Part shown: positions 1 to 28,592 of the stretch, piece by piece
Layout: every line of letters starts with the position of its first letter
Position numbering within the stretch: position 1 is the stretch's first letter
Virus record (IMG/VR): IMGVR_UViG_3300036832_000102
Coordinates: 1 to 28,592 of that record
Origin: a virus
Reading direction: 5' to 3' (one strand)
Length of the DNA stretch: 28,592 bases
Notes under the pieces: model-generated
Told to the model about the DNA's origin: nothing
The model's database searches: none
Seen by the model: the letters and a program-made list of their open reading frames with translations, nothing else
Made by a program: the position numbers and the translations under genes

Positions 1-35
1 ATGTTACGTATAGTATCATCGTCGATGTCGGCCAT
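1..35 (-). CDS. Start of a leftward gene, cut by the window edge
   Basis: On the minus strand an ATG at 35-33 opens a frame reading MADIDDDTIRN and continues off the left edge. It is preceded, with a 6-base spacer, by a perfect AGGAG ribosome binding site (plus-strand CTCCT at 42-46), which is why this very short piece is called a gene start. The product cannot be named from 11 residues; they are acidic. It would be the next leftward gene after the 60-residue protein. If the two window ends were physically joined, this frame would run directly into the leftward gene at the right edge; that is reported as a finding and not assumed here. Confidence 0.55.
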   Translation of the reverse strand, partial: MADIDDDTIRN

Positions 36-157
36 GGGCGGCTCCTGTTAGTGGGACGTGTTAGTAGGTGCAGCGAGCTATCTGAAAAAGTGATGGCTAG
101 CGCCTGCGGCTATCTGTGTTCGCGTATTGTACAGTACTATATAAATAGCAGTACCAC

Positions 158-186
158 TTGACATAGCCACCAAAAACCTTTAGGGT
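158..186 (+). promoter_or_regulatory. Promoter-like box, same -35 block as the leftward promoters but facing right
   Basis: TTGACA at 158-163 belongs to a 13-base block (TTGACATAGCCAC) identical to the -35 region of the leftward promoter at 732-760. A 17-base spacer leads to TAGGGT at 181-186, a poor -10 element. It faces opposite to the genes around it. It could be a weak promoter for antisense RNA, a decayed copy, or a protein binding site that shares the -35 sequence. Confidence 0.3.
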
Positions 187-242
187 GGTGGGTGGGATTC
201 GATAAGAAATACAATACATGAGCGATAGCGAATGGATTGTAG

Positions 243-270
243 AATGCTACTCACCTTGGTGAGTAGCATT
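243..270. repeat. Perfect 13-bp inverted repeat with a 2-base centre
   Basis: AATGCTACTCACC at 243-255 is mirrored exactly by GGTGAGTAGCATT at 258-270, with TT between. No T-run follows on either strand, so it does not look like an intrinsic terminator. The near-perfect symmetry fits a dimeric repressor operator or a cruciform as well as an RNA hairpin. Confidence 0.7.
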
Positions 271-308
271 GAGAGAGCATAGGCGCCTTGCTTGATGCTA
301 GTGACCTT

Positions 309-336
309 GTTAGTAGGCTCAGCCTCGGCTACTAAC
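309..336. repeat. 8-bp inverted repeat (GTTAGTAG ... CTACTAAC)
   Basis: GTTAGTAG at 309-316 pairs with CTACTAAC at 329-336 across a 12-base loop that could itself form a 5-bp hairpin (AGGCT/AGCCT). The TTAGTAG word recurs at about 60 and 722, always in noncoding DNA near the leftward genes. Function unknown. Confidence 0.45.
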
Positions 337-350
337 ATGCAGCCATACAT

Positions 351-384
351 GTAAAGAACCGCGCCACATTGCTATGGCGCGGTT
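351..384 (-). terminator. Hairpin terminator behind the 60-residue protein gene
   Basis: A perfect 10-bp stem, AACCGCGCCA (357-366) with TGGCGCGGTT (375-384), and an 8-base loop. Read leftward, the stem is followed by CTTTAC, a short weak T-stretch. It lies 28 bases beyond the stop codon of the leftward 60-residue gene. The flank on its upstream side (GGTTAGG..TAGGCT) is nearly the same as at the terminator at 1177-1213, supporting a shared gene-end role. Confidence 0.6.
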
Positions 385-411
385 AGGGTAGGCTCAGGCT
401 GTAGCTGTGTG

Positions 412-594
412 CTATATGTGTTCGACGTTACGCACGTCTGCGCTGATGATGCGCTCGACTGCACCTGACAAGCTGATGCGGATAGTCTGCTGCTGCTTGC
501 CTGCATAGTGGCTCAGTACGTAGCCATACCACACGTGATCTCCGAGTGTGACGCACACGTGATCTTCGTGCTCGAATACTGTCGGCTCGTTCAT
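412..594 (-). CDS. Small hypothetical phage protein, 60 residues
   Basis: A leftward gene of unknown function. The ATG at 594-592 is chosen because AAGGA lies 7 bases upstream; an in-frame ATG nine codons earlier (621) has no ribosome binding site. The protein is compact, with an acidic N-terminus followed by alternating hydrophobic and polar residues from about residue 12 to the end (VCVTLGDHVWYGYV, then TIRISLSG and ending VRNVEHI). This pattern would fit a small SH3-like beta barrel, but that is inference only. It is served by a perfect consensus promoter at 732-760 with an untranslated leader of about 130 bases carrying two hairpins, and by a hairpin terminator at 357-384. Strong promoter and leftward orientation suggest an early gene acting on the host. 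A 97-codon frame overlapping it in another phase is a shadow. Confidence 0.7.
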   Translation of the reverse strand: MNEPTVFEHEDHVCVTLGDHVWYGYVLSHYAGKQQQTIRISLSGAVERIISADVRNVEHI

Positions 595-635
595 TGTAGT
601 GTCCTTGACTTGTGTTTGCATACATGTTCGCAGGT

Positions 636-675
636 GTGTCTGCTATTGCACAGACACTTTCGCGCCTGCGGCGCG
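636..675. repeat. Two-hairpin repeat, copy 1
   Basis: Hairpin A: GTGTCTG (636-642) with CAGACAC (651-657), 7 bp, 8-base loop. After TTT follows hairpin B: CGCGCC (661-666), loop TGC, GGCGCG (670-675). Read leftward, this copy lies in the leader of the 60-residue gene, between its promoter and its ribosome binding site. Copy 2 at 915-955 has the same order and the same ACACTTT linker, with a base-pair swap in hairpin B. Confidence 0.65.
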
Positions 676-731
676 GCACTTCGTTAGGCTGACGGGCTTG
701 TGTTCTCTGTCCGTTCCTCATTGTTAGTAGT

Positions 732-760
732 ATTATAGCACATGTTAGTGGCTATGTCAA
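732..760 (-). promoter_or_regulatory. Perfect consensus sigma70-type promoter for the 60-residue gene
   Basis: Read leftward: TTGACA (plus-strand TGTCAA at 755-760), 17-base spacer, TATAAT (plus-strand ATTATA at 732-737). All twelve key bases match consensus. Transcription would start near 725, about 130 bases before the ATG at 594. Expected to be read by host RNA polymerase immediately after infection. Confidence 0.85.
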
Positions 761-914
761 GTTAACGTGCTGTTTCTGTGCGTGTTTATGCAATACAGTC
801 AATGACTTGCAGGCTGTATGTGTGTATGTGGTGCAGTACTGTGTGCGTGTGCACGTATGATGCAGTACTGTACATGGCTCGGGCATCGAACAGACACTGG
901 CAGGTGCAGTATCG

Positions 915-955
915 TGCATGGTAGGTCATGCAAACACTTTCGCGGCTGCGCCGCG
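915..955. repeat. Two-hairpin repeat, copy 2 with compensatory change
   Basis: Hairpin A: TGCATG (915-920) with CATGCA (927-932), 6 bp, 6-base loop. Linker AACACTTT. Hairpin B: CGCGGC (941-946), loop TGC, GCCGCG (950-955). Compared with copies 1 and 3, the fifth base of the left arm is G instead of C and its partner is C instead of G, so pairing is kept. Hairpin A differs completely in sequence from that of copy 1 but is also paired. Confidence 0.65.
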
Positions 956-1044
956 GTTTGGTTTGGCTCGTCAGGCATCGGGGCTTGTGTAAAAACGCGC
1001 CGCGCACATACCATAGCGTGCACTGTGTTACGCGCATAATAAAG

Positions 1045-1071
1045 CGCGCCGTGCATGTGAGCAGCGGCGCG
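1045..1071. repeat. 7-bp GC-rich inverted repeat
   Basis: CGCGCCG (1045-1051) pairs with CGGCGCG (1065-1071) across a 13-base loop. Read leftward it is followed by CTTTATTATG, a poor T-stretch, so it could be a weak leftward terminator. The arm sequence resembles hairpin B of the nearby repeats. Confidence 0.45.
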
Positions 1072-1113
1072 ATATAGGGCAATGGTGCATGTGTGCAATG
1101 GTATAGGTCAGTG

Positions 1114-1169
1114 GTCTAGTCCAGATGGAGCAAGACTTTCGCGCCTGCGGCGCGGTTGGCTGGCTAGAC
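1114..1169. repeat. Repeat copy 3: triloop hairpin nested in a longer stem
   Basis: CGCGCC (1140-1145), loop TGC, GGCGCG (1149-1154), preceded by the ACTTT-type linker, matches hairpin B of copy 1 exactly. Here an outer stem replaces hairpin A: GTCTAG-T-CCAG (1114-1124) pairs with CTGG-CTAGAC (1160-1169), ten pairs with one bulged T. It lies just past the terminator of the 321-residue gene when read leftward. Confidence 0.55.
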
Positions 1170-1176
1170 GATAGGC

Positions 1177-1213
1177 AATAAAAAACCCCGCTGCCATTTC
1201 TGGCAACGGGGTT
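1177..1213 (-). terminator. Strong intrinsic terminator of the 321-residue gene
   Basis: Read leftward: AACCCCG, one G-T type pair, TGCCA, loop GAAA, TGGCA, CGGGGTT, then TTTTATT. A stem of about 13 pairs with a GNRA tetraloop and a T-run is a textbook rho-independent terminator, 18 bases beyond the stop codon at 1234-1232. Between stop and stem lies a run of GGTTA/GGCTA units (1211-1234 on the plus strand). Confidence 0.9.
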
Positions 1214-1231
1214 AGGTTAGGCTAGGTTAGG

Positions 1232-2197
1232 TTACTTGCTCGCCTTGGCTGGCGCTTCGGTTGCACGCGGCACATCGAAGCCCGGCGCGTTGCGGATCGC
1301 ATCCCATATCCGCATGAGTGTCGTGATAGCGTTCAAGTCACGCGGATCGAAGTCAGACACGTTCGGCACAGTGCCCGGCATCTGGTTCTTAGGATCGAGC
1401 ACGGCAATCATCGCTTCAGCGTGCACGCGGATGGTATCGCCGTTACCCTTGGCAGTAGCTGGCGCAGTCGTGCCAGTCGCGGCACCGTTCGCCGTCGTGC
1501 CTTCGGCTTGCGTGCCTTTCGTCACACGCGGTGCGGGCGGATTGTTCACGCTATTGAACTGCGCCACGCTGGCGAAGTACTTATCAAACGCGACCTTGCC
1601 GTCCTTAGTCGTCTGGAAGATGCGGCCCGTTCCGTTCAGCGGAATGAGTGCGTCCTTATCCAGCGGGATGGCAGTCGCCGCGTCGGCGTTCGCCTTGAGT
1701 AGCAGCATGACGGGCGGCACATTCCACATGCCAGTCTTCACGTCGAAGTTAGTCAACGGAACCTGCCGCGACGCCAGACCGATAGCGAACGTCATCGATC
1801 CGTTAAGCAGCGTGCGATGCTGCGCAATGGCGTCAAGCTCGTTGGTGTAGTCTGCCGTCACGACGGTAGGACGCTCCGAGGGCTTGGGCAGAAACTTCTC
1901 GATCATCGCTTTCATGTAGATAGCGCGCGTGTCCTTGCTGGTCAGCGCCGACGCGAGCGAACCCACCGAGTTAGAACCCTGCCCGGTACGCACGGTGTCA
2001 GCATGCACGATGATAGCAGCGGCCATGCGCTGTGTTGCACTGCCCTGCAAACGCTTGCCGCTGTCCCAATCCTTGAACGCTTGCGACGCAAGCGCCATAG
2101 GCTCGAAGCCAGCCAACTCCATTTCCTTAGCCGGAGTGATCGTGACACGCTCCGCAGTGGTGCGGGCAGCGGCAGTCTTTTGTGCGCGTGTAGCCAT
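1232..2197 (-). CDS. Hypothetical leftward phage protein, 321 residues
   Basis: Function not recognised. The ATG at 2197-2195 is preferred because GGGAG lies 9 bases upstream; extending the frame to 2254 would leave almost no leader after the predicted transcription start near 2256. The protein opens with a basic Ala/Thr-rich stretch (MATRAQKTAAARTT), followed by a mixed helical region with several aromatic residues, then a low-complexity Ala/Thr/Gly linker at about residues 226-255 and a C-terminal segment from about 257 with motifs such as HAEAMIAVLDP and DFDPRDLNAITTLMRIWDAI. No signal peptide or membrane segment is visible. It is a single-gene unit with its own near-consensus promoter and strong terminator, as expected for an early or constantly expressed gene. 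A DNA-binding or host-takeover role is possible but not shown. Codon use (GCG, GGC, ACG) differs from the GGT/GCA/ACA-rich late genes. Confidence 0.8.
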   Translation of the reverse strand: MATRAQKTAAARTTAERVTITPAKEMELAGFEPMALASQAFKDWDSGKRLQGSATQRMAAAIIVHADTVRTGQGSNSVGSLASALTSKDTRAIYMKAMIEKFLPKPSERPTVVTADYTNELDAIAQHRTLLNGSMTFAIGLASRQVPLTNFDVKTGMWNVPPVMLLLKANADAATAIPLDKDALIPLNGTGRIFQTTKDGKVAFDKYFASVAQFNSVNNPPAPRVTKGTQAEGTTANGAATGTTAPATAKGNGDTIRVHAEAMIAVLDPKNQMPGTVPNVSDFDPRDLNAITTLMRIWDAIRNAPGFDVPRATEAPAKASK

Positions 2198-2262
2198 AAC
2201 TGTGTACTCCCGTTGTCCAAGCCGGTTGCCTCTTTGGCAGCGATCACTTGTCAACTGTCAAT

Positions 2263-2291
2263 ATAGTAGCACTATGCAATGCCTATGTCAA
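2263..2291 (-). promoter_or_regulatory. Near-consensus sigma70-type promoter for the 321-residue gene
   Basis: Read leftward: TTGACA (plus-strand TGTCAA at 2286-2291), 17-base spacer, TACTAT (plus-strand ATAGTA at 2263-2268). The -35 block TTGACATAG is shared with the promoter at 732-760. Predicted start near 2256 gives a leader of about 58 bases. Confidence 0.8.
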
Positions 2292-2939
2292 GCAAACCTA
2301 CTAATGCACAGTATGCATAGTGATAATGTATGCCATGCATAGTGGTGCAGTGTTAGGCAATGCAGCACTGTCTGTTAATGCAGTACTGTTTTAACAAACA
2401 CTAACCTAAATGGTAGCACTACTGCACAGTTTGTTTATACAGTATGGGTTAGACTGCACTCTAACTAAGTTAGTGCAAGTACATAGTACAGGCATGGCAT
2501 ATGGGCAGCATGGGCAGACTAACACTCACATACCGTGCTACCTGGATAGGTTAACGGCATCGTAGCAGCGTCCTATGGGCAGTAACAGACACTAGCACTA
2601 AGTAGACACTGAGTTACTTAGATGCATGTGTACTTACATACTGACATACATACATAGGCACAGTTTATGGTGTGCTATGTGGCAGTGTGGCGGACCGCAA
2701 TCGTCGGCTGTGGGTCAATTCCTGCGCCTGTATGCGTTTACGTCAAGCAACGCATGCATGCATCCTACTTGCCGCACATGCTCGCATCATGATTGAAGTA
2801 CAGCGTGATGCATGCACTGATGCACTGCACTAGTGATGTGCTACTAGATGCAAGTGCTCGCGTGCTGCAATGCGTCTAGCTAGAAGCATGCTTGTGCTTG
2901 CTTACTCTAGTGCTGCACTGCTTCACTAATGTAGTGCAT

Positions 2940-2979
2940 CACGCCCCCCTCTCCCCGCACCGTTTTCCAAAAGGGGGTG
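2940..2979. repeat. Imperfect inverted repeat with polypyrimidine arm
   Basis: A C-rich run with few interruptions (2944-2956) is followed by GTTTTCCAAAAG, a short TTTT/AAAA hairpin, then GGGGGTG (2973-2979), which can pair back to the C-run; CAC at 2940-2942 can pair with GTG at 2977-2979 if the register shifts. It is unlike anything else in the window and lies 186 bases upstream of the first late gene. Confidence 0.4.
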
Positions 2980-3164
2980 TAAACTAAGTGACGGCTGGCC
3001 ACGGCGCACCTGAGTCTATACACAAAACCAGAGCCTAACCAATGTGTACGCCTATGTATAGTGGGGGGCCGGTTCATCTTCTTGTATTAGATGCTGCATT
3101 AGCTGTTGCGTGTCACAGCAGTAATGTGCAAGCTCGGCGTTCACCAATAGAGTGGAGAACAGGC

Positions 3165-3593
3165 ATGGCTACGTATGGTCTAGTGCCCAATGCCCAAGTG
3201 CCATTTACTGGCTATACCAATACGCTTGGCACAGGTCAAGCTAATGCTTACTCTGCTACAGGTTCAGTCTACTTCAATGGCGTTACGCAGGGTGATGATC
3301 GCATTGCAAAGATGCTGCGTAATGGTGGCATGACTGCTGGTGTGCGACAGTTGATGTATACACTGTTAGGTGCTGCTGCTGGTGCAAGTGCTGTGCGTAG
3401 TAAAGCACAAGTGCAAGGCATCGCTGGTGGACCGAGTGGCGCATGCACTATTGAAGTAGTGCCGCTAGTGAATCGCAACACGACTGCTGCGGACCTCACA
3501 GCGTTTCAGGGACTGATGAATCGCAACGTCATGCCTGCTACTTATCCGCCTGATCTCAGTGGTAACGGTGGTGGTGGGAGGGTAGGACTGTAA
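3165..3593 (+). CDS. First late-operon gene, unknown virion-region protein, 142 residues
   Basis: Not recognised. The ATG at 3165 follows GGAG with a 7-base spacer, which decides the start against an in-frame ATG at 3042. The N-terminal third is polar and rich in Gly, Thr, Asn and Tyr (LVPNAQVPFTGYTNTLGTG), the middle has a helical Ala-rich piece (about residues 60-85, RQLMYTLLGAAAGASAVRS) that could be an amphipathic or membrane-seeking helix, and the tail is Gly-rich. It opens the rightward block and its stop overlaps the next start (TAATG), so it is translated together with the two following unknown genes and the terminase genes. A structural or assembly role is inferred from position only. 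Confidence 0.75.
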   Translation: MATYGLVPNAQVPFTGYTNTLGTGQANAYSATGSVYFNGVTQGDDRIAKMLRNGGMTAGVRQLMYTLLGAAAGASAVRSKAQVQGIAGGPSGACTIEVVPLVNRNTTAADLTAFQGLMNRNVMPATYPPDLSGNGGGGRVGL

Positions 3594-3895
3594 TGGCAAA
3601 GAATACATTTGCACCTGAAGTCAAGGCTGCAATGGCTGAGACACCTGCTGATCGTGCACGCGACAAGGCTGCTGGCATTAAGGAAGGTAGTCCTGCTGAC
3701 GAGAAGCTGGATGCAATGCCAGCCAATCGTGGCACTACGCTGAGTCAAGGCATGCAGAATGCTCGACAGCCACCAATGCAGCGTGGTCCTGCACTCAACG
3801 TGCCGCCTCCTGGTGCGATCCCGTCTGACATGCATCATGTGAGTGCCGCTGCTGGTATAGCACATGCAATACTTGGCAACAGGGGACTGCGGTAA
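3593..3895 (+). CDS. Unknown small late protein, 100 residues
   Basis: Not recognised. The start overlaps the previous stop (TAATG) and has AGGA 5 bases upstream. The first 45 residues are charged and helix-prone (APEVKAAMAETPADRARDKAA), followed by a proline-rich stretch (LNVPPPGAIPSDM, about 69-81) and a short hydrophobic end (SAAAGIAHAILG). No catalytic motif is visible. Its neighbour downstream also mixes a short helical N-terminus with a proline-rich tail, and the two are coupled by another TAATG overlap. Could be an internal virion or assembly factor. Confidence 0.7.
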   Translation: MAKNTFAPEVKAAMAETPADRARDKAAGIKEGSPADEKLDAMPANRGTTLSQGMQNARQPPMQRGPALNVPPPGAIPSDMHHVSAAAGIAHAILGNRGLR

Positions 3896-4830
3896 TGGCA
3901 GTAGGTGATGAAGATCCCAACTCACCGACAGTCAAGGTGCATGAGTATCTGCGTAGTCAAGGACTGCAACCGACAGCACAGAACGTCCACAATGTGCTGA
4001 TGGCACAGTCTATGGGTATGCCTGTGATGAAGAACTTGGTGACAGAGGCACCGCCCGGTGATGATGTAGGTGTTGGTCAGCGTGGCAATGTCGCAAGTAA
4101 GGTAGAAGGTGGTGGCAAGCGATTGCCTGAGCATCCTATACCGCCTGATAATGTTCCTCCTGCTAGTGGCAGTAGTGGTAGCGGTGGCGGTGGCGGTAAT
4201 CAGAATACATCTGCTGCACCAAGTGGTGGCCTCAACGTAACGCTCGGTGAGCAGATACTCGGTGGTGCTGGTGCTGCTGCTGGTCTAGGTGCTGGTGGCT
4301 ATGCTGGCATGCAGGCGTATAGACAACTGATGGGTGGTAATCCAACAGGTGTTCCTAGCACTGGTGCAGATGGCATGCCACTGCCTGACATCGATGTGTC
4401 ACTTGCACCGAAGCCACAAGGACAGATTGGCACAGATCAGTATAGGTTGGCTGGGCCAGATGCAAGTGTGAACCCGATGGAAGCTGCAATGCAACGTGCA
4501 CTTGCACCACCGGGTGCACCACAGATCGAAGGTCCACCTAATCTGAGTGGCATCAATCCACCTGTGCAGCCAAGTGATGTAATGCCTAAGCCAGCATTGC
4601 CTCCTGGTGTGACACCACAGGATGCAGCCAACATTGCATTGCGTGGTCAGCCTACTGGTCCAATGGCTAACATGCCGATTGCTCCGCCTGCCGGTGGTCC
4701 GTCACCTGTGCCTGCACCGGGTGGTGGTGGTGATATACCGACGCAGATCATTAGGCCAAGTCCTGCACAGATACGCTCACTTGCTCCACCGCCTGTGCGT
4801 CCACCTGCTAGACTGTGGGTGCCACGCTAA
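3895..4830 (+). CDS. Gly/Pro-rich late protein of unknown function, 311 residues
   Basis: Not recognised. Three parts can be seen: a helical N-terminus at about residues 12-47 (VKVHEYLRSQGLQPT and VHNVLMAQSMG), a Gly/Ala-rich hydrophobic segment at about 118-145 that could insert in or lie along a membrane, and a long disordered tail from about 155 to the end dominated by Pro, Gly and Ala (APPGAPQIEGPP, APPAGGPSPVPAPGGGG). Low-complexity tails of this kind also occur in the portal C-terminus and in the internal virion proteins of this phage. Start overlaps the previous stop (TAATG); stop overlaps the next start in the same way. A virion-associated or ejected protein is a reasonable guess. Confidence 0.7.
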   Translation: MAVGDEDPNSPTVKVHEYLRSQGLQPTAQNVHNVLMAQSMGMPVMKNLVTEAPPGDDVGVGQRGNVASKVEGGGKRLPEHPIPPDNVPPASGSSGSGGGGGNQNTSAAPSGGLNVTLGEQILGGAGAAAGLGAGGYAGMQAYRQLMGGNPTGVPSTGADGMPLPDIDVSLAPKPQGQIGTDQYRLAGPDASVNPMEAAMQRALAPPGAPQIEGPPNLSGINPPVQPSDVMPKPALPPGVTPQDAANIALRGQPTGPMANMPIAPPAGGPSPVPAPGGGGDIPTQIIRPSPAQIRSLAPPPVRPPARLWVPR

Positions 4831-5423
4831 TGGCGTTGCCCGCAGCCAATGAGCCACTTAGACTTGCAGACGGCAGAATTGTGCATCCTGGTGGCGACAT
4901 TACTACTGATCCTAGCAAGCTCGGTCTTGTAGAGATACCCACACACCAAGAGGCGCAGCGCATTATTACGCAGACGCGACGCAAGTTGACTGACTTGCCT
5001 GCGATGCCGAAGCAGATGAATGCCATCGGTGCTGTCTTGTCTTATGTGCTGTTCGGGTTGGATGACGAAGAGATAGCGATCAGCACTAGCCTGACTGTAG
5101 AGCAGGTGCAAGCCATCAAAGACGCTGACCCGTTTAGGCAGTTGTACGATGTCGTCGCACAGACAGTGCTTGAGCAACAGGCAGAGACAGTGCGTGACGT
5201 GTTCGCTAAGAACGCAAAGAACGCTGCTAACACAATGGTTGAAGCTCTACAGGCAGGTACACGCACCGATCGCATGGCTGCTGCTCGTGACATACTTGAT
5301 CGCAGCGGTCACCGCCCTGCTGATGTTATAGAGCACAGGCATCGGATGGATGGCGGTCTGGTGATCGAGATAGTCAAGCGAGATGAGCACAAGGTGCCGA
5401 CCATAGACATGGGAGCAATCTGA
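4830..5423 (+). CDS. Probable terminase small subunit, 197 residues
   Basis: Likely recognises phage DNA for packaging together with the large subunit encoded two genes downstream. A helix-turn-helix-like region is visible at about residues 63-95 (VLSYVLFGLDDEEIAIS followed by LTVEQVQAIK), then a long helical segment (about 100-150) and a motif near 148-165 (RMAAARDILDRSGH) that resembles the C-terminal end of many small terminase-like proteins. The start is taken at 4830 where TAATG joins it to the previous gene; an upstream in-frame ATG at 4815 would overlap the previous gene by 16 bases and has no better ribosome binding site. Position before the large terminase supports the call. An alternative is another DNA-binding late regulator. 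Confidence 0.6.
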   Translation: MALPAANEPLRLADGRIVHPGGDITTDPSKLGLVEIPTHQEAQRIITQTRRKLTDLPAMPKQMNAIGAVLSYVLFGLDDEEIAISTSLTVEQVQAIKDADPFRQLYDVVAQTVLEQQAETVRDVFAKNAKNAANTMVEALQAGTRTDRMAAARDILDRSGHRPADVIEHRHRMDGGLVIEIVKRDEHKVPTIDMGAI

Positions 5424-5686
5424 TGGCGTTCGCAGGTGGTAGTGTTCAGTATGGCGCAGCAGGCACGTATACGCTGCCACTGGCTGTTGATGCGGCTGGT
5501 AACAATCCTGCCTTCACATTGTACTCGCACTTGCAGACAAGTGGCACAGGCACGATAGCGTTCGACAATGTGCCTATTGTAATCACTGTTCCTGCTGCAC
5601 CTGTTGTGCTGGCGATCCCACCGGCTGCTCGGTTGATTACACTCACTGGCACACCGAGTGTAGTGCTAGGCAACATGGCAGGATGA
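5423..5686 (+). CDS. Small beta-rich protein, 87 residues
   Basis: Not recognised. The start overlaps the previous stop (TGATG), with GGGAG 7 bases upstream. The sequence is almost free of charge and alternates small, Thr and Val/Ile residues (YTLPLAVDAAGNN, TIAFDNVPIVITVPAAPVV, RLITLTGTPSVVLG), which predicts an all-beta, immunoglobulin-like fold such as capsid decoration or head-fibre proteins show. No cysteine, no catalytic motif. It sits between the terminase small subunit candidate and the inserted HNH gene. Confidence 0.7.
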   Translation: MAFAGGSVQYGAAGTYTLPLAVDAAGNNPAFTLYSHLQTSGTGTIAFDNVPIVITVPAAPVVLAIPPAARLITLTGTPSVVLGNMAG

Positions 5687-5701
5687 CATAGGAGATTACG
5701 T

Positions 5702-6136
5702 ATGCCGATGCAAGCGGTAGCATGGGAAGAGTATTACGTTCCAGAGCCTAACTCTGGATGTTGGTTGTGGGACAGGAGAACTGATTGGGATGGTTATGGG
5801 ATAATAAAGCGGAATAGGACATCACACCGAGCACACAGACTTATGTGGACACAGACACATGGACCAATCCCTGAAGGGACACTCGTTTGTCATACTTGTG
5901 ATATTCCTTCCTGTGTGAATCCAGACCACTTATTCCTTGGCACGTACAAAGAAAACTCAGAAGACATGGTACGCAAAGGACGTAAGCTGCGTCCTTTCGA
6001 TGTATATAGTCATTGTGTTAATGGACACGAACTGACCGATGACAATATATACATTGTGCCCCGCACAGGTAAAAGGCAGTGCCGTCTGTGTCAATATGAA
6101 GTCAATCAACGACGCTGGGAAGCAGGATTGCGGTAG
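5702..6136 (+). CDS. Free-standing HNH endonuclease, 144 residues
   Basis: A mobile homing-type endonuclease. The HNH core is clear: GCWLW at about 19-23, DGYG at 30-33, AHRLMW at 44-49, then CHTCD at 63-67 and [10 protein letters not shown] at 71-80, giving H64, N73 and H76 as the likely catalytic and metal-binding set with cysteines 63, 66 and 71 for zinc. A second zinc-binding site follows: C105, H109, C127, C130 (CVNGHEL and CRLC). It has its own ribosome binding site (GGAG, 7 bases before ATG) and breaks the stop-start overlap pattern of its neighbours. Arginine is often encoded by AGA/AGG here, unlike the CGT/CGC-rich genes around it, as expected for an inserted gene. It would cut DNA of related phages lacking it, near the terminase gene. 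Confidence 0.9.
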
Positions 6137-6138
6137 AA

Positions 6139-7683
6139 ATGACTAAACGCTACCGCATAATAGAAAATGGGATGCACGATCGCTTTCATAAGTCGCAAGC
6201 GAAGGTGCAATTCATAGGCGGTGGGTTCGGGAACGGCAAAACCGCTGCGGCATGTGTCAAGGCACTGAAGCTGTGCAAGGACTACCCTGGCTGCAATGGA
6301 CTGATTGCACGTAGCACGTATCCCAAGCTGAACGACACGATACGGCGTGAGTTCTTGCAGTGGTGTCCTACGCACTGGATCAAGCGTATGCCTGCGCGAG
6401 ATGAGAACACGTTGTTGCTGAAGAACGGCAGCACTGTCAATTTCAGGTATGTAGCACAGAAGGGCAAGGAGACAGACGAGAGCAAGAGCAACTTGCTGTC
6501 TGCTACGTATGACTGGATCATTGTCGATCAGTTAGAAGACCCTGAGTTCAGCCACAAGGACTTCATGGACCTGATGGGTCGGTTGCGTGGTAACACTGAG
6601 TATGTCGGTGATGACCAGAGCATGCCACGCACTGGGCCTAAGTGGTTCATCGCTACACTCAACCCGACACGCAACTGGTGCTATCGAGAGATTATCAAGC
6701 CGCTGCACGACTTCAATCGTGGAGTGATGAGCGACAAACTATTGTGTCAGGTAGACAACGAGGGTAAACCAATCCTCAAGGATGGCAGGCCCACACCACT
6801 GATCGAGTTGTTCGAGGGCACGACGTTCGAGAACGTAGACAACGTTGGCGAGGATTACATCCGTGGCATGCTGGCAACGTATACGGGCTCTATGCGTGAT
6901 CGCTTTATTTATGGTAAGTGGGGCGCACTCAGTGGCTTGATCTACCCACAGTTCGATGAGGGATTGCATGTCCTACAGTACGATGCAGCCAAGGCTTATC
7001 TACGCACGCTCCGACTGTCAGGTTTCGCACCCACATGGTTCGAGGGATACGATCACGGACTGTCTCGACACAGTTGCTACGGTCTGTTCTATGCCGATGA
7101 TGACGGCAATGCAATACTGCTTGATGGGTTCCGCATTGCTGAGCTTACAATCGCTGGTGCTGTTAAACTCATACATGAGATACGTGTCAGGCATGGCGTC
7201 GTCTCGGATGAGGTAGCGCCGATCTATGCTGATCCTGATGTGTTCAGGCGCAAGACAGGCAACAGCAAGACAGTTGGCGAGACAGTCGCAGGCATGTTCC
7301 AAGAAGAGGGCGTGCGTATGCAGCGTGGCAACAATGACATCAGCAGTGGCATTGCCAAGAACTGGCAGTATCTAGCACCGCTGCCTATGCATGAGCATCC
7401 CATTACTGGCTTGCGTGGTTCACCGTACTTCTACGTGTGCGACTCGTGCCAGTGGTTCATCGATGAGATCGCTGAGTACTACTTCCAGCGTGATGGTAGC
7501 GATGAGACAACTGACAAGCCGTTAGGGCGCAATGACCATGCGATGGACATGTGGAAGTATGCAATGAGCAATCGGCCTAAGCTGGCACGGTTCATGGGTG
7601 CACCTGACCAAGCACCTGCATGGATGGCATGGCATGAGATCGAGCGTAAGAAAGACAGCAAGGTGAAAGCGAGACACAAGTAA
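6139..7683 (+). CDS. terL: Terminase large subunit, 514 residues
   Basis: The packaging motor ATPase and headful/end-forming nuclease. Walker A is GGGFGNGKT at 27-35; the Walker B strand is WIIVDQLED at 126-134 with D130 and the likely catalytic acid E133 (a VDQxE form instead of the common DE); the coupling motif is ATLNP at 172-176. YGKWGALSG (258-266) marks the passage to the RNase H-like nuclease, whose acidic residues are D305 (GYDHG), D365/D367 (YADPD) and D466/D470 (NDHAMD). Length is normal for the family. It starts two bases after the HNH stop and partners with the candidate small subunit at 4830-5423 and the portal downstream. Its stop overlaps the start of a tiny membrane protein gene (TAATG). 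Confidence 0.95.
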   Translation: MTKRYRIIENGMHDRFHKSQAKVQFIGGGFGNGKTAAACVKALKLCKDYPGCNGLIARSTYPKLNDTIRREFLQWCPTHWIKRMPARDENTLLLKNGSTVNFRYVAQKGKETDESKSNLLSATYDWIIVDQLEDPEFSHKDFMDLMGRLRGNTEYVGDDQSMPRTGPKWFIATLNPTRNWCYREIIKPLHDFNRGVMSDKLLCQVDNEGKPILKDGRPTPLIELFEGTTFENVDNVGEDYIRGMLATYTGSMRDRFIYGKWGALSGLIYPQFDEGLHVLQYDAAKAYLRTLRLSGFAPTWFEGYDHGLSRHSCYGLFYADDDGNAILLDGFRIAELTIAGAVKLIHEIRVRHGVVSDEVAPIYADPDVFRRKTGNSKTVGETVAGMFQEEGVRMQRGNNDISSGIAKNWQYLAPLPMHEHPITGLRGSPYFYVCDSCQWFIDEIAEYYFQRDGSDETTDKPLGRNDHAMDMWKYAMSNRPKLARFMGAPDQAPAWMAWHEIERKKDSKVKARHK

Positions 7684-7859
7684 TGGGCGTGATCCTAGTC
7701 GTGCTGCTTATCATCTTGCTCGTTGGTGGTGGTGGCTTTTGGTACTATGGTGCACCTGCACCTGGATACAATCCTATTAGCATCATCTTGCTGGTGGTTG
7801 TGTTGTTGCTTCTGTTCGGTCTAATTGGTGGGCCGCACTTCGGTCTGTATCATTGGTGA
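7683..7859 (+). CDS. Tiny two-helix membrane protein, 58 residues (DUF3309-like)
   Basis: A short gene fills the gap between terminase and portal. It starts on the terminase stop (TAATG) and ends with TGA at 7857-7859, four bases before the portal ATG. The product has two strongly hydrophobic stretches, residues 3-14 (VILVVLLIILLV) and 33-48 (SIILLVVVLLLLFGLI), joined by a Gly/aromatic/Pro turn (GGGGFWYYGAPAPGYNP). This layout resembles the small DUF3309-type proteins of bacteria. The inner-membrane location is inferred from hydrophobicity. It could be a holin-like or other membrane-active protein, since no lysis gene is seen elsewhere in the window, but nothing in the sequence proves that. 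Confidence 0.75.
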   Translation: MGVILVVLLIILLVGGGGFWYYGAPAPGYNPISIILLVVVLLLLFGLIGGPHFGLYHW

Positions 7860-7863
7860 ACAC

Positions 7864-10170
7864 ATGAGCGGTACGTTTGAAGACGGCGATCCTATTGGTG
7901 GGCAGCAGAATGATGATCCGCTAGAGAACTCACTGGATCAGGCAGGTGTTGGTCTGCCACCTGAAGAAGCTGCACCGCCAGTGTATAAGGCTATGCCTGA
8001 CAGCAGGATACCTGTGTCGAGTAAGCGTGGGGGTGTGTGGAAGAGTAGAAAGGATACAGCACAGAAGTCCATGCAGGACTTGGTAGATGCATGGGATGAA
8101 GCGATCCGCTACTATAACATGGATCAGCAGAACCATCGTGATGGCACTGGTGTAGGTGGCACGCGTAGTGGTGGTGGCAGCACAAGTGGCAACAGGTTCC
8201 TTGCGCGTCGATTGAATGAGATGAACACCAGCACAGAGAACGTGGTGTTCGCTAATGTCAATGCACAGGTGCCTGAGCTTTATGCCAAGAACCCTGTAGT
8301 GTCTGTGACCACTGAGCCGAGCCAGAACCAGGGTGACCAAGAAGTTGGCGACACGATGGCTCGTGCGTTGCAGAAGCTAATCAATGCACTGTTCAGTATG
8401 AAGTATCCACCCGGCGTGAACATCAAGACCAAGGCCAAGAAGAACGTGGTCATCGCGTTGTTGACCAACATGGCTTGGTTCGAGGTTGGATACACACAGA
8501 AAGACAAGAGCAGTGAACAGGCAGTGCAGAACTTGGTTGATCTGTCTGCACAACTAGAGCAAGCAGCAGATGCTGAGGAGATACGAGAGATAGAAGGACA
8601 GCTTACTGCGCTGGAAGAGAAGGTAGAGTTCCTACAGCCTAGCGGTCCGTATGTGCGTATTAGGATGCCGCATCAGGTGTTACGTGATCCTAACAGCAGT
8701 GATCCCTACCTGAGCGATTGCAACTGGATGATGATTGAGGACATGCTGCCGACTGAGTACATCAATGCAATCTATGCCGAAGATGACGATGACAGTGATG
8801 AGAACATCTCTATCTTCGAGCCGACGCATGTACTGAACAGTGGTAGCAGCGTCAGTGGCAACGATGAGTTCACACTGTTCAACAGTGATGACAACAGCTA
8901 CAATGCATATGGCTTTGAGACACAGGAGGCGTTCGACAAAGCCTGTCTCACCAAGGTCTGGTATGTGTGGGACAAGGTGACACGTCGGCTGGAGATGTAT
9001 GCAGACAACGATTGGAAATGGCCGATTTGGGTATGGGACGATCCTTATCAACTACAGGGGTTCTATCCTCTCACTCCGATGTGGTTCCATGATAGTCCCA
9101 CCTCGCTCTACGCCAAGGGAGAGGTTAGCTATTATCTCGATCAACAGGACCAGATTAACGAGATCAACGATGAGCGTCGTAGAGCACTGCTTTGGGCGCG
9201 GCGTAATATCTTCTATAACAAGAACAGTGGACTGACACAGGAGACAATCGATCAGATACTCAAGGGGCCTGATGCAACTGCAACACCGATAGATGTGCCA
9301 GAGGGCGTTGATCCACAGAAGATGGTGTTCTCGATCACGCCACCGAGCATGGGCTTCACACAGTTGTTCGACAAGGGTGATCTGTACAAGATCATCGATC
9401 GCATTGCAGCTACGAGTGAAGTAGAGCGCGGCGGTGAGTTCAAGACGAACACAACGAACAAGGCCATCGACTACTATAGTAGCATGGGCAACTTGCGTAT
9501 GGACATGCGCCTCGATGCAATAGAGGACGCGCTAGGAGACATAGGGTGGAAGCTGGCACAGTTGTGTCTGCGCTTCATGGATGTGGACACGGCTACTGCA
9601 TTGATTGGCATGGACGTGTCTGAGTTCTGGCGTCCGCTAGACAACCTACGTGACTTTGCACGCATGTCACTGACAGTGGTTGGTGGCAGCACACAGAAGC
9701 TGACTACGCAGCAGAAGAAGCAAGAAGCAGTGCAGGTCGGACAGATGCTGTCGCAGTACGTGAGGGCGGCGCCGGCTACTGCACTCAAGGTATCGTTGAA
9801 CATGCTCAGCAAAGCGTTCGACGACTTCATGATTAGTAAGGAAGACTGGGACGCTATCGATGCAGAAGTGCAGAAGATGGCACAGTCACAGCAAGGTGGT
9901 GCGCCGGGTCAACCCGGCATGCCTAGTGGTGCGCCTCCCCCAGGACAGCCCGTGGCTGGCGGTGCGCCCGGTGCACCACCGGCAGGTGGTGGTATGCTCG
10001 CAACCATTGTTCAAGCAATGCAGCAGTTGCCACCACCTGTTCTACAAGCGATTGGTAGCGCACTAGCACAAGGCGTGCCACCAGCGCAGATATTCCAGCA
10101 ACTGCTTGCGTCACAGGCACATGGTGGTGCACCATCCGGTGGGCAAGCACCACAAGGTCAAGTAGCATGA
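7864..10170 (+). CDS. Portal protein, 768 residues
   Basis: Forms the dodecameric ring at the capsid vertex through which DNA enters and leaves. Start chosen at 7864 (MSGTFEDGD); a longer frame from 7825 would overlap the small membrane protein gene. After an acidic flexible N-terminus (about 1-50) comes the portal body, with NRFLARRLNEMN and FANVNAQVPELYAKNP at about 117-145, a heptad-like coiled-coil helix at about 223-260 (LSAQLEQAADAEEI), an aromatic and acidic middle (KWPIWVWDDPYQ, about 381-392) and helical crown segments. From about 675 the tail is Gly/Pro/Gln-rich and probably disordered. Length is in the range of the long podovirus portals. Position directly after terminase and before scaffold and capsid supports the call. 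Stop overlaps the next start (ATGA). Confidence 0.85.
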   Translation: MSGTFEDGDPIGGQQNDDPLENSLDQAGVGLPPEEAAPPVYKAMPDSRIPVSSKRGGVWKSRKDTAQKSMQDLVDAWDEAIRYYNMDQQNHRDGTGVGGTRSGGGSTSGNRFLARRLNEMNTSTENVVFANVNAQVPELYAKNPVVSVTTEPSQNQGDQEVGDTMARALQKLINALFSMKYPPGVNIKTKAKKNVVIALLTNMAWFEVGYTQKDKSSEQAVQNLVDLSAQLEQAADAEEIREIEGQLTALEEKVEFLQPSGPYVRIRMPHQVLRDPNSSDPYLSDCNWMMIEDMLPTEYINAIYAEDDDDSDENISIFEPTHVLNSGSSVSGNDEFTLFNSDDNSYNAYGFETQEAFDKACLTKVWYVWDKVTRRLEMYADNDWKWPIWVWDDPYQLQGFYPLTPMWFHDSPTSLYAKGEVSYYLDQQDQINEINDERRRALLWARRNIFYNKNSGLTQETIDQILKGPDATATPIDVPEGVDPQKMVFSITPPSMGFTQLFDKGDLYKIIDRIAATSEVERGGEFKTNTTNKAIDYYSSMGNLRMDMRLDAIEDALGDIGWKLAQLCLRFMDVDTATALIGMDVSEFWRPLDNLRDFARMSLTVVGGSTQKLTTQQKKQEAVQVGQMLSQYVRAAPATALKVSLNMLSKAFDDFMISKEDWDAIDAEVQKMAQSQQGGAPGQPGMPSGAPPPGQPVAGGAPGAPPAGGGMLATIVQAMQQLPPPVLQAIGSALAQGVPPAQIFQQLLASQAHGGAPSGGQAPQGQVA

Positions 10171-10352
10171 GCGCAAAGAAAGAGCTTGTCGATCTAGCGG
10201 CAACGTTAGTCGGCGAGACAGAGAAAGCATACAAGTTCGACGTTGGCAAAGAAGAACATGTGTGGCTTCCTAAGTCCCAATGCGAGTGGGACAAAGATGC
10301 AAAGGAAGTAACCTTGCCAATGTGGTTAGCTACGGATAAAGGGCTTGTGTGA
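10167..10352 (+). CDS. Small conserved-type protein, 61 residues
   Basis: No function assigned. It begins inside the portal stop (ATGA) with AAGG 9 bases upstream. The sequence follows a pattern seen in short phage and bacterial proteins: GETEKAYKFDVG, then HVWLPKSQCEWD, then a strand (KEVTLPMWLA) and an ending DKGLV. The repeated strand pattern suggests a small beta domain with one helix; the WLPKSQ core is the most recognisable piece. It sits between portal and scaffold and overlaps the scaffold start (TGATG), so it is made in step with head proteins. Confidence 0.75.
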   Translation: MSAKKELVDLAATLVGETEKAYKFDVGKEEHVWLPKSQCEWDKDAKEVTLPMWLATDKGLV

Positions 10353-11401
10353 TGAGCGGAACAGAAGACAGCATACTTGGTACTATTCCTGACTTTCAGG
10401 AGGATAGCGGTGGTGAAGCGACGGGCGGCGAGACTGGCGGCAGCACGCAAGGCGGTGAGAGTTCCGGTAGTGAAGGCCGATCCTCAGCCCAACCTACACA
10501 GGCGGATACTGCTGGCAGCGCAGCACAACGTGCTCCGCAGGGCGCTGTTAGGCGTAGACACGACGGACTCATCGAGCAGCCCAACCCCAACAATCCTAAT
10601 ACCCGTGATCTAGTCGATCCGGTTAGTGGGCGTGTAGTTGCACAAGGTGGCATCGAACGTAGGATATACGAAGATAGCCAGCGCACGATGCGTGAGAATA
10701 ACACGCTGCAACAGCGTGTGCGTGGACTAGAGGGTGCACTGCGTTCGTCGAACGAGGTAGTGCACGAGGCAGCAAGGCTTGGCGTGCAGCCAGAGGACCA
10801 GAAGATAGCCATACGTGTGATGGCTGACTTCATGCGTGATCCTGTTAGGACACTGCAAGGTCTGGTAGAGGAAGTTAAGAGCAAGGGCTACCAGATACCG
10901 TTCCTGGCTGAAGGCATCAATCCAGGTATGGACATGCAAGCGTTGTCACGCATGATCGACGCTAAGCTGCATCCGATAACGAACCAGCACATGCAGCAAG
11001 CGCAGATGGTGCAACAGCGCCAAGCTGCCGAGCGTGACCTCAATCAGTTCATCGATGAGAACCAAGAGGCCAACGCGAACCTTGACGTGCTTGCAGAAAT
11101 GTTGCAGGCTCAGCCGAACCTGCCGCTTCAGTCGGCCTATACGAAGATGATTCGTTGGGCGCACGAGAACGGCCTCGATTGGACGCAGCCACTAAAGGCA
11201 CAGATTGCCGCGCTGCGCCAACAGCAGACTACTCCCCAGCCACAAGTTGAAACGCGCCCACTGCCAACTAGGCGCAGTGTGAACCAAGCAGGCACCGCTC
11301 GTATGAACGGTGCAGGTGCTCAGCAGCAGTTCAGCGAGAATGCATCGTGGGCGGACATCATTCGCAGTGCGATGCAAGAGAGTGGTGGACAACTTAACTG
11401 A
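10352..11401 (+). CDS. Probable capsid scaffolding protein, 349 residues
   Basis: Likely guides coat assembly and leaves before DNA fills the head. Position between portal and major capsid is the classical place. The N-terminal 80 residues are acidic, Gly/Ser/Thr-rich and disordered; a long helical, coiled-coil-like stretch follows at about 101-145 (RTMRENNTLQQRVRGLEGAL), more Gln/Ala-rich helix at about 205-250 (HMQQAQMVQQRQAAERDL), and a short helical end (SWADIIRSAMQES, about 331-343) that could be the coat-binding tip. No protease motif is visible. The ATG at 10352 is preferred over GTG at 10349 because it forms the usual TGATG overlap, with AAGGG 8 bases upstream. Confidence 0.75.
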   Translation: MSGTEDSILGTIPDFQEDSGGEATGGETGGSTQGGESSGSEGRSSAQPTQADTAGSAAQRAPQGAVRRRHDGLIEQPNPNNPNTRDLVDPVSGRVVAQGGIERRIYEDSQRTMRENNTLQQRVRGLEGALRSSNEVVHEAARLGVQPEDQKIAIRVMADFMRDPVRTLQGLVEEVKSKGYQIPFLAEGINPGMDMQALSRMIDAKLHPITNQHMQQAQMVQQRQAAERDLNQFIDENQEANANLDVLAEMLQAQPNLPLQSAYTKMIRWAHENGLDWTQPLKAQIAALRQQQTTPQPQVETRPLPTRRSVNQAGTARMNGAGAQQQFSENASWADIIRSAMQESGGQLN

Positions 11402-11412
11402 TGGAGTAGTCA

Positions 11413-12381
11413 ATGCCTGTTGGAACAATCGTCCCGGCTGTTGCAGACGTTCTGCACAGCACGTTGACGAAGAGTAGACGTAAGTTGGTTATGGCATCGA
11501 TCAAGAGCAACGCGCTGATGGCGTGGGTGTTCAGCAATGATCGAGTGGAGTACGAGGATGGTGGTTACAACATCACCAATCCGCTGACTGTTGGACGTAA
11601 CCCCAACGTCACATCGTACAACTACTACATGCCACTGCCGGTCAATCAGACTGATGAGTTCGACACGGTTGAGTATGGGTACAGCCGTGTAGCTGGCAGT
11701 GTTATCATCAGCGATCAGGAGCAGGACGAGAACAACGGTGCTGCTGCTATCTTCAAGCTGATGAAGGAGAAGATGAACGTCCTTGAAGAGAGCATCAAGG
11801 ACAAGTTCTCGCAGTACTTGTATGCAGTGGGTGGTGGCACGGACCCTCTCGGATTGGGCAGTGTGCTGCCCACGAACCCGACAGTTGGCACACTTGGCGG
11901 GATCAACCGTGCGACGCAGCCACAGTGGCGCACTTCTGCTTACTTGTTTGCGGGTGGAATGGATAGCACGAACATCGAAGAAGTGTTCGATGATGTGCTC
12001 ATGGACTTGACGCTGAAAGGCGACAAGCCAAGCGTGATTCTTGCTGGTCGCAACATCTACCGCATGTATCGTCAGGCTGTGCGCGACAAGATGACCATAC
12101 CACTGAGTGAGGGCAAGGCTGGCAAACGCATGTTCGATCTTGGCTTCGAGGGCGTGCTGCACAATGGCATCCCCATCTTGTATGATGAGGACTGTCCGGT
12201 AGCGTATGCCTACTTCATCAATGACACGTATCTGCGCTTGCACATGCTTCGTGGCGTTAATATGAAGGTCAAAGAGCTTGTGGCTCCGTGGAATGTCGAT
12301 GCTGTAGGTTCCAGAGTAGTCTGGCAAGGGCAATGGTGTTTGTGGAGGGCTTATCGTACCCACGGTGTCCTTACGAATTAG
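11413..12381 (+). CDS. Major capsid protein, HK97-like, 322 residues
   Basis: The coat subunit. The size, position after scaffold and internal pattern fit a HK97-fold capsid protein: an N-terminal arm, then a region with TNPLTVGRNPNV and EFDTVEYGYSRVAG, a long spine-type helix at about 116-140 (AIFKLMKEKMNVLEESIKDKF), a central domain, and the C-terminal strand-rich part ending with RVVWQGQWCLWRAYR. No N-terminal protease-processing pattern is evident. Unlike most neighbours it does not overlap the previous gene: an 11-base gap carries GGAG 6 bases before the ATG, as expected for the most abundant virion protein. Long antisense frames across it are shadows. Confidence 0.85.
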   Translation: MPVGTIVPAVADVLHSTLTKSRRKLVMASIKSNALMAWVFSNDRVEYEDGGYNITNPLTVGRNPNVTSYNYYMPLPVNQTDEFDTVEYGYSRVAGSVIISDQEQDENNGAAAIFKLMKEKMNVLEESIKDKFSQYLYAVGGGTDPLGLGSVLPTNPTVGTLGGINRATQPQWRTSAYLFAGGMDSTNIEEVFDDVLMDLTLKGDKPSVILAGRNIYRMYRQAVRDKMTIPLSEGKAGKRMFDLGFEGVLHNGIPILYDEDCPVAYAYFINDTYLRLHMLRGVNMKVKELVAPWNVDAVGSRVVWQGQWCLWRAYRTHGVLTN

Positions 12382-12390
12382 GAGAGTGTG

Positions 12391-12705
12391 ATGAGTGATA
12401 AGCATGAGCACGACAAAGCTGCGGCAGATAAGGCTGCGGCAGACAAGGATGCACGTGAGCGTGATGAATTGAACAAGCTCGATCCGTCGCATCCGCACCC
12501 GGTGACGGATGAGACGACATACACTACGCCAGCGGTACATGATGCACGTGTGACGCATCCAGTGATGTCTGAAGAAGAAGAGAAGGATGCAGCGAAGAAA
12601 GCAGAGGCAGAGAAGAAGCCAGCACCAACGTCTGCACCTGCTACGCCAACGTCTGCTGCTGCTGCATCAGGTGGGCATACGAACAAGTCAGACACGCACC
12701 GATGA
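12391..12705 (+). CDS. Highly charged, disordered late protein, 104 residues
   Basis: Not recognised. The start at ATG 12391 is decided by AGGAG 6 bases upstream, which overlaps the capsid stop. The product is almost all charged and small residues: a tandem AADKAAADK repeat near the N-terminus, a His/Pro stretch (PSHPHPVTDE), an acidic-basic alternation (SEEEEKDAAKKAEAEKK, about 50-71) and an Ala/Ser/Thr/Pro tail. No fold is expected alone. Directly behind the capsid gene, it could coat or stabilise the head or help assembly; this is inference. Its stop overlaps the next start (ATGA). Confidence 0.75.
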   Translation: MSDKHEHDKAAADKAAADKDARERDELNKLDPSHPHPVTDETTYTTPAVHDARVTHPVMSEEEEKDAAKKAEAEKKPAPTSAPATPTSAAAASGGHTNKSDTHR

Positions 12706-13109
12706 GCGGCTCGCGTGACTTCAAGCCAACGTTCCAAGCTGAGCGTGTGACTGGTAAGTTTAAGCGCACTGTCATGCACATTGTAGAGGATGTGCGTGAG
12801 GTTGGTCCGCTGAAGAACAAGCAGATCATCGCACGTAGGCTTGAGACAATCGAGGAAGAGTTCAACGAAGGCTACATGGTCTACTTCCCACAAGGCCACA
12901 GCATGTTCATCGCTGCTGACGACACTGAGCAATTGCTACGTGTCGGTGTAACGAAGCAGCCACAGATGGTGGACATGGAGAGTGGTGAGATTGTGCCCAA
13001 TGACTACAATCTCAGCCCGAAGGAGATCGTGGAGCGTAAACAGTTGAACAGGCCACGACCGGCAATGCACGGTGGGTTGTCTGCGATTGAGCAAGGAGAG
13101 ATTGAGTAA
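12702..13109 (+). CDS. Unknown head-region protein, 135 residues
   Basis: Not recognised. It starts within the previous stop (ATGA) without a clear ribosome binding site, so it probably depends on coupling. The sequence is well mixed and looks folded: basic N-terminus (KFKRTVMHIVEDVREVG), a helix (KQIIARRLETIEEEFNEG, about 42-60), a strand pair (YMVYFPQGHSMFIAADD) and a polar tail ending in acidic residues. Location between capsid and the 225-residue beta-rich protein suggests a minor head or connector role. Confidence 0.7.
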   Translation: MSGSRDFKPTFQAERVTGKFKRTVMHIVEDVREVGPLKNKQIIARRLETIEEEFNEGYMVYFPQGHSMFIAADDTEQLLRVGVTKQPQMVDMESGEIVPNDYNLSPKEIVERKQLNRPRPAMHGGLSAIEQGEIE

Positions 13110-13786
13110 TGCCAAACGTGATGGCTACACCGACGAACTTTCAGCGTCGGATCAGCACGTATGTTCCTGCAATGGCATACAGTGCTGACGTGAACTACAA
13201 CGGTGCAACGCGCGTGAGCTTTGGTGCACCTGCGGCTGGTGTTGCGAACAACATTGCGAACGCACTGAGCATCAATGCTGCTGGTAGTAGTGATCTGAGC
13301 AGCGTGCCACAGATCGCTGATCCGTTCGGTCGCAACATCGTTGTGGTGGCGAGCGGTGCATCGACAGCTACGATCACGGTGATCGGTGGTGATTACACTG
13401 GTCAGGCCATGCAGGAGACGTTCACTGCGAATGGCACCACGCCTGTTCCTGGCAACAAGGCATGGAAGTGGTTTAGCAGTGTGACCTACACAGGCAGTGC
13501 TGGTGTGACTATCAACATCGGCACAGGTGCCAAGCTCGGTCTGCCATACAAGACCGTGCGTGTTGGCTATGAGATCGCAGCAGGTGTTGTTGCAGCAGCG
13601 GGCACGTTGCAGCCGCCGTCGCTTGTCGATCCGCAGACAGCGACGACGAACGATCCGCGTGGCATGTATACACCGACTACGGCACTGAATGGTAGCACGA
13701 TCATCAGTGCGTCGTGTGACTGTGTGAATGACATCAACACGGCCAACCATGGTGGTCTGCTCGGCATCGCACAGTTTGGTGGTTGA
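13109..13786 (+). CDS. Beta-rich structural protein, 225 residues, possible head decoration
   Basis: Function inferred only. After about 25 residues the sequence is dominated by Ala, Gly, Thr, Ser and Val in strand-like alternation (IVVVASGASTATITVIGGDY, about 76-95), with a motif MQETFTANGTTPVPG (about 101-115) and KAWKWFSSVTYTG, which resembles beta-sandwich proteins often found next to phage capsid genes. No enzymatic motif; one CDC cysteine pair near residue 203. Its start overlaps the previous stop (TAATG) with AAGGAG 10 bases upstream. It ends the head block: a long hairpin and a fresh ribosome binding site separate it from the adaptor gene. Confidence 0.7.
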   Translation: MPNVMATPTNFQRRISTYVPAMAYSADVNYNGATRVSFGAPAAGVANNIANALSINAAGSSDLSSVPQIADPFGRNIVVVASGASTATITVIGGDYTGQAMQETFTANGTTPVPGNKAWKWFSSVTYTGSAGVTINIGTGAKLGLPYKTVRVGYEIAAGVVAAAGTLQPPSLVDPQTATTNDPRGMYTPTTALNGSTIISASCDCVNDINTANHGGLLGIAQFGG

Positions 13787-13809
13787 TCCACGCCAAGTTG
13801 TGTGTCGGT

Positions 13810-13846
13810 AGGTAGCGCAGCAGGTTCCGCTCCTGTTGTGCTACCT
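13810..13846 (+). promoter_or_regulatory. 15-bp hairpin between head and tail gene blocks
   Basis: AGGTAGCGCAGCAGG (13810-13824) pairs with CCTGTTGTGCTACCT (13832-13846) with two G-T pairs and a 7-base loop. The following bases (ATTCGTGT) are not T-rich, so it is probably not an efficient terminator; an RNA processing site, partial terminator or mRNA-stabilising structure fits better. It occupies almost the whole 79-base gap, the longest in the late operon. Confidence 0.6.
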
Positions 13847-13865
13847 ATTCGTGTAGGAGCATGAC

Positions 13866-14567
13866 ATGCCTGTGCTAGTCAAAGACGTAGTGAACGCGGT
13901 AATCAACGAGTTGTCGCAAGTGCCAGGCATTGCGACGCAGACCTATTCATCGAACATCATTCGACAGTTCGTGCAGAACGCTTATCTGCTTGAGTCGGAT
14001 GAGATGTGGTGGCCGAACTACATGTATTACCAGACTGTAGGGCTCGACGGTGTGACAGGCATGCTCACCGCTGACTTACAGGGACCACTCAGCTTCATAG
14101 ATGAATACACAGACATAGCGGCAGTGTGGCCAGAAGGCAGCAATCGCAAGTTGCGTGAGATACCGCCCGGTGTCAATCCGTATACGCAGATGGCCAGCGG
14201 TAGAGTGTTCTACATCGCTCCCGATACGACGTATCCACACAGACCGTTTAAGGTGTATCCACCGAATAGCAGTGGCAATGTTGTCGTGTGGGCACGTCAA
14301 TCCAACACACTGCCGTTTGCTGATGGCGACAAGATATACCTTGACCAGTTGTTGCTCACGTATGACGCATGCTGGATGTATACGACAGACGACGGCACAG
14401 TGCCTGCACAGGTGAACAAGTACCAGATGCTGGCAGTGAAGCGTCGTAAGCAGTTGAAGGCTAACTTGGCACAGCATCCGCTAGAGCTTGATCCACGGTT
14501 CCCATCGTCCGACCTGTTGATCGATCAGTCGAACATACCTGAGACATTTACAGTGGAGCGCCTGTAG
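13866..14567 (+). CDS. Head-tail adaptor / tail tube A-like protein, 233 residues
   Basis: Likely forms the ring between portal and short tail. The N-terminus is helical (VKDVVNAVINELSQVPG), followed by SNIIRQFVQNAYLLESDEMWW, a pattern typical of adaptor proteins in which each subunit clamps the portal. The middle is beta-rich with aromatic residues (WPEGSNRKLREIPPGVNPYTQ), and a helical region at about 160-205 (LDQLLLTYDACWMYTTDD, then KYQMLAVKRRKQLKANL) follows. Length matches T7-type gp11 and related adaptors. Strong ribosome binding site AGGAG 6 bases before ATG after the hairpin at 13810-13846. The stop overlaps the next gene, which starts with GTG (TAGTG). Confidence 0.65.
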   Translation: MPVLVKDVVNAVINELSQVPGIATQTYSSNIIRQFVQNAYLLESDEMWWPNYMYYQTVGLDGVTGMLTADLQGPLSFIDEYTDIAAVWPEGSNRKLREIPPGVNPYTQMASGRVFYIAPDTTYPHRPFKVYPPNSSGNVVVWARQSNTLPFADGDKIYLDQLLLTYDACWMYTTDDGTVPAQVNKYQMLAVKRRKQLKANLAQHPLELDPRFPSSDLLIDQSNIPETFTVERL

Positions 14568-16276
14568 TGTATCTCGACAAACAGCGTGGGCTAGATGCAA
14601 AGCCCATGGGTGCAGTTCTGTCGATACAGACTAGCACTGTGCGAGCGTTCGATGGTGGGCTGAATGTGACAGACACCGATCTGAACATGTCACCGAAGTA
14701 CGCCAAGATACTCGACAACATCGAGCGTTCGGCTGATGGTTCGTTGGCTGTGCGTCCTGGCACTAAGTTCTTCAGCAGTCATCTGTGGGACACGACTGCG
14801 ATTGTGAACCACATCTACTTCAATGCGTATGTGATCGCAGTGCAGAACAGTGGTGCGTTCACTCGCATCGATGGCACTGGTGCTGGCACGAACATGTCAC
14901 GTGTTGCAGCACCTGCCAACACGAAGCCGTGGGACACTGGCAACGTCACGTATACATCGTTCACTGTATTCAACAGTGATCTGATCGCATGCAATGGCAA
15001 GGACAAGCCTATACTGGTGAAGGGCAGTCCTGCTGATCCCAACTACATGCTGGCACAGTATCTAGTCGATGAAGCGACGGGTACTAACGTCAACACACCA
15101 GTTGGCAAGTATGTGATTGCACATGGTCAGTACACAATCATCGCTGGTGTATCGACAGCACCGAGCACGATCTTCATTAGTGCACAGGGCACCAGTGGTA
15201 CGTATGTTGCTGATCCAGCACCGAACGATGCAGTGAACATCAACCTCGGTCCGCGTGTGTCACTCGGCAGTGCGACCATCACTGGCATGGTTGCGTATCG
15301 TGATAAGCTGTTGGTTACGTTCGAGCGTGGCGTGCTACCGATGAATCTTGGTGTATACACTGGTTCACCTGCTGTGCACACGCCAACTGATGACGGCTTC
15401 ATCGAAGAGTTTGGCTGTCTGTGTCACAGATCACTGGTGTCGGTTGGTGATGACACGTTCTTCAATGACAACGTGGGCATCAACTCGATCAACCGTGTCA
15501 ATGTGTTCAACACACTGCGTCCTGTGCGTGCGAGCCATCTGGTTGATCCGCTGACTACTGCTGCGATCCAGCCGCTGACTACTGCACAGGTGCAGCAGTA
15601 TATGTTCGCAGTCTATGACTTGCGGAACTTCAGATACATGTTGTTCGTGCCTGTGTTCGACAGCTTCGGCACACTGCAAGAGACTGTGTGCTTCAGCTAT
15701 ACGAACATACCAACGTTGCAGGTGCAAGCGTGGGCACGATTACGTGGTTGGAAGTGGCAGTCTGCTTGTCGCACTAGCTTGCAGAACATCATCTTCAGTC
15801 AGGGTGCAAAGCTCTACTCGTACTCGTTCGATGATCCAGGTGACACGTGCGATCTGTTCAATGATCCAGCGGTGAACAACGGCGCTGGCATCCCTGTTAC
15901 GTTCGATTGGGAGATGCCGTGGGCTGACATGAAGCATCGCATGAACACGAAGACAGTGCGCTATCTAGGTGTGGACACGAAGGGTACAGCGCAGTTCACC
16001 GTGCGTGCGTATGTAGACAACATCTACACATATAATGGTGTAGACAGTCCACTGCTCACGATGGAGTTCATCGGTGGAGACAGCGGTGGCTATGGTGGCA
16101 CGCCGTATGGCAACACACCGTATGGTGGTGGTAGGCGCACCAGTGAGGAGCGGTTGTATGCGTTCCCGATGAAGTTCAAGATCATGAAGCTGCGGTTCAG
16201 TGGCACAACGACTGAGCCGCTACGGTTCGTCAGTGTGTCGATTGGCTACAACGGTGGCAGTCTTAGGAGAAGCTGA
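14567..16276 (+). CDS. Tail tube B / gp10-like tail protein, 569 residues
   Basis: Probable large tail-tube or DNA-stabilisation protein closing the portal channel. The N-terminal motif FDGGLNVTDTDLNMSP (about 29-44) with SADGSLAVRPGT (about 57-68) is the characteristic opening of these beta-propeller-like tail proteins; the rest is strand-rich with repeated aromatic segments (MVAYRDKLLVTFERG, YMFAVYDLRNFRYMLF, ARLRGWKWQSACR). A Gly/Tyr-rich insertion lies near 505-525 (GGYGGTPYGNTPYGGG). GTG at 14567 is taken as start because it overlaps the previous TAG; an internal ATG at 14606 lacks a ribosome binding site. Follows the adaptor gene and precedes the fibres, as expected for a short tail. 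Confidence 0.7.
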   Translation: MYLDKQRGLDAKPMGAVLSIQTSTVRAFDGGLNVTDTDLNMSPKYAKILDNIERSADGSLAVRPGTKFFSSHLWDTTAIVNHIYFNAYVIAVQNSGAFTRIDGTGAGTNMSRVAAPANTKPWDTGNVTYTSFTVFNSDLIACNGKDKPILVKGSPADPNYMLAQYLVDEATGTNVNTPVGKYVIAHGQYTIIAGVSTAPSTIFISAQGTSGTYVADPAPNDAVNINLGPRVSLGSATITGMVAYRDKLLVTFERGVLPMNLGVYTGSPAVHTPTDDGFIEEFGCLCHRSLVSVGDDTFFNDNVGINSINRVNVFNTLRPVRASHLVDPLTTAAIQPLTTAQVQQYMFAVYDLRNFRYMLFVPVFDSFGTLQETVCFSYTNIPTLQVQAWARLRGWKWQSACRTSLQNIIFSQGAKLYSYSFDDPGDTCDLFNDPAVNNGAGIPVTFDWEMPWADMKHRMNTKTVRYLGVDTKGTAQFTVRAYVDNIYTYNGVDSPLLTMEFIGGDSGGYGGTPYGNTPYGGGRRTSEERLYAFPMKFKIMKLRFSGTTTEPLRFVSVSIGYNGGSLRRS

Positions 16277-18042
16277 TGACTGCATTCACTCCTATCCTAA
16301 AGCTGTCACTGCCTGACTTCGACCAGGAGCCGTGGGATCAGCTTGTCAATGATGACTTCAGCGTGCTGGATGCAGCGGTTGGTCGCTTCATCGGTGTAGC
16401 TAATGTAGTAGGTGTGTGGAAGAACGGCATCACGTATGCAGTTGGGCAGGCCGCAGTTGATGGTGCTGACAGCAGCATCTGGACAGCCGTTGTCACCAAT
16501 ACAGCACCTGCTGCACCAACGCCGTTTGCACAGGACAGGACGAACCGCCCAGGCAACTGGACACTGTTGCAGTCCACTGCACAGGACTTTGCCATACAGG
16601 CACAGACAGCAGCCACCAATGCTGCACAATCTGCGGCTAGTGCAGCGAATAGTGCTGCGGCTGTAGCTGGTGCACTGCCACTGACTGGCGGCACGATGTC
16701 TGGCTCGCTGATCTTGGCGCATGATCCAACTGCGACGAACGAAGCTGCAACCAAGAACTATGTGGACGCACATACGTCACCAGGTGGTGCAGTAATTGGT
16801 GATATTCCGCCAGCAGTGGCACCGAGCGGATCGCTGTGGTGGGATAGTGCACATGGACAGCTATACATTCAGTATGCTGATCCCAACACTACACAGTGGG
16901 TTGTAGCCAACAACTTCACAGGCGTTGCAGGTGTCTCGTCATTCAACACACGACAGGGTGACATCACACTGACGCTTGGTGACGTGATAGGTGTTGGTGG
17001 AGCACCGAGTGCGTCGCCATCGTTCAGCGGTAATCCGACTGCACCGACACCACCGCCTGGTGATGCAGACACGAGTATTGCGACGAGTGCATTCGTGCAG
17101 GCTGCTGTCGCACCTGCTTTGGGCAACAATGGCCGCAACCTGCTGCACAATGGCTTGTTTAATGTTGTGCAGCGCGGTAATGGAGCATGGACAACGAACG
17201 GCGCCTACACCGCCGACAGGTGGAGAATATCGTATGCTTTAGATACGGTATCCTTTGTGGCGGCGCAGTTTGGGATACCGTCGCTCGTTGGCGATGAAGC
17301 AATAACGCGCGGCATTTCTAATACGTTCACTGGCAACGCTGGTGCGGGAGCATACACAGCATTAGCGCAACCCATTGAGAGTGTGGCGAGGCTAGCGAAT
17401 AAAACAGTCACGCTCTCGTTTTATGCCGCAGCTAACAGTGGAACACCTAAACTCGGCGCATCTCTTGACCAGGGCTTTGGGACTGGCGGCTCACCATCGG
17501 CTACAGTTAACAATAATGGTCAGTCGGTGACGCTTTCGACATCCTGGCAGCGTTATTCGCTGACATTCACGCTGGCGAGTTTGAGCGGAAAAACGTTAGG
17601 CACGAATGGCGATGACTACACAATACTCTATTTCTGGTATTCGTCGGGCAGCTCGTTCGCAGCACGATCTGGCAATGTCGGCGTGCAATCCGGCCTCATC
17701 TACATTACTGGCGTCCAACTAGAGATCGGCTCTGTTGCAACACAACTAGAGAAGATCGAGTATGCTGACGATTTGAGGCATTGCCAACGCTTCTTTTACA
17801 TCGGGCAAATAGCATACTATGGCTATGGTGTTGCAGCAGTGGCTATTGCGCAGACATTTGCGTTACCGACTCAAATGCGCGCAGGTCCGACGGTAACAAT
17901 AACCAGCAATAACTCTGGCAACGTCACATCACCTGGAGGCTTTAGCTTATACGCAGGAGGCTTACTGTATTTTTCAGGGACGATCACTGCAACGGGATCG
18001 TTCACCTTGAATGTAAATTTCACCGCCAGCGCGGACCTATAA
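16276..18042 (+). CDS. Tail fibre 1, 588 residues
   Basis: Receptor-binding tail fibre. The N-terminal 110 residues (LSLPDFDQEPWDQLVND, DAAVGRFIG) probably attach to the tail. An Ala/Asn/Gln-rich helix follows (about 107-130), then standard fibre modules: LPLTGGTMSGSL (about 135-146) with NEAATKNYVD, VSSFNTRQGDITLTLGDV (about 219-236) and SGNPTAPTPP with TSAFVQAAV. From about 285 a jelly-roll-like C-terminal domain opens with NLLHNGLFNVVQRG and YTADRW and ends with GVQLEIGSVATQLEK and DLRHCQRFFY plus a terminal strand-rich piece; it is homologous to the same region of fibre 2. Base and codon use changes near 17200 and stays different to the gene end. Start overlaps the previous stop (TGATG) with AGGAG 6 bases upstream. 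Confidence 0.85.
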   Translation: MTAFTPILKLSLPDFDQEPWDQLVNDDFSVLDAAVGRFIGVANVVGVWKNGITYAVGQAAVDGADSSIWTAVVTNTAPAAPTPFAQDRTNRPGNWTLLQSTAQDFAIQAQTAATNAAQSAASAANSAAAVAGALPLTGGTMSGSLILAHDPTATNEAATKNYVDAHTSPGGAVIGDIPPAVAPSGSLWWDSAHGQLYIQYADPNTTQWVVANNFTGVAGVSSFNTRQGDITLTLGDVIGVGGAPSASPSFSGNPTAPTPPPGDADTSIATSAFVQAAVAPALGNNGRNLLHNGLFNVVQRGNGAWTTNGAYTADRWRISYALDTVSFVAAQFGIPSLVGDEAITRGISNTFTGNAGAGAYTALAQPIESVARLANKTVTLSFYAAANSGTPKLGASLDQGFGTGGSPSATVNNNGQSVTLSTSWQRYSLTFTLASLSGKTLGTNGDDYTILYFWYSSGSSFAARSGNVGVQSGLIYITGVQLEIGSVATQLEKIEYADDLRHCQRFFYIGQIAYYGYGVAAVAIAQTFALPTQMRAGPTVTITSNNSGNVTSPGGFSLYAGGLLYFSGTITATGSFTLNVNFTASADL

Positions 18043-18043
18043 C

Positions 18044-19234
18044 ATGCCACTCGATTTCCCTGCATCACCGAACACTGGTGACATCTACCCGTCGTCGGGC
18101 AGCACACGTTGGCAGTGGAATGGCACTGCATGGACTGCACTCGCTGGTGCAGGACCGACGTATGCACCGATCAACTCACCTGTGCTGACTGGTGATCCGC
18201 AGGCACCGACTGCAACGTATGGTGACAGTGATGCGTCGCTGGCTACGACTGCGTTCGTGCAGAGTGCGGTGGCACCACAGCGGAACAACACCGGGCGCAA
18301 CCTGGTGCATAACGCGCAGTTCAACGTGCAACAGCGTGGCAATCCAGGGTGGACAGTCGGCGGTAGCTACACGGCTGATCGTTGGATGATGAATTTCGGC
18401 ACGGGCGATGCGAATACCGTCGGCATCGCCACGTTGACCGATACAGCGCGATCTGACATCGGCGACGAATCTGCGGTCAATGGCCTAAGCTGTAATTTCA
18501 CCGGTTCGGCGAATGTCGCCGGTTTCGTCAATGTCCTGCAACGCATCGAAAACGTGCGACGGCTGGCGGGTAAAACCGCAACCCTGTCATTCTGGGCAAA
18601 TACCTCAGTCGCCGGATTGAAGCTCGGCGTCAATGCAACGCAGGTATTCGGCACTGGCGGCTCGCCTTCCGCTGCCGTGCAAATACTGGCAACCGGATTG
18701 TCCGTCACCCTCGGCACCACATGGGCGCGGTATTCGGTTAGTCTGCCGTTTCCGTCTGTAGCCGGTAAAACATTCGGGACAAACGGCGACCATCTGATTG
18801 CGCTGCAACTATGGTATTCGTCCGGTGCCAATTTTAACACTGTCGCTGGCAACATCGGCGTGCAGTCCGGTGTGATAAACCTTTGGGGCGTGCAACTCGA
18901 AATCGGCAGCGTCGCGACGCCACTCGAAAAGCTGGAAGCAGCCGACGATCTAAGGCACTGCCAACGCTTCGCATACAACGCACTCGGCTCGGTGTTCGCC
19001 TCCGGATACCATCCGACCGCCAGCGGATTGTCAGTGTTCGCGACCCGGTTTTTCCCGGCACAGATGCGGGCCGCGCCAACCGTCAGCGGACAGTCATTCA
19101 CCGGGAGTATCAACAACACCGCACCGGCGGCTTTTCACGTTGCTAACGATCACGTCGTGTGGTCCGCCGCCAATCTCGCGGCCGGATCGTTTCAGCTAAA
19201 CGTGGCTGGCGAATTTTACTCGGCGGACTTGTGA
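18044..19234 (+). CDS. Tail fibre 2, 396 residues, paralogue of fibre 1
   Basis: Second receptor-binding protein. The short N-terminus (MPLDFPASPNTGDIY, RWQWNGTAWTALAG) is a common small phage-fibre module, followed by LTGDPQAPTATYGD and ATTAFVQSAV. From about residue 82 it matches fibre 1: NLVHNAQFNVQQRG, YTADRW, a long beta-rich body with FGTGGSPSA, LWYSSGANF, then GVQLEIGSVATPLEK and DLRHCQRFAYN. The last about 90 residues differ from fibre 1. It lacks the long tail-attachment part of fibre 1, so it may ride on fibre 1 or another tail protein. It starts one base after the fibre 1 stop without a ribosome binding site. Codon use from about 18290 to the end is rich in CG-containing codons, unlike the operon and unlike fibre 1. 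Confidence 0.85.
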   Translation: MPLDFPASPNTGDIYPSSGSTRWQWNGTAWTALAGAGPTYAPINSPVLTGDPQAPTATYGDSDASLATTAFVQSAVAPQRNNTGRNLVHNAQFNVQQRGNPGWTVGGSYTADRWMMNFGTGDANTVGIATLTDTARSDIGDESAVNGLSCNFTGSANVAGFVNVLQRIENVRRLAGKTATLSFWANTSVAGLKLGVNATQVFGTGGSPSAAVQILATGLSVTLGTTWARYSVSLPFPSVAGKTFGTNGDHLIALQLWYSSGANFNTVAGNIGVQSGVINLWGVQLEIGSVATPLEKLEAADDLRHCQRFAYNALGSVFASGYHPTASGLSVFATRFFPAQMRAAPTVSGQSFTGSINNTAPAAFHVANDHVVWSAANLAAGSFQLNVAGEFYSADL

Positions 19235-19236
19235 AC

Positions 19237-19269
19237 ATGGCCAGCGAATACCAGCACATCACTACATGA
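19237..19269 (+). CDS. Ten-codon mini reading frame coupled to the next gene
   Basis: ATG two bases after the fibre 2 stop opens MASEYQHITT and stops at TGA 19267-19269, overlapping the ATG of the acetyltransferase-like gene as ATGA. The following gene has no visible ribosome binding site, so translation of this mini frame could supply ribosomes by coupling. It may instead be the remnant of a longer fibre-related gene lost during exchange of fibre ends. Not proven to be translated. Confidence 0.3.
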   Translation: MASEYQHITT

Positions 19270-19736
19270 TCGTCATTGAACCACTGACGTTCGAGACAGT
19301 GCCGTATGCTACACAGTTAGCCAAGGAGCTACATGAGCTTGGTGTGTATGGTCGCATAGGACCAGCGTTCGATTGGGACCACACGCTGAAGGTGATGATC
19401 CGTGTAATCAAGAACGATGACTACTGCTTCAAGCTGGCAAAGGTAGATGGACAGTATACAGGTGCAGTGGTCGGACACGTCGAGCCATTCTTCTTCTCGC
19501 CAAAGAACGGTGCGATTGAGGATGCATGGTTCGTGCGGCCCGGCTCACCTGAGCGAACGAAGGCAGCAGTGATGCTAATGCGCCAGTTCGTAGCGTGGGC
19601 ACTCGATGAGAAGCAAGCGACACAAGTGCAGTCAGGTGACATCGCTGACATAGACAGCTTCGCAGTCGATAACATCTATCGACATCTTGGCTTCAGGCGG
19701 TTCGGCTCAATCTACAAGTTTCAGAGGGATACGTGA
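19266..19736 (+). CDS. GNAT-like acetyltransferase-fold protein 1, 156 residues
   Basis: Fold resembles GNAT acetyltransferases: a beta strand with GAVVGHVEPFFF (about 65-76), ending IYRHLGFRRFGSIYKF (about 137-152), the usual C-terminal 'Y..LGF' element. The acetyl-CoA loop, normally Q/RxxGxG/A, would fall at about 91-98 and reads PGSPERTKAA, without the glycines, so catalytic activity is doubtful. No ribosome binding site; start by ATGA overlap with the mini frame. It lies between the fibres and the internal virion proteins, and its stop overlaps the next gene (TGATG). A virion-linked or host-modifying role is inference. Confidence 0.65.
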   Translation: MIVIEPLTFETVPYATQLAKELHELGVYGRIGPAFDWDHTLKVMIRVIKNDDYCFKLAKVDGQYTGAVVGHVEPFFFSPKNGAIEDAWFVRPGSPERTKAAVMLMRQFVAWALDEKQATQVQSGDIADIDSFAVDNIYRHLGFRRFGSIYKFQRDT

Positions 19737-20875
19737 TGTTTACTCCCGGTGGACAGATCGATCACCTGTCGTTCGCTGGTGTGCGAGGCGGGGGTAAAGG
19801 TGGTGGTGGTCAGCAACAGGCACCATCCAAGCCGCAGGTGTACACTGATCCTGTCAACGGTATGTCGTTCACTGACGATGTTGGTTATACGTATGGGCCA
19901 CAAGCTGATGGCACGATGGGCTATACACTTGGACCAACACAGACAGGCTCGGACAAGCTGAACGCTGAGATAGCTCAGCGTAAGGCACAAGAACAGGCTA
20001 CGAGTGATGCCGCTACAGCTACTGCTCAGCAGAAAGCAGACACTGCTGAGAGCACGTTCCAATCGACACGCACCAATGCATACAACGATGCGATGACATC
20101 TGCGTTGCAAGCGTTCCAGCGTGCTGGTGTCGATCCGAACGCATACAAGGATACGTATATCACGCCTGCATTGCAGCGTCAGTACAACTCGATACAGGAC
20201 TTGGACCCGAACCCGTATGCCAGCTTTGCGTCAACGCTCGGTGATACGATTGTCAATCAGGCAACTGGTGACAAGCGCACTGCTGCACTGAACCAACTGA
20301 ACTCGACGTTCAATCCTACGTACTCGTCCTCTGCACTGCCTGATGCAACGACTGGTGACTACGTGAACCAGATCGTGAATGAACAGTTCGATCCGTTGAG
20401 CCAGCAGCTTATCAATGCACAGAAGCGTGGCACACTCACGGATCAAGGCTACAGTGCTGCACTGGCTGCACTGAACCAGAAGAAGAGTGCAGCGACCAGC
20501 ACAGTGCAGAACCTCGGTGCAGGCATCCTGAGTGGTGATCGCTCAGCACTTGATGACTACATCAGTGGTGCACGGACCAACGTGAACAACATGACGCTGG
20601 GCTCCACGTTCGATCCAGATGCTTACAAGACAGGTGCAAGCAATCTAGTCAACACTGACTTGTCTAACTTCGGTGGTGCGCTGCGTAATGCAGTTGGTGG
20701 CTCCAAGTTCGCTGACATCACTGACCTGATTAGTGCAGGTGGTGCGGTGCAAGGCGCAAACAACCCGACAGCAGCTAACCCAACAGGCGGCACACCTGGC
20801 ACGTCACCTGCATTCACACCTGACGATCAGCTTGAACAGCAGAAGCGTGGGCTTGGTAACCAAGGTGCGTTCTGA
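19736..20875 (+). CDS. Internal virion / ejection protein A, 379 residues
   Basis: Probably packed in the head and ejected with the DNA. The start at 19736 makes the TGATG overlap, with GAGGG upstream; GTG at 19733 is possible but not needed. After a Gly-rich opening (RGGGKGGGGQQQ) there is a long Ala/Gln/Thr helical segment at about 70-110 (AEIAQRKAQEQATSDAAT), further helical segments (NAYNDAMTSALQAFQRAG) and a disordered Gly/Pro/Asn tail. No enzyme motif. Composition and place after the tail genes, before another Ala-rich protein with a hydrophobic N-terminus, match internal core proteins of short-tailed phages (T7 gp14-gp16, P22 gp7/gp20/gp16 as types). Confidence 0.6.
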   Translation: MFTPGGQIDHLSFAGVRGGGKGGGGQQQAPSKPQVYTDPVNGMSFTDDVGYTYGPQADGTMGYTLGPTQTGSDKLNAEIAQRKAQEQATSDAATATAQQKADTAESTFQSTRTNAYNDAMTSALQAFQRAGVDPNAYKDTYITPALQRQYNSIQDLDPNPYASFASTLGDTIVNQATGDKRTAALNQLNSTFNPTYSSSALPDATTGDYVNQIVNEQFDPLSQQLINAQKRGTLTDQGYSAALAALNQKKSAATSTVQNLGAGILSGDRSALDDYISGARTNVNNMTLGSTFDPDAYKTGASNLVNTDLSNFGGALRNAVGGSKFADITDLISAGGAVQGANNPTAANPTGGTPGTSPAFTPDDQLEQQKRGLGNQGAF

Positions 20876-21321
20876 TGATCTTGCTCGGATCACTGCAAGG
20901 CAAAGACTGTGATGAGTGTGATGCACTGATCCGTGACTACTATGCACGTAGCAATGCATCCGATGGCATGTCGAAGCTGGCAATCAACTGGCAACGCTAT
21001 GCAGCAATGGAACGTGCTGGTGCGTGCTTCCTATTCTTGGACCGTGATGAGCAACTGAACGGCTTCGCACTCTACATGCTCTACGATCACATGCACCATG
21101 AGGCACAGTGTATAGCGCAGTGCACCATGATCGGTGTGCAGCTAGAGGCACGTGGTAAAGGTGTAGGACGTGGACTGATTGAAGCTGCAATCTTGTTCTT
21201 CAAGCCAATGGGCGTTACGCACGTAGTACATCAGCACAGACTGATCTATGACACAGAGCCATTGTTCGAGAAGCTAGGCTTCAAGAAGATTGAAGTCTCC
21301 TACATGAAGGAGCTTGGCTGA
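20875..21321 (+). CDS. GNAT acetyltransferase-like protein 2, 148 residues
   Basis: A more canonical GNAT than its upstream relative. The acetyl-CoA pyrophosphate loop is intact: VQLEARGKGVGRGLIEAA at about 86-103 with the RGKGVG core, preceded by a beta strand containing AQCTMIGV. The end carries LFEKLGFKKIE (about 130-140), the typical closing element. The N-terminus (LLGSLQGKDCDECDALIRDYY) is helical with two close cysteines. Substrate unknown: candidates are host proteins, a virion protein or a small molecule. The start overlaps the stop of ejection protein A (TGATG), and its own stop overlaps the next ejection protein start, so it is embedded in the core-protein cluster. Confidence 0.75.
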   Translation: MILLGSLQGKDCDECDALIRDYYARSNASDGMSKLAINWQRYAAMERAGACFLFLDRDEQLNGFALYMLYDHMHHEAQCIAQCTMIGVQLEARGKGVGRGLIEAAILFFKPMGVTHVVHQHRLIYDTEPLFEKLGFKKIEVSYMKELG

Positions 21322-22406
21322 TGGCTTGGATTGCACCAACGATCGCTGCGGTCGCTGCACTTGGGAGTGCTGGCATCGGCGCGATGGGGCGCCAGCAGAA
21401 CACTGGTGCGAACGCTTACTCGCAAGCACAGCTTGACCTTGACTACAACAATATGCGTAACCAGCAGCTTGTGCAAGCGCTGGTCAATCAGCGTGCTGTT
21501 GCTGGTTCACAGGACTCGTTCGGCACCACTGTCAAGTATGATCCTGCCACCAACCAGTGGGTCACTACGCTAGGCGATCTGCCCAAAGCGTCTGACACTG
21601 CTTCGATGCAGGCAGGCATCACACGTAACACGACTGACTTGCAGAACCAAGAGCTAGTCAACCGTGAGGCAATGCGTCGTGCTGCACTTGCTGGTCCTGC
21701 TGCGGATGCATCGATACGTGACCTGTCTACGTTCAGGCCAAAGTCATACAGTGATCTTGTTGGTCTGCTGACACAGCAATCGACTGAGGCCAACAGGCAA
21801 GCGTATGATCCGTTGCGTGCTGACACACTACGTAGCGTTGCACGGACAGGTACAGCGGCTGGTCCAGTGCTGGCACAGCTTGGACTTGGTGAAGCACAGA
21901 ACTTACGCAACTCGCTACGTGACAATCTCATCAGTGCCATGACGAGCACGGATCAGATCAATCAATCAAAGCGTGCTGGGCTTGAGAACGCAGCGGCTAA
22001 TGCAGCTACACTGGCGACACCTAACCTTGGCACTACGTCACTGACACCGAGCACGAACAGCTCGACACTTGCACAGTTGGTGGCACAGCGTGCTGGTAAT
22101 GCAGCATACACTACAGCGGCTGGTGCGGCTGGACCGAACAACGCAGCGAACATAGCTGGTGCTGGCTTCAATGCTGCACGTAGCACAGTGCCTGATCCGA
22201 ACTTTGCACTGAACCAAGGAGTGTCTGGCCTCAAAGACCTGAGTACGTTCTTCGGTAAGGGTGGACAAGGTGGTGATCTAATCAACCAAGTTGGCTCATG
22301 GTTGAGTGGTAACAACACAGTCTCACAGGCTGATGTGAACTACAACAAGGCATACCAAGCTGGTCAGTTCGCAGCTAATCCTGGTCAAGAAGGACCGTGG
22401 CAGTAA
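21321..22406 (+). CDS. Internal virion / ejection protein B, 361 residues, hydrophobic N-terminus
   Basis: The first about 20 residues (WIAPTIAAVAALGSAGIGA) form a hydrophobic, Gly-containing helix that could span or enter the host inner membrane, as in gp14-type ejection proteins. The remainder is Ala/Asn/Gln-rich and helical (YSQAQLDLDYNNMRNQQ, about 33-49; QSTEANRQAYDPLRADTL) with a low-charge tail (GFNAARSTVPDPNFALNQG, then SWLSGNNTVSQADVNYN). No catalytic motif. Coupled on both sides (TGATG, then TAATG), with a good AAGGAG 8 bases upstream. A role in forming the DNA exit channel across the cell envelope is inferred from composition and neighbours. Confidence 0.65.
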   Translation: MAWIAPTIAAVAALGSAGIGAMGRQQNTGANAYSQAQLDLDYNNMRNQQLVQALVNQRAVAGSQDSFGTTVKYDPATNQWVTTLGDLPKASDTASMQAGITRNTTDLQNQELVNREAMRRAALAGPAADASIRDLSTFRPKSYSDLVGLLTQQSTEANRQAYDPLRADTLRSVARTGTAAGPVLAQLGLGEAQNLRNSLRDNLISAMTSTDQINQSKRAGLENAAANAATLATPNLGTTSLTPSTNSSTLAQLVAQRAGNAAYTTAAGAAGPNNAANIAGAGFNAARSTVPDPNFALNQGVSGLKDLSTFFGKGGQGGDLINQVGSWLSGNNTVSQADVNYNKAYQAGQFAANPGQEGPWQ

Positions 22407-23455
22407 TGGCAACACAGAATGCATACGGCACGTTCAGCCCTGCTGCACTACAACCGTATCCCATTGAGACTGAGCTAGAGAAGCAAGCGTATGGTGGCGA
22501 CACTGCGCAGTCACAGACACAGCTTGACCAGTACTGGCTAGAGCGGCAAGCACACGAGAACCTGTATGGTCAGGAACTTGACGCGCAGCACCAGCAAGCG
22601 AGGAACCAGCTTGCTGCTACAATGTATGAGCAGAACATCAAAGGCTTGACAGAGCTAGGCAAGATGCCTGGTGGATTGCAGATTGCACAATCGTCACCAT
22701 ACTACCAAGGCATTCTCGGTGGTGCATCGCCTGATATTGTTGGCAACGTGATTGCACAGCAACAGAAGGCACAGGACGCAACCAATCTAGAGCATGCAGG
22801 CTCAGGTGTTAACTCGTTGACCACTGCTGGCTTCCAACCTGACCAGCAGTATGTCACCAACTTGACTGGTGCACCGACAATCAAGACAGCACCAGTGCCG
22901 ATACAGGTAGCGAATATCAATGCTGCATCACGTGTAGCAGCAGCTAACGCACGTGCTGGTGCAGCTAATCAGCCGTCTGTATCACTACAAGTAGCTCCCA
23001 TCCCAGGACTTGGGACACCGACACTGAACGTTCCAGGTAAATTGAACATGGGTGCTGGTGACGTACAGAAGTTCTTGAGTGATCGTGGATACATACAACC
23101 ACAAGTTCAGCTTACCCCACCAAGCCAGACAGGTGGTATGCCACCACCTACTGCTGTGCCTACGACATCGACTGGTGCAGTTGGTACACGTCTGCCTCCT
23201 GCTAAGACAGAGACAGCACCACCGACTGTAGCCACGTCAGGTCCGGCACCTGCTGCACAGGCAGCCACAGGCAATAATGCAGCAGCGATGACAGGTGTGC
23301 GTAACTGGATAGAGACGAACAAAGCGCAGATGCCACCAGCAGCGTATGCTGACATCACTGGTGCATACTCACAGAACGGAGGCAATCCGAAGATCATCGT
23401 TGGACCAGATGGCAAACCAGCTATTATTGGTAAGAGCGGCAAGGCTTATAGATGA
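22406..23455 (+). CDS. Internal virion / ejection protein C, 349 residues
   Basis: Not recognised individually. The ATG at 22406 overlaps the previous TAA; an upstream in-frame GTG at 22397 is less likely. The N-terminal part is a long polar helix (ETELEKQAYGGDTAQSQTQ, then YWLERQAHENLYGQELDAQ, about 15-70), the middle is Ala/Asn-rich, and the C-terminal third is Pro/Thr/Ala-rich linker (about 233-290) ending in a small folded-looking piece (NPKIIVGPDGKPAIIGKSG). It sits between ejection protein B and the 1369-residue protein and is coupled to both. Core-protein role inferred from context and composition. Confidence 0.6.
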   Translation: MATQNAYGTFSPAALQPYPIETELEKQAYGGDTAQSQTQLDQYWLERQAHENLYGQELDAQHQQARNQLAATMYEQNIKGLTELGKMPGGLQIAQSSPYYQGILGGASPDIVGNVIAQQQKAQDATNLEHAGSGVNSLTTAGFQPDQQYVTNLTGAPTIKTAPVPIQVANINAASRVAAANARAGAANQPSVSLQVAPIPGLGTPTLNVPGKLNMGAGDVQKFLSDRGYIQPQVQLTPPSQTGGMPPPTAVPTTSTGAVGTRLPPAKTETAPPTVATSGPAPAAQAATGNNAAAMTGVRNWIETNKAQMPPAAYADITGAYSQNGGNPKIIVGPDGKPAIIGKSGKAYR

Positions 23456-26400
23456 GTTGGCTCGACGCCTTCTATCCAGGCAACATACAAGACATACCGG
23501 CGCAGCTACCGCCCGGTCCACCTAAGCCGGGTGAGACAGGGTATGATGAATACCAGCGTCTTGAAGCACGCCTGCCGCTTGCTCTCACTAGTCTATTGCC
23601 TGGCGCAGTTGCACAGGTCATGCCACTTGGTAAGACACCAGAAGGTGACATAGAGCCAACTGTCCCTGGTGTAGTGTCGTCGATCTACGGTGGTGTTGGC
23701 AGCGGTGTGCCATGGGCAATCAACAAGGTTGCAGGTGCACTCGGTTATCAGACTAACCTGCCATCTGCTCCTGGCACTGAAGAGATGCAGCGTCAGTATG
23801 AAGATACGAGCAGACTTGCTAAGGACTTAATCCCAACGAATAAGCTAGCTGAGAACGAGACAGAACAGCGGATGCATGACTATGCATTCAGTGCTGGTGG
23901 CATGTATGTGCCAGGACTGTCCTCTGTGCTCGCTGGCTTACCGTCGGTGATTGCCAAGCCAGTCAGTTGGGTTGCACCGACGGCTGAGCACTTCTTGCCT
24001 AATGCACAGGTACAGGCGTTTGCATCTGGTGCAACATCTGCATACCAGAAAGACCATCCTGACGTTACAACTGTTCCAGGCTTAGGTGATGCACTGTCGT
24101 CTGCTGTGCAGCCTGACACTACGACACCAACACAAGGGGCAACAACACAGCCACACCCTGCAACACTAGACCAGCCTGCAACACCAGCAACAGTGCCAAG
24201 CGATGTTGGCACACAGCCACCGACATCAATCGGTAGTGCACTTGACAGGATACTGAGTGGGCAAGCACCGCAACAGCCTGCACCTACGTTCAGTCAGTTA
24301 GGCGAGAGCGCAGGCACAGTTGGTGAAGTAGCTGCGGCAGGTGGTGCAGCTATACTTGGCATCATTGCTGGTAAGCGCATGCTTGGCATTGGTCAGGAGA
24401 TGACAGCCAATGCACGTGCAGCGCGTCTTGCTGATCCTGCGTATGCACAGAAAGCTGCTGACTTCCAAGCTGCACAGGTTGCTGCACAGGGATCACAGAT
24501 TTCTGATCCAGTGCTAGGCAACAAAGTACAGGCACCACTGCCGACAGATGGCGCAGTGCACACTGCTGCTACGGCAGCAAAGACGAACGTGCTCGATGCA
24601 AATGCACAGATGGAAGACTTGATTAAGATGACTGCGCAGAGCCCACAAGCGGGTGATAAGCTGCGTAGTGAGTACGGCATGATTATGAACGATGCTGCAT
24701 GGCAGAACAAGCTACGTGCGTTCCTGTCCACTGGTGTTGACTACGCTACCAAGCTGGTGATGCCAGCACCGAAGCGTCTGTTCGATGACATAGGACGTGC
24801 AACTGAGGCACAACAGAAAGCACTCAATGATGTGCTCTATGCCAAGGACGCAATGGATGACCGGCTCTACATGCAGCAGCAAGGGATCACGCCTGCACGT
24901 CGCAGCTTCCCGAACCAGTCTGACCAAGACCTTGCACGCATAATCGTTGACGGGCAGCGTGATCCACTGGTTGCTAATCTCGCTACTCGGTTCAACACTG
25001 TCACACAGCGCATGGTGGACATGGGTGAAGCGCGTGGCTACTTCACACCCACTGAGGCATCGTTCCTGCGTACCACGCATCCTAACTACGTGCCGACTGT
25101 GGATGCGACAGGCAACATCATGAACGTGCTAGAGGCACGTAACTACGCACCGAACGCTGGCCTTAATCAGGTCAATTCATTGGCGTGGCAATCATTGTCA
25201 CAGTATGTGGAGCGCATCTCTCACCAGTTCGAGTTGAACACACTACGCTCGAACATGCTCGATCACTTCGAGACGTTCAACGCGAACAACCCTGGCGCTG
25301 CACCACTCGTTGAGCGTGTGCGGACAGGTGGGCCACAGCAGACGTTCGGTGGTGTGAATGTGTCGGCTGCAACACCGGGCATGGAGCGCACAATCACAGT
25401 GCGTAGACCAACTGGTGTGCAGTACTACAAGGTCAATAACCACGATCTGTATGATGTGCTGACTGGTGAGAACGCAAACAAGATGCGAACGATGTTCGAC
25501 GCTGCGACCACAGCACGTCGGCTCGTGTCGAGTGGCACCACTGGCTTGATGTCTACGCTGAGTCTACGTGCATTCCCGATTACGAACCTTATGCGTACTG
25601 CGTTCCAGCTACCGATCAACCGACCGAAGGGCTACGTCGGTGGCCTGATGGACTACGGTGCGCAGAAGCTCAGTGGTGGACGCTTTGGCTATCGGTTGCC
25701 TGATCCAACCAACATCCCTGGTGCAGCATATAGCATAGGCCGTGGTGCGTTCGATGATGTAGCACACAAGCTGGCTAACCTGTTCGACAAAGAGAACACA
25801 GGTGTATCGTCACAGATTGTGAAGAGCATCATCACGCCACAGCGTATGGACCTAATCAACAAGGCACTGAAAGACTACTACCTCGGCACGACCACGTATC
25901 AGAAGCTCGCTGAGGGTGTCGGTGCAAGCAGCGTTCCGTATCGACTGCGGACGCCTGCGTATGGCAGCGGTGACCACTTTGTGCGTTCCATGTCTGGTCA
26001 GTTGTCACCATCGCTGTTCCTCAATGGTGGTAAGCTAGGCACGATCAAGCCAGCTACGATCAGGCTGATGGATGCAGCCAACAAGATATTCACTAGCATC
26101 AGTGATGGCTCACATGACTACTTCTACAGGCTGAACAACTTTGCAGGTGGACATGAGCCTGCATCGTTGGCCTACGAGACACGTGCAATCGTTGGTGATC
26201 CTGGCGTGCATGGTGCTGGCAAGGCTGTAACAGGTCTGCGGTCGTATGTGCCATACGCTAACGTGTCGGCACAAGGCGTGACACGCTTCGGTCGTGCACT
26301 CAAGGACACACCTGTTGGCACGTCAGCAGGGCTCGTTGGTGGACTTGGCAGTCTAGCACTGCTGTCGATCTACACTGCCATGCAGCATCCTGAGACACTC

Positions 26401-27561
26401 AACTATTTGCAGAACCAAGTTCCGTCACAAGGCTCGGCTGCGAACGCATACTTGTTCAATGGACCGAACCCAGCTACGGCTGCGATGTTCTCACTGCCAC
26501 AGGAGTTGCGTCCGTTCTATCCGATGATGATGGACATAATCAGCAAGGCAATCAACCTAGATGCAGCACAGCATGACGCTGGTGTGCATGACAGCATCAC
26601 GTCGTTCTTGAAGGACTGGTTCGCTGAGCACATCGAGAATCAGACATGGCAGAGCACAATGCATGGTGTATCTGACGCTGCTGCAATCGTCGATGTGCCG
26701 TCTGTAGCGAACGCTGTGATTGCACCAATCACTGGCAAGTCAATACGCATTGATCCTGCACGACTGTATGGTGATTGGAGCACAGGCTCTGGTCCGCTCG
26801 GCAATCTGTCATTCAGTTCGTTTGCAATGCCAACTGGCACTGATGCACCACTACCGAACCAGTCACCTGGTGACAACTTCTTAGATGCAATGGACGGTAA
26901 GAAGTGGAGCGTGCTGCTATCTAACGTGTTTGGCATGGCAAGCAGTGTGCTAGACATGCCGTTCCAATACAGCAAGTACTATCACCAGACAGGTGATGCA
27001 TATGCAGCGTTGGGGCAAGTAGGCAAGGACTGGCTACAGGATGCAATGGACGCCAACCCAATGCTCAATCACTTGCTGTGGGAGAACCAAGTTAGATCGA
27101 GCGTGCGACCACCGATCGTAGAGAGTGTGTCACGCCAGCTAGAGATGATGAAGCTGACAGCAGGCAGCAGACAGGCTGAGCGTTACGAAGGCACGACTGG
27201 TGGACGCAACCCACTGCCTGTGCCGATGAGCGGTGGTGCAGATGACAAGCGTATACCTACTGATCCGACCATGCGACAGATGTACTTCGATACAGCTAAT
27301 GAGTACCAGTTCATACAGTCAAACGTGATGGGTGACATACAGAACCTACGTAAGCAGATGGCAGCAGTGCAGGATCATGTCGGTGACATCACTGAGAAGC
27401 GTGAGTTCCACAACGCTGGTGCACGATTGATTGCTGACAAGTATGCTTACATACAGGCACGGATCGAAGACCTGAACGCTGCACTGAGTAAGCAAGTTGG
27501 GCGACATGTAGACGTGGCACACATCAACTGGAAGCAAGGGCCGGATCAGTTCAGCGAGTGA
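23452..27561 (+). CDS. Very large internal virion protein, 1369 residues, LPD38-like region
   Basis: The biggest protein of the window and the last late gene. The N-terminal about 270 residues mix Pro/Gly-rich and helical parts with a Thr/Pro/Gln linker (about 220-260). A hydrophobic segment lies near 285-310 (AAAGGAAILGIIAGKRMLG) and another near 955-980 (SAGLVGGLGSLALLSIYTAM). Between them, at about 655-745, YYKVNNHDLYDVLTG and VSSGTTGLMSTLSLRAFPITN resemble the LPD38-type domain of large polyvalent phage proteins that are injected into the cell. The C-terminus is helical and charged. No transglycosylase or RNA polymerase motif was recognised. Start by ATGA overlap with AAGG 7 bases upstream. 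It probably forms part of the ejected core; its end overlaps the convergent leftward gene by 11 bases. Confidence 0.7.
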   Translation: MSWLDAFYPGNIQDIPAQLPPGPPKPGETGYDEYQRLEARLPLALTSLLPGAVAQVMPLGKTPEGDIEPTVPGVVSSIYGGVGSGVPWAINKVAGALGYQTNLPSAPGTEEMQRQYEDTSRLAKDLIPTNKLAENETEQRMHDYAFSAGGMYVPGLSSVLAGLPSVIAKPVSWVAPTAEHFLPNAQVQAFASGATSAYQKDHPDVTTVPGLGDALSSAVQPDTTTPTQGATTQPHPATLDQPATPATVPSDVGTQPPTSIGSALDRILSGQAPQQPAPTFSQLGESAGTVGEVAAAGGAAILGIIAGKRMLGIGQEMTANARAARLADPAYAQKAADFQAAQVAAQGSQISDPVLGNKVQAPLPTDGAVHTAATAAKTNVLDANAQMEDLIKMTAQSPQAGDKLRSEYGMIMNDAAWQNKLRAFLSTGVDYATKLVMPAPKRLFDDIGRATEAQQKALNDVLYAKDAMDDRLYMQQQGITPARRSFPNQSDQDLARIIVDGQRDPLVANLATRFNTVTQRMVDMGEARGYFTPTEASFLRTTHPNYVPTVDATGNIMNVLEARNYAPNAGLNQVNSLAWQSLSQYVERISHQFELNTLRSNMLDHFETFNANNPGAAPLVERVRTGGPQQTFGGVNVSAATPGMERTITVRRPTGVQYYKVNNHDLYDVLTGENANKMRTMFDAATTARRLVSSGTTGLMSTLSLRAFPITNLMRTAFQLPINRPKGYVGGLMDYGAQKLSGGRFGYRLPDPTNIPGAAYSIGRGAFDDVAHKLANLFDKENTGVSSQIVKSIITPQRMDLINKALKDYYLGTTTYQKLAEGVGASSVPYRLRTPAYGSGDHFVRSMSGQLSPSLFLNGGKLGTIKPATIRLMDAANKIFTSISDGSHDYFYRLNNFAGGHEPASLAYETRAIVGDPGVHGAGKAVTGLRSYVPYANVSAQGVTRFGRALKDTPVGTSAGLVGGLGSLALLSIYTAMQHPETLNYLQNQVPSQGSAANAYLFNGPNPATAAMFSLPQELRPFYPMMMDIISKAINLDAAQHDAGVHDSITSFLKDWFAEHIENQTWQSTMHGVSDAAAIVDVPSVANAVIAPITGKSIRIDPARLYGDWSTGSGPLGNLSFSSFAMPTGTDAPLPNQSPGDNFLDAMDGKKWSVLLSNVFGMASSVLDMPFQYSKYYHQTGDAYAALGQVGKDWLQDAMDANPMLNHLLWENQVRSSVRPPIVESVSRQLEMMKLTAGSRQAERYEGTTGGRNPLPVPMSGGADDKRIPTDPTMRQMYFDTANEYQFIQSNVMGDIQNLRKQMAAVQDHVGDITEKREFHNAGARLIADKYAYIQARIEDLNAALSKQVGRHVDVAHINWKQGPDQFSE

Positions 27562-28592
27562 ACTTCTCTAGGACTGTAACGCCAAGCTCACGTGACATGA
27601 GTAGCTGTGTGCCACGTACATACTCACTACGCTTGCCACCTTCTGACTTCATGCTGAATCGCTGTATGGCACCGATCTCGTGCAGTACTTCGAGCAATGC
27701 TGCGAATTCGACAGTGGACAAATGCATCCTACACTGTCTGAATAGCTGACCGTGTAGTATGGCATCCATGCCTGAACTGATGAGCACAGATCGCATCTTG
27801 TCTAGGCCAATCGAGAACTTCGACTGAGCCTCTGCCTCATCGAAGATGCTATCGCCACGTGTCTTCACATCGTGCAGCAGTAGGATTGCATACTCGATGT
27901 GTGCAGTATCGATGAACCATGAGCCGTCGTTGATAGCCATGAGTGCTGCAACACGCAATACGTGAGCATCCTCACGACTCTCGAATGATTGCTTGAACGT
28001 GTTGATGGATCGCTCACGCCCATTGTACCAATGGATGAAGTGCTCCTTAGCGTCATCCGTTAGCAGGATCGGTCCTTGCTTGCGAGCTTCTTGTGCTATG
28101 ATACGCAGATCACTACACAGGTCATCGTACAGTGTTGGGTCAGACTCAGTGGGCCAAGGGATAGAGTGCTTCGGATCGTTGGCTACAATGAAGTAACAGC
28201 GTGATGTGAAGCCGCCCTCGACAACGTTAGGATTGACTGTCTTGAGCAGCCATATAGGGGTAGAAGCAGCAAGCAGTGTGAGCCACACGTTGCGTAGGTT
28301 TATGGCACCGCGAGCAATGGTGCCACCACTGTCGCGTGCTGCTGGGCAGTCGTAGAGTTCAGTGAGCAGTGTTGGCATGTGCTTGATGTAGTGCTCTGTA
28401 CCGAGCATCACTGCAAGCTCTGACGATGACATGCAACACTGCGCACTGCCGTACTCGTGTGTGTAGTCTTGCAGTTCTTCCTCTAGCTTCTCTGGCGTAA
28501 TCTTCGCGTCCATGAGTAGTATTTCAGGGTAATGAGCCAGCATGCTACGCACAATGCGCGTAGCATTCTGGACACTAGTTGTCTTCCTCGCG
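27551..28592 (-). CDS. DUF3987-like primase/helicase-type protein, 3' part (346 residues visible)
   Basis: A leftward gene entering from the right edge; the frame stays open to the last base. A GTG at 28552 is not taken as the start because the frame continues upstream as ARKTTSVQNATRIV, whose RKTTS looks like the end of a Walker A loop cut by the window edge. Then ILLMDAKITPEKLEEELQDY and CCMSSSELAVMLG (an SE acidic pair in a Walker B-like place), LLTELYDCP, a strand with LLAASTPIWLL, and GGFTSRCYFIV are the order of motifs seen in DUF3987-family replication proteins of phages and plasmids. The C-terminal about 80 residues look like a winged-helix end (TVEFAALLEVLHEIGAIQRF). It likely acts in phage DNA replication. 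Stop codon at 27553-27551 lies inside the end of the late operon. Confidence 0.65.
   Translation of the reverse strand, partial: ARKTTSVQNATRIVRSMLAHYPEILLMDAKITPEKLEEELQDYTHEYGSAQCCMSSSELAVMLGTEHYIKHMPTLLTELYDCPAARDSGGTIARGAINLRNVWLTLLAASTPIWLLKTVNPNVVEGGFTSRCYFIVANDPKHSIPWPTESDPTLYDDLCSDLRIIAQEARKQGPILLTDDAKEHFIHWYNGRERSINTFKQSFESREDAHVLRVAALMAINDGSWFIDTAHIEYAILLLHDVKTRGDSIFDEAEAQSKFSIGLDKMRSVLISSGMDAILHGQLFRQCRMHLSTVEFAALLEVLHEIGAIQRFSMKSEGGKRSEYVRGTQLLMSRELGVTVLEKFTR

Follow-up and report, generated by a model that had tools for sequence, protein, structure and literature searches.

The question raised by this locus is what a short hairpin, repeated in the non-coding DNA among early phage genes, contributes to the phage. 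The window, that is, the whole stretch of DNA analysed, is a 28.6-kb virus record (28,592 nucleotides) whose plus strand encodes a P22-like portal and a terminase and whose minus strand carries the early genes. Its clade is a little-studied group of soil phages: a nucleotide search of 50,697 deposited phage records gave no match to the clade, and TerL had no relative among GTDB genomes, so that no host was assigned. The initial annotation had described an element at 636-675 and 915-955 in which a hairpin A and a hairpin B are joined by an ACACTTT linker. The features are listed below in leftward order, which runs from the first early gene through its terminator, copy 3 of hairpin B, the hairpin at 1071-1045 and copy 2 to the promoter, copy 1, the gene at 594-412 and the terminator-like hairpin behind it.

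1232..2197, minus strand: first early gene, ~321 aa, with homologues at the same position in relatives
1184..1213, minus strand: intrinsic terminator of the first early gene, with a GAAA tetraloop and a T-run
1140..1154, minus strand: hairpin B copy 3, CGCGCC-GCA-GGCGCG then AAAGTCT, 31 nt past the T-run of that terminator
1045..1071, minus strand: terminator-like hairpin with CTTTATTAT after it, between copies 3 and 2; found by eye, missed by the scanner
941..955, minus strand: hairpin B copy 2, CGCGGC-GCA-GCCGCG then AAAGTGT; differs from copies 1 and 3 by one flipped stem pair
915..932, minus strand: hairpin A of copy 2, 6 bp, judged outside the element
732..760, minus strand: perfect sigma70 promoter, TTGACA-17-TATAAT, with an extended -10
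661..675, minus strand: hairpin B copy 1, CGCGCC-GCA-GGCGCG then AAAGTGT, in the leader of the gene at 594-412
636..657, minus strand: hairpin A of copy 1, 7 bp, judged outside the element
412..594, minus strand: small early gene, 60 aa, 3' of hairpin B copy 1
351..384, minus strand: terminator-like hairpin plus TTCTTT, 3' of the gene at 594-412; found by eye

The motif CGCGSCGCAGSCGCGAAAGT has three matches in the window, all on the minus strand, and none in 100 shuffles; the third match (1154-1135) was absent from the initial annotation. With the hairpin class defined as C(GNA)G with at least 6 bp and at least 5 G/C per arm, the window holds three members, against a total of one across 20 whole-window shuffles (~0.05 expected). 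The one-pair flip with retained pairing, which had been pointed out earlier, is borne out between copies 1/3 and copy 2, and the accompanying remark on a GNA-type triloop was apt. Hairpin B and the ACACTTT linker do recur at both described sites, whereas hairpin A drops out of the shared architecture: its pairing is near chance at copies 1 and 2 (7 bp, shuffle p 0.04, and 6 bp, p 0.07) and missing at copy 3, where the best stem is 3 bp (p 0.96). Hairpin A is thus no shared part, and we rejected it as a component of the element. Copies 1 and 2 have ~25 bp of upstream sequence in common (ACACAAGCCC...GCCT(A/G)ACGA) and therefore look duplicated. Copy 1 does lie in a leader, as proposed, starting 56 nt past the -10 of the perfect promoter at 760-732.

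An Rfam search of the window gave no match at gathering score, and neither in the window nor in the flanks of the relatives is there a T-run 3' of hairpin B on the early strand. The scanner returned one plus-strand terminator prediction at 940-956, with a broken T-run. Exact and degenerate scans of IMG/VR found the 20-nt motif of the window nowhere else, the degenerate matches that were checked being unrelated contigs. As a query, the first early protein matched only its own contig, and its alignment was too diverse for use as a search query. Relatives were instead gathered by terminase-anchored IMG/VR searches, which supplied the best 80 of 142-143 related stretches per search; the scan set, 350 kb in all, held 74 non-redundant regions lying upstream of terminase. 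These were scanned for the hairpin architecture rather than with a covariance model, because a 15-nt hairpin with a variable stem is too short for specificity.

Among the 74 regions, early-strand counts of GC-rich triloop hairpins with 6 bp or more are at chance level (25 vs 20.4 in shuffles). Hairpins with a GNA loop, on the other hand, number 13 against 0.85, a roughly 15-fold excess (at most 3 in any of 20 shuffle sets), while the mirror class TNC is found twice against 1.0 in shuffles. The closing pair is C-G in 13/13 of these early-strand GNA hairpins, two of which lie outside early gaps, one between late genes (L078 669) and one within an ORF (L209 1774). In non-coding DNA, C(GNA)G hairpins with stems of 6 bp or more occur 11 times on the early strand (L078 669 included) and never on the late strand, and none stands behind 683 stops of unrelated control viral contigs. 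Stem sequence varies between phages, with pairing and loop class kept. Of 25 cells changed on both sides, 93% are paired, a count that is partly circular since the scan required pairing; it characterises the hairpin set and is no proof of selection on its own. The weight is carried by the loop and strand rules, neither of which was a criterion in the GNA enrichment scan. Selection on structure, claimed initially for both hairpins, is supported for hairpin B, where C(GNA)G is enriched on one strand over variable stems; hairpin A as a component of the element is not supported. Judged from the sequences compared, hairpin B is a shape-conserved, sequence-variable element with a GC-rich stem of 5-7 bp and a C(GNA)G triloop, on the sense strand of early gaps in part of the clade.

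Its usual site is 20-40 nt past the terminator of the first early gene. Nine relatives or copies have the hairpin shortly past a terminator, either that of the first early gene or that of an adjoining small gene (window copy 3, L018, L027, L029, L047, L050, L063, L026 and L209); among them, L063 has a GCGA tetraloop, and L026 and L209 have 5-bp stems. Elsewhere the hairpin follows a stop codon almost directly, by 5 nt at L029 113, 1 nt at L209 438 and 2 nt at L209 29. Two hairpins are in leaders, window copy 1 and L209 2857, and only for these does a sigma70 promoter lie no more than 300 nt upstream. The initial suggestion of a leader regulator is thus apt for copy 1 in the window, but most family members stand behind a terminator or a stop codon. 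At the post-terminator site, the hairpin is absent from L013, L019, L065, L073 and G006.

Several other features of this gap recur in the clade. A box of the form GYCTRC lies 3' of the terminator T-run (window 1213-1160, same site in most relatives), and CCTA repeats lie 5' of the terminator in most relatives; both are also present in relatives without hairpin B. In L018, L027, L063, L073 and L209, the contig ends ~20-180 nt from the hairpin site or from where the first early gene ends; perhaps the gap is variable and breaks assembly. The palindrome CAGTACTG is repeated at 834, 863 and 2381 of the window (three with GCAGTACTG), in early non-coding DNA, and is a possible operator. Further along, a small ORF at 5702-6136, just upstream of the terminase gene, is HNH endonuclease-like by sequence motif; one unrelated contig has a relative as well.

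Of sigma70 promoters with at least 11/12 matches, the early strand has 27 and the late strand none, which points to the host RNA polymerase for the early genes. The clade's early promoters come close to a perfect sigma70 promoter and have a recurring spacer; the one at 760-732 in the window and L013 1904 are one base apart. Early leaders are generally structured (mean z -1.7, n = 26 leaders). Six of the early-strand leaders (L013 4149, L027 1421, L029 473, L033 1904, L039 4548, L209 4702) start with a hairpin ~7 nt past the -10, at or adjoining the expected +1; these hairpins mostly have 8-9 bp, a five-base loop, variable sequence and G-U pairs, and look like a covarying 5'-terminal RNA hairpin. 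Among the leaders, L209 2900-2800 folds most strongly (z -6); it lies behind a perfect promoter and has several tandem hairpins, most of them with a GTA loop and including a 10-bp C(GTA)G. An attenuation switch via the arm words GGCGCG/CGCGCC in common with terminators was not seen by eye in relatives and was dropped.

As to a phage polymerase, a Pfam RNA_pol profile search gave no match anywhere, its controls likewise giving none, and PHROGs, run on part of the early genes, found a DNA polymerase and no RNA polymerase. A conserved 1369-aa virion-type protein (23452-27561) is encoded at the end of the late genes, a position occupied in N4 by the virion polymerase. The 1369-aa protein has no family, profile or structural match, its predicted model is poor, and its alignment holds no invariant Lys or Tyr. 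We set this protein aside as a polymerase candidate, the missing matches and poor model being weak negative evidence.

That hairpin B might act as an N4-type promoter, read by a virion RNA polymerase, as had been raised initially, is suggested by the tandem arrangement of three C(GNA)G hairpins among the early genes, each of which follows the extrusion rule. In N4, however, an early promoter has its hairpin on the template strand and requires three bases, a purine at -11, a G at -8 and a C at +1 (PMC4496689). Of the window copies, 3/3 have C at -11, the loop centre; copies 1 and 3 have C at -8, and copies 1 and 2 lack C at +1. The strand differs as well: the GNA loops here lie on the coding rather than the template strand of the early genes. 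With sigma70 promoters confined to the early strand and no polymerase found in a search that was incomplete, such a promoter is highly improbable. A better, though still minor, chance falls to the early strand folding as C(GNA)G when single-stranded, through supercoil extrusion, in a transcription bubble or during replication, and being bound by a phage or host factor; candidates would be a NusG/RfaH-like elongation factor on the non-template strand, SSB, primase or a so far unseen polymerase. The C-G closing pair and the 5' G and 3' A of the loop are what N4 DNA hairpins need for extrusion and stability (PMC4496689), and are present in 14/14 aligned hairpins; the ops site of RfaH likewise forms a hairpin in non-template DNA, with a C:G pair closing its G..A loop (PMC5995543). 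Most copies lie past terminators, and they have GNA triloops, whereas the terminators of the same phages mostly have GNRA tetraloops. A cumulative GC skew minimum lies near the hairpin region in some relatives, as divergent transcription also predicts. Against this stand the lack of any identified binding factor or polymerase and a 6-7 bp stem that is too large for a transcription bubble of 10-11 nt. The DNA energy parameters used hold no GNA bonus, and GNA is indistinguishable from other triloops in DNA and RNA models alike, so the special stability of GNA loops in DNA rests on the literature. The further step, in which C(GNA)G DNA hairpins on the early coding strand, exposed as non-template or extruded, would recruit a factor that sets early transcription or replication, seems unlikely; if true, it would be an N4-like use of DNA hairpins on the opposite strand and without an N4-like polymerase.

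Positions behind stop codons and terminators would also fit a terminator or pause hairpin devoid of a U-tract, or a second hairpin serving as backup to the preceding terminator. We consider this rather improbable, as no T-run lies 3' of hairpin B on either strand, copy 1 stands between a perfect promoter and its gene, and at L209 438 the next early gene is close by with no promoter visible. There, the next ORF opens ~60 nt downstream and no sigma70-like -10 is seen by eye, so RNA should run through the hairpin. Pairing in a hairpin can also be restored by template switching, with no selection at work, and hairpin B could be a functionless repeat-like or mutation-made palindrome, spread by duplication or with its pairing kept by template switching. 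The common upstream sequence of copies 1 and 2 fits such an origin; it leaves the loop and strand rules unexplained, however, and by eye the flanks carry no conserved REP-type tetranucleotide, which makes it about as improbable as the U-tract-less terminator.

The strand bias speaks for the sense strand as the acting one, whether in RNA or as single-stranded DNA; RNA would be expected to obey a strand rule, which a symmetric cruciform or a dyad operator would not. Our preferred reading, held tentatively and at somewhat less than even odds, is that hairpin B may be a boundary or stability element of early RNA, neither a promoter nor a U-tract terminator. It would fold within early RNA in a leader, between cistrons or in terminator read-through, and the folded hairpin would then form a mechanical boundary, protecting or insulating the message next to it. 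The GNA enrichment, the strand bias, the intercistronic and leader positions and the structured early leaders lend this RNA reading its tentative preference, and we hold it above a strand-specific role in DNA. Against it, most copies lie past an efficient-looking terminator, where little RNA is expected, and in several relatives the corresponding site has no such hairpin. Terminators in these phages mostly use GNRA tetraloops, the better RNA loop (-11.6 vs -9.5 kcal/mol for a triloop), whereas hairpin B has triloops. G-T pairs in near-perfect stems number 0, too few stems to weigh RNA against DNA.

Hairpin B shares parts of several known descriptions and, by the tests made, is a member of none, be it N4, PeSL, ops, boxB, U-tract terminators or REP. 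REP and intercistronic stabiliser hairpins are GC-rich, lie between genes or after stop codons and are not terminators. Hairpin B is likewise GC-rich, intergenic or post-stop and no terminator, but by eye it has no REP consensus or adjoining tetranucleotide, and it keeps a strict GNA loop and a strand bias. The boxB of the lambda nut site is a short early-leader hairpin, preceded by a boxA, with a purine-rich G..A loop of five bases of the GNRNA type; the loop of hairpin B has three, and it lies mostly behind, not before, terminators. The PeSL (promoter early stem-loop) is a composite cassette of early promoter and stem-loop that is shuffled between genomes. The PeSLs of T4-type phages (mentioned in PMC4503421, which cites the work defining them) resemble hairpin B in that stem-loops and early promoters lie in early gene gaps, and differ in that hairpin B has a strict loop rule and most of its copies have no adjoining promoter. 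With N4 P1-P3 (Schitoviridae), it shares tandem short hairpins in the early region, the C-G closing pair and the G..A triloop that determines DNA extrusion (PMC4496689); unlike these promoters, it lacks the contacts at -11, -8 and mostly +1, lies on the coding strand and goes with sigma70 early promoters and no polymerase found. The resemblance to RfaH ops, a consensus pause site, extends to a flipped pair, which partly restores ops function (PMC5995543), but in ops a single pair is physiologically relevant and the loop has four bases, where hairpin B has 5-7 pairs and a three-base loop, and no RfaH-like protein was identified here. If the loop rule acts in DNA, hairpin recognition would be extended beyond phage N4 and RfaH; if it acts in RNA, it would show how these phages keep apart the early messages that host polymerase makes. 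Next to these systems, hairpin B offers a testable non-coding element that is conserved in shape, loop class and strand rather than in stem sequence.

Follow-up and report, generated by a model that had tools for sequence, protein, structure and literature searches.

Gene layout and the shared C-terminal module

The window, meaning the whole stretch of DNA analysed here, is a 28,592-base IMG/VR record of a soil virus of bacteria, and its plus strand carries genes for the terminase small and large subunits, the portal and the major head protein. On the same strand, two conserved genes without a family match (13866-14567 and 14567-16276) are followed by two tail fibre genes, F1 (16276-18042, 588 amino acids) and F2 (18044-19234, 396 amino acids), and then by the gene for a GNAT-type acetyltransferase (19266-19736, phrog_1249). 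Both fibre genes are intact open reading frames, and both match the PHROG tail fibre family phrog_4492 over their C-terminal module (E 3.2e-51 for F1 and 2.1e-55 for F2). The second of the two upstream genes, called gene 14567 below, and the acetyltransferase gene are the conserved flanks of the fibre locus.

F1 begins with an N-terminal anchor (residues 1-180, 16276-16815), which is common to the fibres that follow gene 14567 in this phage family, and continues into a shaft or collar with a DTSIATxAFV motif (16816-17136). The module that it shares with F2 starts at box 1 (GRNLLHNGLFNVVQRG, 17131-17178), the left junction of what is here called the cassette, and comprises a predicted beta-sandwich (17137-17709), box 2 (GVQLEIGSVATQLEK..DLRHCQRF, 17710-17793) at the junction of sandwich and tip, and a C-terminal tip ending in TASADL (17794-18039). 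In F2, a short N-part beginning MPLDFPASPNTGDIY (18044-18298), whose motif in residues 1-34 is present in many other phage contigs, leads directly to box 1 (GRNLVHNAQFNVQQRG, 18293-18340), the sandwich (18299-18886), box 2 (18887-18970) and a tip ending in YSADL (18971-19231). Residues 239-581 of F1 are 51% identical to F2, and the module as a whole is 49-51% identical; by part, the figures are 49% for the first 191 residues, 89% for the 28 residues of GVQLEIG..CQRF and 40% for the tip. The motifs that a sequence-only reading of this DNA had listed as common to both fibres (NLxHN..QRG..YTADRW, GVQLEIGSVAT.LEK and DLRHCQRF) are indeed found in each. The longest exact DNA run common to the two C-terminal parts, F1C and F2C, is 12 nt, so no recent exchange is seen between them or through their boxes.

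AlphaFold2 models of F1C and F2C (pLDDT 89.7 and 87.5) consist of a beta-sandwich (residues 1-198 and 1-203, respectively), a helix formed by DLRHCQRF and a beta-rich tip. The predicted sandwich resembles CBM4-2 of the Rhodothermus xylanase (2y64), which aligns with F1C over 156 residues (Z 15.3, rmsd 2.6) and with F2C over 161 residues (Z 16.1, rmsd 2.7); in both, the structural match to a CBM4-like beta-sandwich extends over the whole domain, in searches that were dominated by the sandwich and barely probed the tip. Domains of phage spikes are also among the structure matches (CBA120 TSP4, 5w6h; K2-2 TSP, 8iqe; Kp7 gp52, 7xyc), and a BFVD search matched tail fibres from a wide range of phages, one of them Xanthomonas phage OP1h. 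For the OP1 group, the available text of the study concerned traces changes of host range to duplications in the fibre N-terminus and not to the C-terminal part (PMC2248197). By sequence, F1 scores 24.9 bits against Pfam CBM_4_9 (PF02018), for which the cut-off is 25.9, and F2 has no match to this family; a search for solved proteins related by sequence gave none, the four weak matches being designed proteins by name. For Klebsiella phage KP32, the accessible account describes a C-terminal CBM that is needed for capsule binding and that did not transfer specificity to other proteins (PMC13082707). Given the CBM4-like fold, the spike-domain matches and the KP32 case, the cassette is likely to bind a surface sugar. 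Each cassette may set a receptor, and the window phage may have two different ones.

The fibres occupy one of two positions in related phages. Among 80 loci with a relative of gene 14567, fibres are found in slot A, before that gene, and in slot B, after it; of the loci that could be measured, 35 of 49 have a slot A of more than 1 kb and 41 of 57 a slot B of that size, counts that include the window and some loci that are copies of one phage. Slot A is empty in the window and both fibres lie in slot B, a layout also present in the loci L137 and L139-L141. An F1-type anchor directly follows the homologue of gene 14567 in 59 of the 74 loci with room for it, again with the window included. In these relatives, the end of the anchor fibre usually bears something other than the cassette: a scan of 36 of the 38 distinct complete slot-B fibres found a match to the Peptidase_S74 chaperone in 27 of the 36, and F1 has no such match.

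The nearest relative of the window, a single contig recorded as L003/L083, shares the head protein at 98.8% identity, gene 14567 at 88% and the acetyltransferase at 95.5%. Its counterpart of the F1 anchor is 57% identical over 180 residues and shows no match beyond the anchor in that gene, and its best match to the C-part of F1, at only 53%, lies in slot A, within a frame of 996 residues. The cassette has thus not evolved in step with its flanks, as it should have done if the proposal of replaced fibre ends were wrong; it differs far more than they do, and its counterpart sits in another gene and another slot. No donor of F1C or F2C was found, their best relatives being 55% and 57% identical, nor any sibling of the window itself with the same backbone and other adhesin segments. 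No relative of the terminase above 60% identity was found among the named phage records searched, and no terminase relative among GTDB genome contigs. The cassette profile does find five loci in GTDB contigs, two in Thiodictyon and two in Sulfuricurvum MAG contigs and the fifth in a genome of Pseudomonas lini.

Codon use along the two fibre genes

Synonymous codon use changes sharply within each fibre gene. Compared with the operon, the N-part of F1 has a Z of -0.3 and its C-part one of -8.2, while the corresponding values in F2 are +2.0 and -9.4; the lowest value for any 300-codon stretch elsewhere in the window is -2.21. Against its own backbone, the N-part of F1 (16276-17136) scores +0.8. 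A change-point test applied to 19 genes gave p <= 0.0005 for F1 and F2 each, and the lowest value among the other 17 was 0.0245, for the major head protein gene. A model with a switch gains 17.2 nats in F1 and 43.2 nats in F2, against -3.8 to 8.7 nats in 13 control genes, and places the switch at 17104-17218 in F1 and at 18356-18416 in F2 (95% intervals). The only other strong codon outlier gene in the window is that for an HNH endonuclease (5702-6136 on the plus strand, PF13392, E 8.3e-15), with a Z of -6.4. HNH endonuclease genes are a mobile gene type, and this one is therefore a useful positive control for the codon test.

Both halves of each cassette contribute to the shift: the Z values are -5.8 and -5.1 for the sandwich and tip of F1 and -4.8 and -5.2 for those of F2. 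Codon use in box 2 is not foreign (Z -0.7 and -1.0), in a segment whose 28 codons offer low power. When 231 codon references, derived from relatives' loci and the window, were ranked, the window backbone came 2nd for the N-part of F1 and 6th for that of F2, and 80th and 139th for the respective C-parts; none of the references is singled out as a donor. The C-part of F1 over-uses TTT, AAT and TTA, that of F2 is C-rich in third positions (C3 0.40), and the difference in codon use between the two is modest (p = 0.015).

These results bear out much of the sequence-only reading, which held that the upstream fibre parts match the operon and that base use changes at the same place in both domains. 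The native character of the N-parts stands, and the uniform codon statistics that would have spoken against the proposal are plainly absent. The position given for the switch in F1, near 17200, falls within the interval obtained here; that for F2, near 18290, is too early, the actual switch lying just downstream of box 1, 19-39 codons past NLxHN and not at the motif. Relative to NLxHN, the two intervals overlap only from about +19 to +27 codons, and "the same place" holds to that extent. The F2 end, described as CG-rich, has C-rich third positions and a GC3 of 0.71 in its tip; the F1 end, described as T-richer, is not so in third positions overall, T3 being 0.24 in the C-part and 0.30 in the N-part. 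A codon switch is present in both genes, but plain GC content is almost flat along F1.

Cassette exchange and its borders among relatives

Searches for the cassette returned 149 frames with 83 distinct ends, of which 76 complete distinct cassettes were kept. The tree was built from 66 of them, near-copies and overlong rows having been dropped, and 48 of those 66 entered the structure alignments. Several pairs of sibling phages in this set amount to natural swap experiments, in which the N-parts of the fibres and their flanks are kept and cassette DNA is about 50% identical. In the first fibre of L137 and L139, identity is mostly 90-98% in the N-part and about 50% in the cassette, with an island of 82-100% at box 2; in the second fibre, the N-part DNA is 94-98% identical, the cassette about 50% and the DNA just downstream 98%. 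In the second fibre of L137, the reading frame changes near 10990-11016, and its cassette is accordingly read in a different frame in that part. This pair is a double replacement of the kind proposed for the window, found in a relative. Single cassette swaps with kept N-parts and the same borders occur in L119/L121 and L175/L245; together with L137/L139, these pairs show the same backbone with different adhesin segments. In L170/L255, sandwich DNA is 72-88% identical and identity falls to 32-58% from within box 2, so that the tip alone differs there.

The converse case, the same cassette in different phages, is provided by L164 and L173. These contigs, otherwise unrelated, share a 936-nt cassette at 99.25% identity that begins at box 1 and runs slightly beyond the stop codon, pointing to a recent transfer; their remaining matches are short, weaker and mostly to related cassettes. 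The exchanged segment is thus flanked by conserved sequence on either side, in the form of boxes 1 and 2 and of the stop-codon end seen in L164/L173 and in the sibling pairs.

Foreign codon use extends to many of these cassettes. Scored against their own contigs, with loci of fewer than 1200 other codons left out, 69 cassettes have a mean Z of -3.75 and the 63 N-parts available for those genes one of -0.64. The cassette scores lower than the N-part in 48 of 63 rows (paired p = 1.7e-6); grouped by backbone, 15 of 20 clusters show the same (p = 0.015). Several cassettes, L093, L255 and L261 among them, are more typical than their own backbone, and foreign codon use is therefore a tendency, not a rule. 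Third-position GC follows that of the backbone with a slope of 1.06 in N-parts and less steeply, at 0.78, in cassettes.

The borders of the cassette are defined by box 1 (GRNLxHN..QRG), box 2 (GVQLEIG..CQRF) and the stop codon. Their conservation was assessed at the DNA level in 51 cassettes, after removal of 13 distant rows, one copy and one row that was truncated, by comparing 1032 pairs from contigs without common backbone DNA of at least 500 nt. These pairs contain 29 exact in-register runs of at least 23 nt, 11 in box 1, 17 in box 2 and one elsewhere, as classed with box borders that were set after the positions of the runs had been seen and with the rest of the alignment as internal control. 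When synonymous codons were shuffled 60 times, each sequence separately, the mean was 1.57 runs and the maximum 5. Exact runs between independent backbones measure 23-32 nt, and box 1 of F1 has 23 nt in common with L164. The segment VRRLAGKTVTVSFWA, with amino-acid conservation at least as high as that of the boxes, has a codon identity ratio of 0.94, that is, no excess, and no run. Boxes 1 and 2 are conserved as DNA, and they most likely act as short homologies guiding exchange. No text on either box was found in the literature searched, which consisted mostly of freely readable papers.

Sandwich and tip may also travel separately. The distances between sandwiches and those between tips are weakly correlated (Mantel 0.12, p = 0.083), against 0.27 (p = 0.007) for the two halves of the sandwich and 0.30 (p = 0.003) for those of the tip, which suggests independent shuffling of the two parts. 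Only one pair, itself weak, combines like tips with unlike sandwiches at the thresholds used (L098/L246, 51% and 47%). It is an evenly balanced possibility that two-part cassettes form a pool shared by unrelated phages whose base composition differs greatly, with independent shuffling at the two boxes and the stop codon, and that some of these phages stack two or more cassette genes. In that case, box 2 would provide a second site of exchange, inside the cassette, and new adhesins would arise from combinations of sandwich and tip.

Competing explanations and known systems

Cassette exchange is the reading that accounts best for these observations, and it can be held with considerable confidence: F1 and F2 would each combine a conserved anchor or shaft with an exchangeable adhesin cassette of about 0.9 kb, acquired by box-guided recombination from sources of foreign codon use, probably in separate events. 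The cassette, a CBM4-like sandwich with a variable tip, would be bordered by box 1, box 2 and the stop codon, and the boxes would offer short homologies for recombination between co-infecting phages, by which the whole cassette or the tip alone is replaced and the anchor stays. In the window phage, F1 and F2 would each have taken a cassette from phages with other codon use. Recombination between the boxes is the presumed mechanism. It is unlikely that the boxes are instead kept as DNA for an RNA element or translation control, with swaps arising by illegitimate recombination at any point compatible with a folded protein; the shortness of the exact runs and the fact that exchange is known here from sequences alone would suit such a model, but the sites of crossover in sibling pairs coincide with the boxes and the stop codon.

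Explanations that dispense with exchange fare worse. Receptor-binding ends are expected to evolve fast, and the C-parts of F1 and F2 are far diverged, which would be compatible with rapid divergence in place under host selection, codon use being a by-product. This is very improbable given that identity changes abruptly at box 1 and at the stop codon, that box 2 forms an island of up to 100% between siblings and that the synonymous shift occurs within one gene; for the phage family it is rejected, contradicted by the near-identical cassette in the otherwise unrelated L164 and L173. A diversity-generating retroelement that rewrites the tips would produce a tail protein hypervariable at its C-terminus, as observed, but variation here spans about 300 residues and includes indels. 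The 28.6-kb record, possibly a fragment, has no match to reverse transcriptase (PF00078), and its fibre region holds no near-identical template repeat; this candidate, barely conceivable, was rejected on these grounds.

The number of events in the window phage is less firmly settled than exchange as such. The sequence-only reading proposed two independent replacements at a common junction; the exchange of C-terminal cassettes at a conserved junction is borne out by the sibling pairs and L164/L173, but the independence of the two replacements is likely rather than settled, as an AU test does not reject F1C and F2C as sisters (p-AU 0.263). A single event, in which a ready-made tandem pair was acquired or one cassette was duplicated in place and then diverged, would explain such sisterhood, and in some phages (L180, L183) the tandem copies do group together. 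The cassette tree is weakly resolved, with 13 of 63 inner branches starred, and the trio of L142 is likewise not rejected as a group (p = 0.0655). Same-phage copies are mostly scattered on it (L142, L166, L137, L139, L163, L251, L270). Moreover, the N-part of F2, lying between two foreign C-parts, has native codon use, the C-parts share no more than 49-50% identity and are modestly different in codon use, and both cassettes changed in L137/L139 with DNA conserved at 94-98% between them. On these grounds, two separate replacements are probable, and a single event is a doubtful alternative.

Adhesin exchange of this general kind has precedents. In T-even phages, receptor-binding (adhesin) segments are reportedly exchanged at conserved motifs in or beside fibre genes. 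F1 and F2 resemble that system in exchange at conserved motifs, but they belong to another protein family, with a CBM4-like sandwich and a tip, and to another phage family, and they are arranged as tandem genes. CBM4-type modules and CBM-like domains of phage spikes are similar to the sandwich in predicted fold, whereas sequence identity is only 8-23% among the matches listed.

Among phage families at large, recent mosaicism is found chiefly in tail fibres and spikes, and the available part of Smug et al. 2023 describes related phages with a conserved N-part and an exchanged C-terminal domain (PMC10684548). Compared with the mosaics in that part of the study, the cassettes here stay homologous and their junctions are conserved at the DNA level. 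In the tail spike clusters of Ackermannviridae, as presented in the accessible text, several receptor-binding genes lie in a row, conserved parts are sites of recombination, and the receptor-binding domain of one gene has been replaced by that of another (PMC11414711). The conserved parts named there are the N-terminal XD/TD domains, whereas the present boxes flank a C-terminal binding module. The T5-like phages DT57C and DT571/2 carry the neighbouring fibres LtfA and LtfB, both with receptor-recognition domains and with different specificities, and a section heading of the same paper refers to host-range change by recombination within ltfA (PMC4728585). These lateral fibres are unrelated to F1 and F2, and receptors were tested in the T5-like phages, whereas F1 and F2, here as in the T-even comparison, are read from sequence only.

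What began as an anomaly of composition has turned into an example of adhesin exchange that is well supported and whose junctions are mapped. In metagenomes, the boxes could be handles with which to fetch receptor-binding cassettes and ask which binds what. Adhesin swapping between conserved motifs, mosaic receptor-binding proteins and paired fibres are already known; new here is a mapped two-part cassette with borders conserved as DNA, circulating among otherwise unrelated phages.

Fibre genes in the relatives

Among the relatives, fibre genes lie upstream of the gene corresponding to window 14567-16276, downstream of it or on both sides (slots A and B, before and after this conserved gene, respectively), as if entire fibre genes had moved between the two positions. 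The fibre regions of three related contigs, L142, L164 and L166, each contain three fibre genes that bear the exchangeable C-terminal cassette, and in L164 these cassettes are nearly identical to one another at their starts and ends. In a further relative, L137, the second fibre gene (L137:10675-11846) is split by a frame change near 10990-11016, where the cassette begins; the split may reflect a frameshift or faulty assembly, or the gene may be broken.

Codon use and gene content outside the fibres

The major head protein gene has a weaker codon shift at its 3' end (window 12163-12381), with p = 0.0245 in the change-point test over 19 genes and a switch-model gain of 8.7 nats. The HNH endonuclease gene (window 5702-6136), directly followed by the large terminase gene, is foreign in its codon use (Z -6.4). 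The tail region also encodes two distinct GNAT acetyltransferase-like genes (window 19266-19736 and 20875-21321).

The start of the second fibre

The first 34 residues of F2, the second of the tandem tail fibres (window 18044-18145, MPLDFPASPNTGDIY..WQWNGTAW), have counterparts of roughly 50-65% identity in many large phage contigs in which the remainder of F2 is unmatched.
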